A stretch of DNA of 64,000 nucleotides, from the NCBI RefSeq assembly GCF_016858125.1, contig NZ_CP064781.1, positions 2,365,501 to 2,429,500 on the forward strand. The letters run 5' to 3'. Below are positions 1-64,000 of the stretch, piece by piece. The notes beneath the pieces were generated by a model that did not search any database, was not told where the DNA came from, and saw only the letters and a program-made list of their open reading frames with translations. This DNA is from Azospira restricta. Lineage in GTDB: Bacteria; Pseudomonadota; Gammaproteobacteria; Burkholderiales; Rhodocyclaceae. Each line of letters begins with the position of its first letter. Position 1 is the stretch's first letter. Both the position numbers and the translations under genes were made by a program.

Positions 1-1
1 C

Positions 2-979
2 TTCGACCGGCTGACGATGGAATGGACCGCCTTCGTCGTCATCGGTCTGACCGTGCTCGGCGGCCTGATCATGTTCTTCTTCCGCCGTCTCGCCGAGGAC
101 ATCGGCGTCGCCCGCGAGCGGGCGGTGGCGATCGTTCGCGGCTACCGCGGCGAGCCGCTGAAGGTGCAGCGCGACGACGAGCTGGGCTCGCTGATGAGCG
201 CGATCAACGACATGCAGCGCGACCTGCGCCACCACGAGTCGGAGATCGAGGTCGCCCGCCAGCAGCAGTTCCACAAGGAGAAGATGGCGGCGGTCGGCTC
301 GCTCGCTGCGGCGGTCGCGCACGAGATCAACAACCCGCTGTCGGCGATCGTCGGCATCGCGCAGGCGATCGACGAGGAATGCCAGAAGGAGGACTGCGCG
401 CAGTACCGCAGCGTCTGTCATCCGGAGATGATCCTCGACCAGGCCAAGCGGGTGATGCACATCACCCGCCAGATCAGCGAATTCTCGGTGCCGCAGTCGC
501 CCGATCCGGAGCTGATCGACCTCAACGGCCTGATCCGCAGCACCTGCAATTTCGTCGCCTTCGACCGCCGCTTCCGCCTCCTCGAGCTGAAGATGGACCT
601 CGAGCCGGCGCTGCCGGCGGTGTACGCCGTCGCCGACCAGCTGGTACAGGTGGCAATGAATTTGCTTATAAATGCTGCCGATGCGCTGCAGGGGCGAACC
701 GATCCGCTGCCGAAGATCGAGGTCAGTACCGCCGTCAAGGACGGCATGGTGCTGCTCTCGGTCCGCGACAACGGGACCGGCATCGCCCCCGAGGTCATCG
801 ACCAGGTGTTCAACGAGCGCTTCACGACGAAGGGGCCGGGCAAGGGGTCCGGGCTGGGACTGTTCCTGTGCCGCGAGCTGATCCGCGGCGCCGGCGGCGA
901 GATCACGCTGAACTCCGAGGTCGGCACCGGCACGCTGGTGACGGTCAGCCTGCCGGTGCCGGCGGCGCTCGGGGCGTAA
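2..979 (+). CDS. Sensor histidine kinase, 5' end outside window
   Basis: Membrane-bound two-component sensor kinase. The reading frame is open to the window edge, so the true start lies upstream; the first ATG in the window is at 17. Visible order: a transmembrane helix (residues about 6-22 from that ATG), a HAMP-like linker, a HisKA dimerisation domain with the H-box AHEINNPLSA (phosphoacceptor His), and an HATPase domain with N-box NLLINAAD, G1 box DNGTGI and G2 box GSGLGL. The periplasmic sensor part is not seen. The sigma-54-type response regulator begins 35 bp downstream in the same direction and is almost certainly its partner. The signal is unknown. Confidence 0.9.
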   Translation, partial: FDRLTMEWTAFVVIGLTVLGGLIMFFFRRLAEDIGVARERAVAIVRGYRGEPLKVQRDDELGSLMSAINDMQRDLRHHESEIEVARQQQFHKEKMAAVGSLAAAVAHEINNPLSAIVGIAQAIDEECQKEDCAQYRSVCHPEMILDQAKRVMHITRQISEFSVPQSPDPELIDLNGLIRSTCNFVAFDRRFRLLELKMDLEPALPAVYAVADQLVQVAMNLLINAADALQGRTDPLPKIEVSTAVKDGMVLLSVRDNGTGIAPEVIDQVFNERFTTKGPGKGSGLGLFLCRELIRGAGGEITLNSEVGTGTLVTVSLPVPAALGA

Positions 980-1014
980 CGAGACTAATGCAGTTCTCTG
1001 GGGAATGAACGCAT

Positions 1015-2394
<1,380 letters not shown>

Positions 2395-2421
2395 TCCATT
2401 TTTCGGAGGATGGTGCCGACC

Positions 2422-3069
2422 ATGTCGCTGCAAAGGATTTTCCGGATTTCCCTGGCGGGCGCGCTGCTGCTGCCCGCGCTCGCCGTCGCCGGGGCGGCCG
2501 AGGATTACGCCGTCGCCAAGAAGGCCTACGACGCCGGCGACGTCGTCGGCGCGATGCCGCTGCTGCGCAAGGGCACCGATGCCGGGCACGCGCCGTCGAT
2601 GGTGCTGCTCGGCGACATCCTCGACAGCTCGGAGTTCGACGAGGAGGCCGCGGTGGTGTTCCGCAAGGCCGCCGACCTGGGTGACGCCGAAGGTCAGTTC
2701 CGCCTGGGCAAGCTCTACTCGCTCGGCGAAGGCGTCAAGAAGGACCTCGCCGAAGCCCACCGCCTGATCCTGGCGGCGGCGAAGCAGGGGCACCGGCAGG
2801 CGACCAATGTCATCGCGCAGGCCTACCTCAGCGCCCAGCTCGGCATTCCCGAGAGCGCGCGCGAGGGCGAGGAGTCGCTGCGCTGGGTCAAAGCCGCAGT
2901 CGACAACGACTACCTGCCGGCGATCGACGCGATGGTGCTGGCCTACCGCAACGGCGGTTTCGGCCTGGCGCCGGACGCCAAGGAGGCCGATCGCCTGCAG
3001 GCGAAGGCAAACGCGCTGCGCAACGTGCAGCAGGCGACGACGCGTCCGAAGCGGAGGGCCGCCAAATGA
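2422..3069 (+). CDS. Secreted Sel1-repeat protein
   Basis: The protein starts with a signal peptide (hydrophobic segment LAGALLLPALAVAGA) and then carries Sel1-like tetratricopeptide units, for example AVVFRKAADLGDAEGQFRLG and the following GVKKDLAEAHRL helix pair. Such repeats build a curved protein-binding scaffold. The ATG at 2422 is preferred over the in-frame ATG at 2410 because the GGAGG at 2405-2409 touches 2410 directly and leaves usable spacing only for 2422. Its stop overlaps the start of the cytochrome gene (ATGA), so the two are translationally coupled. Function unknown; an assembly or partner-docking role in the periplasm is inference. Confidence 0.8.
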   Translation: MSLQRIFRISLAGALLLPALAVAGAAEDYAVAKKAYDAGDVVGAMPLLRKGTDAGHAPSMVLLGDILDSSEFDEEAAVVFRKAADLGDAEGQFRLGKLYSLGEGVKKDLAEAHRLILAAAKQGHRQATNVIAQAYLSAQLGIPESAREGEESLRWVKAAVDNDYLPAIDAMVLAYRNGGFGLAPDAKEADRLQAKANALRNVQQATTRPKRRAAK

Positions 3070-3359
3070 TCAGAGTCCTGTTCGCCGCCGCGCTGCTGCT
3101 GCCGGCCGCCGGCTTCGCCGCCGACCTCGCCAAGGGGCACCGCGTCTACATGCAGCACTGCGCCAACTGCCACGGGCCGAACGGCATCTCGGTGATGGCC
3201 GGTGCGCCCAACCTGGCGCGCCAGGAGGGCCTGCGCCAGCCGGACATGATGCTGCTGCAGACGATCAAGGCCGGCCGCCGCGGCCAGCCGCCGTTCATGG
3301 GCATCCTTTCCGATCCTGATATCCTTGACGCCCTCGCCTACGCCCGCACCCTCCGCTGA
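3066..3359 (+). CDS. Small periplasmic c-type cytochrome
   Basis: A 97-residue class I-like monohaem cytochrome with an N-terminal signal peptide and one haem-binding motif, CANCH (Cys32, Cys35, His36). Met78 in PPFMGILSD is a plausible distal ligand. It overlaps the preceding Sel1 gene by 4 bp. It would act as an electron carrier or a haem-based sensor in the periplasm. The partner is not evident, but the neighbouring propeller and Sel1 proteins are exported to the same compartment. Confidence 0.85.
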   Translation: MIRVLFAAALLLPAAGFAADLAKGHRVYMQHCANCHGPNGISVMAGAPNLARQEGLRQPDMMLLQTIKAGRRGQPPFMGILSDPDILDALAYARTLR

Positions 3360-3369
3360 CCGATAGACC

Positions 3370-4443
3370 ATGAAAACAACACTGCTCGCCCGTCTCGCTC
3401 CCACCCTGCTCGCCTCCACCCTGTTCGCCACCGCGGCGCTCGCCGCGGACAAGCCCGAGGGGCTGCGCGTCATCGACTCCTTCGACGTCGGCAACAACGT
3501 CTACGTGCGCGCGCTGACCGTCGAGAAGCCGGCCAACACGCTGTGGGTCGGCACCTCGGTCGGGGTCATGGAAATCGACCTGAAGACGCAGAAGCCGAAG
3601 AACACCTTCACCCGCCAGCACGGCCTGGCCAACGAGTATGTCTTCGCCGTCGGCGTCGACAGCCAGGGCTACAAGTGGTTCGGCACCAACGCCGGCGGCG
3701 CCTCGCGCTACAAGGACGGTCAGTGGAAGACCTTCTTCCCGCTGCACGGGCTGGCCGACTACTGGATCTACGCCTTCGAGAACGACAAGCAGGGCAACCT
3801 GTGGATCGGCACCTGGGCCGGCGCCAACCACTACGACGTCAAGACCGGCAAGTTCAAGACCTACGTCAAGGAGCTGATCAACGAGTGGGTCTATGGCCTC
3901 ACCGTCGATGCGTCGGGCAAGGTCTGGTTCGGCACCGAGGGCGGCGTGTCGATGTACGACGGCAAGAAGTGGCGCTCGTGGACGCACAAGGACGGCCTCG
4001 GCGCCGACAACGTCGAGAAGCTGCAGGCGAGCCCGAACACCGGCCTCGGCACGCGCTCGCGCCACGACCTGTCGACGATGGTCGAGGGGCTCGGCACCTA
4101 CAACCCGAACTACGTCTTCTCCATCCTCGCGGAACCGAACGGCACGATCTGGGCCGGCACCTGGGGCGGCGGCGTCAGCCGCTACGACGGCAGGAAGTGG
4201 ACCAACCTGACCACGCAGGACGGGCTCGCGGGCAACATCGTCTACTCGATGGCGCGCGACGACAAGGGCGTGTTCTGGTTCGGCACCGACAACGGCGTGT
4301 CGCGCTATGACGGCAAGGGCTGGAAGAATTTCGGCAAGGACCAGGGGCTGCTCGACAGCCATGTCTATGCCGTGGCGATCGCGCCGAACGGCGACGTGTG
4401 GGCCGGCACCAAGCGCGGTGTCGTGCGCATTGCCGAGAAATGA
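3370..4443 (+). CDS. Secreted seven-bladed Reg_prop beta-propeller (copy 1)
   Basis: A 357-residue exported protein: a signal peptide ending near LFATAALAAD, then seven blade signatures of the two-component-regulator-propeller type (WVGT, WFGT, WIGT, WFGT, WAGT, WFGT, WAGT, each followed by a G-x-x-x-Y/I strand). Between blades 4 and 5 there is an insertion of about 35 residues (from NTGLGTRSRH to YNPNYVF). In hybrid sensor kinases this fold forms the periplasmic sensor; here it is free-standing, with no kinase domain attached. It sits 10 bp after the cytochrome gene and before a paralogue. It may be a soluble sensor or a ligand-binding partner for the upstream kinase; that is inference. Confidence 0.85.
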   Translation: MKTTLLARLAPTLLASTLFATAALAADKPEGLRVIDSFDVGNNVYVRALTVEKPANTLWVGTSVGVMEIDLKTQKPKNTFTRQHGLANEYVFAVGVDSQGYKWFGTNAGGASRYKDGQWKTFFPLHGLADYWIYAFENDKQGNLWIGTWAGANHYDVKTGKFKTYVKELINEWVYGLTVDASGKVWFGTEGGVSMYDGKKWRSWTHKDGLGADNVEKLQASPNTGLGTRSRHDLSTMVEGLGTYNPNYVFSILAEPNGTIWAGTWGGGVSRYDGRKWTNLTTQDGLAGNIVYSMARDDKGVFWFGTDNGVSRYDGKGWKNFGKDQGLLDSHVYAVAIAPNGDVWAGTKRGVVRIAEK

Positions 4444-4474
4444 TGAGCGCCCAGGCGCAACGAGGATGATTCAG

Positions 4475-5728
4475 ATGAGCCAATCAGCACTGTTCCGGAA
4501 AAAAATTTCGCTCGCGCTGTGCGCGGCATTGATCGGCCTGCCGGCCGTCGCCGCCGAGGACGAGGCGCCGCTGCTGCTGGCGCAGGCGGCGCAGCCGCAG
4601 CGCCCGATCCCCGGCGGCCTGTCGTCGCCGCTGCATCCGCCGGTCGGCCAGAGCGGGGCGCCGCTGCCGAACCAGGAGCGCGAGGGCAAGGTCACGATCG
4701 ACCCCGCGGCCAAGTTCACGCACTTCCGCGTCGGCAACAAGAACGTCAAGTCGATCCACGTCGAAGGCCCGGTGGTCTGGGTCGGCACCTCCGGCGGCGT
4801 CGTCCGCTACGACACCCGCGACGACAGCTACAAGCTCTACGATGCGAGGAACGGCCTGCTCTCCAACGGCATGTTCTTCGTCGGCAAGGTGAAGGGCATG
4901 ATCGCCGTCGGCACCTACGGCGGCGGCTTCTCGCTGCTCGACGAGAAAACCGGCAAGTGGAAGACCTACAACATTCCCGAAGGCCTCGGCGACGCCTTCG
5001 TCTACGACATCATCACCGCGACCAACGGCGACATCTGGATCGCCACCTGGTCGGGCGCCAACCGCGTGCGCGGCGGCCACCTCGACGACCGCAGCAAGTG
5101 GGATCTCTACACCGTCGAGAACACCCGAGGCGGAGTGCCCAACGACTGGGTCTACGGCCTCGCCGAAGGCCGCAACGGCGACATCTGGCTGGCCACCGAA
5201 GGCGGCATGGCGCGCTTCGCCAACAACAAGTGGGAAAACTGGAACCACCAGCGCGGCCTCGGCGCGCCGTACGAGAAGGTCAAACAGGACATCGCCTTCA
5301 AGAGCGACCCGGGCAAGCAGTCGGTGCACCACGCCAAGCAGAAGCAGGAGATGGGTCTGCAGGGCGTCGACGTCGCCTACAACCCGAACTACGTCGTCGC
5401 CCTCGAGGTCGACCGCCAGGGCCACATCTGGGCCGGCACCTGGGGCGGCGGCCTGTCGCGCTTCGACGGCAAGAAGTGGACGAGCTACACCACCGCCGAC
5501 GGCCTGCCGGGCAACCACGTCTTCATGCTGCACATGGACGACAAGGGCCGCCTCTGGGTCGGCACCAACAACGGCCTGACGCAGTATGTCGACGGCAAGT
5601 TCGGCAAGGCGATGACCACCGCCGACGGCCTCTTCGCCAACAACGTCTTCGCGATGGCCACCACTGCCGGCGGCGATTTGTGGATTGGCAGCTTCGGCGG
5701 CGTCGCCCACCTGCGACCGGCCAAGTAA
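4475..5728 (+). CDS. Secreted seven-bladed Reg_prop beta-propeller (copy 2)
   Basis: Paralogue of the preceding gene: a signal peptide (KISLALCAALIGLPAVAA), a Pro/Gln-rich linker, then seven blades (WVGTSGG, AVGTYGG, WIATWSG, WLATEGG, WAGTWGG, WVGTNNG, WIGSFGG). It has the same kind of insertion between blades 4 and 5, ending YNPNYVVAL, as copy 1. The ATG at 4475 is chosen because GAGG at 4462-4465 is correctly spaced for it; the ATG at 4466 would sit on the Shine-Dalgarno itself. Last gene of the co-directional run, followed by a strong terminator. Ligand unknown. Confidence 0.85.
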   Translation: MSQSALFRKKISLALCAALIGLPAVAAEDEAPLLLAQAAQPQRPIPGGLSSPLHPPVGQSGAPLPNQEREGKVTIDPAAKFTHFRVGNKNVKSIHVEGPVVWVGTSGGVVRYDTRDDSYKLYDARNGLLSNGMFFVGKVKGMIAVGTYGGGFSLLDEKTGKWKTYNIPEGLGDAFVYDIITATNGDIWIATWSGANRVRGGHLDDRSKWDLYTVENTRGGVPNDWVYGLAEGRNGDIWLATEGGMARFANNKWENWNHQRGLGAPYEKVKQDIAFKSDPGKQSVHHAKQKQEMGLQGVDVAYNPNYVVALEVDRQGHIWAGTWGGGLSRFDGKKWTSYTTADGLPGNHVFMLHMDDKGRLWVGTNNGLTQYVDGKFGKAMTTADGLFANNVFAMATTAGGDLWIGSFGGVAHLRPAK

Positions 5729-5742
5729 CTGCACGGAAGACA

Positions 5743-5782
5743 ACGGGCGGCGCCGGAATGCCGGCACCGCCCGTTTTTTTTT
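5743..5782 (+). terminator. Rho-independent terminator, shared by convergent genes
   Basis: A 14-bp stem (ACGGGCGGCGCCGG, 5743-5756, pairing with CCGGCACCGCCCGT, 5761-5774, with one mismatch) and AATG loop is followed by a run of T to 5782. It closes the plus-strand propeller operon and lies between it and the convergent cupredoxin gene. Confidence 0.9.
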
Positions 5783-5807
5783 GTGCTGCCCGGTTGCGCC
5801 GGTGGCG

Positions 5808-6290
5808 CTATTCGATGATCACCGCCCCCTGGACGCCTTCGTGCGCCTTGCCTTCGAGGTGGCAATACATCCGGTAGCTGCCCTTGTTCACCGGGATGAA
5901 GAACAGTTCGACGTTGCCGCCGCGGCGGGCGAGCTCGAAGGCCGAGAAGAACGGCGCCTTGACCTCGACCTGGTCCTTCACCTGCGCCTTACGCGCGGCG
6001 ATGTTCTGCAGGAATTCCGGCGCGTTGAAGTAATGGCTGTGCGAGCCGTTGTTGGTGATCACCAGGCGGTAGGGCTGCCCGGCCTTGAAGCGCAGTTCGC
6101 GCGGCGACAGGCCGTAGTCCCGCAGTTCCAGGTTGACCGACTGCATCTCCTTCCAGTCGGCCGCTTTCAGGACGGCCACGCGCGTTTCTTCGGAGAGCGG
6201 GGGTTTCGCCTCCGCTGCGTCGGCGGCGGATGCCGGTGGCAGCGGCGCGAGCACGATGGCCAGCGCCAGCAGGAATGGGGTCTTGCGCAT
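5808..6290 (-). CDS. Periplasmic cupredoxin-domain protein
   Basis: A 160-residue exported protein (signal peptide cleaved near PPASAAD) with a C-terminal cupredoxin fold. Candidate type-1 copper ligands: His84 or His86 in NGSHSHYF, Cys143 and His150 in YCHLEGKAHEG. The position where the family usually has the axial Met (H-x-x-x-G-M) reads HEGVQG, so Met appears to be absent. The ATG at 6290 has GGAGG six bases upstream. It converges on the propeller operon and shares its terminator. Role: electron transfer or copper handling (inferred from family). Confidence 0.78.
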   Translation of the reverse strand: MRKTPFLLALAIVLAPLPPASAADAAEAKPPLSEETRVAVLKAADWKEMQSVNLELRDYGLSPRELRFKAGQPYRLVITNNGSHSHYFNAPEFLQNIAARKAQVKDQVEVKAPFFSAFELARRGGNVELFFIPVNKGSYRMYCHLEGKAHEGVQGAVIIE

Positions 6291-6403
6291 GCATGCCTCC
6301 CTGGTGTGCCGGCGCGCCCGAGTGGTCGTCGAAATTGCCGGTTCTGCGGGGCAGTTTAGCGCGTGCTTATTAATTGCGGAATACCCGTGCTGCAGCGGCG
6401 GCG

Positions 6404-6736
6404 TCAGAGACGGGCGATGCAGGAGCAGTCGATCGCGGGCGGGGCTTCGACCCCGCGCGGACAGCCGAATTGCGGATGCGGAACGAGGTCGAGGATCACC
6501 GAACTGTAGCCGAAGATCCGCCCGCCGAGGTGGCGGGCGCAGCGCTGAACGTCGCTGTCGTCGGGGACGAGGTCGACCACGCACAGCTTCTTCTGCGGCG
6601 AATTGTTGCCGCACAGCACGGTGACGTTGAGCACGTTGCCGAAGTCGGCGCACAGCGCATTGAGTGCGTTGCGGATCTCGCCGACGCTGGTGCACGCGCT
6701 CAGCAGGCGCTGGACGTCGCTGCCGGTTGCGCTCAT
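6404..6736 (-). CDS. Unknown Cys-rich protein coupled to a winged-helix regulator
   Basis: A 110-residue cytoplasmic protein with eight cysteines (positions 15, 29, 42, 52, 66, 92, 104, 106), the last two as CSC near the C-terminus. I do not recognise the family. The start overlaps the stop of the regulator gene by one base (TGATG), so the two are co-translated. A metal- or redox-sensing partner of the regulator is possible, but nothing in the sequence proves it. Confidence 0.65.
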   Translation of the reverse strand: MSATGSDVQRLLSACTSVGEIRNALNALCADFGNVLNVTVLCGNNSPQKKLCVVDLVPDDSDVQRCARHLGGRIFGYSSVILDLVPHPQFGCPRGVEAPPAIDCSCIARL

Positions 6737-7062
6737 CAAGGCCACTCGAAGGCGCGGATGTCGTCGATGAACGCGTGCAGCAGCTTCATCGTCTTGTCGG
6801 CGACGGTGTAGCAATGCACGCGATGATCGTTGGCAGTCATCTCCTTGATCACGAAGCCCTGGCGCACCAGCTTCGCCAGCCGGCGCTTCAGCGTCGATTC
6901 CGGCACCGAGCAGCACAGCATCAGCGTTTTCAGGGTCATTCGCTCGCCGGCCTGCTGGCGGGCGCCGATCTCGAGGAGGATCTTCAGGTCATCGCGCGTT
7001 CCGAAGCGCTCGATATGCTTGACGGCCAGTTGGTTGAATTTTCTCAGGCTCGCGATGCTCAT
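6736..7062 (-). CDS. Winged-helix (MarR-like) transcriptional regulator
   Basis: A 108-residue protein with an N-terminal helix, a helix-turn-helix (LMLCCSVPESTLKRRLAKLV, about 46-65) and a wing strand pair (GFVIKEMTANDHRVHCYTV), as in small MarR/ArsR-type single-domain regulators. No effector domain is visible. First gene of a two-gene unit with the Cys-rich protein. Two adjacent Cys residues in the HTH helix could be redox-sensitive, which is speculative. Confidence 0.75.
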   Translation of the reverse strand: MSIASLRKFNQLAVKHIERFGTRDDLKILLEIGARQQAGERMTLKTLMLCCSVPESTLKRRLAKLVRQGFVIKEMTANDHRVHCYTVADKTMKLLHAFIDDIRAFEWP

Positions 7063-7276
7063 TGTCGGGCTTCTACTTCTTATCCGTCATAAGCCCATTG
7101 TTACGCGGTTGCCGAGGTCGCTCAACAGTTGTTTGGGATCAAGTTGAGCCGGATTTCGGAGTGTTTCACGAATGTCACTAAAGCCTGTCGCCATGGGGTG
7201 GGGCGGGGTGCGCGAGGGGCCTCTGCGTGTCGGAAATGTGGCATTGGCGACATCGGCCGTGCACTGTGCGAGGGGT

Positions 7277-7492
7277 TCAGAAAAGCGACGGCTGCGGGGC
7301 GGTCAGGCTCGCCGCCTTGACCGTGATGCGCACCAGCGAACCGTCGCCGCGCGCGGCCTCGACGACCATGTAGCCGCCGCTCGCTTCGGCGACGACGCGC
7401 ACGTTGAGTCCGCCGCGCGCGAGCTTGCCGCTGCTGCACCAGTAGTGCGCGAGTTCCCCGGGTTGCGGAATCCATTTCGCTTTTCTTGCCAT
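7277..7492 (-). CDS. Small conserved-looking hypothetical protein
   Basis: A 71-residue basic protein starting MARKAKWIPQPGE; the body alternates beta-prone stretches (NVRVVAEASGGYMVVEA, SLVRITVKAASL), suggesting a small beta-barrel. No signal peptide. The ATG at 7492 is preferred over an upstream in-frame ATG because the extension has no protein-like character. Function unknown; it stands alone between the regulator pair and zapE. Confidence 0.55.
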   Translation of the reverse strand: MARKAKWIPQPGELAHYWCSSGKLARGGLNVRVVAEASGGYMVVEAARGDGSLVRITVKAASLTAPQPSLF

Positions 7493-7550
7493 CGCCAGCG
7501 CCTGTCCTGATGTCGTCCGGATTGCCGGACGACACTGTGCCACAAACCGC

Positions 7551-7600
7551 ACCCCAAGAGTACTTCCTCGCGATGCGCGGGGCGCATCGCTCAGGGCGCG
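7551..7600. repeat. R1 dispersed repeat, single copy
   Basis: Read on the minus strand the unit is CCTGAGCGATGCG, a loop, CGCATCGCGAGGAAGTACTC and then TTGGGGTGC, which matches the copies at 12272-12366 and 22828-22962. It contains the stem GATGCGC..GCGCATC. It lies in the upstream region of zapE. Unlike the other copies it does not begin at a recognisable stop codon. Confidence 0.75.
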
Positions 7601-7665
7601 ACGGCCTTGAAGGGGCGGCGGCGGGCGCCTCGTGCGATAATCCGCGCTTCCCGAAGAAGACCGTC

Positions 7666-8781
7666 ATGCCCCACCGAGCCCTCAACGTCTCCGAGCACGG
7701 AATGCTCGACGCCTATGCGGCGACGCTCGCCGCGCGCGGCTATCGCGCCGACGCCGCGCAGCAGGCGGCGGCCGAGCGCCTGCAGCGCCTCTACGGCGAA
7801 CTGCTCGCCTTCAAGGCTGCGCGCAGCGGCCCCCTGCGCCGGCTCTTCGCGCGGCCGCAGCCGCCGCGCGGCGTCTATTTCTGGGGCGGCGTCGGCCGCG
7901 GCAAGAGCTTCCTGATGGACTGCTTCTACGACGCCGTGCCGTACCGCCGCAAGCGCCGCATCCACTTCCACGCCTTCATGCACCAGGTGCATCGCCAGCT
8001 CGACGAGCTGAAGGGCGAGGCCGATCCGATGGCCGCGCTCGCCGCGCGCATCGCGCGCGACGTGCGCCTGCTCTGCTTCGACGAATTCCACGTCTCCGAC
8101 ATCGCCGACGCGATGATCCTCGGCCGTCTGCTCGAGGCGCTGTTCGCGCGCGGCGTGATCTTCGTGATGACCTCGAACTACCCGCCCGACCGGCTGTACC
8201 CGAACGGCCTGCAGCGCGACCGCTTCCTGCCGACGATCGCGCTGATGAAGGCGCAGCTCGACGTGCTCGAGGTCGAGGCCGGCGTCGACTACCGGCTGCG
8301 CACGCTCGAGCAGGTCGAGATCTACCACCATCCGGCGGACGACTCGGCCGAGCGCAAGATGGCCGAGTACTTCGCCGCGATCGCCGGCGACGAGGGCAGG
8401 AAGGGCGGCGAGATCGACATCCTCGGGCGCAAGGTGGCGACCCGCCGGCGCGGCCACGGCGTCATCTGGTTCGACTTCGCCGTGCTCTGTGGCGGCCCGC
8501 GCTCGCAGAACGACTACCTCGAGCTGGCGCAGGGCTACCACACGGTGCTGGTTTCCGGCATCCCGAAACTGAGTGCGGCACGGGCCAACGAGGCGCGCCG
8601 CTTCACCTGGCTGGTCGACGTCTTCTACGACCACAAGGTGAAGCTGATCGCCACCGCCGACTGCGAGGCCGACCAGCTCTATACCGAGGGCGTGCAGGCG
8701 AGCGAATTCTTCCGCACGGTGAGCCGGCTGACCGAGATGCGCTCGCGCGAGTATCTTGCCCTGCAGCACCTGGCGGGCTAA
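7666..8781 (+). CDS. zapE: ZapE/AFG1-family cell-division ATPase
   Basis: A 371-residue P-loop ATPase. It has Walker A GGVGRGKS, Walker B LLCFDEFHV and the sensor-1 segment FVMTSNYPPDRLYPNGLQR, all typical of AFG1/ZapE. The family is linked to Z-ring stability in bacteria and to protein quality control in mitochondria. The ATG at 7666 begins MPHRALN; earlier in-frame ATGs read through an R1 repeat and are unlikely. The C-terminal ATADCEADQLYTEG is also characteristic. Monocistronic here. Confidence 0.92.
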   Translation: MPHRALNVSEHGMLDAYAATLAARGYRADAAQQAAAERLQRLYGELLAFKAARSGPLRRLFARPQPPRGVYFWGGVGRGKSFLMDCFYDAVPYRRKRRIHFHAFMHQVHRQLDELKGEADPMAALAARIARDVRLLCFDEFHVSDIADAMILGRLLEALFARGVIFVMTSNYPPDRLYPNGLQRDRFLPTIALMKAQLDVLEVEAGVDYRLRTLEQVEIYHHPADDSAERKMAEYFAAIAGDEGRKGGEIDILGRKVATRRRGHGVIWFDFAVLCGGPRSQNDYLELAQGYHTVLVSGIPKLSAARANEARRFTWLVDVFYDHKVKLIATADCEADQLYTEGVQASEFFRTVSRLTEMRSREYLALQHLAG

Positions 8782-8817
8782 GGTTCTCTTTCCTTTCCCT
8801 TGCGCGAGGGCTGCGCG

Positions 8818-9669
8818 ATGAAGCGCCTGCTGTCGATCCTGCTCGTCCTGCTGCCGCTGCTGGCCGCCGCCCAGCAGGAGATGGAAATCCTGCCGCTGCG
8901 CCACCGCACCGTCGACCAGGTGCTGCCGGTCCTGCGTCCGCTGCTGGAGCCGGGCGCCGCGCTCTCCGGAATGAACAACCAGCTGATCCTGCGCGCTTCG
9001 CGCAAGAACCGCGACGAGATCAGGCAGGCGCTGGCCGCGCTCGACACGCCGGCGCGCTCGCTGCGCATCCTCGTCTCGCAGCACCGCGACGCCGAGATGC
9101 GGCAAAGCGGCGCCGAGGCCTACGGCAGCGTCGGCAGCGGCAACGTGCGCATCATCCAGCCGCCGTCGGGTGTCGCCGTCGGCGGCGGCCGCGTCGAGAT
9201 CCGTCGCGATGGCAACGTTGTCGGCGGGCAGGTGGTCGACACGCGCAGCACGCGCGCTGCCGGCGCGATGCAGTCGGTGCAGGTGGTCGAGGGCGGTCGC
9301 GCCTACATCAGCGTCGGCCAGTCGCTGCCGCTGCCGCTGCGCCAGGTCGTGGTCGGCCCGGGCGGCGCGGTCGTCACCGAGACCGTGGTCTATCGCGACG
9401 TCGGCCAAGGCTTTTACGCCGAGCCGCGCCTCGCCGGCGACCGCGTCACGCTGGAGATCAGCCCGCAGTTCGACACGCCGGGCGCCGCCTATGGCAGCAT
9501 CAATACCCAGCGCCTGTCGACCACCGTCTCCGGCCGCCTCGGCGAATGGATCGAGCTCGGCGGCAGCGGCCAGCAGGCCGCCGGCCGCGAGCGCGGCGGC
9601 TTCTCGGTCGGTACCAGCGAGATCCGCGACGACCGCAGCATCTGGCTGAAGGTCGAGGAAGTCCAGTAG
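8818..9669 (+). CDS. Secretin-like NolW-domain protein without a pore domain
   Basis: A 283-residue exported protein. The signal peptide (LLSILLVLLPLLAAAQQ) is followed by a NolW/secretin N-type domain (EILPLRHRTVDQVLPVLRPL to QALAALDTPARSL). A C-terminal part resembles the end of secretin barrels (VTLEISPQFDTPG, then GRLGEWIELGG). Secretins of type II and III systems are usually over 500 residues; the multi-strand gate region is missing. No other secretion genes are near, so it is not part of a complete machine. The role is unknown. Confidence 0.7.
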   Translation: MKRLLSILLVLLPLLAAAQQEMEILPLRHRTVDQVLPVLRPLLEPGAALSGMNNQLILRASRKNRDEIRQALAALDTPARSLRILVSQHRDAEMRQSGAEAYGSVGSGNVRIIQPPSGVAVGGGRVEIRRDGNVVGGQVVDTRSTRAAGAMQSVQVVEGGRAYISVGQSLPLPLRQVVVGPGGAVVTETVVYRDVGQGFYAEPRLAGDRVTLEISPQFDTPGAAYGSINTQRLSTTVSGRLGEWIELGGSGQQAAGRERGGFSVGTSEIRDDRSIWLKVEEVQ

Positions 9670-9791
9670 CGGCCGGCGGCCGCGAAGTTTCCGGCGTCAT
9701 GCTGGCGGCGGCGGTTGCCGCTGCCTATAGTGAGTCTGCCGGGCCGCCGTCTGCGGCCGGCCCGGCGGAATGCCTTCGGAAAGGGGGAAGC

Positions 9792-10004
9792 GTGATGTGC
9801 ACGTTCGATTCTCCGATCGCCCGCTGCGAGCTGATGCATGTCATGGTGCTGACCGACGAAACGCAACGGGCCTGCGCCGCCGAACACGGCTGCCCGCCCG
9901 GGCTCGCTTGCCCGCTGGCCGCGGTGTTCACCGGCGAGGAAATGGTCGAGGGGCGGCGCGGGCCGTTGCCCGGCCAGGCGCCGGCGGTTTCCCCGTCGCC
10001 CTGA
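9792..10004 (+). CDS. Cys-rich mini-protein
   Basis: A 69-residue protein (from the ATG at 9795; a GTG at 9792 is immediately upstream) with five cysteines (2, 11, 27, 33, 39), the last three in ACAAEHGCPPGLACPL. GGGGG at 9783-9787 is a clear ribosome-binding site. The C-terminal 25 residues are low complexity. A small metal-binding domain is plausible. Function unknown. Confidence 0.6.
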   Translation: MMCTFDSPIARCELMHVMVLTDETQRACAAEHGCPPGLACPLAAVFTGEEMVEGRRGPLPGQAPAVSPSP

Positions 10005-10023
10005 TCTCCGGCGCTCCGGGACG

Positions 10024-11307
10024 ATGCCCATGAGTCCATGCGTTGCAGCGACTGCCCCCTTTCACCGCCTGCGCGCGCTGCTGGCGCTTGCCGTACTCTC
10101 TAGTTGGCCTCTGCTTGCCGCCGCCGAGGCGTCGGTGCGCGCGGTGCCGACCGCGGAACCGCCGGCGGCCGGCGAGCAGGCGCGCGGCGTCGCGCTGAAG
10201 CGGATGAAGTTCGCCCAACTCGCCAACAGCACGGTCGGCGAGAGTGCCGCCGACGCTGCCTGCAGCGACGGCAAGCCGGTCTATCTCGACCGCAAGCTGG
10301 CGGCGGCGCTGGCCGAGGCGGTCACCTTCGCCTTCGGCCGCAACCTGCGCGAGCTCGGCTACCGGCGCAGCCCGGGCGACGAGTCGGTGTTCAGCGAGAC
10401 GCAGAAAAAGCCCGTCGAGATCGAGGTCGGCGCGCTCGTCCAGGAAGTGCAGATGAGCTACTGCGGCAAGCCCGGCGGTGCCGTCGAGGGCAGCCTCTAC
10501 TTCAAGGCGCGGATGGAGCTGCTGGTGCCGGCGGCGCAGAAGGTGGTGCATGCGCCGGTGGTCGAAGGCGGCGTCAGCGGTCGGCGTGCGCCGACGATGG
10601 TCGAGTTCTACCGCGCCGGCGCCGACGGGCTGGTCAAGAATTTCCTCGCCGAGCCCGGCGTCGTCGCCTGGCTCGGCGGCGCGAAGCCGCTGCCGACGGC
10701 GGTGGCGCAGAAGGCGGCAGGCTTGCGCCTCGAAGCGGTGAGTCCGCCGGCCGGCGGCACCGCCGGTGCCGCGACGCTGCTGCGCGCGTCGGTGGTGACG
10801 ATCGAGGGCAGCGGCCGCTCCGGCAGCGGCTTCGTCATCTCGCGCCAGGGCTACGTGCTGACCAACCAGCACGTCGTCGGCGGCAACCGCTTCGTCAAGC
10901 TGCGGCTGGCCAGCGGCCGCGAGGCAGTTGGTGAGGTGGTGCAGCAGAATGCCGCGCGCGACGTCGCGCTGATCAAGACCGAGAGCGGCCTCGACCCGCT
11001 CGCGCTGCGCAGCGGCGAGCTGGCGCCGGGCGAGACCGTCTATGCGATCGGCTCGCCGCTCGGCGAGAAGTTCAGCGGCTCGCTGACCAAGGGTATCGTC
11101 AGCGCCTACCGCGTGCGCAACGGACAGCGCTTCATCCAGAGCGACGTCGCCATCCTGTCCGGCTCCAGCGGCGGTCCGCTGCTCGACGAGCAGGGGCGGG
11201 TCGTCGGCCTGACACAGAGCGGCGTCGAGGCCGGCCGCGCGCGCATCAACCTGTTCGTGCCGATCGCCGACGGCCTGCAGGCGATCGGCGTCGCGCTGCC
11301 GGAGTGA
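10024..11307 (+). CDS. Exported S1C (DegP-like) trypsin-type protease
   Basis: A signal peptide (LLALAVLSSWPLLAAAE), about 220 residues of unassigned N-terminal region, then a trypsin-like domain. The catalytic triad is visible: His in LTNQHVVGG, Asp in ARDVALIK and Ser in SGSSGGPLL. There is no C-terminal PDZ domain, unlike DegP/DegQ. The start may be the ATG at 10030 rather than 10024. Probably periplasmic; the N-terminal region with the pair of Cys residues (AACSDG and SYCGKPG) may be a substrate or partner module. Confidence 0.85.
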   Translation: MPMSPCVAATAPFHRLRALLALAVLSSWPLLAAAEASVRAVPTAEPPAAGEQARGVALKRMKFAQLANSTVGESAADAACSDGKPVYLDRKLAAALAEAVTFAFGRNLRELGYRRSPGDESVFSETQKKPVEIEVGALVQEVQMSYCGKPGGAVEGSLYFKARMELLVPAAQKVVHAPVVEGGVSGRRAPTMVEFYRAGADGLVKNFLAEPGVVAWLGGAKPLPTAVAQKAAGLRLEAVSPPAGGTAGAATLLRASVVTIEGSGRSGSGFVISRQGYVLTNQHVVGGNRFVKLRLASGREAVGEVVQQNAARDVALIKTESGLDPLALRSGELAPGETVYAIGSPLGEKFSGSLTKGIVSAYRVRNGQRFIQSDVAILSGSSGGPLLDEQGRVVGLTQSGVEAGRARINLFVPIADGLQAIGVALPE

Positions 11308-11314
11308 GTCGGCC

Positions 11315-12193
11315 CTAATCCCGCGTCAGGAAGGTTTCGAGCGCGGCCGCGACCCGTTCCGGCTGGTCGTGGTGCAGGTTGTGGCCGCAGTCGGCGATGG
11401 TCGCTAGCTGCAGGTTGCGGAAGGCGGCGAGGCGGCGTTCGCGCTCGGCCGGGTCGGCGCCGAAACGCTCGTGCACGAAGCCGTCGGTCGCCTCCAGCAT
11501 CAGCACCGGCGCTGCGATCGCCTGCCAGCAGGCGAGCTGGTCGTCGATGCGGTAGAGCACCGGCGACGGTACGCGGTGCCACGGGTCGCAGGCCATCTGC
11601 ACGCGGCCGTCGGGCAGCGTGCGGCCGAGGGCGCGGGCGAGGAAGGCGGCCTTGTCGTCGTCGAGACGCGGGTTGATCTGCTGCATCCGGCGCTGCAGCG
11701 CGGCATGGTCGGCGTAGCTGTTGAGCCGCGGCGTCTCGCCGAGGTGATCCAGCCACTGCGCCAACTGCTTCGGCGCGTCCTGCGCGGCGGTCGCCGGCAG
11801 GCCGAGGAAGTCGAGCATCGCCACCTGCGCCACCCGCTGCGGCCGGGCGCTGGCGAAGATCGCGGCGATGTTGGCGCCCATGCTGTGGCCGACCAGCCGC
11901 GCCGGGCGCGCCGGCGAATAGTGCGCGAGCAGCGCGTCGAGATCGCCGTAGTAGTCGGGGAACCAGTACGGCCGGCCGAGCCATTCGGACTCGCCGTAGC
12001 CGCGCCAGTCGGGCGCGATCAGGTGCCATTCCTGTCGCAGCGCGTCGACGAGGAACTGGAAGGTCGGCGACGAATCCATCCAGCCGTGCAGCAGGAAGAC
12101 CGCCGGTGCGTCGGCCGGCCCCCAGTGGCGGACGTGGTAGCGGAGGCCGCGCACGGCGAGGGTTTCGCTGCGCGATTCAGTGCGTCGGTTCAT
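11315..12193 (-). CDS. Alpha/beta-fold hydrolase
   Basis: A 292-residue cytoplasmic hydrolase: oxyanion segment LHGWMDSS, nucleophile elbow GHSMGAN (Ser), and a C-terminal His in DCGHNLHHDQPE. Closest in style to the MhpC/haloalkane-dehalogenase-like group of esterases; the substrate cannot be told. The ATG at 12193 is chosen because the longer in-frame extension crosses the terminator hairpin at 12217-12244. Convergent with the protease gene (7 bp gap). Confidence 0.85.
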   Translation of the reverse strand: MNRRTESRSETLAVRGLRYHVRHWGPADAPAVFLLHGWMDSSPTFQFLVDALRQEWHLIAPDWRGYGESEWLGRPYWFPDYYGDLDALLAHYSPARPARLVGHSMGANIAAIFASARPQRVAQVAMLDFLGLPATAAQDAPKQLAQWLDHLGETPRLNSYADHAALQRRMQQINPRLDDDKAAFLARALGRTLPDGRVQMACDPWHRVPSPVLYRIDDQLACWQAIAAPVLMLEATDGFVHERFGADPAERERRLAAFRNLQLATIADCGHNLHHDQPERVAAALETFLTRD

Positions 12194-12206
12194 GTGGTTT
12201 GGTCCG

Positions 12207-12244
12207 GACAAGACAAGGCCGCGGGTCAGACTGCCCCCGCGGCC
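12207..12244 (-). terminator. Possible terminator downstream of metY
   Basis: A GC-rich stem (GGCCGCGGG, 12217-12225, with CCCGCGGCC, 12236-12244) is followed on the minus strand by the T-rich TTGTCTTGTCC. Suitable as the end of the metY transcript. Two R1 copies lie between it and metY. Confidence 0.5.
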
Positions 12245-12271
12245 CTTTCGTTCCTTGGCCGGCCTTAAGCG

Positions 12272-12366
12272 CAGCCCGGGAGTGCTTCCTCGCGATGTGC
12301 AGGGCACATCGCTCAGGCGCACCCCGAGGGCACTTCTTCGCGATGCGCATCGCGCATCGCTCAGGC
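12272..12366. repeat. R1 dispersed repeat, two tandem copies
   Basis: Two head-to-tail units of about 47 bp (12272-12318 and 12319-12366). Read on the minus strand each is GCCTGAGCGATG, loop, CATCGCGAAGAAGTGC and a G-rich tail. The right-hand copy contains the metY stop codon (TGA of GCCTGAGCGATGCG, 12361-12363). Same family as the copies at 7551 and 22828. Confidence 0.85.
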
Positions 12367-13632
12367 GGCTTTCAGTGCCTGGTCGAGGTCGGCGATCAGG
12401 TCCTCGACGTGCTCGATGCCGATCGACAGGCGGATCATGTCTTCCGAGACGCCGGCCTTCTTCATCTCGTCCGCATTCAGCTGGCGGTGCGTGGTGGACG
12501 CCGGGTGGCAGGCGAGCGACTTGCAGTCACCGATGTTCACCAGCCGCGTGATCAGCTTCAGCGCATCCTGGAAGCGGCCGCCGGCGGCGAAGCCGCCCTT
12601 GACGCCGAAGGTCAGGATGCCCGAGGCGCGGCCTTCCATGTACTTCTCGACGAGGTGGTTGTCGGGGTGCTCGGGCAGGCCGGCGTAGCTGACCCACGAC
12701 ACCTTCGGGTGGTCCTTCAGGTACCAGGCGATCTTGCTGGTGTTGGCGCAGATGCGGTCCATGCGCAGCGCCAGCGTCTCGCAGCCCTGCAGGATCAGGA
12801 AGGCGTTCATCGGCGAGATCGCCGCGCCCATGTTGCGCAGCGGCACGACGCGGGCGCGGCCGATGTAGGCGGCCGGGCCGAGGGCTTCGGTGTAGACCAC
12901 GCCGTGATACGAGACGTCGGGTTCGTTGAGGCGGCGGAAGCGCTCCTTGTGCTCGGCCCATGGGAACTTGCCGCTATCGACGATGATGCCGCCGATCGAG
13001 TTGCCGTGGCCGCCGACGTACTTGGTCAGCGAATGGACGACGATGTCGGCGCCGTGCTCGATCGGCCGGCACAGGTAGGGCGAGGGCACGGTGTTGTCGA
13101 CGATCAGCGGGATGCCGTGCGCGTGCGCGATGTCGGCCAGCTGCTCGAAGTCGGTGATGTTGCCGAGCGGGTTGCCGACCGACTCGCAGTAGATCGCCTT
13201 GGTCTTCGCGTCGATCAGCGCAGCGAAGGTCTCCGGCTTGCTGTAGTCGGCGAAGCGGACCTGGATGCCGTACTGCGGCAGCGTGTGCGCGAACAGGTTG
13301 TAGGTGCCGCCGTAGAGCGTCGACGCCGAGACGATGTTGTCGCCGGCTTCGGCAATGGTCAGGATGGCGTAGGTGATCGCCGCCTGCCCCGAGGCCAGCG
13401 CCAGGCCGGCGATGCCGCCTTCGAGCGCGGCGATGCGCTTCTCGAGCACGTCCTGCGTCGGGTTCATGATCCGCGTGTAGATGTTGCCCTGCACCTTGAG
13501 GTCGAACAGGTCGGCGCCGTGCTGCGTGTCGTCGAAGGCGTAGGAGGTGGTCTGGTAGATCGGGACGGCCACCGCCTTGGTGGTCGGGTCCGGGCTGTAG
13601 CCGGCGTGGACGGCAAGCGTTTCGAGCTTCAT
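12361..13632 (-). CDS. metY: O-acetylhomoserine aminocarboxypropyltransferase (sulfhydrylase)
   Basis: A PLP enzyme of the Cys/Met metabolism family making homocysteine from O-acetylhomoserine and sulfide. The 423-residue length is that of MetY. It begins KLETLAVHAGYSPD; the PLP-binding Lys is in HSLTKYVGGHGNS, and the Tyr/Arg pair in NIYTRIMNPTQ is typical. The ATG at 13632 has GAGG about 7 bases upstream. The last codons and stop are contributed by an R1 repeat sequence. Monocistronic. Confidence 0.93.
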   Translation of the reverse strand: MKLETLAVHAGYSPDPTTKAVAVPIYQTTSYAFDDTQHGADLFDLKVQGNIYTRIMNPTQDVLEKRIAALEGGIAGLALASGQAAITYAILTIAEAGDNIVSASTLYGGTYNLFAHTLPQYGIQVRFADYSKPETFAALIDAKTKAIYCESVGNPLGNITDFEQLADIAHAHGIPLIVDNTVPSPYLCRPIEHGADIVVHSLTKYVGGHGNSIGGIIVDSGKFPWAEHKERFRRLNEPDVSYHGVVYTEALGPAAYIGRARVVPLRNMGAAISPMNAFLILQGCETLALRMDRICANTSKIAWYLKDHPKVSWVSYAGLPEHPDNHLVEKYMEGRASGILTFGVKGGFAAGGRFQDALKLITRLVNIGDCKSLACHPASTTHRQLNADEMKKAGVSEDMIRLSIGIEHVEDLIADLDQALKAA

Positions 13633-13680
13633 GCGGGCGCCTCGTTCGGTCGTCGAAGAAAGGCCGAATCTTATCACCCG

Positions 13681-13723
13681 GAAAATGCCGCGGGGGTTCC
13701 CGCAACACTGCGGAAACCCCCGC
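13681..13723 (-). terminator. Terminator of the glycine-zipper gene
   Basis: A 15-bp stem (13690-13704 with 13709-13723, one mismatch, ACAC loop) is followed on the minus strand by GCATTTTCC. It lies just beyond the stop of the gene at 13744-14514 and before metY, so it probably insulates the two. Confidence 0.7.
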
Positions 13724-13743
13724 GACTGCGCGCTTCTATTGGC

Positions 13744-14514
13744 TCAGAGCATGACCAGTCGGCCGTTGGCGAGGCGCACGCGGTCGCCGTTCTGCAACTG
13801 CGGCGCCTGCGTCTCGGTGTAGGTGCGCGTGCGGCCGTCGTCGAAGCGGACGGTGATCTCGTACTGCGTCTCGCCGCGCATGCGCTTCTCGACTTCGTGG
13901 CCGGCGTAGGCGCCGCCGGCGGCGCCGACCACGGCCATCGCCTTCTTGCCGTTGCCGCCGCCGACCTGGCTGCCGAGCAGGCCGCCGAGGACGCCGCCGG
14001 CGATCGCGCCGAGGCCGGTGCCTTCGCCCTTGCCGGCGATCTCGCGCACCGCCTCCACCGTGCCGCAGTCATGGCAGGTCGCCTGCGCCTGCGCGGCGGG
14101 CTGGCTCGGCGGTTGCGCCGGGCGGGCGTTCTCGACGTAGATGCCGCTGTCGTTGACCGGCTGCGTGGCGACGCGGGTCGCGCGCGGCGCCGGCTCGTGC
14201 GGGGCTTCCTGGCTGACGGTGCTGGTCGTGCGTGCCGGCGCGCGCGGGGTGCTGGCCTGGCGCTTCGGTTCGACGGTGATCGTCGAGCCGGCGGGAATCT
14301 GCAGCGTCGCCGGCGTCTCGCTCCTCGCCGTCGTGATCGCCGGCGCGGCCTGCGTCGCCGGCGCCGCGGCGGTGACCGGAGCGGCCGGCGCCTCGCCGCG
14401 CACCGGCAGCCAGCCGGCGAGCGCGGCGACGCCGGTCAGGCTGAGCGCGGTGACCGAGGCGGCGGCGACCAGAATCATCGGGTGGGGCTTGCGGGCGAGG
14501 GGGGCGGTTTCCAT
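13744..14514 (-). CDS. Glycine-zipper 2TM-domain envelope protein
   Basis: A 256-residue protein with an N-terminal membrane anchor or signal (ILVAAASVTALSLTGVAALAG), a long Ala/Pro/Thr-rich linker and a glycine-zipper segment (GAIAGGVLGGLLGSQVGGG, then AVVGAAGGAYAGHEVE). The C-terminal beta domain (YEITVRFDDGRTRTY, NGDRVRLANGRL) resembles SlyB/PcP-type outer-membrane lipoproteins, but there is no lipobox. One CHDC motif is present before the zipper. Role: envelope structure or stress response (family-level inference). Confidence 0.78.
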   Translation of the reverse strand: METAPLARKPHPMILVAAASVTALSLTGVAALAGWLPVRGEAPAAPVTAAAPATQAAPAITTARSETPATLQIPAGSTITVEPKRQASTPRAPARTTSTVSQEAPHEPAPRATRVATQPVNDSGIYVENARPAQPPSQPAAQAQATCHDCGTVEAVREIAGKGEGTGLGAIAGGVLGGLLGSQVGGGNGKKAMAVVGAAGGAYAGHEVEKRMRGETQYEITVRFDDGRTRTYTETQAPQLQNGDRVRLANGRLVML

Positions 14515-14983
14515 GGTGGGTTCTCCGAGACGTGGGGTACGTGCGGCGATTAACGCATGGCGCTCGCGTTGCGCGGGACGAGGGAAACAAACTCTTACAA
14601 CTCGAAACAGCCGGCGGCGGTGCGACGCCTGGAGGCGGTCCGGCGGCATTGCCGGTGCCGCGCTGCGCGGTGGCGGGGCGGTGCCGCCGCGTCGGGGCGC
14701 GCGGCGTCCCCGGTTGATGATAAGCAAAACTAATACGTACAAGTAACAATAACTATTGTTTATTTAAGAATCGTTGACTAAATAAGATTGTTTTTATAAC
14801 TTGCAATACAAATACTTGGTTGAGGAAGCGTCTGGGGGTTTCGATAATGCTCCCGTCCTGATCGCTATCCTCGCCGGGCAATAGAACGAGGTTTCCGCTT
14901 GTTCGCGACGTGCCGCGCCGGAAGGCGAAAGTGCCGCGGCGACGAACAGGGACGGAGCCCGGACGGCGAATACAGGAGGAGGC
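14515..14983. promoter_or_regulatory. Long divergent intergenic region with an AT-rich island
   Basis: 469 bp between two divergent genes. The part at about 14713-14820 is strikingly AT-rich in a GC-rich genome (runs such as AATAACTATTGTTTATTTAAG). No gene was seen. It is a likely promoter and regulator-binding zone for the HD-GYP-like gene, and perhaps for the glycine-zipper gene. A nucleoid-protein (H-NS-like) target is possible. Confidence 0.45.
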
Positions 14984-16093
14984 GTGAGGAAACTGACCTA
15001 CCGCGACATCCGCGTCGCTTGCCCGCTCGGCTGGGATGTCTTCGATGCCGACGGAACCCTGCTGCTGCGCCGGGGCTACGTAGTCGAAACCGAAAAGCAG
15101 ATGCGCGGCCTCGTCGAGCGCGGGCTCTACGTCGCCGACGACTACCCCGATGTCGCCGGCGAGCCGGCGGCCCCGCCGCAAACCAGTTTCGACCCCTTCT
15201 GGCTGTGGGACGACATCCAGTCGAAACTGGTGCGCATCCTGCGTGACGTCGAGTCGCAGGAGTTCGTCGAGGAGCGGATTGGCGGCCTTGCGCTGCTGGT
15301 CTGCGTGCTCGCCGACAAGGATCCTGATGCGGCGCTCGGCGCCATCCTGCTCAAGGACATCGAGCGCTACGCCTACACCCACGTGCTGCACGTGGCGGTG
15401 ATGGCGGCGATCCTGGCGAAGAAACTGGGCTGGGGCGACGGCGACCGGCGCGATCTGGTGTGCGTCGCGCTGAGCATGAACGTCGCGATGATCCCGCTGC
15501 AGACCGAGCTCACCAAGCAGCATGCGCCGCTCAGCGAGGAGCAGCGGCGGGCCGTGGCGGCGCATCCGGCGCAGGGGGCCGAGCTGCTGCGGCGGGCCGG
15601 GGTCGGCAACGAGCGCTGGCTGCAGGCGGTGGCGCTGCATCATTGCCGGCAGCGCCTGGCGGCCGACTCGCTCGTCCGTCCCGACGCCGCGGCGATCGCC
15701 GAACTGGTCCGCACGCTGGACGTCTTCTGCGCCAAGATCAGTGCGCGCGCCTATCGCCAGGCACTGCTGCCGCCGGTCGCCGCGCGCGACCTGTTTATCC
15801 GCGAGCGGGCGCAGGACAGCCCCTTCCTCGGCCTGTTGATCAAGGAGGTCGGCCTCTACATGCCGGGCACTTTCCTCAAGCTCAGCAACGGCGATCTCGC
15901 ACTGTCGGTCAGGCGGGGCGCCAGCGTCGACACGCCGCGGGCGGTCGCGCTGTCGCGCGGCGACGGAGCGCCTTACCTGGAGGCGGTCAAGCGTGACACG
16001 GCGCGCCCCGAATTCACGGTGACGAGCGTGATTCCCCGGGAGCAGGTCAGGCACCGTCTCAACCTGTCGCGCTTCTGGGGCTACGCCTCCTGA
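14984..16093 (+). CDS. Degenerate HD-GYP domain protein
   Basis: A 369-residue protein with an N-terminal DUF3391-like region and an HD-GYP-like helical domain (about 120-290). The fold is recognisable (YTHVLHVAVMAAILAKKLGW, LSEEQRRAVAAHPAQGAELL, ALHH), but the HD metal pair is replaced by Met165-Asn166 (in ALSMNVAMIP, where active proteins read LLHDIGKIxxP). The GYP signature after HH is lost (HHCRQRL). It should not hydrolyse cyclic-di-GMP; it could bind nucleotide or protein. GTG start at 14984 with AGGAGGA at 14974-14980. Confidence 0.75.
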   Translation: MRKLTYRDIRVACPLGWDVFDADGTLLLRRGYVVETEKQMRGLVERGLYVADDYPDVAGEPAAPPQTSFDPFWLWDDIQSKLVRILRDVESQEFVEERIGGLALLVCVLADKDPDAALGAILLKDIERYAYTHVLHVAVMAAILAKKLGWGDGDRRDLVCVALSMNVAMIPLQTELTKQHAPLSEEQRRAVAAHPAQGAELLRRAGVGNERWLQAVALHHCRQRLAADSLVRPDAAAIAELVRTLDVFCAKISARAYRQALLPPVAARDLFIRERAQDSPFLGLLIKEVGLYMPGTFLKLSNGDLALSVRRGASVDTPRAVALSRGDGAPYLEAVKRDTARPEFTVTSVIPREQVRHRLNLSRFWGYAS

Positions 16094-16117
16094 GCGTCAC
16101 CCCGCACCGCTGCCGTT

Positions 16118-17101
16118 TCAGCGGTTAACGTCGACCACCACGCGGCCGCGCACCTTGCCTTCGAGCAGCGCGCCGGCAGCGGCGATGGCGTCGCCGAGGC
16201 CGATCTCGGTCGTGATCGCGTCGAGCCTGGCGACGTCGAGGTCGCGCGCCAGCCGCGCCCAGGCCTCGAGGCGGACGAGCTGCGGCGCCATCACGCTGTC
16301 GATGCCGTAGAGCGTGACGCCGCGCAGGATGAAGGGGGCGACGCTGGCCGGGAAGTCCATGCCCTGCGCCAGGCCGCAGGCGGCGACGGCGCCGCGGTAT
16401 TTCGTCGTCGCGCAGGCGTTGGCCAGCGTGTGGCTGCCGACGGCGTCGACGACGCCGGCCCAGCGTTCGCGGCCGAGCGGCTTGCCGGGAGCCGCCAGTT
16501 CGCTGCGGTCGATCACCTCGGCGGCGCCGAGCGCCTGCAGGTGCGCCGCTTCCGCCGGGCGGCCGGTGGAGGCGACGACGCGGTAGCCGAGCTTCGCCAG
16601 CAGCGCGACGGCGACGCTGCCGACGCCGCCGTTGGCGCCGGTGACCAGGATGTCGCCGTCGGCCGGCCTGATGCCGTGCTTTTCCAGCGCCAGCACGCAG
16701 AGCATCGCGGTGTAGCCGGCGGTGCCGATGGCCATCGCCTGCCGCGGCGTGAACGCGGCCGGCAGCGGCACCAGCCAGTCGCCCTTGACGCGCGCGACCT
16801 GCGCGAGGCCGCCCCAGTGCGTCTCGCCGACGCCCCAGCCGTTCAACACGACCGCATCGCCGACCTTCCATTCCGGGTGGCTGCTGGCGCTGACCGTGCC
16901 GGCGAAGTCGATCCCCGGCACCATCGGAAACTTGCGCACCACCGGCGACTTGCCGGTGATCGCGAGGCCGTCCTTGTAGTTCAGCGTCGACCAGTCGATG
17001 CGGACGGTGACGTCGCCCTCGGGCAGGCCGGCTTCGTCGATCTGCTGCAGCGCCGCGCGGTAGCCGGCGTCGTCCTTGTTGATGAGAATTCCGTTGAACA
17101 T
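16118..17101 (-). CDS. MDR-family oxidoreductase, YhdH/AcuI (acryloyl-CoA reductase) type
   Basis: A 327-residue zinc-free medium-chain reductase using NADPH. Family marks: [28 protein letters not shown], the Rossmann motif [13 protein letters not shown] and the C-terminal [11 protein letters not shown]. Members of this family reduce acryloyl-CoA to propionyl-CoA. The ATG at 17101 was chosen over an upstream extension without protein character. It has no partner genes nearby, so the physiological substrate is uncertain. Confidence 0.87.
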
Positions 17102-17183
17102 GCGAGGCTCCTGGGCGAAAGAAGGGGAGGGCAGGCCGGATTGTCGGCCAAGCCCGGGCAAAGGGGAAGGCGTCGCGCTGCGG

Positions 17184-18407
17184 CTAACCCTGCTGCGGAC
17201 AGCGGGCGGCGGCCAGTTCAAGGCAGGCCTGCCGTCGCTCGACGCGCTTCAGCGCGAGCAGCAGCAGCGTCCCGGCAACCATCGCGCCGCTCGCCAGCCA
17301 GAGGCCGGAGGCGTAGGTGCCGGTCAGCGTCGCCAGCCAGCCGGTGAGCGCCGGCGCCAGGATCTGCGCCGTGCCGTAGGCGAGCGTCATCTTGCCCATC
17401 ATCTTCGCCGGGCGCGTCGGGTAGTAGCGGCCGGCCATCGTCAGCACCAGGCTGACCATGCCGATGAAGGTGCCGCCGAAGAGCAGCGCGCCGGCGAGCG
17501 CGCCGGCCAGCCCGGGGACCAGCAGCGGCAGCACGATGCCGACCACCTGCAGCGCGCCGGCGAGCACCAGCGCGTCGAGATAGCCGGTGCGGCGGGCGAT
17601 CAGGTCCCAGACGATGCAGGCCGGCGCGCCGGCGAGGCCGATCACGACGAAGGCGAGCGTGCCGTGGCCGGCGAGCCCCGGCAGGCGGTCGACGATGGCG
17701 ACGATGAAAGTGGCGCTGACCACGTAGCCGATGCCGCAGCAGAAGTAGGCGGCGAGGAAGAGGCGCAGGAACAGCGGGCTCGGCGGGTTGTCGTTCATCG
17801 GCTGCCCGCTCGCGGTCACGGTGCTGGTGTCGGGCGGCGGCAGCCAGCGCAGCGCCGGCACCAGCAGCAGGCAGGCGATCGCGGTGAACGCGAACCATTG
17901 CCCGCGCCAATCCAGCCACTGGCTCATCAGCGCGACGGCGCCGGCACAGCCGGCGATGCCCAGCCCGATGCCGGCGAAGTGGATGCCGAGCTCGCTGCGG
18001 TGGTGGTGGCGGATCAGCCAGTTGAGGATCAGTCCGGTGCCGAGCAGCATGCCGGCGGCGCTCGCCAGCCCGGCGACGAAGCGCGACAGCGCCCATACCG
18101 TGACGTCGGTGGACAGCCCCATCACCGCCGTGCTGGCGACCGCGAGCAGCATGCCGATGCGGTACAGGCGGTCCTTCAGCACGAGGTCTGAGATCAGCGA
18201 GGCGATCAGGGCCCCGGCCAGGTAGCCGGTGTAGTTGATCGCCGCCAGCCAGCCGGCCTCGGCGACGCCGAGCCCGGCCTGCTGCTGCATCAGCGGCAGC
18301 AGCGGCGTGTAGGCGAAGCGGGCGACGCCGAGCACCAGCAGCAGGCTGAAGATGCCGGCACCGAGGATCTTCAGGCGCGCCCGTCTGTCTTCTGTCGAGT
18401 CGTTCAT
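17184..18407 (-). CDS. MFS transporter, YbfB/YjiJ family
   Basis: A 12-helix major-facilitator permease of about 407 residues; motifs [13 protein letters not shown] in helix 1 and [14 protein letters not shown] in helix 2 match the YbfB/YjiJ group. The substrate is unknown. A GTG at 18437 would add ten residues; neither start has a clear Shine-Dalgarno, and 18407 is used here. Divergent from a LysR gene with 109 bp between, containing a perfect palindrome, so the regulator probably controls this exporter. Confidence 0.85.
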
Positions 18408-18456
18408 GTCCGTGGGGAGGGGTTTTTGTACGGACACGATAAACGGAGTAATCTAT

Positions 18457-18477
18457 CTGAACAAATGAATTGTTCAG
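18457..18477. promoter_or_regulatory. Putative LysR operator (perfect inverted repeat)
   Basis: CTGAACAA-ATGAA-TTGTTCAG: 8-bp perfect arms around a 5-bp spacer, in the AT-rich divergent promoter region between the MFS and LysR genes, 40 bp from the LysR start. Size and position fit a LysR-type recognition site controlling both directions. Confidence 0.65.
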
Positions 18478-18516
18478 AAGTAAATATTCTGTATTGCAGA
18501 TAGAAAGGAATCGGCG

Positions 18517-19368
18517 ATGGAACTGATCGCGCTGCGTACCTTCCAGGCGGTGGTCGAGGAAGGCGGCATCCTCGCCGCGTCGCGCAAGCTGAACACCGTG
18601 CAGTCCAACGTCACCAGCCGCATCCGCCGGCTGGAGCAGGAACTCGGCGCCGAGCTCTTCTTCCGCAAGGGGCGCGGCCTCGAACTGGCGCCGTCGGGAC
18701 GGGTGCTGCTCGACTACGCACGGCGCATGCTGCAGCTCGAACGGGAAACGAGCGCGGCGGTGCGACAGGCCGGCGAAGCCGTCGGCGAGCTGCGCATCGG
18801 CACGATGGAGACCTTCGCCGCGGTGCATCTGCCGAACGCGCTGAAGGCGGTGCGTGCCGCGCATCCGCGCGTCGAGCTGCGCATCTTCACCGACACCACC
18901 GCGGCGCTGATGTCCGGCGTGCTCGAACACCGCCTCGACTGTGCCTTCGTCGCCGGGCCGGTGGTGCATCCCGGGCTCGCCTTCGACGAACTGCTGGTCG
19001 AGGAGCTGGTGCAGGTCCATGCCCGCGGCGCCGACCCGGTGCGGCAGCCGCTGATCCTGTTCCGCGAGGGCTGCGCCTACCGCGCCCGTGCGCTCGCGTG
19101 GCAGCGCGCGATCGGCCATGCGCAGGCCGACGCGATGGAATTCGGCACGCTCGACGGCATCCTCGGCTGCGTCGCGGTCGGGCTCGGCTGGACGCTGATG
19201 CCGCGGCGCGTCGTCGAGCAGTCGCCGCACGCGGCCGAGCTGGCGATCGGGACGGTGCCCGACGACATCGGCCGCGTTCCGACCGGAATGATCCGCCTGC
19301 AGGGCGGGCCGACGCTGGCGGCGGTGCGCACGCTGGCCGAAGCGGTCGCCTCCACGGTGCGGACATGA
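18517..19368 (+). CDS. LysR-family transcriptional regulator
   Basis: A 283-residue LTTR: N-terminal winged HTH (ALRTFQAVVEEGGILAASRK, SNVTSRIRRLEQELGAELF) and a substrate-binding-fold effector domain (GELRIGTMETFAAVHLP onward). AAAGGAA at 18504-18510 precedes the ATG. Divergent from the MFS gene, which it probably regulates; the GIY-YIG gene downstream overlaps its stop (ATGA). Confidence 0.9.
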   Translation: MELIALRTFQAVVEEGGILAASRKLNTVQSNVTSRIRRLEQELGAELFFRKGRGLELAPSGRVLLDYARRMLQLERETSAAVRQAGEAVGELRIGTMETFAAVHLPNALKAVRAAHPRVELRIFTDTTAALMSGVLEHRLDCAFVAGPVVHPGLAFDELLVEELVQVHARGADPVRQPLILFREGCAYRARALAWQRAIGHAQADAMEFGTLDGILGCVAVGLGWTLMPRRVVEQSPHAAELAIGTVPDDIGRVPTGMIRLQGGPTLAAVRTLAEAVASTVRT

Positions 19369-19631
19369 GCGCCGGCAAGCCCTGGTTCCTCTACCTGATC
19401 GAGTGCGCCGACGGCAGCATCTATACCGGCATCACCGTCGACGTCGCGGCGCGCTACGCCGCGCACTGCAACGGCACCGGCGCGCGCTACACGCGCTCGC
19501 ACGCGCCGGTGCGCCTGCTCGGCTACGAGGCGCATGCCGACCGCTCGGCGGCGTCGAAGGCCGAGTATCGGATCAAGCGACTGAGCCCCGCCGACAAGCG
19601 GCGCTACGCGCTCGCGCTGGCGAGCGCCTGA
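19365..19631 (+). CDS. GIY-YIG domain protein, YhbQ/UPF0213 type
   Basis: An 88-residue single-domain protein. The GIY-YIG signature is FLYLIECADGSIYTGIT, with the conserved Arg in VAARYAAH, a His/Tyr patch and Glu in SKAEYRIKRL. Members of this small family have nuclease folds of uncertain role. The start overlaps the LysR stop by 4 bp, suggesting translation from the LysR transcript. Confidence 0.87.
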   Translation: MSAGKPWFLYLIECADGSIYTGITVDVAARYAAHCNGTGARYTRSHAPVRLLGYEAHADRSAASKAEYRIKRLSPADKRRYALALASA

Positions 19632-19778
19632 GCACCGCTTCCGCTGCTTCCGGATATGCGGACGGCGTTTCGCCGCTAGAATCCCGCAGACAGCATTGCC
19701 CGCGGCAAGGCCGTTCGGCCGAAGCCGGGGCGGCCCGCGACGGGGCCGGCGTTTTTCACCACAGAAGGAGAAGAAGAC

Positions 19779-21101
19779 ATGCGGCATGTCCTGGCGTTGG
19801 TACGGCGGTATCTCGGGGCCCGTCTCTGGGTCGTGGCGGTGGCGGTCTGCTGCGGGATCGCGCCGCCGGTCGCGGCGCGGGCGCCGGGCGACGGTGCCGC
19901 GGCAGTCGCGGGGAGCGGCTGGTGCGGCGATGCGCCCTACGTGAACTGGCTGCTCGATCAGAGCGTCGACGATCTCTACCCGGCGATCCGGACGGCGTCG
20001 ATGTCCGACTACGACCGCTCGATGGCGGTGGCGGCGAGCATCCAGTTCTACCTGCAGAACTCGATCACGCGCGACCAGCTCGATGCCTGCTACCTGAAGG
20101 TGACGCCGGTCGAGGGGGGCGGCTACAACGTCCAGATCCGCTCGGCCGACCCGCGCGCGGCCGGCTACGGCGCGACGCAGATCGCCTGGCTGAAGAACGG
20201 CCGCCTCGGCCTGCAGGGCGTGCAGAACTGCCAGCAGGACGCCGCGTGCTGGCAGCCGAAGGGAACGGGGCTGGCCTGCGTCGGCCCGTGGCAGTTCTAC
20301 CTGCCGCTCGGCCTGCCGATGGTGTCGCAGAAGATGGTGATGCTGCTGCATTACCCGCCGTACACGGCGATGCAGCAGTCGGACTACCTCAACAACGCGA
20401 CGCTCGCCCGCTGGCAGCGCCTGCTCGTCACCGTCGGGGTGCCGGCGCAGGACTGGACGCTCTATACGACCACGGTCGACATCTTCCCGGTCGCGGCGCC
20501 AGGCAGCGGCCAGTCCGGCTGCTTCCCGACCGCCTCGGCGACGAACTTCTTCGGCAGCCAGGGGTCCCCCTACATCCCGACGATGCTCGGCGCGCTGGCC
20601 GTGCCGGCGACGCCGCCGACGGTCGAGAACGGGGCCACGGTACCGGTCGTCGTCTTCGGCGCGGAGGCGATCGGCTACTGGAACGCCGCCTATCCGCAGG
20701 CGCCGGTCGCGGTGAACCAGGCCGGCAACGCCAAGCTCGCCGCCGGCGCCACGCACACGACGCCGTACACGGGTGCCAACCACCCGATCGCTGCGGTCTA
20801 CCAGACCTGCTCGTCGAAGCCGGGAATCGAGACGATGGTCCGGCAGGACCTGAGCACCGCGTGCTTCGCGAAGTCGATGGCGGCGACGCCGGGCAGCGAT
20901 CCGGCGGCGGTCGCGGCCAGCTGCCAGGGGAACTACTTCGCCGCAACGCCGGCGCCGGAGTACGCCGCGCAGATCTGCATTACCGCGGTCATCGACAAGA
21001 GCCCGCAGTATGCGCAATGGACCAGCACGCAGGCGAAGGCGTGGTGCGACGCACACGCCAACAAGCCGTGCCCGCTGCCGGACTACGCGTCGGGTAAATG
21101 A
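19779..21101 (+). CDS. Secreted protein of unknown function
   Basis: A 440-residue protein with a long N-terminal signal (WVVAVAVCCGIAPPVAARA) and about a dozen cysteines after it, suggesting disulfides in an exported protein. I do not recognise a family. The mature part is rich in Ala, Gln, Tyr and Trp (YNVQIRSADPRAAGYGATQI, WTLYTTTVDIFPV). An AAGGAGAAGAAG site precedes the ATG. Stands alone. Possible roles include a secreted hydrolase or a surface protein, but no catalytic motif is evident. Confidence 0.65.
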   Translation: MRHVLALVRRYLGARLWVVAVAVCCGIAPPVAARAPGDGAAAVAGSGWCGDAPYVNWLLDQSVDDLYPAIRTASMSDYDRSMAVAASIQFYLQNSITRDQLDACYLKVTPVEGGGYNVQIRSADPRAAGYGATQIAWLKNGRLGLQGVQNCQQDAACWQPKGTGLACVGPWQFYLPLGLPMVSQKMVMLLHYPPYTAMQQSDYLNNATLARWQRLLVTVGVPAQDWTLYTTTVDIFPVAAPGSGQSGCFPTASATNFFGSQGSPYIPTMLGALAVPATPPTVENGATVPVVVFGAEAIGYWNAAYPQAPVAVNQAGNAKLAAGATHTTPYTGANHPIAAVYQTCSSKPGIETMVRQDLSTACFAKSMAATPGSDPAAVAASCQGNYFAATPAPEYAAQICITAVIDKSPQYAQWTSTQAKAWCDAHANKPCPLPDYASGK

Positions 21102-21179
21102 AAATCGGCGGCCCGCGGCGCTGAGCGCGTACGGGCCGCCGCGTTCGGGAAAGCGAAGGGGCGCAGGGGAAGCGGGCGC

Positions 21180-21647
21180 TCAGGTCCCGTCCAGGCCGCG
21201 GCGCTGCGAGCGCTCGATCAGGCGTGCCACCCGCAGGCGCTCCTCGCCGCCGCACGGCGCCGACTTCGCCATCGCCGACGCGATGCGGCCTTGTGCCGTT
21301 CCGTGCAGCACCGACACGAAGGCGACCTGCTTGTCGTTCAGCCCCTTGCGCCGCGCCGCCCCGGTCAGCGCCAGATAGTGCGGGCGCCAGTCCAGCCCGC
21401 ACCACTCGGCCAGCCCGGAAACCTCGCCGCTGTCGAGTGCGCGATAGGCGATCTCGCGGCCGACCGGGACGGTCGCCCGTTCGGCTGCGGAGGCCGGCTG
21501 GACAAACTTGCCGTCGGCCAGCCGGGCTTTCCCCCAGAAATTCTGCAGCACGCGTGAAATCAGCTGCTCGCGCTGCGCGTCGGCCGGAATGTCGGCATGG
21601 GCGTGGCCGAGGAGGAGGGCGAGGATCGTGAAACGGAGCGGGCGCAT
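21180..21647 (-). CDS. Exported hypothetical protein
   Basis: A 155-residue protein with a signal peptide (RFTILALLLGHAHAD) and a helical mature part (REQLISRVLQNFWGKARL, GLNDKQVAFVSVLHGTAQGRI). Two Cys (SGLAEWCGLDW and SAPCGGEE) may form a disulfide. No family recognised. The ATG at 21647 places the signal peptide correctly; an earlier ATG at about 21691 would give a non-standard extension. Confidence 0.65.
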   Translation of the reverse strand: MRPLRFTILALLLGHAHADIPADAQREQLISRVLQNFWGKARLADGKFVQPASAAERATVPVGREIAYRALDSGEVSGLAEWCGLDWRPHYLALTGAARRKGLNDKQVAFVSVLHGTAQGRIASAMAKSAPCGGEERLRVARLIERSQRRGLDGT

Positions 21648-21860
21648 GGCGATCGGCGGCAGGGATGACGTCCGATTATACGGCAACGTCATTTCCCCGG
21701 GGCGCCAGCGTTCGCCGCAGCCGTGATCTATGCTGACGATGAAGCTTCCTCGCGCGCATGCGGCGTGTCCGGCGGCGCGCTTCGAATTCCGCACCGGCGG
21801 CGGTACGGCGTCGCGCCGCCACCGTCCGCCGCCGGCGCGTCCGTTCGCAAGGAGTCCGTG

Positions 21861-22235
21861 ATGGCCAATCCTTTTGTTCACGTCGAGTTGCAGACCCACG
21901 ATGCCGTTGCCGCCAAGGATTTCTACGGCCGGCTGTTCGGCTGGTCGCTGAAGGACGAGCCGATGCCGAGCGGGCACGGCACCTACACGATGATCGGCGT
22001 CGGCGACGGCACCGGCGGCGGCATCTACAGCAATCCCGATGCGCAGGCGCCGGCGTGCTGGCTGGCCTACGTCGGCGTCGACGACATCGTCGCGGCGACG
22101 GCGCGGGCGCGCGAGCTCGGTGCGACGATCACCGTCGACTGCGTCAAGGTCGGCGACTTCGGCTGGATGAGCGTTTTCGTCGATCCGGCCGGGGCGACGC
22201 TGGCGCTGTGGCAGAGCCACGGCAGCGAAGCCTGA
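21861..22235 (+). CDS. VOC (glyoxalase/bleomycin-resistance fold) family protein
   Basis: A 124-residue single VOC module of the CFP-30-like type: HVELQTHDAVAAKDFYGRLF at the N-terminus and FVDPAGATLALWQS at the end. Candidate metal ligands His8 and Glu10 are at the first strand. AGGAG at 21850-21854. Seven bp upstream of a TetR gene; probably one transcript. Substrate unknown. Confidence 0.87.
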   Translation: MANPFVHVELQTHDAVAAKDFYGRLFGWSLKDEPMPSGHGTYTMIGVGDGTGGGIYSNPDAQAPACWLAYVGVDDIVAATARARELGATITVDCVKVGDFGWMSVFVDPAGATLALWQSHGSEA

Positions 22236-22242
22236 ACGCGGC

Positions 22243-22833
22243 ATGAACGGCAATGGCGACGAGCTGGCGGCGCGCATCGTCGATGCGGCGGTCGCGCTCG
22301 CCGAGGAATCGTCCTGGGAGGCGGTCCGCCTGCACCTGGTGGCGGCGCGGCTGGGCATCGGGCTGGCCGAGATCGGCCACCATTTCCGCGAGAAAGACGA
22401 ATTGATCGACGCCTGGTTCGACCGCGCCGACGCGGCGATGCTGGCGCTCGCCGCCGCCGAGTGGATGCCGGCGCTGCCGCCGCGCGAGCGCCTGCGGCGG
22501 CTGACGCTGGCCTGGCTCGACGCGCTCGCCGTGCACAAGCGGGTGACCCTGGAGATGATCCTGAACAAGCTCGAACCGGGGCATGTCCACATCCAGTTCC
22601 CGGCGGTGATGCGCATCAGCCGCACCGTGCAGTGGCTGCGCGAGGCGGCCCGGCTCGACGACCACGGCCCGCGCCGTGCGCTCGCCGAAACGGCGCTGAC
22701 CGCGATCTGGCTGGCGACCTTCACCTGCTGGCTCGGCGACGACAGCGCGGATGCCGAACGCACGCGCCGCTTCCTCGACCGCCAACTGGCGCTCGCCGAG
22801 CGCGCCGCGCAGGCCTTGCCCGGTTTCGCCTGA
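22243..22833 (+). CDS. TetR-family transcriptional regulator
   Basis: A 196-residue protein with an N-terminal TetR-type HTH (RIVDAAVALAEESSWEAVRL, RLGIGLAEIGHHFREKDELI) and a helical ligand domain. The canonical turn Tyr is replaced (GHHFREKDEL), common in divergent members. Follows the VOC gene by 7 bp. Its stop codon is the first element of an R1 repeat cluster. Confidence 0.82.
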   Translation: MNGNGDELAARIVDAAVALAEESSWEAVRLHLVAARLGIGLAEIGHHFREKDELIDAWFDRADAAMLALAAAEWMPALPPRERLRRLTLAWLDALAVHKRVTLEMILNKLEPGHVHIQFPAVMRISRTVQWLREAARLDDHGPRRALAETALTAIWLATFTCWLGDDSADAERTRRFLDRQLALAERAAQALPGFA

Positions 22834-22962
22834 GCGATGCGGACGACGCATCGCGAAGAAGTACTCTTGGGGTGCGCCTGAGCGATGCGTAACGCTCCGC
22901 GACGAAGTATTCCCAGGGGACGCCTGAGCGATGCCTGAAGCACATCACGAAGCGAAGGGGCC
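22828..22962. repeat. R1 dispersed repeat, three tandem copies
   Basis: Three head-to-tail units at about 22828, 22876 and 22922, period about 47 bp: GCCTGAGCGATGCG, a short loop, then a CGCATCGCGAAGAAGTACTC stretch and TTGGGGTGC, decaying in the third copy. The first unit begins at the TetR stop codon (TGA at 22831-22833). Opposite orientation to the metY copies, but the same relation to a stop codon. Confidence 0.85.
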
Positions 22963-23013
22963 CATGGCTCAAGTCCGCGTGGGGACGCCCGAGGCTGCAC
23001 CCCAGGGGCGGCG

Positions 23014-23955
23014 ATGGATACGCTGACGCATGCGCTGAGCGGCGTGCTCGCCGGCCGCGCCAGCGAACGTGACGGTGCGGCGCTGCCGCCGCTGCGGCGC
23101 GCGCTGCTGGTCGGCGCCGCCGCGGCCTTCCCCGACATCGACTACGCGCTGTTCGTGCTGGCGCCGGCCGACTTCCTCAACCTGCACCGCGGGCCCACCC
23201 ATTCGCTGCTGCTGCTGCCGCTGTGGGCGGCGCTGCTGGCGCTGCCGGCGGCACGCCTGCTCGCCGCGCGCTGGCGCGACTGCGTCGGCCCCTGCGCGCT
23301 CGGGCTGGCGATGCACCTCGCCGGCGACCTGATCACCGTCTACGGCACGCAACTGCTCTACCCACTGTCGATGCATCCGTTCGCGCTCGGCGTCAGCTTC
23401 GACTTCAATCCGTGGCTCGCCGCGCTGGTCGGCGCCGGCTGCCTGGCGACGCTCGCCGCGCGGCCGCGGCAGGCGGCCGCGTTGACGCTGGTCGCCGTCG
23501 CCGCCGCCGTTGCCGGCCAGGCGCTGCTGCGCCAGCAGGCGCTGGCGGCTGCCGGCGCCGGCGCGCAGGCCCTGCCGCAGCCGTTCTCGCCCTTCGCCTG
23601 GCAGCTGGTCGTCGCCGATGCCGGCGGCTACCGCCTTGCCGACTGGCGCCTCGGCGGCGACGCGCCGCTGCGCTGGCGCGAGGTGCCGCGTCCGGAACGC
23701 GAGGCTGCGGCGCTGGTGCGCGAGGCCTGGGCGCAGCCGGTGCTGGCACCGTTCCGGCGCTTCGCGCAACTGCCGGCGCTGTACCGCGTCGACCGGCATG
23801 CCGACGACGATTGCGTCTGGTTCCAGGACCTGCGCTACCGCTTCCCCGGCCGCCTGCCGACCTTCCGCCACGGCGTCTGCCGCGCCGCGGCAGGGGGCGC
23901 CTGGCGCGCCTACCGCCTGAGCTACTTCAGCGACGGACGCCGGCAGGCGCTGTGA
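23014..23955 (+). CDS. Inner-membrane metal-dependent hydrolase-like protein (YdjM/DUF457)
   Basis: A 313-residue membrane protein. It begins with the family hallmark MDTLTHALSG and has acidic and His motifs AAFPDIDYA and LHRGPTHSLL, with His and Asp residues that could bind metal. It then has several transmembrane helices (LLLLPLWAALLALPAARL; LVAVAAAVAGQALL) and a C-terminal soluble domain. The family is annotated as metal-dependent hydrolase, but the reaction is not known to me. Confidence 0.82.
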   Translation: MDTLTHALSGVLAGRASERDGAALPPLRRALLVGAAAAFPDIDYALFVLAPADFLNLHRGPTHSLLLLPLWAALLALPAARLLAARWRDCVGPCALGLAMHLAGDLITVYGTQLLYPLSMHPFALGVSFDFNPWLAALVGAGCLATLAARPRQAAALTLVAVAAAVAGQALLRQQALAAAGAGAQALPQPFSPFAWQLVVADAGGYRLADWRLGGDAPLRWREVPRPEREAAALVREAWAQPVLAPFRRFAQLPALYRVDRHADDDCVWFQDLRYRFPGRLPTFRHGVCRAAAGGAWRAYRLSYFSDGRRQAL

Positions 23956-23968
23956 CGCGGTGCCCGGG

Positions 23969-24721
23969 TCACGGGCGGGCGCCGCCGTGCGGCAGCGCGG
24001 CGACGAGCATCGCCGCCCCCGAGGCGGTCAGCAGCGCGAGGACGATGCGGCGGAAGGCCGCCTGGCCCAGTCCGGCGTGCAGGCGCGCGCCGAGCGCCGA
24101 CGGCAGCAGCAGCGCCAGCGCCACCGCCGGAAACAGCGGGAGCATCTCGCGCGTGACGCGGCCGGCGGCGATCAGCGCGACGAAGGTCGCCGCCAGCGCG
24201 GCCAGGTTGAAGTGCTGGACGACGGCGCGCGCGAGGTCCTTGTCGTAGCCGCGCAGCAGGCACCACAGCGCGGAGGCGATGCCGGGCACGCCGCCGACGC
24301 CGCAGAGCAGACCGCCGACGGCACCGGCCGCGGCGTCGGCGAGGCGGCCGCCGGTGGCGATGGTCGGCAGGCGCCCGGCGAGCAGCAGCGCCGGACAGCA
24401 GACCAGCAGCAGCGCGCCGAGGAGGCCCTTGAACAGCGCCGCGTCGAGCTCGGCCAGCAGCAGCACGCCGAGCGGGATGCCGAACAGGGCGCCGGCGAGG
24501 AGCGGCAGCAGGGTCGCCGGCGGCGGCCGCCGGCGCAGCGTCGCGGTCGAGAACAGCTGTCCGGCGAGGCCGCCGAAAACGGCCATGACGGTCGCCAGGC
24601 CGGGCTCGATACCCCAGGCCCAGAACGAGAGCGCGGTCAGGCCGAAGGCGAAGCCGGAGATGCCCTGGACGAAGCCGCCGGCGGCGGCGCCGGCGACGAG
24701 AAGGGCGAGGTCGGTGGTCAA
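23969..24721 (-). CDS. TauE/SafE-family permease
   Basis: A 250-residue protein with about eight hydrophobic helices and the duplicated TauE motif (AAGGFVQGISGFAFGL in the first half, GGLLCGVGGVPGIASALW in the second). The family exports sulfite, sulfoacetate or related anions. The only start giving a full first helix is a TTG at 24721, without a convincing Shine-Dalgarno, so the start is uncertain. Confidence 0.82.
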   Translation of the reverse strand: MTTDLALLVAGAAAGGFVQGISGFAFGLTALSFWAWGIEPGLATVMAVFGGLAGQLFSTATLRRRPPPATLLPLLAGALFGIPLGVLLLAELDAALFKGLLGALLLVCCPALLLAGRLPTIATGGRLADAAAGAVGGLLCGVGGVPGIASALWCLLRGYDKDLARAVVQHFNLAALAATFVALIAAGRVTREMLPLFPAVALALLLPSALGARLHAGLGQAAFRRIVLALLTASGAAMLVAALPHGGARP

Positions 24722-24780
24722 GGAGGACGGGGACGGCCGGCGGGACGCCGGCGAGGCGGGCGAGGCGGCGCCCGCCCGGG

Positions 24781-24870
24781 CTAGCTGTTGCCGACGGTCG
24801 AGATCGCCACCAGCAGCGCCAGCGACATCACGAAAAGCACGATCGGCAGGATTTTTCCTTCGGCGTTCAT
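24781..24870 (-). CDS. 29-residue single-pass membrane peptide
   Basis: ATG at 24870 to TAG at 24781. The peptide reads MNAEGKILP, then a hydrophobic helix (IVLFVMSLALLVAIS), then TVGNS. GGAA about 9 bases upstream could be a ribosome-binding site. It lies between mnmC and the TauE gene, in the same direction. The short, clean hydrophobic helix flanked by polar ends argues for a true small protein. Function unknown; a regulator of a membrane neighbour is possible. Confidence 0.5.
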   Translation of the reverse strand: MNAEGKILPIVLFVMSLALLVAISTVGNS

Positions 24871-24953
24871 GGCGGCTTCCATGGCAATGACGAGCGGATA
24901 TTATGACATCGGCGACGATGGCTGGCTAGTGCATCGTCATTGGCGGCGCAGCA

Positions 24954-26853
24954 TCAGCCGGCGCGGCGGCGGGGGCGGTCGAGGAAGCGCGCCGGGGCGA
25001 GCGCGCTGCCGAGGCGGCGATCGAGGATGTGCGGGCCGCCGTCGATGCCGTCGGCGAGCAGTTCGCCGGCGAGCGCCGACCAGACGATGCCGCGCGCGCC
25101 GAAGCCGTTCGCCAGCCACAGGCCGGGCGCCGCCGGGGCCTCGCCGAGCCGCGGCACGGCGCCGACGATCGGCAGGCGGTCGGGCGAGGCCGGGCGGAAG
25201 CCGACGCGGCCGGGCAGGCCGGCGGGGTCGATGCCGTCGGCGAAGCCGGGCAGGATGAAGTTCAGCTTGGCCAGGTTCTCGGCGTGGTCCGCGTCGCGCA
25301 GCGCCGGATCGCCGTCCTTCATCAGGAAGGTGGCGCCGGCGTAGCGCTCGCCGCCGATCTCGGGAGTCACGTAGCCAAGGCGGCAGACCACGCAGCGCGG
25401 CGGCGATCCCGCTGCGGCCGGCAGGTGCGTGACCTGGCCGCGCGCCGGGAAGACCGGCAGCCAGTCGCCGACGAGCCGCCGCGCGTCGGCCGCGTTGGCG
25501 ACCACCAGATGCGGCGCCTCGGCAAGGCAGGCGCCGGCGGCATCGAAGGCGCGCCACAGGCCGCCGGCGTGCGCGATGCGCTCGACGCGGGCAGCGAACT
25601 GCGTCGTGATGCGCGCCGCGTATTGCCGCAGGTTGGCGCGGCAGGTGTTGGCCGGCGATACCCAGGCGCCGCCGGGGAACCACCAGCCGCCCATGTCCAC
25701 CGGCCAGCCGGCGAGCGCGGCCGCCTCGTCGCGCTCGACGAAGCGCAGGTAGTCGGCGGGGGGGCCGCTGGTCGGCGACGATGCGGCGCTGCGTTCCCTC
25801 GTGTACCGCGTCGCGCGCCAGGTGCAGCACGCCGGTCTGGCCCCACAGCCCGCCGCTGGCGGCGAATTCCGTGGCGAGGCCGGCGGCGGCGAGCGCCTGC
25901 AGGTGGCGGGAGGTGGCGAGGAAGCCGGCGCGGGTGATCTGCGCCAGGGTGTTGTCGTCGCGCGCCGGCAGCGGTCGCAGCACGCCGGCGCGGTTGCCGG
26001 AGGCGCCTGCGCCGGGGCCGGTGGCGGCGTCGATCACGGTGACTTGCCAGCCGCGTGCGGCAAGTCGGTTGGCGGCGGTGCTGCCGGCCAGTCCGGCGCC
26101 GAGCACGATCGCGCGTTTGTCGGACGGTGTCGCCGGTCGACTTGGCGCGAGCGGGGCGGTGGCCGGCAGCGTGCCGCGCAGCATCTCGCGCTTGCCCGAG
26201 AAGCCTTGCACCTTCTCCAGCTGCCAGCCGTTCGTCGCCAGCGCCTCGCACATGCCGCTGGCAACCGACCAGGTGGCGAGGGTCGCGCCGGGCGCGGCCA
26301 GCGCCGACAGTGCGGCGAGCAGCGGCGCGTTCCACAGGTCCGGGTTCTTCGCCGGCGAGAAGCCGTCGAGGTAGTAGGCGTCGGCCGAGGCGACGAGCTG
26401 CGGCGCGCAGTCGACGGCGTCGCCGAAGACGAGGTCGAGGACGACGCGGCCGCCGTCCAGATGCAGGCGGTGCAGGCCGGATACCAGCGGCGGCCATTCG
26501 CGGCGCAGTTCGCCGGCGAGCGGCGCCAGCTCCGGCCACGCGGCATGCAGCACGGCGAGGTCGTCGGCGCGGAAGGGGTGCTTCTCGAGCGAGACGAAAT
26601 GCAGCCGCGCGCAGCGCCGCGGGTCGTCGCGCCAGGCCTGCCAGGTGGCGAGGAAATTGAGGCCGAGGCCGAAGCCGGTCTCGAGCACGACGAAGCGTTC
26701 GTGCCCCTGCCAGCGCTGCGGCAGGTCGTTGCCGGCGAGGAACACGTGCCGCGTCTGGCCGAGGCCGCCGGCGGCGGTGTGGTAGACGTCGCCGTAGATG
26801 TCGGAATACGGCGTGCCGTCAGCGGTGAAGCTGAGTTGGGCGGGCTCGATCAT
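24954..26853 (-). pseudogene. mnmC: tRNA 5-methylaminomethyl-2-thiouridine bifunctional enzyme, frameshifted
   Basis: MnmC finishes wobble-U34 modification of tRNA: the N-terminal methyltransferase and the C-terminal FAD oxidase act on cmnm5/nm5 U. The first frame (from the ATG at 26853) covers the methyltransferase (ETGFGLGLNFLATWQAW; DAYYLDGFSPAKNP) and the start of the FAD domain (VLGAGLAGSTAANRLAARGW). At a run of seven G (25758-25764, C on the coding strand) the frame is lost, and the rest (PADYLRFVERDE.. to [10 protein letters not shown]) continues in the other frame to 24954. Six C restore one open frame of about 633 residues, near the family length. Either a homopolymer sequencing error or a real or phase-variable mutation. 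Confidence 0.88.
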
Positions 26854-26878
26854 GGTGCGACCGAAGCGTCGGATCTTT

Positions 26879-26984
26879 CGTGGTCGAGCGAGCGCGGCTC
26901 AGGCGAGGCGTGGGTTGCCGCCGCATAGCAGCGCTATGCAAGGCAGCCCGCAACGACGCATGAGCAAGCGCAGCCGACCACAAC
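26879..26984. repeat. Long imperfect hairpin between lysS and mnmC
   Basis: Two arms of about 50 nt (starting TCGTGGTCGAGCGAGCG and ending CGCAGCCGACCACAAC) pair imperfectly around GCATAGC-AGC-GCTATGC. It lies immediately beside the R1-like unit at 26986-27045. No gene was seen here. Could be a transcription attenuator or a REP-like element. Confidence 0.6.
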
Positions 26985-26985
26985 T

Positions 26986-28550
<1,565 letters not shown>

Positions 28551-28580
28551 GTCGTGTCTCGCTCTGGTCAAATTCGGTGG

Positions 28581-29084
28581 TCAGTCTCGGGCCGCGGCCG
28601 GCGGCGCGGCGGCCTCGCCCGGGGCCTTGTCCTGGGCGTCCTGCAGCGCGCGCTGCAGCAGGAAGTCGCTGCGCTCCTTCGGCGGCAGCTTGCCGATCCA
28701 GCGCGACAGCGCCATGCGGTGGTCGCCGGGGTCGCCGCCGTTCGGCGGCAGGAAGAAGAAGCCGGTCAGTGCCTTCTCGGCCGGCGCGTAGAGCAGGTAG
28801 AGGCGCTCTTCCTTGCAGCCGCTCTGCGGATTGCAGGCGGACATCAGCGCCAGCATCCTGCCGCCGACGTCGACCGCTTCGGCGGGGAAGCCGACCGCCA
28901 GGCGTTGCGTCCAGTCGGGCAGGTCCTGGCCCTGGATCGCGGCGCGGTAGGTCTTGGCGAAGGCCGCGTCCTGCTTCAGCAGGCGCGACGGCGACTTGCC
29001 GACGAGGCCGTCGACACCGGCGGCAGCGGCCGTCGCGGTGGCGCCGGCGAGGACGAGGGCGGCGATCAGCGGTTTCGTTTTCAT
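28581..29084 (-). CDS. Ivy-type lysozyme inhibitor family protein
   Basis: A 167-residue exported protein (signal LIAALVLAGATATAAAAG). Its region LALMSACNPQSGCKEERLYLLYAP has the two-Cys loop and following strand of Ivy-family inhibitors, in which a CKPHDC loop plugs the lysozyme active site; here the loop is CNPQSGC, without the usual His. FLPPNGGDP and the Ala/Pro-rich tail are extra. Three bases after prfB, so probably co-transcribed. Target lysozyme unknown; assignment moderate. Confidence 0.68.
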   Translation of the reverse strand: MKTKPLIAALVLAGATATAAAAGVDGLVGKSPSRLLKQDAAFAKTYRAAIQGQDLPDWTQRLAVGFPAEAVDVGGRMLALMSACNPQSGCKEERLYLLYAPAEKALTGFFFLPPNGGDPGDHRMALSRWIGKLPPKERSDFLLQRALQDAQDKAPGEAAAPPAAARD

Positions 29085-29087
29085 GCG

Positions 29088-30192
29088 TCAGACTCCCTGT
29101 TTCAGACTGGCCTGGATGAAGTCGTCGAGGTCGCCGTCGAGCACGGCTTGCGTATTGCCGACCTCGTGGTTGGTGCGCAGGTCCTTGATCCGCGACTGGT
29201 CGAGCACGTACGAGCGGATCTGGTGGCCCCAGCCGATGTCGGACTTGGCGTCCTCGAGCTTCTGCTGCTCGGCCTGCTGCTTCCTGAGTTCGTGCTCGTA
29301 GAGGCGGGCGCGCAGCATCTTCCACGCCTCGTCGCGGTTGCGGTGCTGCGAGCGGTCGTTCTGGCACTGCACGACGATGCCGGTCGGGATGTGCGTCAGG
29401 CGCACCGCCGAGTCGGTCTTGTTGATGTGCTGGCCGCCGGCGCCCGAGGCGCGGTAGGTGTCGGTGCGCACGTCGGCCGGGTTGATGTCGATCTCGATCG
29501 AGTCGTCGACTTCCGGATAGACGAAGACGCTGGTGAACGACGTGTGCCGGCGCGCGTTCGAGTCGAACGGGCTCTTCCTGACCAGGCGGTGGATGCCGGT
29601 CTCGGTGCGCAGGTAGCCGTAGGCGTAGTCGCCGCCGATGCGCACCGTCGCGCTCTTGATGCCGGCGACGTCGCCTTCGGACTCCTCCAGCAGCTCCGCC
29701 GCGAAGCCCTTGCGCTCGCAGTAGCGCAGGTACATGCGCAGCAGCATCGACGCCCAGTCCTGCGCCTCGGTACCGCCGGCGCCGGCCTGGATTTCCAGGA
29801 AGCAGGGGTTGGGGTCCTGCGGGTTGCTGAACATGCGGCGGAATTCGAGCGCGGCGACCTTCTCTTCGATCTCGCCGGCATCGGCCTCGACCGCCAGCAG
29901 CGTGTCGTCGTCGCCCTCGTCCTTGCCCATGTCGAACAGTTCGCGGCAGTCGGAGAGGCCGGCGTCGACCTCCTCGAGCACCAGCACCACGTCCTCCAGC
30001 GACTTCTTCTCGCGGCCCATCTCCTGGGCGCGCTTGGCGTCGTCCCAGACCTTGGGGTCTTCCAGCTCCTTGTTGAGGAGCGTCAGGCGTTCGCGCTTGT
30101 GATCGTAGTCAAAGATACCTCCGGAGCTCGCCGCTGCGCTGGGCAAGGTCGGCGAGCCGGTTGGCGATCGAATTGAGCTGTTCTGCTTCCAT
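29088..30192 (-). CDS. prfB: Peptide chain release factor 2, with programmed +1 frameshift
   Basis: RF2 ends translation at UGA and UAA. The first 27 codons run from the ATG at 30192 to an in-frame TGA at 30109-30111. The sequence there reads GGAGG, TAT, CTT TGA C: the internal Shine-Dalgarno and CTT-TGA-C slippery site of the autoregulatory RF2 frameshift. The +1 frame continues DYDHKRERL to the stop at 29088, giving 367 residues. Motifs: GGQ in [17 protein letters not shown], and the RF2 recognition region. Low RF2 favours the frameshift, so the protein controls its own level. Confidence 0.97.
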
Positions 30193-30261
30193 TTTCAGGG
30201 CAATCCTCGTGAGTGCTGTTCGGTGACGGCGCCCGGTGCGTCGCCGGGCGGAAAGCTTTGA

Positions 30262-30267
30262 ATTATA
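30262..30267 (-). promoter_or_regulatory. Candidate -10 box for the prfB operon
   Basis: TATAAT on the minus strand, 70 bases upstream of the prfB ATG, in the 329-bp divergent gap before the chemoreceptor-like gene. No good -35 is evident at the right distance, so this is weak. The rest of the gap (30193-30521) shows no gene or repeat. Confidence 0.3.
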
Positions 30268-30521
30268 CCGCGCCCGGCTGGCGCCCGGACCCTCCGGCGG
30301 TCGATGCCGCTGTCCCGCCGGCGGCATGCCGGGCAAATTTTTGGTGCGTTGCAGCATCGATTGCACCGACATGGTGCCGGCGGACGGAGCTTGCCCCGGC
30401 GCATCGCCGGCCGCCGTCGCCGATGAAATTCCCTTGTGCAGCAAGACCTTGGCGGGTCTGGACGGTGTCCTGCAGTGCGCTGGCAAGGTCCTTGCGATGG
30501 TGATGACAAACAAGATTCGCC

Positions 30522-31745
30522 ATGACCCCACAGAGCCCAATCATGGATACCTCGCCCGCCTCCCCCAGCACTCCGCCGCGCCGGCCGGAGAAATCGCACG
30601 GCGCTGCCCGCGCGCTCCTCGCCGGCGCCCTCGCGCTCGCCGCCGGTGGCACGCTGGCGCTCGCCGCGAGCGACCCGGCCCGCCTGCTGTGGTGGTCCGC
30701 CGCCGCTTTCCTGCTCGCCGGCGCGCTGTGGAGCGGCGTCTCGCTGCTCGCCGAGCTGCGCCGCTGGAACGCCGCGGTGCTCGATTTCTCGACGCGCCTC
30801 GAGGACGGCGACCTGACCGCGCGCATCGAGGTCGCCCGCCATGGCCTGCACGCGCCGCTGGCGGAGCGGCTGAACGCGACGGCGCGGGCGCTGGCGCGCG
30901 TCTTCGTGACGCTGTCGCGCTCGGCGCACGAACTGTCCAGCGTCGCCCACGAGACCACCAGCAATGCCGCCGGCGGCGACGAGGGCGTGCGCACGCAGCG
31001 CGACGTGACGCTGACCTCGGCGGCGACGATCGAACAGCTGTCGGTCAGCGTCGCCACCACCAGCGAGCACGCGACCACCGCCGCCGACACCGCGCTCGAG
31101 ACGAGTGCCGCCGCCGGCGACGCCGCGCGGCGGATGGCGCTGCTGTCGGCGACGCTCACCGGCCTGATCGACGCCGTCGGCGACACCGCCGAGCGCGCCG
31201 AGCGCCTCGGCGCGCATTCGCTGGAGATCGACTCGATCGTCGCGATGATCTCGGAGGTCGCCGAGCAGACCAACCTGCTGGCGCTGAACGCGGCGATCGA
31301 GGCGGCGCGCGCCGGCGAGGCCGGGCGTGGCTTCGCGGTCGTCGCCGACGAAGTCAGGAAGCTCGCCGAGCGCACGCGGCTGGCGACGCGCGAAATCGGC
31401 GAGCGCATCGGCGGCATCCGCGACGAGATCGGCGTCATGGTCGCGGCGATGCGGACCACCAGCGAGCGCGCCGGCGCCAGCGGCCGCGAGGCCGCGGCGG
31501 CGGAAGCCGACATCGCCCGCGTCGCCGACAACACCGGTCGCACGCGCGACCTGGTCGGCGAGATCGCCGCCGCCTGCGCCGAGCAGAGCGCCGCCAGCCA
31601 GAGCGTGGCGCAGAACATCGAGCAGGTGGCGCAGCTCGCCGACCGCAACGAGGCGCTGGTGCGCGAGAACAGCGAGCTGTCGCGCTACCTAGACCAGCTC
31701 GCCGGGCAGCTCGCGGCAACGCTTCAGGATTATCGATACGAGTAA
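30522..31745 (+). CDS. Methyl-accepting chemotaxis-like protein with no periplasmic domain
   Basis: A 407-residue protein. Two close transmembrane helices ([19 protein letters not shown] and [22 protein letters not shown]) are separated by only a few residues. A HAMP-like linker and the MCP signalling hairpin follow, with tip [22 protein letters not shown] and [16 protein letters not shown]. No sensor domain is present; the next gene has one. The start could be the ATG at 30543 (MDTSP). First gene of a three-gene run ending in a GGDEF-EAL protein. Confidence 0.85.
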
Positions 31746-31752
31746 GAAGAAA

Positions 31753-32640
31753 ATGAGCACATACGACTTGACCTACCTCCTCGTTCCCGCCGCCGCGGTG
31801 CCGGCGGCCTTCTGGCTGGCGCGGCGGCACGCCGGCAACGCACCGGTGTCGCCGGCGGCGCTCGCCGCCTGCGGCTCGCTGCTGCGCCTGGTGTCGCACC
31901 TGCAGCAGCACCGCGGCCTGTCGAGCGGCTGGCTGGCCGGCGACGAGGGCTTCGCGGCGCGGATGATGGCCCGCCGCGCCGACATCGAGGCGCTGCTGGC
32001 GGCGCTGTCGCCGCTGGTGCTGGCCGAGGAGAAATACGCGCGGCCGTGCATGACCGCCAACGACCTGGCGCTGTTCCGCCACCAGTGGCGGACGCTGGTC
32101 GACACGCTCGCCGACGGCAGCGTCGAGCAGAACATCGGCCGCCACACGCGGCTGATCACGCGCGTCCTCGACTGGCTCGACGCCTTCGGCGAGGCGCGCA
32201 TCGAGCTGCCCGCCGGCCGTCGCCTGCCGCCCGGGCTGGTGCGCAACTACACGCACCGCCTGCCGGCGCTCGCCGAATGCCTCGGCCAGGCGCGCGCGCT
32301 CGGCAGCAGTGTCGCCGTGCAGAAGCGCTGCCCGGCGGTGTCGCGCGTCCGCCTGATGTTCCTCGCCGCGCGCGCCGAGACGCTGCTCGACCAGGCCGGC
32401 GCCGCCGCCGGTCCGGTCGGCCTGCGCGCCAGCGAGGCGGTGCGCGGCCTGGTGGTCGCGGTGCGCACCGGCATCCTCGACGCGGGCGGCGTCTCGCTCA
32501 GCGCCGACGCCTACTTCGCGCAGGCGACGCGGGCGATCGACGCCGTCTTCGCCTGGGCCGGCGACTGCGCTGCCGACATCGAGCGCCTGCTCGGCGAACG
32601 CGGCGCGTCGTTCGGCGCGGTCGCGCCGACGGCGTCGTGA
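31753..32640 (+). CDS. NIT-domain (nitrate/nitrite-sensing-like) membrane protein
   Basis: A 295-residue protein with one N-terminal membrane segment ([18 protein letters not shown]) followed by a helical region bearing the NIT-type signature [18 protein letters not shown]. The same motif (MQQHRGMSQGVIAGNEAM) occurs in the chemoreceptor at the window end. There is no MCP, kinase or cyclase output. Between the MCP-like and GGDEF-EAL genes (7 bp gaps), so it may be a sensor in trans for one or both. Ligand unknown. Confidence 0.65.
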
Positions 32641-32647
32641 GGCGGCG

Positions 32648-34789
32648 ATGGGCGCACTGGAACAACTGATCCGCATCGCGCGGCCGATCCCGCCGTCCGG
32701 CTGGCGGGAAATCGACAGCGACCGGGTACTGCGCTCGCTGGTCAAGAACCTCGACGGCATGGTCTTCCGCTGCGCGCTCGACGCCGAATGGACGGTGCAT
32801 TTCGTCAGCCAGGGCTGCCTCGCGCTGACCGGCTACCGGCCCGAGGAGATCGTCGGCAACCGCATCACTTCGTGCGAGCGCCTGACGCACGAGGATGACC
32901 GCGCCGCGGTGCGGGCGGCGATCATGGCGGCGGTCGCCGACGGCACCCGCTACGCGATCGAATACCGCATCCGCACCCGCGACGGCGTCGTCAAATGGGT
33001 GCGCGAGCGCGGTTCCGGAGTGATCGACGAGCGCGGCGAGCGCGTGCTCGAAGGCTTCATCGAGGACGTCACCGACCAGGTCGCCAGCCAGCACCGGCTG
33101 GTCGAGGCCGAGCTGCGCTTCCGCAGCATCTTCGAGAACTCGGTGATCGGCATGTTCCAGACCACCGCCGACGGCCGCTACCTCGCCGCCAACCGGGCGC
33201 TGGCCGAGCTCTACGGCTACGCCGACCCGGCGGCGCTGATCTCCTGCCTGCGCGACATCGCCGCCACGCTCTACGTCGATCCCGGCCGCCGCGCCGCCTT
33301 CGCCCGGCTGATCCAGGCGAACGGCCGCGTCATCGATTTCGAGTCCGAGGTCTTCCGCGCCGACGGCAGCCGCATCTGGATCGCCGAGAACGCGCACGCG
33401 GTGCACGGCCCGGACGGCGAACTGCTCTACTACGAGGGCACCGTCGAGGACATCACCGAACGCCGCAACTACCAGGCGCGGCTGGAGCACCAGGCGACGC
33501 ACGACCCGCTGACCGGGTTGCCCAACCGCAACCTGCTCGACGACCGCCTGCGGCAGGCGGTGGCGCTCGCCCGGCGCAGCGGCGGCCGCGTGCTGCTCGC
33601 CTTCGTCGACCTCGACAACTTCAAGTTCGTGAACGACAGCCTCGGCCACGCCGCCGGCGACGTGCTGCTGGTCGAGAGCGCGCGCCGGCTGCGCGACTGC
33701 CTGCGCGGCGGCGACACCGTCGCCCGCTACGGCGGCGACGAGTTCGTGCTGATCCTGTCCGACCACGACAAGCTGGACAGCGCGCTGCACGCGCTCGAGC
33801 GGGTCAAGCAGGCGATCGCGCAGCCGCTGACGGTGAGCGGGCAGGAGCTGCGCATCGACTGCAGCATCGGCGTCAGCGTCTATCCCGAGGACGGCGCCGA
33901 GCTGCAGACGCTGCTGCGCCATGCCGACATCGCGATGCACCACGCCAAGCAGCTGGGCAAGGGGCAGTTCCAGTTCTACACCGACGTCCTCAACACCGCC
34001 GCGCACGAGCGGCTAGCGCTGGAGTCGGCACTGCGCGGCGCGATCGACCGCGGCGAGCTGTCGGTCGTCTACCAGCCGAAGGTCGACCGCGACAGCCGGC
34101 CGACCGGCTTCGAGGCGCTGGTGCGCTGGGCCAGCCCGGACTTCGGCACGGTCTCGCCGGCGCGCTTCATCCCGCTCGCCGAGGAGACCGGCACGATCGT
34201 GCCGATCACCGACTTCGTGCTGCGCACCGCCTGCCGCGAAGCGGCGCGCTGGCCGGACGCCGGCCTGTCGGTGGCGGTCAACCTGTCGGCACGGATGTTC
34301 CGCGAGCCGCAGCTCGCCGCGCGCATCGGCGCCATCCTCGCCGAGGCCGGGCTGCCGGCGACGCGGCTCGAGCTCGAGATCACCGAGAGCGCGCTGATGG
34401 GCGACATCGAGCAGACCGCCGAGACCCTGGCGGCGATCAAGGCGCTCGGCATCAGCATTGCGATCGACGACTTCGGCACCGGCTACTCGTCGCTCGCCTA
34501 CCTCAACCGGCTGCCGGTCGACGTGCTGAAGATCGACCGCAGCTTCGTCACCGGCTGCGACCGCGGCGGCGAGGACATGGCCATCCCGTGCGCCATCATC
34601 TCGCTCGGCCACAGCCTGCGCATGCGCATCGTCGCCGAAGGGATCGAGGTCCCGGGGCAGATGGCGATGCTCTCGGCGCAGGGCTGCGAGGAGTTCCAGG
34701 GCTACATGATCGCGCGGCCGCTGTCGGCGGAAGCGGCGTTGGCGTTCCTGCACGGGGAGCATCGGATCAGTGCCGAGGATTGTGTTTAG
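32648..34789 (+). CDS. PAS-PAS-GGDEF-EAL cyclic-di-GMP enzyme
   Basis: A 713-residue cytoplasmic protein: two PAS domains (about 30-145 and 150-270, the second ending [11 protein letters not shown]), GGDEF domain (about 285-445) with intact YGGDEF near residue 362, and EAL domain (from about 455) with EALVRW near 488, ITES and [10 protein letters not shown]. Both active sites look intact, so it may make or degrade c-di-GMP. No membrane helices. Last of the MCP/NIT/GGDEF-EAL run; the long palindrome begins 25 bp after its stop. Confidence 0.92.
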
Positions 34790-34814
34790 CTTTTGAATCG
34801 ACGGACGTGGCGGG

Positions 34815-35322
34815 GTATGCAACCGCTGCGTTCCGCCGCTGACCGGCGGCTCACTTTCTTTTGTCTTGCCAAAAGAAAGTAAGCAAAGAAAAGGCGCGCC
34901 CGCTGCGGCGCCCGGCTGCGCCGGGTGCTCTGCGCTACTCGGTCGCAACGGGGGCTGCGCAACTCGGGCCTGCGGCCCTCAGACAGTGCTCGCCCTTTTT
35001 CCGTTGCGCCCTGCGTTGCTCGACGCCGCACAGGGCAAGGGAAAAACCGCCGCAACCCAGGCATCGGCGGGTTCAGTTTGCGTTCGGTGTTCGGTCCCCT
35101 TTGCCTCGCGCCGAGCAACGCAGACGGGCCGGGGGTTTCGGCGAGGACTGTCTGAGGGCCGCAGGCCCGAGTTCCGCAGCCGCCCGGCCCGGCGAGTAGC
35201 GCAGGGAACCCCCGCGCAGCGGGGGCGCGAGGCCAGGGTCGCCTTTTCTTTGGTTACTTTCTTTTGGCGAAGCAAAAGAAAGTAGCTCGCCGGTCAACGG
35301 CGAAACCCAGCGGTAAATGCCG
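34815..35322. repeat. About 500-bp near-perfect palindromic element
   Basis: The left half and the reverse complement of the right half match over their whole length. Outer 44 bp: ACTTTCTTTTG..CAAAAGAAAGT with a 3-base-different copy at 35241-35284; each of these ends is itself a hairpin (34853-34880 and 35252-35284). Inner arms also pair, for example ACTCGGGCCTGCGGCCCTCA (about 34962) against its complement near 35151. Apparent proteins inside are overlapping repeat readings and not genes. It lies between convergent genes (GGDEF-EAL and recJ). A mobile, MITE-like or termination role is possible. Confidence 0.85.
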
Positions 35323-35363
35323 CCGGAGCGCCAGGCGAGAGCCAGATTCAGGTCGGCAGAACA

Positions 35364-37094
35364 TCAAACGTTCTGCAAATGCTCCACCATCAACTGCACA
35401 CTCTGCACGCCGTTGTACTCGTTCACGCTCAAGCGATACGCCGCCCGCACCTCATCCCCCGGCGCCTCGCCGAAGTTGAACTGGATCGCGTCGAAGCGCA
35501 GCCCGCCCGCCCGCAGGCGCAGCTTGAGGTGCTTCTCCTTGAGCACGCGCTGCTGCTCGACGGTGAACCGTCCCTCGAACAGCGGCGCCGGAAAACCCTG
35601 TCCCCAGATCTCGTTCTCCAAGAGGCGGGCGGTTTCCAGCGAGAAGTAGCCGGATTCGAGGGTGCCGTCGGTGTGCAGCGTGCGGGTGAGGTCGTCCTCG
35701 GCGAGCAGCTCGTCGGCGACCGCCGCGAACAGTTCGCGGAAGCGCGGGAAGTCGGCTTCGTCGATGGTGACGCCGGCCGCCGCGGCGTGGCCGCCGAACT
35801 TCTTCAACAGGCCCGGCGCCCGCTTCGAGACGAGGTCGAGCGCGTCCCTCAGGTGCAGGCCGGGGATCGAGCGCCCCGAGCCGCGTAGCTGGCCGCTGCC
35901 GTCGTCGGTCTCCTCGTCGGCGCGGGCGAAGGCGAACACCGGGCGGTGCAGCTTTTCCTTGATGCGCGAGGCGACGATGCCGACCACGCCCTGGTGCCAG
36001 TCGGGCTCGAACAGCGCGATGCCGGCAGTGTCTGCGACGTCCACATGTTCCAGCGCGGCCAGCGCCTGCTCCTGCATGCCGGCCTCGATCTCGCGCCGTT
36101 CCTTGTTCAGCGCGTCGAGCTGCTGTGCGATGTTGAGCGCACGCGCCGCGTCGTCGGTGGCGAGGCACTCGATGCCGAGCGACATGTCGGCGAGGCGCCC
36201 GGCGGCATTGAGCCGCGGGCCGAGCATGAAGCCGAGGTCGAAGGTCGTGGCCTTGGCCGGGTCGCGGCCGGCGGCGCGGAAGAGGGCGGCGATGCCCGGC
36301 GTCAGCTTGCCGTCGCGCATGCGCTTCAGGCCCTGGCTGACGAGGATGCGGTTGTTGCGGTCGAGGCGGACGACGTCGGCGACGGTGCCGAGCGCGACCA
36401 GGTCGAGCAGCGTCGCCAGGTTGAACTCCGCTCGCCCGTTTTCCGGCGCGAACCAGCCGCGCGCGCGCAGCTCGGCCCTGAGCGCGAGCATCACGTAGAA
36501 CATGACGCCGACGCCGGCGATGCACTTCGATTCGAAGCCGCAGCCGGGCTGGTTCGGGTTCACGATGCACTCGGCGTCGGGCAGCGTCTCGCCGGGCAGG
36601 TGGTGGTCGGTGACGAGCACGGCGACGCCCAGCTCGTGCGCGCGGGCGACGCCCTCGACGCTGGCGATGCCGTTGTCGACGGTGACGATCAGGTCCGGCG
36701 ACATCGTCGCCGCGAGCTCGACGACCGACGGCGACAGCCCGTAGCCATGCACGAAGCGATCGGGAACGAGGTAGCCGATCTCGGCGCCGCTGCCCTGGGC
36801 CATCGCGCGCAGCGCGCGCAGGCCGACGGCGCAGGCGGTGGCGCCGTCGCAGTCGTAGTCGGCGACGATCAGGATGCGCGCCTCGGCCTCCAGCGCGTCG
36901 GCGAGCAGCGCTGCGGCTTCATTGGCGCGGGTCAGCGAGGCCGGCGGCAGCAGCGACTTCAGGTCGTAGTCGAGCTCGGCCGCGCTCTCGATGCCGCGCG
37001 CGGCATAGATGCGCGCGAGCAGCGGGTGCAGGCCCTGCTGCTCGAGCGCCCAACTGCGGCGTGGCGGGATGTCGCGGGCGACGATGCGGGTCAT
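35364..37094 (-). CDS. recJ: Single-stranded-DNA-specific exonuclease RecJ
   Basis: A 576-residue 5'-3' exonuclease for recombination and mismatch repair. DHH-family motifs: VADYDCDGATACAVGL, VDNGIA, LVTDHHLPGE and, in the DHHA1 part, KFGGHAAAAGVTI. The ATG at 37094 overlaps the stop of the RpfE-like gene by 4 bp. Ends close to the right edge of the long palindrome. Confidence 0.96.
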   Translation of the reverse strand: MTRIVARDIPPRRSWALEQQGLHPLLARIYAARGIESAAELDYDLKSLLPPASLTRANEAAALLADALEAEARILIVADYDCDGATACAVGLRALRAMAQGSGAEIGYLVPDRFVHGYGLSPSVVELAATMSPDLIVTVDNGIASVEGVARAHELGVAVLVTDHHLPGETLPDAECIVNPNQPGCGFESKCIAGVGVMFYVMLALRAELRARGWFAPENGRAEFNLATLLDLVALGTVADVVRLDRNNRILVSQGLKRMRDGKLTPGIAALFRAAGRDPAKATTFDLGFMLGPRLNAAGRLADMSLGIECLATDDAARALNIAQQLDALNKERREIEAGMQEQALAALEHVDVADTAGIALFEPDWHQGVVGIVASRIKEKLHRPVFAFARADEETDDGSGQLRGSGRSIPGLHLRDALDLVSKRAPGLLKKFGGHAAAAGVTIDEADFPRFRELFAAVADELLAEDDLTRTLHTDGTLESGYFSLETARLLENEIWGQGFPAPLFEGRFTVEQQRVLKEKHLKLRLRAGGLRFDAIQFNFGEAPGDEVRAAYRLSVNEYNGVQSVQLMVEHLQNV

Positions 37095-38146
37095 GCCGAG
37101 CCTCCTTCGGCCAGCGCCTGCGCCACCGCCTGCAGCGGCTGCGGCCGCTGCCAGAAGCGCCACAGCTCGCCGCGCCCGACTTCCCAGCCGAGCTCGCCGT
37201 AGATCGTGCTGGCGCGCAGGTCGAGGCTGACCCGGCCGCGGCGGATCGCCGCAACGAGCGGCGCGAACCAGTCGCGTTCGAGCGCAGCGAGGCCGTCGCG
37301 CCAGGCTTCGGCGTCCTCGTACTGCACCGCGCGCAGCAGCGACTCGAGCGTCACCAGCACCTTGCCGTCGCCGCTTACCTGTTTTTCCAGCGCCGCGAAG
37401 CCGGCCGGTGCGGCGTGCGCCGGCACGCCGGCGCAGCGGGCCATCCCGCGCGCCAGCGGATGGTCGCTGCAGACCGCGCTCCAGTCGCTCTGCAGCCCGC
37501 GCGGCAGCGCGCCCGGTCCCCACAGCCACAGGCTGTTCACGGTCATGCGCCCGGCGTCGGCGCGGGCCTCGTTCACCGCGTGCCCGTGCAGCAGCATCTG
37601 CGCCTCGTTCAGCAGCTTGCGCAGCCAGGCGGTGCGGCCTTCCTCGGGCAGCTGCCGGTCGACGCGGCGGCCGGCCATCGCTGAGAGCGGCGGCGTCTCG
37701 AAGTCGGCGGCGGCCGAGAGGCGCAGGTACCAGCGCTCCGGCGCCGCCGCGCGAAACTCGCCGACGTCGCCGAAAAAGCGGTTCAGCTCGCCGGTCAGCG
37801 CCTCGGCCTCGGCCGCGCTGATCTCGATGCGCGTGCCGTCGGCGAGGATCAGCCGCTCCTGGTGGAAGCGCAGGTGCACCGGGTCGGCGCAGGCCCACAG
37901 CTGCTCGCCGGGATCGAGGCCCTCGCCGAGCAGGCGCAGCGCGGCGTAGGGCACGGCGCGGTCGAGGCCGAAGGCGCGGGCGATGGCGGCGTCGAAGGTG
38001 GCCGCGGTGTTCGGGCTCCGCGCGGCATCAGCGCGGCGGCCGCGCGCCAGCAGCGTTGCGAGCGCCGGGCAGGCGAGGCCGGCGAAGGTCTCGGCGTCGC
38101 CGGGTTCGGGCCAGATCAGTTCGGGGATGAGCAGCGTCAGGCGCAT
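37091..38146 (-). CDS. RpfE-like protein encoded upstream of recJ
   Basis: A 351-residue protein. The pairing with recJ and nearness of prfB-lysS match the position of rpfE in the Xanthomonas rpf region; some members are annotated as phosphoglycerate-mutase-like. Visible: an N-terminal segment TLLIPELIWPEPGD, SLWLWGPGALP, and a long helical C-terminus. Biochemical function not established to my knowledge. Overlaps recJ by 4 bp. Confidence 0.7.
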   Translation of the reverse strand: MRLTLLIPELIWPEPGDAETFAGLACPALATLLARGRRADAARSPNTAATFDAAIARAFGLDRAVPYAALRLLGEGLDPGEQLWACADPVHLRFHQERLILADGTRIEISAAEAEALTGELNRFFGDVGEFRAAAPERWYLRLSAAADFETPPLSAMAGRRVDRQLPEEGRTAWLRKLLNEAQMLLHGHAVNEARADAGRMTVNSLWLWGPGALPRGLQSDWSAVCSDHPLARGMARCAGVPAHAAPAGFAALEKQVSGDGKVLVTLESLLRAVQYEDAEAWRDGLAALERDWFAPLVAAIRRGRVSLDLRASTIYGELGWEVGRGELWRFWQRPQPLQAVAQALAEGGSA

Positions 38147-38229
38147 GGGCCGTGGATTCCGGTGGGGCAGGGAAGCGAGGGTCGAAAGTTTACCGCACTT
38201 CCCCCACCGGCCGGGATCGGGTGGTCCGG

Positions 38230-38275
38230 GACATGGATTCCGGGTCTGCGCAACAGAACCCGGAATCCAGGGGAT
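38230..38275. repeat. R2 palindrome downstream of gabD
   Basis: ATTCCGGGT and ACCCGGAAT arms around a short loop (about 38234-38268), the common proteobacterial dispersed palindrome. It sits in the 148-bp gap between the gabD stop and the rpfE-like start. Confidence 0.8.
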
Positions 38276-38294
38276 TACCCGCAGCGCCCGCCGC

Positions 38295-39758
38295 TCACAT
38301 GCCGCCGAGGCACAGGTACTTGATCGTCAGGTACTCGTCGATGCCGTAGTGCGAGCCCTCGCGGCCGACGCCCGATTCCTTGACGCCGCCGAAGGGCGCC
38401 ACCTCGTTCGAGATGATGCCCTCGTTGATGCCGACCATACCGTACTCGAGCTGCTCGGCGACGCGCCAGACACGGCCGATGTCGCGCGAGTAGAAGTACG
38501 AGGCCAGGCCGGAGCGGGTGTCGTTGGCCATCCGGATGGCTTCGTCGTCGGTCCTGAAGCGGAACAGCGGCGCCACCGGGCCGAAGATCTCCTCCTGCGC
38601 GACGGCCATGTCGGTGGTCACGCCGGTGAGCACGGTCGGCGCGTAGAAGTTGCCGCCCTTGGCGTGGCGCGTGCCGCCGAGCACTGCCTTGGCACCTTTC
38701 GCGACGGCGTCGGCGACCAGGCCCTCGACCTTCTTCACCGCCGCTTCGTTGATCAGCGGGCCGATCTGCGTGCCGTTCTCCAGCCCGTCGTCGACCTTCA
38801 TCGCCGCCACGGCCTCGGCCAGCTTGGCGGCGAAGGCGTCGTACACGCCGTCCTGGACCAGCAGGCGGTTGGCGCAGACGCAGGTCTGGCCGGCGTTGCG
38901 GTACTTCGATGCGAGCGCGCCGCGCACCGCGGCGTCGAGGTCGGCGTCGTCGAAGACGATGAACGGCGCGTTGCCGCCCAGTTCCAGCGAGACGCGCTTG
39001 ACGGTGCCGGCGCAGGCCGCCATCAGCCGCTTGCCGACCGGCGTCGAGCCGGTGAAGGAGAGCTTCCTGACGATCGGGCTGCCGGTCAGCACGTCGCCGA
39101 CCGCGGCTGGACGCGCCGTGGTGACGACGTTCAGCACGCCGGCCGGGAGGCCGGCGCGCGTCGCCAGTTCGGCCAGTGCCAGTGCCGAGAGCGGCGTCGC
39201 CTCGGCCGGCTTGACCACCGAGGTGCAGCCGGCGGCCAGCGCCGGGCCGACCTTGCGCGTGATCATCGCGATCGGGAAGTTCCACGGCGTGATCGCCGCG
39301 GTGACGCCGACCGGCTGCTTGATCACCAGCAGGCGCTTGTCGCCGCTCGGTGCCGGGATCGTCTCGCCATAGACGCGCTTGCCTTCCTCGGCGAACCACT
39401 CGATGAACGAGGCGCCGTAGGCCACCTCGCCCTTGGCCTCGGCCAGCGGCTTGCCCTGTTCGAGCGTCATCAGCACGGCGAGGTCGTCCTGGTGGGCGAG
39501 GATCAGGTCGTGCCAGCGGCGCAACAGCGCGGCGCGCTCCTTTGCGGTCTTGGCGCGCCAGGCGGGCAGGGCGGCATCGGCGGCGGCAATCGCGCGCTCG
39601 GTCTCGGTGGCGCCCATGTCCGGCACGCGGGCGATCTCGGCGCCGGTTGCCGGATTGACGACAGCGTGCTCGGCGCCGCTGTCGGCGGCGACCCAGTTAC
39701 CGTCGATGAAGGCCTGCGTTTTCAGCAGGGAGGCGTCTTTCAGCAGCGTGATGCTCAT
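38295..39758 (-). CDS. gabD: Succinate-semialdehyde dehydrogenase
   Basis: A 487-residue aldehyde dehydrogenase oxidising succinate semialdehyde to succinate with NAD(P). Motifs: TPWNFPIAMITRK, active-site Glu in ELGGNAPFIV, catalytic Cys in NAGQTCVCANR. First residues SITLLKDASLLKTQAFIDG fit the GabD group. Followed by a thioesterase and preceded, on the same strand, by the iron alcohol dehydrogenase and ABC importer, so it is likely the last oxidative step of that pathway. A close alternative is glutarate-semialdehyde dehydrogenase. Confidence 0.9.
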   Translation of the reverse strand: MSITLLKDASLLKTQAFIDGNWVAADSGAEHAVVNPATGAEIARVPDMGATETERAIAAADAALPAWRAKTAKERAALLRRWHDLILAHQDDLAVLMTLEQGKPLAEAKGEVAYGASFIEWFAEEGKRVYGETIPAPSGDKRLLVIKQPVGVTAAITPWNFPIAMITRKVGPALAAGCTSVVKPAEATPLSALALAELATRAGLPAGVLNVVTTARPAAVGDVLTGSPIVRKLSFTGSTPVGKRLMAACAGTVKRVSLELGGNAPFIVFDDADLDAAVRGALASKYRNAGQTCVCANRLLVQDGVYDAFAAKLAEAVAAMKVDDGLENGTQIGPLINEAAVKKVEGLVADAVAKGAKAVLGGTRHAKGGNFYAPTVLTGVTTDMAVAQEEIFGPVAPLFRFRTDDEAIRMANDTRSGLASYFYSRDIGRVWRVAEQLEYGMVGINEGIISNEVAPFGGVKESGVGREGSHYGIDEYLTIKYLCLGGM

Positions 39759-39785
39759 TCTCGGATTCCTTTCGTGAAGTTGGGG

Positions 39786-40217
39786 TCAGACGGCGATGGC
39801 GGCGAGCGCGGCGCGCATCGCCTCCGGCACCGCCACCGGCTTGCCGCTCGCCCGGTCGACATAGACGTGCACGAAGTGCCCGGCCGCCGCGATTTCCTCG
39901 TCGTCGTTGCGGAACAGGCCGACCTCGTAGCGGATGCTCGAGTTGCCGATCCTGGCGACGCGGATGCCGGCGGCGACGGCGTCGGGGAAGGCCAGCGGGC
40001 GGAAGTAGCTGCACGAGGTCTCGACGACGAAGCCGACCGTCCCACCCTGATGGATGTCGAGCACGCCGCGCTCGATCAGGTACTGGTTCACCGCGGTGTC
40101 GAAGTAGCTGTAGTAGTTCACGTTGTTCACGTGGCCGTAGATGTCGTTGTCCATCCAGCGCGTCGGGATGACGCGGAAGTGGCGGTAGTCGGCGCGTTTC
40201 TGCTCGCGTGCGGACAT
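39786..40217 (-). CDS. Hot-dog-fold acyl-CoA thioesterase, 4HBT/YbgC type
   Basis: A 143-residue single hot-dog domain with the catalytic Asp signature RWMDNDIYGHVNNVNYYSYF. Hydrolyses acyl-CoA thioesters. Eleven bp from the iron alcohol dehydrogenase and 28 bp before gabD, all on the minus strand, so one operon. It may free the acid from a pathway CoA intermediate (inference). Confidence 0.88.
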   Translation of the reverse strand: MSAREQKRADYRHFRVIPTRWMDNDIYGHVNNVNYYSYFDTAVNQYLIERGVLDIHQGGTVGFVVETSCSYFRPLAFPDAVAAGIRVARIGNSSIRYEVGLFRNDDEEIAAAGHFVHVYVDRASGKPVAVPEAMRAALAAIAV

Positions 40218-40228
40218 GGCTGGCTTCC

Positions 40229-41383
40229 TCAGAAGGCGGCGCGGTAGATGGCCAGCGCGTCGTCGTAGGCGACGTCGCGCGGGTTGTTGACCAGCAGGCG
40301 CTGCACGTTCATGGCATCGGTGGCCAGCATCGGCAGGTCGTCTTCCTTGACCCCGGCCTCACGCAGCGTCTGCGCGTAGGGCATCGTCGCGACGCAGTCG
40401 CGGATGGCGTCGACGAAGGCGCGCGCGGCGACAGCGTCGTTGGCGCCCGCCTGTTCCGGCAGGATGGCGCGGCCGAGTTCGGCGTACAGCGCCTCCGCCT
40501 TCGGCAGGTTGAATTCGAGCACCGGCACCAGCACCAGCGAGTTGGAGAGGCCGTGCGGCAGGTGGTAGTGGCCGCCGAGCGGGTAGGCCAGCGCATGCAC
40601 GGCGCCGACCGGCGCGTTGGCGAAGGCCATGCCGGCGAACAGCGAGCCGAGCAGCATGTCTTCGCGCACCTGCGCATCCTTGCCGTCGCTGACCGCCGCC
40701 TGCAGGTTGGCGAAGAGCAGCTGCAGCGCCTTCAGCGCCAGCGCGTCGGACAGCGGGTTCTTCTTCAGCCGCGTCGTGAAGGCCTCGATCGCGTGCACCA
40801 TCGCATCGACGCCGGTCATCGCCGTCACTGCCGGCGGCAGGCCCAGCGTCAGGCAGCTGTCGAGCAGCGCCACGTCGGGGTAGAGCAGCGGCGAGACGAC
40901 GCCCTTCTTCTCGTGGGAAGGCGTGGTCAGGATCGAGATCGGCGTCACCTCGGAGCCGGTGCCGGCGGTGGTCGGCACCTGGATCAGCGGCAGGCGCGGC
41001 CCTTTGGCCAGGCCGATGCCGTAGATCGCCGGCAGTTCCTGCGGCGTCTTCACCAGCAGGGCGACCAGCTTGGCGGTGTCGAGCGAGCTGCCGCCGCCGA
41101 AGCCGATCACGCCGTCGACGCCGGCGGCACGGGCGGCGTCCACTGCCGCCTGTACCGACACCTCGGGCGGGTCGGCGAGGACGTCGGAGAAGACGGTGAC
41201 GCGCAGGCCCGCAGCCTTCAGCGAATCGACGGCGCCTTCGATCAGGCCGGCCTTGATCAGGCCGGCGTCGGTGACCAGGAATACGCGCGAGATGCCGAGG
41301 CCGCTGGCGATCTCGCCGAGGCGGTTGGCGCCGCCCTGTTCGCAGATGAGGCGGGGTGCGGTTTCGAAACTGAATTGGGACAT
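40229..41383 (-). CDS. Iron-containing alcohol dehydrogenase (group III)
   Basis: A 384-residue enzyme with the NAD-binding GFGGGSSLDTAK and the metal-binding His/Asp set (MVHAIEAF, HALAYPLGGHYHLPHG). Upstream of the thioesterase and gabD: an alcohol or hydroxy-acid dehydrogenase feeding an aldehyde to GabD, for instance 4-hydroxybutyrate to succinate semialdehyde. The substrate is inferred from context only. Confidence 0.88.
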   Translation of the reverse strand: MSQFSFETAPRLICEQGGANRLGEIASGLGISRVFLVTDAGLIKAGLIEGAVDSLKAAGLRVTVFSDVLADPPEVSVQAAVDAARAAGVDGVIGFGGGSSLDTAKLVALLVKTPQELPAIYGIGLAKGPRLPLIQVPTTAGTGSEVTPISILTTPSHEKKGVVSPLLYPDVALLDSCLTLGLPPAVTAMTGVDAMVHAIEAFTTRLKKNPLSDALALKALQLLFANLQAAVSDGKDAQVREDMLLGSLFAGMAFANAPVGAVHALAYPLGGHYHLPHGLSNSLVLVPVLEFNLPKAEALYAELGRAILPEQAGANDAVAARAFVDAIRDCVATMPYAQTLREAGVKEDDLPMLATDAMNVQRLLVNNPRDVAYDDALAIYRAAF

Positions 41384-41428
41384 GGTGTTTTCCTTTCAGT
41401 GGGATTGGGGTGTTAGGTGGGGGCCGCC

Positions 41429-41828
41429 ATGGATTCCGGGTCGAGCCCGGAATGACGGGGCGTGATGACGCGCCGGTGCGAATTTCCTCCCCCGCCGTCA
41501 TTCCGGGGCCGCGCAGCGGAACCCGGAATCCAGGGGAAGTCCCGCACGCCGTCATGGATTCCGGGTCAAGCCCGGAATGACGGGGGCGATGAAGCGCCTG
41601 CGCGAACTTCACCTTCGTCATTCCGGGGCCGCACAGCGGAACCCGGAATCCAGGGGAAGTCCCGCACGCCGTCATGGATTCCGGGTCAAGCCCGGAATGA
41701 CGGGGGCGATGAAGCGCCTGCGCAAACTTCACCTTCGTCATTCCGGGGCCGCGCAGCGGAACCCGGAATCCAGGGGAGGTCCCGCACGCCGTCATGGATT
41801 CCGGGTCAAGCCCGGAATGACGGGGGGC
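41429..41828. repeat. R2 tandem array, 120-bp period, about three copies
   Basis: Units begin GTCATTCCGGGGCCGC at 41497, 41617 and 41737, exactly 120 bp apart, each followed by ACCCGGAATCCAGGGG and ending GGATTCCGGGTCAAGCCCGG. A partial first unit starts near 41429. Copies differ by a few bases (for example GCGCAG/GCACAG). It fills the gap between the alcohol dehydrogenase and the livF-like gene. Readings through it look like proteins but are repeat artefacts. Confidence 0.92.
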
Positions 41829-41877
41829 GGTTGAGGTCGTCGCGGAGCTGATGAACATCGGGGGCGATTCGTCGCCG

Positions 41878-42531
41878 TCAGCCTGCCGTCACCACGCCGC
41901 GCTCGATGCGATAGACGCGGTCGACCAGGTCGGCGCTGTGCGTGTCGTCGGACTCGGAGAGGATCACCGACAGCCCCTCCTGGCGCAGGCCGGCGATGAC
42001 TTCGGTGAGGCGGCGCGAGAGCACCGGGGCGACGCCTTCGAACGGCTCGTCGAGCAGCAGCAGCTTGCGCCCGGGCATCAGCGCACGCGCCAGCGCCACC
42101 AGCTTCTGCTGGCCGCCGGAGAGCTGCAGCGCACGGCGGGTGCGGAACTCCCGTACTTCCGGCATGCGCTCGTAGATCCACTGCAGCCGGTTGGCGGCGT
42201 CGGCCAGGCCGTTGGCCCAGGCCGGCAGCAGGACGTTCTCCTCGACGGTCAGCGCCGGGATCAGGCGCCGGTCCTCCGGCATGTAGCTGATGCCGCGGCG
42301 GGCCAGCGCGTGTGCCGGCAGCTTCTGCAGGTCTTCGCCGGCGGCGGCCATGCGCCCGGCGCTGAACGGCATCAGGCCCATGATGGAACGCATCAGCGTC
42401 GTCTTGCCGGCGCCGTTGCGGCCGATCAGGCCGACCATGCTGCCCGCCGGCACTTCGAGCGAGACTTCGCGCAGGATCGGGATGCGCTCGATGGCGACGT
42501 CGAGCGCGCGGACTTCGAGTGCGGCATTCAT
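41878..42531 (-). CDS. ABC importer ATPase, LivF type
   Basis: A 217-residue ATPase of the branched-chain-amino-acid class. Walker A GRNGAGKTTL, signature LSGGQQKLVALARAL and Walker B LLLLDEPFEGVAP. Overlaps the LivG-like gene by 4 bp. Acts with the other ATPase to drive the LivHM-like permeases. Confidence 0.9.
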   Translation of the reverse strand: MNAALEVRALDVAIERIPILREVSLEVPAGSMVGLIGRNGAGKTTLMRSIMGLMPFSAGRMAAAGEDLQKLPAHALARRGISYMPEDRRLIPALTVEENVLLPAWANGLADAANRLQWIYERMPEVREFRTRRALQLSGGQQKLVALARALMPGRKLLLLDEPFEGVAPVLSRRLTEVIAGLRQEGLSVILSESDDTHSADLVDRVYRIERGVVTAG

Positions 42532-43304
42532 GCGGCTTCTCCCAGGGATTCGAGGTCGAGGTGATGGCCGATCACCAGTTCCTGCACGCGGGCATCGGCC
42601 AGTACCTCGCGCGGCGGGCCGTCGGCGATGATCTCGCCGCTGTAGAAGGCCATGATCCGCGTCACGTAGCGGGCGACGATCTCCATGTCGTGCTCGACGA
42701 AGAGCACCGTCACGCCGTGCTGGCGGACGACCGACATCACGGTATCCATCAGCGCGAACTTCTCCTCGATGCTGACGCCGCTGGTCGGCTCGTCGAGCAG
42801 CAGCATGCGCGGCTGGCTGACCAGCGCCATGGCGATGTCGACCAGCTTCCTGGCGCCCTGCGGAACGGTGCTGACCAGCGCGTCGCGGTAACGCGAAACG
42901 CCGAACTCGGCGAAGATCGCGTCGGCGCGTGCGCGCCGCTCCGGCGTATCGAGCGGGCGGAAGAACGACGGACGCGGCCCTTCGGCAGCGACCAGCGAGA
43001 CCAGCGCGTTCTCCATCACGGTCAGCTTCGGAAACAGCTGCGCCACCTGGAAGGAGCGGGCCATGCCCATGCGCGTGATGTCGCGCGGCTGGCGACCGAT
43101 CACCGACTTGCCGTCGAACAGGATGTCGCCGGACGAGGGCGGCAGGTAGCCGGTGACCATGTTGATGAAGGTCGTCTTGCCGGCGCCGTTCGAGCCGATG
43201 ACGCCGACGATCTCGCCCTGCGTGATCTGCACGTTGAGGTCCTTGGCGGCGACGACGGCGCCGAAGGTCCGGGTCAGGCCCCGGGTTTCGAGAATCGCGC
43301 TCAT
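42528..43304 (-). CDS. ABC importer ATPase, LivG type
   Basis: A 258-residue ATPase with Walker A GSNGAGKTTF, a signature region with the divergent VPQGARKLVDIAMAL in place of LSGGQ, and Walker B MLLLDEPTSGV. Overlaps its neighbours by 4 bp on each side, as in other Liv-type operons. Confidence 0.9.
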   Translation of the reverse strand: MSAILETRGLTRTFGAVVAAKDLNVQITQGEIVGVIGSNGAGKTTFINMVTGYLPPSSGDILFDGKSVIGRQPRDITRMGMARSFQVAQLFPKLTVMENALVSLVAAEGPRPSFFRPLDTPERRARADAIFAEFGVSRYRDALVSTVPQGARKLVDIAMALVSQPRMLLLDEPTSGVSIEEKFALMDTVMSVVRQHGVTVLFVEHDMEIVARYVTRIMAFYSGEIIADGPPREVLADARVQELVIGHHLDLESLGEAA

Positions 43305-44308
43305 TGCGACACCTCCGCGGCAGCGGGTTGCGGGCTCGTTGCGGCACGGTCTTTGCCGCTTTCCTTGCGCCGCCGTTGCACCAGGCTCCACAGCCCCTTC
43401 GGCAGGAACAGCACGAGCGCGAGCAGGATCAGGCCGAGCGTCATCTGCCACAGGTTCGGCGCCTCCTGGATGGCGAAGGTGCGGATCACCGAGAAGACGA
43501 TGGCGCCGATGAAGGGCGCGACGACGTGGCCGGTGCCGCCGAGGATGGCGATGAACACGAACTCGCCCGAGGTCGTCCAGAAGGCCATGTCCGGGTCGAT
43601 GTGGCCGGTGGCCAGCGCGGTCAGGCCGCCGCCCAGCGCCGAGACGCCGGCCGCGGCGACGTAGTTGGCGAAGAGCAGCCAGCGCGGCGACAGGCCGAGG
43701 TACTCGACGCGGATCTCGTTCTCGCGCACCGCCTCGGTGACGCGGCCCAGCCCCGATTCGAGGAAGCGGTGGAAGGCCAGCGCGACGCCGAGTGCGATCA
43801 GCACCGTCAGCAGGTAGAGCGCGCGCTTCTTCTCGATGCCTTCCGGCACCCAGCCGAGGAAGCTCGGCGGCGCCACGTTGAAGCCGTCGGTCGAACCGAG
43901 CGCCGACGATTTCACCAGCACGCCGTAGAGGATCATCGACAGCGCCAGCGTCAGCATCGCGTAGAAGATCTCGCGGTAGCGCGTCAGCAGGAAGCCGCAG
44001 ACGAGCGCGACGACGACCGCGGCGACGGTGCCGACGGCGAGCAGCGCAAAGGCGTCGGTCAGGCCGAGGTACTGCGCGCCGAGCCCGGCGCCATAGCCGC
44101 CGACGCAGTAGAACAGCGCCTGGCCGAAGGAGACGAGGCCGGCGCGCATCTGGATGACGACGCCGAGCACCACCAGCGCCTTGGCGAAGGCCAGCGTCAG
44201 CAGGAAGGTCAGCCAGGCCGGCATCAGCCAGGCGCCGGCGGCGAGCACGGCGGCCGCGACGAGCAGCGCCGGCTGCGTCGGCGCGGAAAGGTTTTTCACG
44301 ATGGACAT
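43301..44308 (-). CDS. ABC importer permease, LivM type
   Basis: A 335-residue inner-membrane permease with about ten helices (LFYCVGGYGAGLGAQYLGL; AVVVALVCGFLLTRYREIF). Typical LivM features include MLTLALSMILYG. Starts one base inside the stop of the LivH-like gene (TGATG). Confidence 0.9.
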   Translation of the reverse strand: MSIVKNLSAPTQPALLVAAAVLAAGAWLMPAWLTFLLTLAFAKALVVLGVVIQMRAGLVSFGQALFYCVGGYGAGLGAQYLGLTDAFALLAVGTVAAVVVALVCGFLLTRYREIFYAMLTLALSMILYGVLVKSSALGSTDGFNVAPPSFLGWVPEGIEKKRALYLLTVLIALGVALAFHRFLESGLGRVTEAVRENEIRVEYLGLSPRWLLFANYVAAAGVSALGGGLTALATGHIDPDMAFWTTSGEFVFIAILGGTGHVVAPFIGAIVFSVIRTFAIQEAPNLWQMTLGLILLALVLFLPKGLWSLVQRRRKESGKDRAATSPQPAAAEVSQ

Positions 44309-45210
44309 CAGATTCTCCGGGCCAGGGTCTGGCCGAACAGCCCCTGCGGGCGGATGGCGAGCACGAGGAACATCACGCCGTAGATCACGAACAGCTCGAC
44401 CTCCGGCGCCACATGCACGGCGAAGGAACGCGACAGGCCGACCAGCACGGCGCCGGCGGCAGCGCCGCCGATGCTGCCGAGGCCGCCGACGACGACCACG
44501 GCGAAGGCGAGCACGATGACTTCGACGCCGATCCCCGGCGTCACCGAGATCGCCGGCGCCGTCAGCGCCCCGGCCAGCGCGCCGAGCACGGCGCCGATGG
44601 CGAAGGTGGCGGCGAACATCGCATTGACGTTCACACCCATCGCCACCGCGATCTCGCGGTCGTGGATCACCGCGCGCAGCAGGCGGCCCTTGTTGGTGCG
44701 GTTCAGCGCGAACCAGGCGCCGAGCCCGATCAGGATCGACACCGCGATCAGCGCGAGGTCGTAGTTGGCGAAGCGCAGGCCCTCGCCGACGGCGGTCTGG
44801 CCGAGCAGGCGATAGGGCTGGTAGGCGAAGTAGGGATCGACGCCCCAGATCAGCTTGGTCGCGTCTTCAAGGATCAACAGCAGCGCGTAGGTGACGATCA
44901 CCATCAGGATCTCGTCGCGGCCATGCAGGAAGCGCAGCAGGCCCTGCTCGATGGCGATGCCGACGATGGCGCCGGCGACCAGCGCACAGGCCGGCAACAG
45001 CAGATAGGCCCAGTAAGGATCGCCGCGCTCGCCGGAGAAATACCAGCCGACCAGCGAGGCCGCGGAATAGGCGCCGATCGCGTAGAAGCTGCCGTGCGCC
45101 ATGTTGAGCACGCGCATGACGCCGTAGATGACGGTCAGCCCGGCGGCGACGAGGAACAGCCAGGAGGCGTAGATCGCCCCGTCGATCAGGATTGCAAGAA
45201 AATTGGACAT
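44308..45210 (-). CDS. ABC importer permease, LivH type
   Basis: A 300-residue inner-membrane permease with eight or so helices; N-terminal YASWLFLVAAGLTVIYGVMRV and the family motif NMAHGSFYAIGAY. Partner of the LivM-like permease. Transcribed with the ATPases and both binding proteins. Confidence 0.9.
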   Translation of the reverse strand: MSNFLAILIDGAIYASWLFLVAAGLTVIYGVMRVLNMAHGSFYAIGAYSAASLVGWYFSGERGDPYWAYLLLPACALVAGAIVGIAIEQGLLRFLHGRDEILMVIVTYALLLILEDATKLIWGVDPYFAYQPYRLLGQTAVGEGLRFANYDLALIAVSILIGLGAWFALNRTNKGRLLRAVIHDREIAVAMGVNVNAMFAATFAIGAVLGALAGALTAPAISVTPGIGVEVIVLAFAVVVVGGLGSIGGAAAGAVLVGLSRSFAVHVAPEVELFVIYGVMFLVLAIRPQGLFGQTLARRI

Positions 45211-45278
45211 GAGACTCCCTTCGGACGGGGCCTAAGCCCCGTCCGTACGAACGGATGAAAAACGGTAGGAAGCGGGGC

Positions 45279-46595
45279 TCAGCTACACTTGGCGCCCGGG
45301 AACCCGGCCTTGATCCAGTCGGCCGGCGTCGTGCCGTCCGGCGGCATCAGGCACTCGCCCGGATAGGTCTTGACCTTGGCGACGCTGGCCTTGCCGGTCT
45401 TGGCGTCGTGCTGGTATTCGCCGTAGGTGACGCTCTGCACGGCCTGGTGGCCCTTGGCGCGCGACATGTGCACGGTGCCGCTCGGTGCCTCGAAAGTCAG
45501 GCCGGTGAAGCCCTGCACGATCTGCTCGGCGGTGGGCATCGCGCCCGGCTTGGCCGCCTTCTCGGCGGCGGCCTTGAGGCCGAGGATGGCCTGCACCATC
45601 TTGTAGGCCGGGTAGGTCGGCGATTCCTTGTACTGCGCGGTGAAGTTCGGCTTGAACCAGTCGTTCAGCGCGTTCTTCGGCGAGAAGGCGCCGAACGGGC
45701 CGCGGCCGCCGATGATGGTGCCGTTCGGCACCTGGCCCTTGAAGTGCTCGATGCCGCCTTCGCCGCAGGTCAGCACCGCGGTGCGCTTGTCGAACAGGCC
45801 GCGCGCGGCGCCCTGCAGCATCATCGCTTCCATGTCGCCGCCCCAGAAGCTGGAGTGGATGATGTCCGGGTTGGCCACCGACAGCGCCGAGATCTCGGCG
45901 CCGTACTGGCCCTGCGCCAGTTTCGGCCATTGTTCGGAGACCACCTTCACCTCGGGCTTGATCTGCTTCAGCGTGAGGATGAAGTCGTTCCACGAATCCT
46001 GGCCCCAGGCGTAGTTCTGCTGGATGCTGGCCACCGTCTTCACGTCCGGGCGGGTCTCGACGATGTAGCGGGCGGCGGCGACGTTGTCGACCACCGCGTC
46101 CAGCCCGGTGCGGAACAGGTACTTCGGATTCTTCACCGTCTCGAACACCTTCGAGGTGCCGCAGTCGAAGAACACCGTCGGCACGCCCAGTTCCTCGGCC
46201 GTCGGCGCGATCGCCAGGCAGTCGCCGGAGGAGATGTAGCCGATCACGGCGTCCACCTTCTGGCGCTGCACCAGGTTGCGGAACTCCTCGGTCTGCTTCG
46301 TCGCACCGCCTGCCTCGTCGATGATCACCGTCTCGATCTCGACGCCGTTGATGCCCTTCTTGTTGTACGGCGCCGGCAGCGCGCCGGCGTTCAGCGCTTC
46401 CACCGTCAGCTTGGCGGCGTTCGCCGCCGGAACGCCGAACGGCCCGGCCGCGGCGCCGGAGAGGAAGGTGACGATGCCGATGCGGAACTTGCCGTTGTCG
46501 GCGGCCATTGCCGTCGAGGACAACGCGGCCGTCAGCGCAATGGCTGCGGCGGAAAGGTGGAGTGTACGGTTCGAGCGGTGCGCGGTGCGATGCAT
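45279..46595 (-). CDS. Periplasmic substrate-binding protein, Liv type (1)
   Basis: A 438-residue exported protein (signal AIALTAALSSTAMAAD) of the branched-chain-type binding-protein fold: GIVTFLSGAAAGPFG at the start of lobe one and FDCGTSKVFE further in. Two Cys pairs near the end (CLMPPDG and AKCS) may form a disulfide. Delivers an unknown ligand to the LivHM-like permease. Context points to a hydroxy acid, diol or its precursor. Confidence 0.88.
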   Translation of the reverse strand: MHRTAHRSNRTLHLSAAAIALTAALSSTAMAADNGKFRIGIVTFLSGAAAGPFGVPAANAAKLTVEALNAGALPAPYNKKGINGVEIETVIIDEAGGATKQTEEFRNLVQRQKVDAVIGYISSGDCLAIAPTAEELGVPTVFFDCGTSKVFETVKNPKYLFRTGLDAVVDNVAAARYIVETRPDVKTVASIQQNYAWGQDSWNDFILTLKQIKPEVKVVSEQWPKLAQGQYGAEISALSVANPDIIHSSFWGGDMEAMMLQGAARGLFDKRTAVLTCGEGGIEHFKGQVPNGTIIGGRGPFGAFSPKNALNDWFKPNFTAQYKESPTYPAYKMVQAILGLKAAAEKAAKPGAMPTAEQIVQGFTGLTFEAPSGTVHMSRAKGHQAVQSVTYGEYQHDAKTGKASVAKVKTYPGECLMPPDGTTPADWIKAGFPGAKCS

Positions 46596-46604
46596 GAATG
46601 TCTC

Positions 46605-47963
46605 CTACTTGGGTGGGGGTGAAACCGGCGGACTGCCGGGGGTGCCGTGCTCACGCGCACGGCGGTTGCGAACGAGATCGAGCGGCGGCTGCAGTTCCTC
46701 CGCCCGATAGACGACCCAGCGGCCGAGCATGACCTTGGCCGGCGGGAAAGCGGTGTTCGGCACGACTTCGCCGATGGCCTGCGTCTGCAGGATCTGGTGC
46801 GTGTCCGGGTCGATGTGCGAGACATGGCCGTCCGGGTCTTCCGGCAGCGCCAGGTGCAGGCCTTCGAGGGTGCGGATGATCTGTTCGTTGCTGGCGCGCT
46901 TGCCGGCCAGCGCCAGCGAGCGGCCGATGGCCATGATCCCGGCGTAGGCGCCCTCGGCGGCGTAGGTCGGGAAGCGGCCTTCGAGCGCGAAGAAGTCGTT
47001 CACGAACTTGCGGTTGCGCGGCGTCTCCGGCCAGTTGTTGTGGTGCCGCGCCGAGAGGATCAGCCCGGCCGGCGCCTGCTCGCCGAGCGAGGCGAGCACA
47101 TCGAAGTTGCCGCCGGTGTCGAAGTTGGCCAGCTTCGCCTTGTCCAGCAGCCCGGCCGCCAGCGCCTGCTTGAGGAAGGCGATGAAGTCGCCGCCCCACA
47201 GCGCGGTGACGATCACGTCCGGCTTTGCCGCCGCCAGTTCGGCGATGTGCGCCGAGTAGTCCGGTTCATAGAGGCGCGGCCAGAGGTGGCCGGCCTTCTC
47301 GTAGTTGACGCCCAGCCCGGCCAGGGCCGCCTCCAGGTCGCGCCAGGCGATGTGGCCGTAGTCGTAGTCGGGGCCGATGAAGGCCAGCCGCTTCCAGCCG
47401 CTCTTCTTCTGCATCTCGGCGAGGTAGCGCGCGCCGGCGGCCATCGAGGTCCACGTGTCGTTCGAGACGCGGAAGTAGTGGCGGTGGAACTCCTCGACGG
47501 TCAGCCGCGACGAGGCGTGGTCGGTGCCGATCATGATCACCTGCCGCGCCTTCGACACCCGGCTCACCGCCTGCGCCACGCCAGAACTGACGATGCCGCA
47601 GAGGAACTTCACCTTGTCGCGGTCGACGAAGTTCTCGGCGATGCGTGTGGCGACGGAAACCTTGGAGCGGTCGTCCTCGACCAGGATGCGCAGCTTGGGC
47701 ACCGCGCCGGCCGGCACGGTGCTGGCAAATTCGGCTTGCAGATCGGCCAGCGCCAGCTTCATGCCGGCAATGCTGTCGCGCCCGTAGATCGCCGCGCGCC
47801 CGGCCAGCGGGAACATGCAGCCGACCGTGGCATCGGCGGCGCGCGCCGAAGCCCCGAACTCGATCCGCGCCTGCCCGGCCAGCGGCCAGACGAGCAGCGC
47901 CGCCGCCAGCAGGCGGACGAGGCGAGGTGCAACAGCGGCGACGGTGCGAATTGATAGGGACAT
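46605..47963 (-). CDS. Periplasmic substrate-binding protein, Liv type (2)
   Basis: A 452-residue exported paralogue with the same fold: an N-terminal hydrophobic signal (LLAAALLVWPLAGQAR), ADATVGCMFPLAGRAAIYGR and WKRLAFIGPDYDYGHIAW. Nine bp before the first binding protein. Two distinct binding proteins for one permease suggest two related ligands or one ligand and a sensor function. First gene of the run. Confidence 0.85.
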   Translation of the reverse strand: MSLSIRTVAAVAPRLVRLLAAALLVWPLAGQARIEFGASARAADATVGCMFPLAGRAAIYGRDSIAGMKLALADLQAEFASTVPAGAVPKLRILVEDDRSKVSVATRIAENFVDRDKVKFLCGIVSSGVAQAVSRVSKARQVIMIGTDHASSRLTVEEFHRHYFRVSNDTWTSMAAGARYLAEMQKKSGWKRLAFIGPDYDYGHIAWRDLEAALAGLGVNYEKAGHLWPRLYEPDYSAHIAELAAAKPDVIVTALWGGDFIAFLKQALAAGLLDKAKLANFDTGGNFDVLASLGEQAPAGLILSARHHNNWPETPRNRKFVNDFFALEGRFPTYAAEGAYAGIMAIGRSLALAGKRASNEQIIRTLEGLHLALPEDPDGHVSHIDPDTHQILQTQAIGEVVPNTAFPPAKVMLGRWVVYRAEELQPPLDLVRNRRAREHGTPGSPPVSPPPK

Positions 47964-48149
47964 CTTCTCCTCCAGTGGCAGGTACGTGATGCCGCCTATT
48001 TTGAGCGCCTAGGGCGGGATTCAGGTACCGGCGGAGGAGGGAATTGCAAGCGATGTGCCAGAACTGGCGCGTTGCCCGGAATCGCCCGGAGGGCGGGCGT
48101 TGCGGAGAATCGGAGCGGAAAGTGCTAGCGGCGATGAGCGGCGCGCGCT

Positions 48150-48220
48150 GCGCGGGTGAGCGGAAAACGCTCGGTGGGGGAAGGGTGGGGTGAGCGGAAA
48201 GCGCTCATTGGGGGTGGCGA
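48150..48220. repeat. Short direct repeat with palindromic core
   Basis: Two copies of GTGAGCGGAAAACGCTC / GTGAGCGGAAAGCGCTC followed by a G-run, about 38 bp apart. Each has a GAGCG..CGCTC stem. Within the 481-bp gap 47964-48444, which otherwise holds only R2 copies and no gene. Confidence 0.5.
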
Positions 48221-48240
48221 GTACCTTCGGCGATAAAACC

Positions 48241-48374
48241 GTCATTCCGGCGAAAGCGCCCCGCAGGAAGTACCCTTGGGGTGCCGGAATCCAGAGAACG
48301 GGGTGATCAGGGTTGGCATAGCGGCAGCCCGTTTGGCCGCCAATGGATTCCGGGTCAAGCCCGGAATGACGAGG
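48241..48374. repeat. R2 palindromes, one carrying an R1-like insert
   Basis: Two R2 units. The first (48241-48297) is GTCATTCCGGCGAAAGC.. and ..GCCGGAATCCAG, but its loop holds about 27 extra bases ending AGGAAGTACCCTTGGGGTG, which resemble the R1 tail (GAAGTACTCTTGGGGTG). The second (48343-48374) is the plain ATTCCGGGTCAAGCCCGGAAT palindrome. Confidence 0.75.
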
Positions 48375-48444
48375 ATGCTCTCAGCGGTAACGCTGTCATT
48401 CCAGCAATGCCTTCAGTCCATCACGAGACTCTGAGTTAGCCGCG

Positions 48445-48762
48445 TCATGCGGCTTTGTGTGGTACCAACTTGACTTGAAGATCGCAGCCGACCGCTTCGG
48501 CGTAACGCTTTAGCGTGGCGAGCGATGGCGCATGCTTGCCGGCGGACTCGAGTCGGGAAATAGCACTTTTTGTCGTACCCATGCGTTCGGCAACCGCATC
48601 CTGCGTAAGACCGGCTCGCGCTCTCGCCTTCAGCATCTGGCTGGCAAGCTGATATTCGAGCGCAAGCGCCTCGTAGGCTTCGGTAAAGCCGTCGCGCTTC
48701 TGCGCCTTGGCAAGAAACTTCTTGTGGTCATGGGCCACAGGGTTGAATTTCAGATCAGGCAT
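48445..48762 (-). CDS. XRE-type antitoxin (HigA-like)
   Basis: A 105-residue protein with a C-terminal lambda-repressor-type HTH (LTQDAVAERMGTTKSAISRLE). Neutralises the toxin encoded directly upstream and probably represses the operon. Overlaps the toxin gene by 8 bp; toxin-first order is the HigBA arrangement. Confidence 0.85.
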   Translation of the reverse strand: MPDLKFNPVAHDHKKFLAKAQKRDGFTEAYEALALEYQLASQMLKARARAGLTQDAVAERMGTTKSAISRLESAGKHAPSLATLKRYAEAVGCDLQVKLVPHKAA

Positions 48763-49081
48763 CTCGAACCTCCTTCAGGCGCTGACGCGCCAGCTTCAAC
48801 TCGCGGTCCGGTGTCTGCTGCGTTTTCTTGATGAACGCATGCAGCACGATGACGCGCTTGCCGAGCAAAAAACAGTAAAACGCACGGCCAATACCGCTAC
48901 GGCCCTTGGGGCGCAATTCAAACAGGCCATCACCAAAGGCGCGCGAATGCGGAAGCCGAAGGCTCGGGCCATGCTCCGCAAGCAACTCGACGAGCCGCGC
49001 GTAGTCAGCCAGAACATCGACCGGCCACGACTCGACCTCATGGAGGACTCGTTCGTGGAAGTATTCGATGTTGAAAGACAT
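48755..49081 (-). CDS. HigB/RelE-superfamily toxin (Gp49-like)
   Basis: A 108-residue protein: core strand-loop RLPHSRAFGDGLFELRPKG, then IGRAFYCFLLGKRVIVLHAFIKKTQQTP. Arg and Lys patches and the LHAFIKK motif are typical of the Gp49-like HigB family, mRNA interferases that cut at the ribosome. Pairs with the downstream antitoxin. Confidence 0.87.
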   Translation of the reverse strand: MSFNIEYFHERVLHEVESWPVDVLADYARLVELLAEHGPSLRLPHSRAFGDGLFELRPKGRSGIGRAFYCFLLGKRVIVLHAFIKKTQQTPDRELKLARQRLKEVRDA

Positions 49082-49131
49082 GGTCCTATGTTAGCAAATA
49101 TGAGAACTTCTGCCCAGCGGAGTCACGTGTT

Positions 49132-49330
49132 CTACTGGGGGCGGAGGCAAAGTGAAATGTCTCTGACCTTGCGCGCAGATAGCCGTTCGGCATCAAGAAG
49201 GCGCTGTTCGATCAACTCGGCCTTGCGGGTTTGGACAGCAAAATAGGTTTGAGCGAAGGCGATCTCCTGCTTTTTCGGGTCGCCGTTCTGGGCGACCAGA
49301 TAGCAGGCATCAGTAGTGTCCGACAGATTT
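49132..49330 (-). pseudogene. dinD: dinD fragment
   Basis: A stretch reading DACYLVAQNGDPKKQEIAFA, then a QTYFAVQTRKAELIEQRLL segment, then SAR is characteristic of the DNA-damage-inducible protein DinD. Only about 45 residues remain: the region before ACYL is unrelated (SSHHPRNLSD) and the region after SARK changes frame and ends after 12 residues. The break before ACYL coincides with a likely insertion-sequence end. Confidence 0.75.
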
Positions 49331-49518
49331 CGAGGGTGATGACTCGAATGCCGCATGAGACAAGGGTTTTGTGATTTTCATGGGTGTTAACGACTTGAAC
49401 GTCGAGCGAGCAATTTGGCAGTCTTCCCGGATTTCACCGGGAGGCGCTGATGTATGCCGGCAAGCTCGTGTTCGCCCAGGTCATGGAGTTTGCGCCGTGG
49501 CACACCTTCGAACTATAG
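49314..49518 (+). mobile_element. IS4-family insertion sequence remnant
   Basis: The ATG at 49450 begins MYAGKLVFAQVMEFAPWHTF, the first 20 residues of an IS4-family transposase, then a TAG stop at 49516-49518; the rest is lost. Upstream DNA back to about 49314 (beginning near AGTGTCCGACAG, directly after the dinD sequence) is plausibly the IS left end inserted in dinD. A relic, not mobile. Confidence 0.6.
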
Positions 49519-49581
49519 GGGTCAGCTTCGATTCCCCGCTGGATAAACGAAGGCGGTATCTCGTTCCATGAACCAAGAGTG

Positions 49582-49637
49582 CTTTTAATAAGGGAACTTT
49601 TTATTAAAAATTTTTGTGCTTATTTAAATAAAAGCAC
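49582..49637 (-). terminator. AT-rich hairpins after the MFS gene
   Basis: Two AT-rich stems: TTTTAATAA..TTATTAAAA (about 49583-49608) and GTGCTTATTTAAATAAAAGCAC (49616-49637), with A/T runs beside them. Read on the minus strand they follow the MFS gene stop at 49676 and may terminate it. This 319-bp gap (49357-49675) also holds the IS remnant. Confidence 0.5.
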
Positions 49638-49675
49638 GTGATGCCACGCTAATAGAGCTCCATTTTTCCAAAACA

Positions 49676-50902
49676 TCACCCCCGCATCCGGTCGCGCCTG
49701 GCCAACTCCGGAAACAGCCGAACCCACGCAGCCGACACCAGCAGGGTGCCGACCCCGCCCATCACCACCGAACCCACCGGGCCGAACAGGGCGGCGGTGG
49801 CGCCGGATTCGAATTCGCCGAGCTGGTTCGAGGCGCCGATGAAGATCGAATTGACCGCCGACACCCGGCCGCGGATTTCGTTGGGGGTTTCGATCTGCAC
49901 CAGGGTCTGGCGCATGACGACGCTGATGTTGTCGAAGGCGCCGGTGACGGCCAGCGCGATCAGCGACAGCGTGAAATGTTCGGACAGCCCGAAAACCACG
50001 GTGGCCACGCCGAAGATGGCCACCGAGCTCATCAGCCAGGGGCCGACCTTGCGCTGGATCGGCCAGCGCAGCAGGATGGCCGACATCAGCAGCGCGCCGG
50101 CCGCCGGCGCTGCGCGCAGCAGCCCGAGTCCTTGCGGCCCGGTGTGCAGGATGTCGCGGGCGTAGATCGGCAGCAGCGCCGTGGCGCCGCCGAGCAGCAC
50201 GGCGAACAGGTCGAGCGAGGTGGCGCCGAGCAGCAGCTTGTGGTTCCAGACGAAGGTGAAGCCGGCCAGGATGCTGCTCAGCGAGGTCTTTTCCTTCGAC
50301 GGCTCGTAGCGGTCATGCACCCCCTGCATCAGCAGGAAGGCCAGCAGCATCAGCCCGGTGCAGGTGCCGTAGACCTTGTCGGCACCGGCCACATAGATTG
50401 CGCCGCCGACCGCCGGGCCGCAGATGATGGCGGCCTGCATGCCGGTGGTGGCGAGCGTCACGGCGCGCTCGAGCAAGGTGAGGGGAACGAGCATCGGCAC
50501 CAGCGCCTGCTGGGTCGGCATCTGGAAGGCGCGGCAGGCGCCGAGCACGATCGACAGGCCGAAAATCAGTTCTCGGGAAATGAAGCTGTTCTCGGTGGCG
50601 AGCAGCAGCACGAGCGCCACCAGCCCCTGCACCAGCACGCAGGTGGCGAAGATCCGGCCGCGCCGCAACTTGTCGACCAGATGACCCGCCGGCAGCGTCA
50701 GCAGCAGCGCCGGCACGAACTGAAACAGGCCGACCAGGCCGAGATCCCAGGCGCTGCCGGTGATGTCGTAGAGCTGCCAGGCGACGGCGACCATCAGCAT
50801 CTGCTGCGAGAGCGTGGCGGACAGGCGGGCGAGCCAGAAATAGGTGAATTGGCGCTGGGCGAAAAGTTCGGCGAGGGTGGGCTTGTGGGTGGGCGTGTTC
50901 AT
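49676..50902 (-). CDS. MFS transporter, EntS/DHA3-like
   Basis: A 408-residue 12-helix permease. It begins TLAELFAQRQFTYFWLAR, with LPAGHLVDKLRRGRIF as the loop 2-3 motif and RGRVSAVNSIFIGASNQLGEFESG in the C-terminal half, matching the enterobactin-exporter-like group. Substrate unknown. The ATG at 50902 is chosen because the longer extension reads through R2 repeats. Confidence 0.83.
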   Translation of the reverse strand: MNTPTHKPTLAELFAQRQFTYFWLARLSATLSQQMLMVAVAWQLYDITGSAWDLGLVGLFQFVPALLLTLPAGHLVDKLRRGRIFATCVLVQGLVALVLLLATENSFISRELIFGLSIVLGACRAFQMPTQQALVPMLVPLTLLERAVTLATTGMQAAIICGPAVGGAIYVAGADKVYGTCTGLMLLAFLLMQGVHDRYEPSKEKTSLSSILAGFTFVWNHKLLLGATSLDLFAVLLGGATALLPIYARDILHTGPQGLGLLRAAPAAGALLMSAILLRWPIQRKVGPWLMSSVAIFGVATVVFGLSEHFTLSLIALAVTGAFDNISVVMRQTLVQIETPNEIRGRVSAVNSIFIGASNQLGEFESGATAALFGPVGSVVMGGVGTLLVSAAWVRLFPELARRDRMRG

Positions 50903-50929
50903 GGCTGGGAGCTTAGCAAAGATCGCTTT

Positions 50930-51130
50930 GCCGGAATGACGTGCCCCCGACACCGGCGCCTGCCCCCTGTCATTCCGGGCTTGACCCGGAATCCATTGCG
51001 GCCGCTTCGGTCGTCGCAGGGCCAAGCGCAAATGCCCCGTTTTCTGGATTCCGGCTTTCGCCGGAATGACGTGCCCCCGACACCGAAGCCTGCCCCCCGT
51101 CATTCCGGGCCTGACCCGGAATCCATTGCG
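50930..51130. repeat. R2 palindromes, two tandem units
   Basis: Two head-to-tail units of about 130 bp, each with GTCATTCCGGGCTTGACCC (or GGGCCTGACCC) plus GGAATCCATTGCGGCCG and GGATTCCGG..CCGGAATGACGTGCCCCCGACACCG. Lies between the MFS and msrB genes. The rest of 50903-51346 contains no gene that I can support. Confidence 0.85.
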
Positions 51131-51346
51131 GCCGTTTGGTTTGCCGCGGAGCTTGGCGCAGACTTCCCGTTTTCTGAAATCGACAGGTCATTGGCGTGCA
51201 TTCGCTGCGATGCGACCGTCGGTCGCCGTTGGCAGGGGGTGTAAGGTTTGCCGCACCACCGACGACCAAGCTTGGGGTAGCCGCGGAGTCGCGCGGGATC
51301 AAAAGCCGCTGCCTGCTGTCTCACCCCGCAACGGAGAGAGGACGCC

Positions 51347-51793
51347 ATGACACGCTATACGAGAAACGAAGCCGCGATCGCCGCGCTGAACCCCGAGCAG
51401 TATCGGGTCACCCAGCAGAGCGGTACCGAATACCCGGGCACCGGCGAGTATCTGCACAATCACGCGCCGGGAATCTACGTCGACGTCGTCTCGGGCGAAC
51501 CGCTGTTCGCGTCGAGCGACAAGTTCGACTCGGGCTGCGGCTGGCCCAGCTTCTGCAAGCCGATCGTCCCGGCTTTCGTGACCGAACTGCACGACACCAG
51601 CCACGGCATGGTCCGCATCGAAGTCCGCTCGACCCACGGCGACAGCCACCTCGGGCACGTCTTCCCGGACGGCCCGGCGGATCGCGGCGGCCTGCGCTAC
51701 TGCATCAATTCCGCGTCGCTGCGCTTTATCCCGCTCGACCAGATGGAAGCCGCGGGCTACGGCGAGTACATCGACCAGGTGGAGGGGGCGTGA
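51347..51793 (+). CDS. msrB: Peptide-methionine (R)-S-oxide reductase
   Basis: A 148-residue repair enzyme reducing Met-(R)-sulfoxide. Marks: [25 protein letters not shown] and the catalytic Cys in [11 protein letters not shown]. The zinc-binding CxxC pairs of many MsrB proteins are absent ([13 protein letters not shown]), so it is the zinc-free type. Overlaps msrA by one base; a joint antioxidant operon. Confidence 0.95.
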
Positions 51794-52311
51794 TGGCAGA
51801 CACAGAGCGCGCAGTCCTCGCCGGCGGCTGCTTCTGGGGCATGCAGGATCTGATCCGGCGCCTGCCGGGGGTGCTTTCCACGCGCGTCGGCTACACCGGC
51901 GGCGACGTGCCCCGCGCCACCTATCGCAACCACGGCAGCCATGCCGAGGGGATCGAGATCGTGTTCGACCCGGCGCGGCTGAGCTACCGGCGCCTGCTGG
52001 AGTTCTTCTTCCAGATCCACGACCCGACGACCCGCAACCGCCAGGGCAACGACCGTGGGCCGTCCTATCGTTCGGCGATCTACTACGTTGACGAGCGCCA
52101 GCGGCTGATCGCGCTGGACACCATCGCCGACGTCGATGCCTGCGGGCTGTGGCCGGGCAAGGTGGTGACCGAGGTCGAGCCGGTTGGCGATTTCTGGGAA
52201 GCGGAGCCGGAGCATCAGGATTACCTGGAGCGCCATCCCGGCGGTTACACCTGCCACTTCCCGCGTGCCGACTGGGTGCTTCCGCAGCGACGGGCGACGG
52301 CCGCCGGATAG
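51793..52311 (+). CDS. msrA: Peptide-methionine (S)-S-oxide reductase
   Basis: A 172-residue enzyme reducing Met-(S)-sulfoxide. Catalytic [10 protein letters not shown], then [16 protein letters not shown] and RSAIYY. The C-terminal Cys in GGYTCHFP may resolve. Coupled to msrB by TGATG overlap. Ends 158 bp before the convergent OsmC-YcaO gene. Confidence 0.95.
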
Positions 52312-52372
52312 GGCGCCTGCGCGCGGGGGCCGGTTGGCAGAGGCGGACGGCTGGCCGCGTCTTGGCGACAAG

Positions 52373-52430
52373 ACCCGTTGCGGATGGCCAGGCCATCCGG
52401 TGCCGGACCTTGGCCTGGCACGCAACGGGT
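52373..52430. repeat. Nested inverted repeat between convergent genes
   Basis: Outer stem ACCCGTTGC (52373-52381) / GCAACGGGT (52422-52430) and inner stem GCCAGGCC (52387-52394) / GGCCTGGC (52412-52419), giving a two-part hairpin. No T-run, so a terminator or protein-binding role is unproven. Confidence 0.6.
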
Positions 52431-52469
52431 GCCCCAGTGTCCGGGGAGCTGGCCGGTCACGCGCGTGCG

Positions 52470-54686
52470 TTAACGGGATGAAGCCGCCACCTTGGCCCGC
52501 GCCATGTGCAGTTTTTTGTAGCTGTCGATCAGGCGCTGGTGCCGGTCGAGCCCTTCCAGTTTCATGCTCGTTGGCGTCAAGCCGAAGAAGCGCACGCTGC
52601 CGTCCACCGACCCCAGCACCGCGTCCATCCGCGGGTCGCCGTACATGCGGCGGAAATTGGCCTCGTAGTCGTCCAGTTCCAGCTCGTCGTCGAGCAGCAC
52701 CTCCAGCACCACATGCATGGCCTGGTAGAACAATCCGCGCTCGGCCGTGTTCTCGTTGTATTGCAGGAAGGCGCCCACCAGGTCGTGGGCTTCTGCAAAC
52801 TGCTTCAGCGCCAGATGGATCAGCAGTTTCAACTCCAGAACCGTGAGCTGACCCCAGTCCGTGTTCTCGTCAAACTCGATCCCGATCAGGGTGATGATGT
52901 CGGTGTAATCGTCGAGTTCGCTCTCTTCCAGCCGTCTGAGCAGCGCTGCCAGGGCTGCATCGTCGAGGCGATGCAGGTTCAGGATGTCGGCGCGGAAGGC
53001 CAGCGCTTTGTTGGTGTTGTCCCAGATCAGATCCTCGACCGGATAGATTTCCGAATAGCCCGGCACCAGGATGCGGCAGGCGATAGCGTTGGAACTGCCG
53101 CCGAGCTGGTCATACACCGCCATGTACACTTCCTTGCCCATGCCTTCGAGAATGCCGAACAGGGTTGCGGCTTCGTCGGCGTTGGAATTTTCCCCGTGGC
53201 CGGAAAAGTCCCATTCGACGAAGTCGTAATCGGCTTTGGCGCTGAAGAAGCGCCACGACACGACGCCGCTGGAGTCGATGAAGTGTTCGACGAAGTTGTT
53301 CGGCTCGGTGACCGCGTTGGACTCGAAGGTGGGCCGGGGCAAGTCGTTCAGGCCTTCGAAACTGCGCCCCTGCAGCAGCTCGGTCAGGCTGCGTTCGAGC
53401 GCCACCTCCAGGCTGGGGTGCGCGCCGAAGGACGCGAACACGCCGCCCGTGCGCGGGTTCATCAGGGTGACGCACATCACCGGAAACTCGCCGCCGAGCG
53501 AGGCATCCTTGACCAGCACCGGGAAGCCCTGCCTTTCCAGCGCCTCGATGCCGGCGAGGATGCCCGGATATTTCGCCAGCACGTCGGGCGGCACATCGGG
53601 CAGCGCAAGTTCGCCTTCGAGAATTTCGCGCTTGACCGCCCGCTCGAAGATTTCCGACAGGCATTGCACCTGCGCTTCGGCGAGCGTATTGCCGGCACTC
53701 ATGCCATTGCTGAGGTACAGGTTGTCGATCAGGTTGGTCGGGAAATACACCACCTCGCCGTCCGACCGGCGGACGAACGGCAGCGAACAGATGCCGCGCT
53801 GCGCATTGCCGGAGTTGGTGTCGACCAGATGCGAAGCGCGCAACTCGCCGTCGGGGTTGTAGATCTGCAGGCAGTAGTCGTCGAGGATGCCGGCCGGCAG
53901 CGCATCCTTGCGCCCCGGCTTGAACCAGCGCTCATCCGGGTAATGTACGAACGCCGCGTCGGCAATGTCCTCGCCCCAGAACTGGTGGGTGTAGAAATGG
54001 TTGCAGTTCAGCCGCTCGATGTACTCGCCCAGGGCCGACGCCAGTGCGCTTTCCTTGGTCGCGCCCTTGCCGTTGGTGAAACACATCGACGAGTGCGCAT
54101 CGCGGATATGCAATGACCACACGTTGGGCACCAGATTGCGCCACGAAGCGATCTCGATCTTGATGCCGAGGCCCGCCAGGAACCCCGACATGTTGGCGAT
54201 GGTCTGCTCCAGCGGCAGATCCTTGCCGGCGATATAGGTGCTCGCGCCCGCAGCCGGATTCAGCGTCAGCAAGGCCTGGGCATCGGCATCGAGGTTGTCG
54301 ACCTCCTCGATCACGAACTCCGGCCCGGCCTGCACCACCTTCTTCACCGTGCACCGGTCGATGGAACGCAGGATGCCCAGCCGGTCCTTGGCCGAGATAT
54401 CGGCCGGCAACTCGACCTGGATCTTGAAGATCTGCTGGTAGCGGTTTTCGGGATCGACGATGTTGTTCTGCGACAGGCGGATGTGCTCGGTCGGGATATT
54501 GCGCGTGTCGCAGTACAGCTTCACGAAGTAAGCCGCACACAAGGCCGACGAAGCCAGAAAGTAGTCGAACGGCCCCGGCGCCGAGCCGTCGCCCTTGTAG
54601 CGGATGGGCTGGTCGGCGATGACCGTGAAGTCGTCGAACTTGGCTTCAAGACGAAGCTTGTCGAGAAAGTTGACCTTAATTTCCAT
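52470..54686 (-). CDS. OsmC-YcaO fusion protein
   Basis: A 738-residue protein. The N-terminal about 140 residues form an OsmC/Ohr-like domain (FLASSALCAAYFVKLYC, with the family Cys), and the rest is a YcaO domain (GKGATKESALASALGEYIERL; SEIFERAVKREI; the ATP-binding EALERSLTELLQGR-like part reads LEVALERSLTELLQG). YcaO enzymes activate amide backbones with ATP; this bacterial fusion is known, but its substrate is not known to me. ATG at 54686 is used; a TTG at 54698 would add four residues. Confidence 0.88.
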   Translation of the reverse strand: MEIKVNFLDKLRLEAKFDDFTVIADQPIRYKGDGSAPGPFDYFLASSALCAAYFVKLYCDTRNIPTEHIRLSQNNIVDPENRYQQIFKIQVELPADISAKDRLGILRSIDRCTVKKVVQAGPEFVIEEVDNLDADAQALLTLNPAAGASTYIAGKDLPLEQTIANMSGFLAGLGIKIEIASWRNLVPNVWSLHIRDAHSSMCFTNGKGATKESALASALGEYIERLNCNHFYTHQFWGEDIADAAFVHYPDERWFKPGRKDALPAGILDDYCLQIYNPDGELRASHLVDTNSGNAQRGICSLPFVRRSDGEVVYFPTNLIDNLYLSNGMSAGNTLAEAQVQCLSEIFERAVKREILEGELALPDVPPDVLAKYPGILAGIEALERQGFPVLVKDASLGGEFPVMCVTLMNPRTGGVFASFGAHPSLEVALERSLTELLQGRSFEGLNDLPRPTFESNAVTEPNNFVEHFIDSSGVVSWRFFSAKADYDFVEWDFSGHGENSNADEAATLFGILEGMGKEVYMAVYDQLGGSSNAIACRILVPGYSEIYPVEDLIWDNTNKALAFRADILNLHRLDDAALAALLRRLEESELDDYTDIITLIGIEFDENTDWGQLTVLELKLLIHLALKQFAEAHDLVGAFLQYNENTAERGLFYQAMHVVLEVLLDDELELDDYEANFRRMYGDPRMDAVLGSVDGSVRFFGLTPTSMKLEGLDRHQRLIDSYKKLHMARAKVAASSR

Positions 54687-54981
54687 GCGGGAATCCAAAA
54701 ATGGCGTTCACAACGCGTTCGCAGCGCGTTCAAAACGAATCAAAAACGATAGGCCGCTATTATCGGATTTTCCCGGTGGAAAAACCGTGCTTCTCTGTAG
54801 TTCTCCGGTCCGGTAGGCGGCAGCCTGCGTCGTACCATCCGTTTCCTCATGGCAATGACCCTTCCCGGAATCACCATGTTCATCGCGCTTCGCGGAAGCT
54901 GCGAGCCTTCCGCCATCCAGCAGCTGGCCGACGGACGTTTGCGCCGGAGAGAATCCGGATCCCTCCCTGATCCCCGAGGCG
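54687..54981. other. Gap with no gene seen
   Basis: The 295-bp stretch upstream of the OsmC-YcaO gene has an ACGCGTTCGCAGCGCGTTC repeat near 54712-54730 and an AT-rich patch at 54735-54775 that is a likely promoter region for that gene. Nothing else is supportable. Confidence 0.4.
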
Positions 54982-56061
54982 CTAGGGATTGCCGCCGGGC
55001 TTGCCCTGCAGCCTGTCGATCATGCGTCTGACCGCCTTGATCTGCGGGGCTTCCCGGGTCTGGTAGTCGCTTCCCGTGTAGCCCCACCAATCCCAGCACC
55101 CTTTCGGGTTCATGACGACTTTCCACGAGCCGAGGGCGGGGCCGCTGCGCGGAACGATCTGCGGGTAAAGGACGGCGATGCGGTTGCTGTCCGCCCAGGC
55201 GTTGTAGCCGGCACCTTCGACGAAGCGCCGCCCGATGTCCTTGGTGGTCTGGCGGCAGCCGTGGAAGGCGACATGTATCCGGCAGCCGCCCGCGCGGCAG
55301 GATTTCGGGATGTAGGCATAGGCTTCGTCGGCCATGCTGGCGTCGATCGCCCGCCCGGGAACGAACTCGGCCTGTGCGAATGCCAGCAACTCCCCGTCGG
55401 CGGCGCGGGCCTTCGGCTGCAACGGTCCGATCAGGTGTTCCAGCAACTGTCCTGCGGCATCGAATTCCCGGCAGCGGTTGATGAAGGGCGGTTCGGACGT
55501 GGCGCAGGCATTGGCCTGCCGGTCGTCGACCGACACCATCGCGTGCCCGGCGTCGGCGAGCTGTTCGCGGCGAATCGCGGTTCCCGGCAGGAGGGAGGCG
55601 TAGAAAGCGTGCAGCGCGTCGACCACCTGCGGATTCACCGTCTGGTCCCTGCCGCCGGAAAACAGCCAGGCCCGGTGTCGGCGCAGATGCTCGGGCGGGT
55701 CGATTTTCCCGGCCTTGGCCGCTTCGTTGATCGCCCGTTGCTGGTCGGCGAGCGTCGGCGGCGGGGCATCCTTCGAGGGCGCCATGCAGTTCGCCAGCGC
55801 GCGCGCTATTTTTCCTTCGGCGCAGTAGAAGGGCCCGCCGGCGATGATGCCGGCTCCTTTCACCGTCCGCGAATGGGCAATCTCGAACTGCACGGCCATG
55901 AACCCGCCCGACGACAGCCCCGATACCGTGACGTCCTCCCCGGAAGCCCCGAGTTTTGGCAGCGGGGCGGCGAGGGCCTGCTGCGGCAGGGCGGACAGTA
56001 CGAACACTACGAACGGTACGAACGGTACGATCGGGAGGAAGGGGGTTTTCCGCGGGCGCAT
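54982..56061 (-). CDS. Secreted PHB-depolymerase-like esterase
   Basis: A 359-residue exported alpha/beta hydrolase with a hydrophobic signal (LPIVPFVPFVVFVLSALPQ) and lipase box GLSSGGFMAVQ (Ser). The C-terminal part has HVAFHGCRQ and CWDWWGYTG. The His near DAGHAM completes a plausible triad. The order resembles periplasmic poly(3-hydroxybutyrate) depolymerases and related esterases. The ATG at 56061 gives a normal signal peptide. Its substrate could be PHB or an oligomer. Confidence 0.78.
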   Translation of the reverse strand: MRPRKTPFLPIVPFVPFVVFVLSALPQQALAAPLPKLGASGEDVTVSGLSSGGFMAVQFEIAHSRTVKGAGIIAGGPFYCAEGKIARALANCMAPSKDAPPPTLADQQRAINEAAKAGKIDPPEHLRRHRAWLFSGGRDQTVNPQVVDALHAFYASLLPGTAIRREQLADAGHAMVSVDDRQANACATSEPPFINRCREFDAAGQLLEHLIGPLQPKARAADGELLAFAQAEFVPGRAIDASMADEAYAYIPKSCRAGGCRIHVAFHGCRQTTKDIGRRFVEGAGYNAWADSNRIAVLYPQIVPRSGPALGSWKVVMNPKGCWDWWGYTGSDYQTREAPQIKAVRRMIDRLQGKPGGNP

Positions 56062-56137
56062 CAGCGGTGAGCTTTCATCAGTCGGCGGTGGCGTTGCGAG
56101 GCGTGCGCCCCGGGTATCGATCCCCATGGTGCCATGG

Positions 56138-57034
56138 CTATGCCGCGAAGCCGCTTTCCAGCACCTTGACCAGCGCATGCAGCGTGCGATTGACCGGCGT
56201 CGCGATCCCGTGCGCCTCGCCTCTGCGCACGACGTAGCCGTTCAAGTGGTCGATCTCGCTGCACTTCTGGCGGGCGAGGTCCTGGGCGGTCGAGGACAGC
56301 TGGCCGGGCATCGTCTCGGCGATGCGCACGATCGCCGTCCACGCATCGTCCGGCAGCGTGACGCCTTCGGCGGCGGCGACGGCCAGGCATTCGGCGACCG
56401 CGTCGCGCATCACCGCCTGCACCTCGGCGCTTTGCCAGAGCTTGCCGTAGGGCGTCTGCGTGATCGCCGAGAGGGCGTTCCAGGCGCAGTTGAGGACCAG
56501 CTTCGCCCACAGCGCGCCGGCGACGTTGTCGGAGACGACGATGGGGATGCCGGCGGCGACGAATTGCCGGGTCTGTTCGTCGGTAAGGGTCGCCGGCCCG
56601 ACCACCAGCTCGCCGCGGCCGTGGTGCCTGACGTGGCCCGGCCCGGCCATTTCGCTGGCGACGTAGACCACCGCCGGCGCCACCCGCTGCGGTAGTTCGG
56701 CCTGCAGGCGCTCGGCGTTGTCGACGCCGTTCTGCAGGCTCAGCACCCGCGCGTCGGCGGCGAGATGCGGGGCCATCGCGCGGGCGGCTTGCTGCGTGTC
56801 GGTCGATTTGACGCAGCAGAGAATGATCTCGGCGCCGCGCACGGCGGCGGCGTCTGTGTCGGCCGCGACCGCGACGTGTTCGCGGAAGCTGCGGGTGTCG
56901 AGCAGCAGCCCGTGGCGGCGGATCGCGTCAACGTGCCCTTGCCGGCCGATCAGGACCACCTCGTGGCCGGCCCGCGCCAGCATTCCGCCGTAATAGCAGC
57001 CGACGGCGCCGGCGCCCATGATGGCGATCTTCAT
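56138..57034 (-). CDS. 2-dehydropantoate 2-reductase (ketopantoate reductase) family
   Basis: A 298-residue NADPH enzyme: Rossmann GAGAVGCYYGGMLARAGH at the N-terminus, catalytic Lys in CVKSTDTQQ and ALWAKLVLNCAWNALS. PanE makes pantoate for vitamin B5, but paralogues with other substrates are common. Tail-to-head with the esterase on the same strand. Confidence 0.87.
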   Translation of the reverse strand: MKIAIMGAGAVGCYYGGMLARAGHEVVLIGRQGHVDAIRRHGLLLDTRSFREHVAVAADTDAAAVRGAEIILCCVKSTDTQQAARAMAPHLAADARVLSLQNGVDNAERLQAELPQRVAPAVVYVASEMAGPGHVRHHGRGELVVGPATLTDEQTRQFVAAGIPIVVSDNVAGALWAKLVLNCAWNALSAITQTPYGKLWQSAEVQAVMRDAVAECLAVAAAEGVTLPDDAWTAIVRIAETMPGQLSSTAQDLARQKCSEIDHLNGYVVRRGEAHGIATPVNRTLHALVKVLESGFAA

Positions 57035-57078
57035 CGTTCCTGCTCCTGCGCTGGTTGTCGATTCGCGCGTGGCGGGCG

Positions 57079-57618
57079 TCAGCCGCCGTGGACTACCGGC
57101 TCGTTTTGCCAGAGCGCGACCCATTCGGTCAGCGGGCGGCTTTCGCCGAGGGCGGCGAGCCGCTGGTCGATGGCATCATGGTTTCCCCACACGACATCGC
57201 CCAGTGCGCCATTATCCACGCGCGATTCGATGTCGCCGCAATAGAGCCCCTTGTCGCGCTGCACGTAGAAGCCGTAGCTGCGGCAGGCGACCGGGCGTTG
57301 GGCATAGACCGGGCAGGCGCCGCTGGCCCGGTCGAGCAGCGGGCAGACGACGGGCGGCGACGGCTGGCGGGCGAGGGCGGCGGCGTTGCCGACGATTTCC
57401 GCAAGGCGTTCCGGCGCCAGCCGGGCCAGGCCCTCGCGCAGCAGCGCCCATTCGGCGGCGGTCAGCCGCGGGACGTCGGCGAGGTGGCGGCAGCAGCCGT
57501 CGCAGCCTTTGCCGCACAGCCAGTCGGGGTGGGCGTCGCGGATGGCGCCGACGCGGGCGTCGATGTCGCGGTGGAGTTGGTGGAGCTTGGGCATGGATGG
57601 TGAGGTGTTTTTCGACAT
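57079..57618 (-). CDS. YkgJ-family cysteine-cluster protein
   Basis: A 179-residue protein with CGKGCDGCCRH (C-x3-C-x2-CC), CPLLDRASGACPVYAQRPVACR and CGD near the end: the zinc- or iron-chelating CxxxCxxCC family. Function unknown. The start ATG at 57618 follows the regulator gene stop directly (TAAATG), so translation is coupled; an ATG at 57594 is an alternative. Confidence 0.85.
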   Translation of the reverse strand: MSKNTSPSMPKLHQLHRDIDARVGAIRDAHPDWLCGKGCDGCCRHLADVPRLTAAEWALLREGLARLAPERLAEIVGNAAALARQPSPPVVCPLLDRASGACPVYAQRPVACRSYGFYVQRDKGLYCGDIESRVDNGALGDVVWGNHDAIDQRLAALGESRPLTEWVALWQNEPVVHGG

Positions 57619-59005
<1,387 letters not shown>

Positions 59006-59028
<23 letters not shown>

Positions 59029-60709
59029 CGGGTTTCCCGTGGCGTGGCAGGACGACGCGGACGACGGTGCCGCGATGTTCACCGTCCGCTTGGCTCTCGA
59101 TCTGCATCGTACCGCCGTTGAGTTCGCAGAGCTGGCGCGAGATCGAGAGGCCGAGCCCGACGCCTTTGGTCTTGGTGGTGAAAAAGGGTTCGCTGACACG
59201 TTCGAGCAGCTCGGGCGGAATGCCGCAGCCGGTGTCGCATACCTCGATCGCGACCGCGTCGCCCAGCACCCGCGCGGCCAGGCGCACCGCGCCGCCGGCC
59301 GGTGTTGCCTGCAGCGCGTTGAGCGCGAGGTTGAGCACGATCTGCTGCAGGTGGTCGGGGTCGGCATGCAGCGTCAGCGCGGGATCGGCGTCGCAGGCGA
59401 GCTGCAGGCCCTTGCCTTCGGATTCCGCCGCGACCAGCCCGACGACGCGCTGCAGCGCGTCGCGCACGGCAATCTCCGCCGGGGCCGGCGGGCGCGGCCG
59501 GCCGAAGTCGACGAGGTCGCTGACGACGCCGGCCAGGCGGTCGATCTCACGCTCCATGCCGGCCAGCAGCTGGGCGCGCTTCGCGTCCTGCTCACGCCGC
59601 GCCAGCGCCTGCACGCTGGTCTTGATCGCCGCCAGCGGGTTGCGGATCTCGTGCGCGATACCGGTGGCGAACTGGCCGAGCACGGCCAGCTTCTCCATGC
59701 GCACCGCCTGTTCGAGCACTTCGGCGAGGCGCGCCGACATGGCGTCGAAGGCGTGCGCGACGGTGGCGACCTCGTCGCCGCCGCGGTCGGCGATGCGGTG
59801 GCCGAGCTCGCCGGCGGCGATCGCCTCGGCGCCCTCGACCAGCGTGCCGATGCGCCGCCGCAGGTAGCGCGAAAGGCGGTAGAAGACCAGCGCCACCAGC
59901 GCCGCGCCGGTCAGCACGGCAACCAGCAGCACGCGCCGTTCGGCCTCGAAGGATTTGAGCACGCCGGCGGCCTCGACTTCGAGCAGCGGCCGCCAGCCGG
60001 GCAGCAAGTCCGGGCCCGGAATCTGTCGCCCGCCGCCGCCGACCGCGAGCCCGATGGCGTTGAAGCGGCCGGCCGGCGTCTGCAGGATCGGCTGCAGCGC
60101 GCCGGCGGCAGGGTTCAAGCCGAGCTGCTCGGTGAGCGAGGCCAGCCGCACGTGCAGCGCGATGTAGCCGACCACCTGCTCGGCGTTGCCGGCGCGCAGC
60201 GGGTGGCGCACCAGCAGCCAGCCGGAGTCGCCGTTGGCCGCCGGCATCGGGCCGATGACATGGGTGTCGCCGAGCGGCGTGATCGGCAGCGGCGCCGTCG
60301 CGAACGGGCGGTCGGCCCAGTACGGCGGGCCGGACGCGGCCTGCCCGGGGATCACGCGCTGCAGGCGCCCGTCGGCGTCGAAGAAGAGGATGCCGTAGAG
60401 GTCGGGCAGATCCGATTCGATCTGCAGCAGCGCCTTCAGCTCTTCGCTCGCCGGCGTCCCGGCGCGTGCCAGCCCGGCCATGCCGGGGTAGTTGGCGAGC
60501 GTCTCGACCTGGTAGCGGCGGGCTTCGAGGTAGGAAGCGAGGCGGTTGGCGGTGGCGGTGAGGTGGGTCGCCACCTTCTCGCCGAGCAGCTGTTCGAGCG
60601 CGGCGCCGGTGAAGCGGTCGTAGAGCACGCCGATCAGCAGCACCGGCAGCACCGAGGCGAGCACGGAGAGGATCAGGTAGCGGCGGACGATGCTTTTCTG
60701 GATGGCCAT
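59006..60709 (-). CDS. Sensor histidine kinase (second pair)
   Basis: A 567-residue membrane kinase: first helix (YLILSVLASVLPVLLIGVLY), a periplasmic region of about 220 residues resembling a double-Cache sensor, second helix (VLLVAVLTGAALVALVFY), HAMP, HisKA with AHEIRNPLAAIK, and HATPase with NLALNALQAT, DTGCGIP and GVGLGLSI. Partner of the overlapping sigma-54 regulator. Ligand unknown; a small organic acid would fit a Cache domain. Confidence 0.92.
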
Positions 60710-60783
60710 GGCGATGCGATGAGCGCCCGGAGAGGGCTGGCGCTACTGTAGAGCAAATAGCTTGCCCGTCAATCGGGGCTTGG

Positions 60784-60984
60784 TTTCTGGATTCCGGGTC
60801 AAGCTCGGAATGACGTGGGGCTTCGGTGTAGGGGCGCGTCATTCCGGCGAAAGCCGGAATCCAGGAAGCGGGGTGGTTGCGGTTGGTGTGGTCGGAGCCT
60901 GAGCGGCAGCAACTGGATTCCGGGTCAAGCCCGGAATGACGGGGGAGGGCTTCGGCGTTGGGGCGAGCGTCATTCCGACCCCAC
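60784..60984. repeat. R2 palindromes beside a GIY-YIG gene
   Basis: GGATTCCGGGTCAAGCTCGGAAT (about 60789), GTCATTCCGGCGAAAGCCGG (60838), GGATTCCGGGTCAAGCCCGG (about 60914) and a half-unit GTCATTCCGACCCC (about 60969) that ends at the GIY-YIG gene. A further copy is on the other side of that gene at about 61340-61366. Confidence 0.85.
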
Positions 60985-61272
60985 TCAAACGATCTCCCCG
61001 TACAGATCCCGCCACTGTGGGTTGGCCGACTCGATCAACTCCATCTTCCACGCCCGCTGCCAGCCCTTGATCGCCTTTTCCCGCCCGATCGCCGATTCCA
61101 TCGTCTCGTGCATCTCGTACCAGACCAGCGTATGAACGCCGTACTTCTTGGTGAATCCCTCGACCTGGTCGTTCCTGTGTTGCCAGATACGCTGCACGAG
61201 ATTGGAGGTGACACCGGTGTACAGCGTGCCGTTGCGGCAACTGGCGAGGATGTAGACGGCGGGCAGTTTCAT
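60985..61272 (-). CDS. GIY-YIG nuclease-like protein within R2 repeats
   Basis: A 95-residue single-domain protein: VYILASCRNGTLYTGVTSN signature, conserved Arg in LVQRIWQHR, and ESAIGREKAIKGWQR with the Glu ligand. The UvrC/YhbQ-type group. Flanked on both sides by R2 palindromes, with one half-unit touching its 3' end. Confidence 0.87.
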   Translation of the reverse strand: MKLPAVYILASCRNGTLYTGVTSNLVQRIWQHRNDQVEGFTKKYGVHTLVWYEMHETMESAIGREKAIKGWQRAWKMELIESANPQWRDLYGEIV

Positions 61273-61337
61273 GCGCAGGAGCTTACTGGATTGCGGCGCT
61301 CACCTGAATGACATATGGATTTGCTCCGGCGCAAGCC

Positions 61338-61367
61338 CCAGTCATTCCGGGCTTGACCCGGAATCCA
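61338..61367. repeat. R2 palindrome upstream of lolC
   Basis: GTCATTCCGGGCTTGACCCGG and the remaining AATCCAG: perfect arms around the centre. Located between the GIY-YIG and lolC genes. The rest of 61273-61526 holds no gene. Confidence 0.85.
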
Positions 61368-61526
61368 GCCGCAGCCGTTCCGGAGGCGGCGCCGCCGCAC
61401 CGCCCCTCGGACTCGAATCCGGCCGACGGCACTGCCCACCGGGCATTCAACGGCGGCCGAACGGCCGCTTTGCGGTACCATTACGCCTTCGCCGAACCGC
61501 CCTGCCAACCACTGTCGAAGCCGCGA

Positions 61527-62774
61527 ATGGCCCTTCCCTACGAACTGCTCATTGGCCTGCGCTATACCCGCGCCAAGCGGCGCAACCATTTCATTTCCTT
61601 CATCTCGCTGATCTCGATGCTCGGCGTCGGCCTCGGCGTCGCCGCGCTGATCGTCGTGCTGTCGGTGATGAACGGCTTCCAGAAGGAGCTGCGCGGCCGC
61701 ATCCTGTCGGTGGTGTCGCACGTGCAGGTGCTCGGCGGGCCGGGCGACCTGTCCGACTGGGAGCGCATCGCCGGGCAGACGACGCAGCATCCGGAGGTGC
61801 GCGGTGCGGCGCCGTTCGTGCAGGCGCAGGGCATGCTCTCGTACAACCAGAACGTGCGCGGCACGCTGGTGCGCGGCATCTTGCCCGACCTCGAGGACAA
61901 GGTCGCCGATTTCCGTCCGCACATGAAGAGCGGCAGCCTCGATGCGCTGGTGCCGGACAGCTTCGGCATCGTCCTCGGCTCGGAGCTGGCGCGCGCGCTC
62001 GGCGTCTTCGTCGGCGACCGGGTGACGCTGATCGCGCCGCAGGGCGTGGTGACCCCCGCCGGGGTGGTGCCGCGGCTGAAGACCTTCACCGTCGTCGGCA
62101 TCTTCGAAGTCGGCATGTTCGAGTACGACAACGGGCTGGCGCTGCTGGCGATGGCCGATGCGCAGAAGCTCTACCGCATGGAGGACCGCGTCTCCGGCGT
62201 GCGCCTGAAGCTCGGCGACCTGTTCCAGGCGCCGCGCGTCGCGCACGAGCTGGCGGTGACGCTCGACGTCGACGCCTACCTCTCGGACTGGACGAAGAGC
62301 CACGCCAACTTCTTCCGCGCGGTGCAGATCGAGAAGAACATGATGTTCATCATCCTCTCGCTGATCGTCGCCGTCGCCGCCTTCAACATCGTGTCGACGC
62401 TGGTGATGGCGGTCACCGACAAGCAGGCGGACATCGCCATCCTGCGCACGCTGGGGGCGAGCCCGGGCAGCATCATGGCGATCTTCATGGTGCAGGGGGC
62501 GCTGATCGGCACCATCGGCCTCTTCATCGGCGTCGCCGGCGGCGTCGCGCTGGCGCTCAACATCGACGTCGTCGTGCCCTTCATCGAACGCCTGCTCGGC
62601 ACCCAGTTCCTGTCCAAGGAAGTCTATTACATCAACCAGTTGCCCTCCGACCTGCAGTGGAACGACGTCACCGGCGTGACGCTGATCGCCTTCCTGCTGG
62701 CGCTGCTGGCGACGATCTATCCGAGCTGGCGCGCGTCGCGCGTCAATCCGGCGGAGGCGCTGCGCTATGAGTGA
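61527..62774 (+). CDS. lolC: Lipoprotein-releasing ABC permease LolC/E
   Basis: A 415-residue inner-membrane subunit extracting lipoproteins for delivery to LolA. N-terminal [20 protein letters not shown], then four transmembrane helices with a large periplasmic loop between the first two. C-terminal motif [19 protein letters not shown]. LolE is absent from the window, so a LolCD homodimer-type (LolF) system is possible. Overlaps lolD by 8 bp. Confidence 0.93.
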
Positions 62775-63450
62775 GGCGCGGGTGGTGCTGGCGGCGCGGG
62801 GGCTGAAGAAGCGCTTCGGCAACGGCGAGACGGCCGTGTCGGTGCTCGACGGCGTCGATTTCAGCCTGTGCGCCGGCGAACATGTCGCCGTCGTCGGCGC
62901 TTCCGGCTCGGGCAAGAGCACGCTGCTGCACCTGCTCGGTGGCCTCGACGAGGCGAGCGAGGGCGAGGTGCAATTAATGGGTCGGGATTTAACCCGGATC
63001 AAGCAAAGCGAGCGCGGAGTCTGGCGTAATCTGCACCTCGGCTTCGTCTACCAGTTCCACCACCTGCTGCCGGAGTTCTCGGCGCTGGAGAACGTCGCCA
63101 TGCCGCTGCTGATCCGGCGCGTGGCGCGGGAGGAGGCGGAGGCGAGGGCGCGCGAGGTGCTGGCCGAGGTCGGCCTCGGCCACCGCCTGACGCACGCGCC
63201 GGGCGAGCTGTCCGGCGGCGAGCGGCAGCGGGCGGCGATCGCCCGCGCGCTGGTGACCTCGCCGGCCTGCGTGCTGGCCGACGAGCCGACCGGCAACCTC
63301 GACCGGCAGACCGCCGAGCGCGTGTTCGAGGCGATGCTGGCCGCCAGCGAGAGCCGCGGCACCGCGTTCGTGATCGTCACCCACGATCCGGCGCTGGCGG
63401 CGCGCGCCGGCCGCCAGCTGCTGCTGCAGGACGGGCGGCTGGTTGCCTAG
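62767..63450 (+). CDS. lolD: Lipoprotein-releasing ABC ATPase LolD
   Basis: A 227-residue ATPase with Walker [11 protein letters not shown], signature [15 protein letters not shown], Walker [13 protein letters not shown], and the LolD-specific [20 protein letters not shown]. Start overlaps lolC (ATGAGTGA). Confidence 0.96.
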
Positions 63451-63512
63451 TCGATGCTGTAGGGATAGGCTTATGCCCCGTAAAAATTCGGAATCAATAA
63501 GGACTCGACACC

Positions 63513-64000
63513 ATGCAGGCTCTCTTCGCTCCCGCCATCGCCATCATGAACCGGCTGCGCTACACGCAGAAATTCGGGGCGATGGGGGTGCTGATGCTCG
63601 TTGCGATCGCGGTCCTGATCCTGAACCTCTATTCCGCCCTTGATGCCAACATCAAGGCCTCGCGCGCCGAGCTGCGCGGCATCGCGGTGATCAAGCCGAT
63701 GCAGCGCGTGCTCCAGTACATGCAGCAGCACCGCGGGATGTCGCAGGGCGTGATCGCCGGCAACGAGGCGATGAAGGAGAAGCGCGCCGGCAAGGAGAAA
63801 GAGGTGTCGGAGGCGCTGCAGGCGACCGAGGCGGCGCTGCTGCCGGAGCTGGCGGCGGGCAAGGAGTGGAAGGCGATCACCGGCGAGTGGACGCAGATCA
63901 AGGCGGACGGACTCAACTGGACCGGCGTCGAGAGCTTCTCGCGGCATACCGCGCTGATCGACAGCACGCTGATGTTCATGATCGGCGCCGCCGACAGCTA
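63513..64000 (+). CDS. NIT-type chemoreceptor, 3' end outside window
   Basis: Open from the ATG at 63513 to the window end (162 complete codons). An N-terminal helix (FGAMGVLMLVAIAVLILNLY) is followed by a NIT-like helical domain (LQYMQQHRGMSQGVIAGNEA). AATAAGGA upstream is a fair ribosome-binding site. The MCP output domain, if present, lies beyond the window. Homologous in its sensor part to the 31753-32640 protein. Confidence 0.75.
   Translation, partial: MQALFAPAIAIMNRLRYTQKFGAMGVLMLVAIAVLILNLYSALDANIKASRAELRGIAVIKPMQRVLQYMQQHRGMSQGVIAGNEAMKEKRAGKEKEVSEALQATEAALLPELAAGKEWKAITGEWTQIKADGLNWTGVESFSRHTALIDSTLMFMIGAADS

Follow-up and report, generated by a model that had tools for sequence, protein, structure and literature searches.

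A 493-bp palindrome in Azospira restricta: a likely empty copy of a dispersed repeat whose paired, structured arms elsewhere bracket cargo

Between two convergent genes of Azospira restricta, the window (the stretch of 64,000 nucleotides that was analysed) contains a large imperfect palindrome. On balance, we favour reading it as one copy, empty and probably inactive, of a non-autonomous repeat that is dispersed, has two distinct, inward-facing arms and would be mobilised in trans. A wider reading, which we put forward tentatively as possible rather than probable, is that the family is a mobile cargo system, widespread in proteobacteria and matched by a single arm in a fusobacterial plasmid. 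Its ends would be two distinct pseudoknot-triplex arms, and it would carry immunity-type genes, even integrase-less integrons, and be moved by an enzyme that reads single-strand structure. Here, we describe the palindrome and its arms, their distribution and their cargo, and then weigh the explanations for them.

The palindrome spans positions 34822-35314 (493 bp) and is 75% identical to its own complement (E 2e-72), which bears out the near-palindrome described in an earlier sequence-only reading. It is composed of an outer inverted arm pair (34822-34913/35223-35314; 92 nt, 79% complementary), a middle pair (34923-34994/35140-35211; 72 nt, 83% complementary) and an inner pair (35011-35026/35108-35123; 94% complementary), and as RNA it folds at -361.7 kcal/mol, against a mean of -234 for shuffled sequences (z -20.3). 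The same reading had each end folding on itself over 44 bp; a hairpin is indeed present near each end, at 34853-34880 and 35255-35284, measuring 28-30 nt and lying about 30 nt inward of the ends of similarity. Within the window this hairpin pattern is unique to the palindrome, with none expected from shuffles, and the palindrome is the sole copy in its own 3.98 Mb single-contig genome. The long overlapping ORFs inside it, which the earlier reading took to be spurious, match no Pfam family, and an Rfam search of the palindrome returned nothing but a sub-threshold chance match. A gene for a PAS-GGDEF-EAL protein and recJ converge on it. The parts of the element and its neighbours are as follows:

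34803-35340, no strand: whole element; outer ends approximate, from comparison with genomes G002 and G003 and with the arms of genome G026
34803-34994, + strand: L-type arm, inner signature GACAGTGCTCGCCC; from the L/R arm alignment of window, G003 and G026 elements
34835-34850, + strand: outer G+C hairpin that leads into the proposed triplex hairpin on its T-rich strand; also in G026, G013 and Variovorax arms
34853-34880, + strand: stem S1 of the proposed left triplex hairpin, ACTTTCTTTTG-tcttgc-CAAAAGAAAGT
34885-34892, + strand: putative left third-strand tract AAAGAAAA, mirror of the S1 purine strand AAAAGAAA
34893-34896, + strand: left GGCG; its GGC and a GCC in the S1 loop (3' side) make up the proposed pseudoknot stem S2, shortened here; from sequence and family covariation
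35039-35107, no strand: short loop between the arms, the empty state without cargo
35108-35340, - strand: R-type arm, inner signature GACAGTCCTCGCCGAAA; from the arm alignment
35255-35284, - strand: stem S1 of the proposed right triplex hairpin, TACTTTCTTTTG-cttcgc-CAAAAGAAAGTA on the minus strand; match to arm model R1 of 59.3 bits
35244-35251, - strand: putative right third-strand tract, AAAGAAAA on the minus strand
35240-35243, - strand: right GGCG on the minus strand, pairing with CGCC of the right loop (proposed stem S2)
32648-34789, + strand: left neighbour, PAS-GGDEF-EAL protein (Pfam EAL 4e-67, GGDEF 2e-46)
35364-37898, - strand: right neighbour, recJ (Pfam DHH, DHHA1, RecJ_OB); the listed ORF reaches upstream of the likely start

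The arms of the family share a fixed order, in which a hairpin of the form CTTTCTTTTG-N6-CAAAAGAAAG is followed by a short linker and a purine tract that mirrors the purine strand of the hairpin. The mirror tract changes along with the stem (the pairs being AAAGAAAA/AAAAGAAA, AAGAAAAA/AAAAAGAA, AAGAGAAA/AAAGAGAA, AAGAAGAAA/AAAGAAGAA and AAAAGAA/AAGAAAA). Because the scan pattern had itself fixed the stem and tract of one arm per locus, the count was restricted to 48 asymmetric-stem arms, solely those not fixed by the pattern and those of loci found otherwise; an exact mirror tract is present in 45 of them and an exact direct copy in none. When only one tract was taken per stem variant, which guards against the non-independence of related arms, 12 of 13 were mirrors (permutation mean 3.0, maximum 9 in 20,000). 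In addition, the 3' side of the loop complements the bases just past the tract (CGCC/GGCG, CGTC/GACG, CCCC/GGGG, CTGC/GCAG), with a mean run of 3.17 (permutation mean 1.63, maximum 2.43). The mirror constraint acts within an arm and not between arms, since the two arms of one element may differ in stem, each with its own mirror tract. Mirror identity provides no Watson-Crick pairing; the established rules for triplexes (PMC4666352) demand it of a third strand that runs antiparallel to the purine strand it lies on. Mirror tract and loop pairing together would be the signature of an intrastrand triplex with H-type pseudoknot topology, as we infer from the covarying sequences. The order that defines a class II intrastrand triplex (Y stem, loop, R stem, short linker, mirrored R tract) is found in the window at 34853-34892 and 35244-35284. 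Alignment sorts the arms into two types, L and R, which differ consistently (GACAGTGCTCGCCC vs GACAGTCCTCGCCGAAA); the first covariance model served as a sequence model only, without base pairs, because stem lengths vary.

The sequence-only reading had proposed a search for further copies, and these turned up in relatives and not elsewhere in the genome itself. Arm matches are present in 20 of 61 genomes (its own and relatives) by DNA search and likewise in 20 of 61 by arm model R1, and of 249 genomes sampled across the phylum, 47 have matches. In a pattern scan of one genome per species, the matches listed include Variovorax, Polaromonas, Acidovorax, Thiobacillus, Dechloromonas, Azonexus, Vogesella, Methylomonas, Methylobacter, Gallionella relatives and further taxa, and among the matches listed the named genera with arms number in the dozens. 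An arm pair is present in Pasteurella and a single arm in the fusobacterium Ilyobacter, and in a plasmid collection the core motif is found in Caballeronia, Pasteurella and Ilyobacter records. The whole element gives two partial matches to plasmids and none to phages, and the core motif has no match in 5,426 E. coli genomes. Matches of 22 nt in Lak phages and Acinetobacter phages were set aside as lacking a hairpin partner and lying in an A-rich context; in a Prevotella Lak phage (L058) and Acinetobacter phage BS46 (L059) the sequence AAAGAAAGTAACCAAAGAAA, the 3' half of the motif, occurs without a hairpin, and a search for it counted 10 places per Lak genome. Six copies in genome G013 are 75-94% identical to each other, while their flanks are 43-51% identical; judged by these alignments, the family is dispersed at unrelated sites, a MITE-like trait, though present as a single copy in its own genome. 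About 100 bp beyond the right arm, including TTGGGCTTCGCNAAGCTCAGCCCAAC, are common to the G013 copies L039-L043 and may be another repeat.

The locus itself has a history in related genomes. The congener G003 has, again between the EAL gene and recJ, a copy 85% identical to that of the window, and this copy is inverted, with its L arm towards recJ, whereas in the window it lies towards the EAL gene. Genome G002, about 89% identical across the joined flanks, lacks the element except for about 13 nt of its L end, which abut the flank seen next to recJ in G003. Because this remnant remains, the G002 site is a deletion and not a pristine pre-insertion site, and from the inverted G003 copy and the G002 remnant it follows that an ancestor probably carried the element at the EAL-recJ site. 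From these comparisons, the element is probably old there, with a later inversion in one lineage and a deletion in another. A crossover within the arms is no simple cause of the inversion, since all of the L end, down to its outermost bases, has been turned round; independent insertion in the window and G003 lineages may alternatively account for the opposite orientation. In another congener, G001 (L221, G001:C10:28500-33000), the place that the element would have, between the EAL gene and recJ, is taken by a different large GGDEF/EAL-like gene.

Arms are paired, and the interval between them varies in a way that suggests an empty and a loaded state. Among neighbouring arms within 6 kb in the 61 genomes, 35 of 43 face inward, 4 outward and 4 in tandem, and the inward spacing is bimodal, with 21 pairs at 417-671 bp (empty) and 14 at 1.09-5.47 kb (loaded, in six genera). 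Loaded pairs are also found beyond these six genera, in G246 and in Methylomonas. All 12 arms of G026 form inward pairs, six in total, 1.4-5.5 kb apart, and for named loci among the matches listed 34 of 35 pairs are empty (342-656 bp), the pair of Methylomonas methanica holding a DUF5677 gene. Two outward-facing arm pairs, 140-160 bp apart and the reverse of the usual orientation, occur at L052 and G060:C3:297876-298136, and one 2.7 kb arm interval in G267 holds ordinary-looking chromosomal genes and is unconvincing as a pair. The cargo has a G+C content 5-23 percentage points below that of its flanks (e.g. 0.49 vs 0.68). Among its products are a TIR protein, close to models of Thoeris ThsB, a nuclease of Mrr type (Mrr_cat), HEPN, an ion channel, DUF5677, an AAA protein that is near IetA and has TPR and nuclease-like proteins beside it, a DUF4238 match below Pfam's cut-off, and many orphans; going by the TIR, HEPN and Mrr domains, our guess would be a role in immunity. 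In the cargo examined in sampled collections, no transposase or recombinase was recognised, apart from an integrase-repeat match of doubtful significance in L237. The window copy, for its part, holds no cargo and may have no present-day activity.

In G026, some of the cargo is integron material. attC sites are present (a textbook attC of 81 nt in L034 and several in L075), and four of the pairs have an attI-like stretch just inside the R arm, 87% identical over 71 nt to the attI beside intI (E 6.5e-18). No intI lies inside the G026 arm pairs, and the single full intI, at C3:84197, has no arms near it; with attI and attC inside arm pairs and intI elsewhere, attI and cassettes have therefore been dispersed in arm pairs, the integrase being left behind. 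At L033-L037 and L075, attI-like sites and cassettes are found at several loci, inside arm pairs and a long way from the genome's one intI gene. At one locus, the congener G061 shares with G026 the R arm and a gene, and differs in its cargo and far flank; at the same locus G062 has ordinary genes. Neither attC nor attI was seen in the window copy.

In the mechanism that we favour, an arm that becomes single-stranded, in replication, conjugation, transformation, cruciform extrusion or as RNA, would fold into an H-type pseudoknot with a triple helix, and an enzyme acting in trans would recognise two such structured arms as the ends of one unit and move or exchange the interval between them. The window copy would have lost its cargo or never held any, and its imperfect arms and central loop presumably make the palindrome tolerable to the cell. 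The earlier proposal of a non-autonomous mobile element thus stands in kind, the family being dispersed and having loaded forms with foreign-looking cargo in several genera; what it lacks is a mobilising enzyme, none having been found, and the target-site duplications that the sequence-only reading had suggested looking for, none of which was recognised at the sites compared, where the ends of the element are fuzzy. These two absences speak for the main rival, homologous exchange between arms, in which no dedicated enzyme is involved and the arms are conserved homology blocks, fragile and hairpin-prone, where foreign DNA is swapped by RecA recombination or through the repair of breaks, natural transformation being one possible occasion. 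G026 arms that are 85-95% identical between loci around different cargo, and the G061 arms and flank that match G026 around yet another cargo, speak for such exchange; elements also nest in one another (Variovorax L054, L089, L167), and triplex repeats have been tied to local instability (Holder et al. 2015, PMC4666352). On its own, however, exchange between arms explains neither the spread to new, unrelated loci seen in G013 nor the conserved triplex geometry, and we regard it as rather unlikely.

A role at the RNA level, as a bidirectional transcription terminator or insulator at gene ends, seems improbable to us. The window copy sits between convergent genes and has at each end a G+C hairpin followed by a T-rich stretch, with 4 terminator-like sites against 1.3 expected (sd 1.6), so that weak termination of incoming transcripts may occur there; but the T tract is interrupted, and for the related TMECO/PIT motif Holder et al. 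2015 (PMC4666352) report that previous assays had shown neither promoter nor terminator activity. The 24 pairs with gene context, taken from long ORFs, comprise 7 convergent, 13 tandem and 4 divergent, near 1:2:1, which speaks against a general role as the dual transcription barrier between convergent genes suggested earlier. Intergenic paired inverted hairpins are likewise a feature of REP/REPIN elements, mobilised by a REP-associated Y1 tyrosine transposase, and such an origin is very improbable here: Y1_Tnp is absent from 9 of the 20 arm-positive genomes (G000, G003, G009, G012, G026, G033, G035, G040, G056), its occurrence has no association with that of the arms (p 0.78), and the genome of the window itself has no match to PF01797. 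A resident Y1/RAYT as mobiliser is largely refuted by these absences and the missing association, although past exposure to one may have occurred. Least of all do we believe in a chance palindrome or a collapsed assembly duplication, for which the single copy in its own genome could be cited: there is a G003 homologue at the same locus, the element has relatives in many genera and its fold has a z of -20. As the G003 copy and the relatives come from independent assemblies, the palindrome is, on these comparisons, not an assembly artefact, and the doubt raised earlier on this point falls away.

Paired intrastrand-triplex repeats have, to our knowledge, been on record in bacteria from about 2000 onwards, with no function assigned to them. 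Here a related family, itself very widespread, brackets cargo, and its putative triplex geometry is maintained by covariation; a motif so far without a role thereby becomes a signal for end recognition that can be tested. Arm pairs would in addition be a route to small gene cassettes that current tools for finding genomic islands possibly overlook, candidate phage-defence genes among them. The closest known relatives are the G/C-rich TMECO/PIT of enterobacteria, for which the triplex forms in vitro and which mark unstable loci (PMC4666352; Hoyne et al., cited therein). TMECO are intergenic and in E. coli form inverted pairs, each of a type A and a type B motif, at loci that vary between strains, and Holder et al. 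2015 (PMC4666352) found no link between them and mobile elements. The likeness lies in the Y-loop-R-linker-R order on one strand (class II), the intergenic position, the frequent inverted pairs and the pairing of type A with type B, like L with R arms here. In contrast, the present family has A/T-rich stems, arms of about 200 bp with further hairpins, a covarying second stem and bracketed cargo, and the main text of PMC4666352 describes neither cargo nor the present motif. The TMECO consensus CCCTCNCCC...GGGNGAGGG is not found in the window element, the stem CTTTCTTTTG belonging to another sequence family, and in the open-licence papers searched by sequence words and concepts no description of the A/T-rich family was found. 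G/C-rich TMECO-type pairs are nested in or around an A/T-rich pair in three Variovorax loci (plasmid L054 2494-3210, L089 2230-2681 and L167 about 3400-4130). At the E. coli ygfF-gcvP TMECO locus (L233 1495-1625), about 44% of genomes are without a place that covers most of it, which is suggestive; sampled E. coli genomes match on the gcvP side only, and the match breaks off about 30 nt outside the TMECO pair.

Three further systems invite comparison. MITEs are short and non-autonomous, with inverted ends and dispersed intergenic copies, and sometimes bracket integron material, as in MITE-bracketed integrons. The arm family shares all of these traits; it differs in having no recognised transposase parent or target duplication and in its ends, which are structured arms of about 200 bp and of two types instead of short terminal repeats. 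With REP/REPIN elements and their RAYT it has intergenic inverted hairpins in common, whereas the arm elements are larger, have another sequence and need no Y1 transposase. CALIN and In0 are integrase-less cassette arrays. Cargo of other genera has no visible att sites; that of G026 resembles these arrays in having attC and attI without intI and differs from them in that its att sites lie between the proposed triplex arms, at several loci of one genome, so that integron attI sites and cassettes are here seen dispersed away from their integrase.
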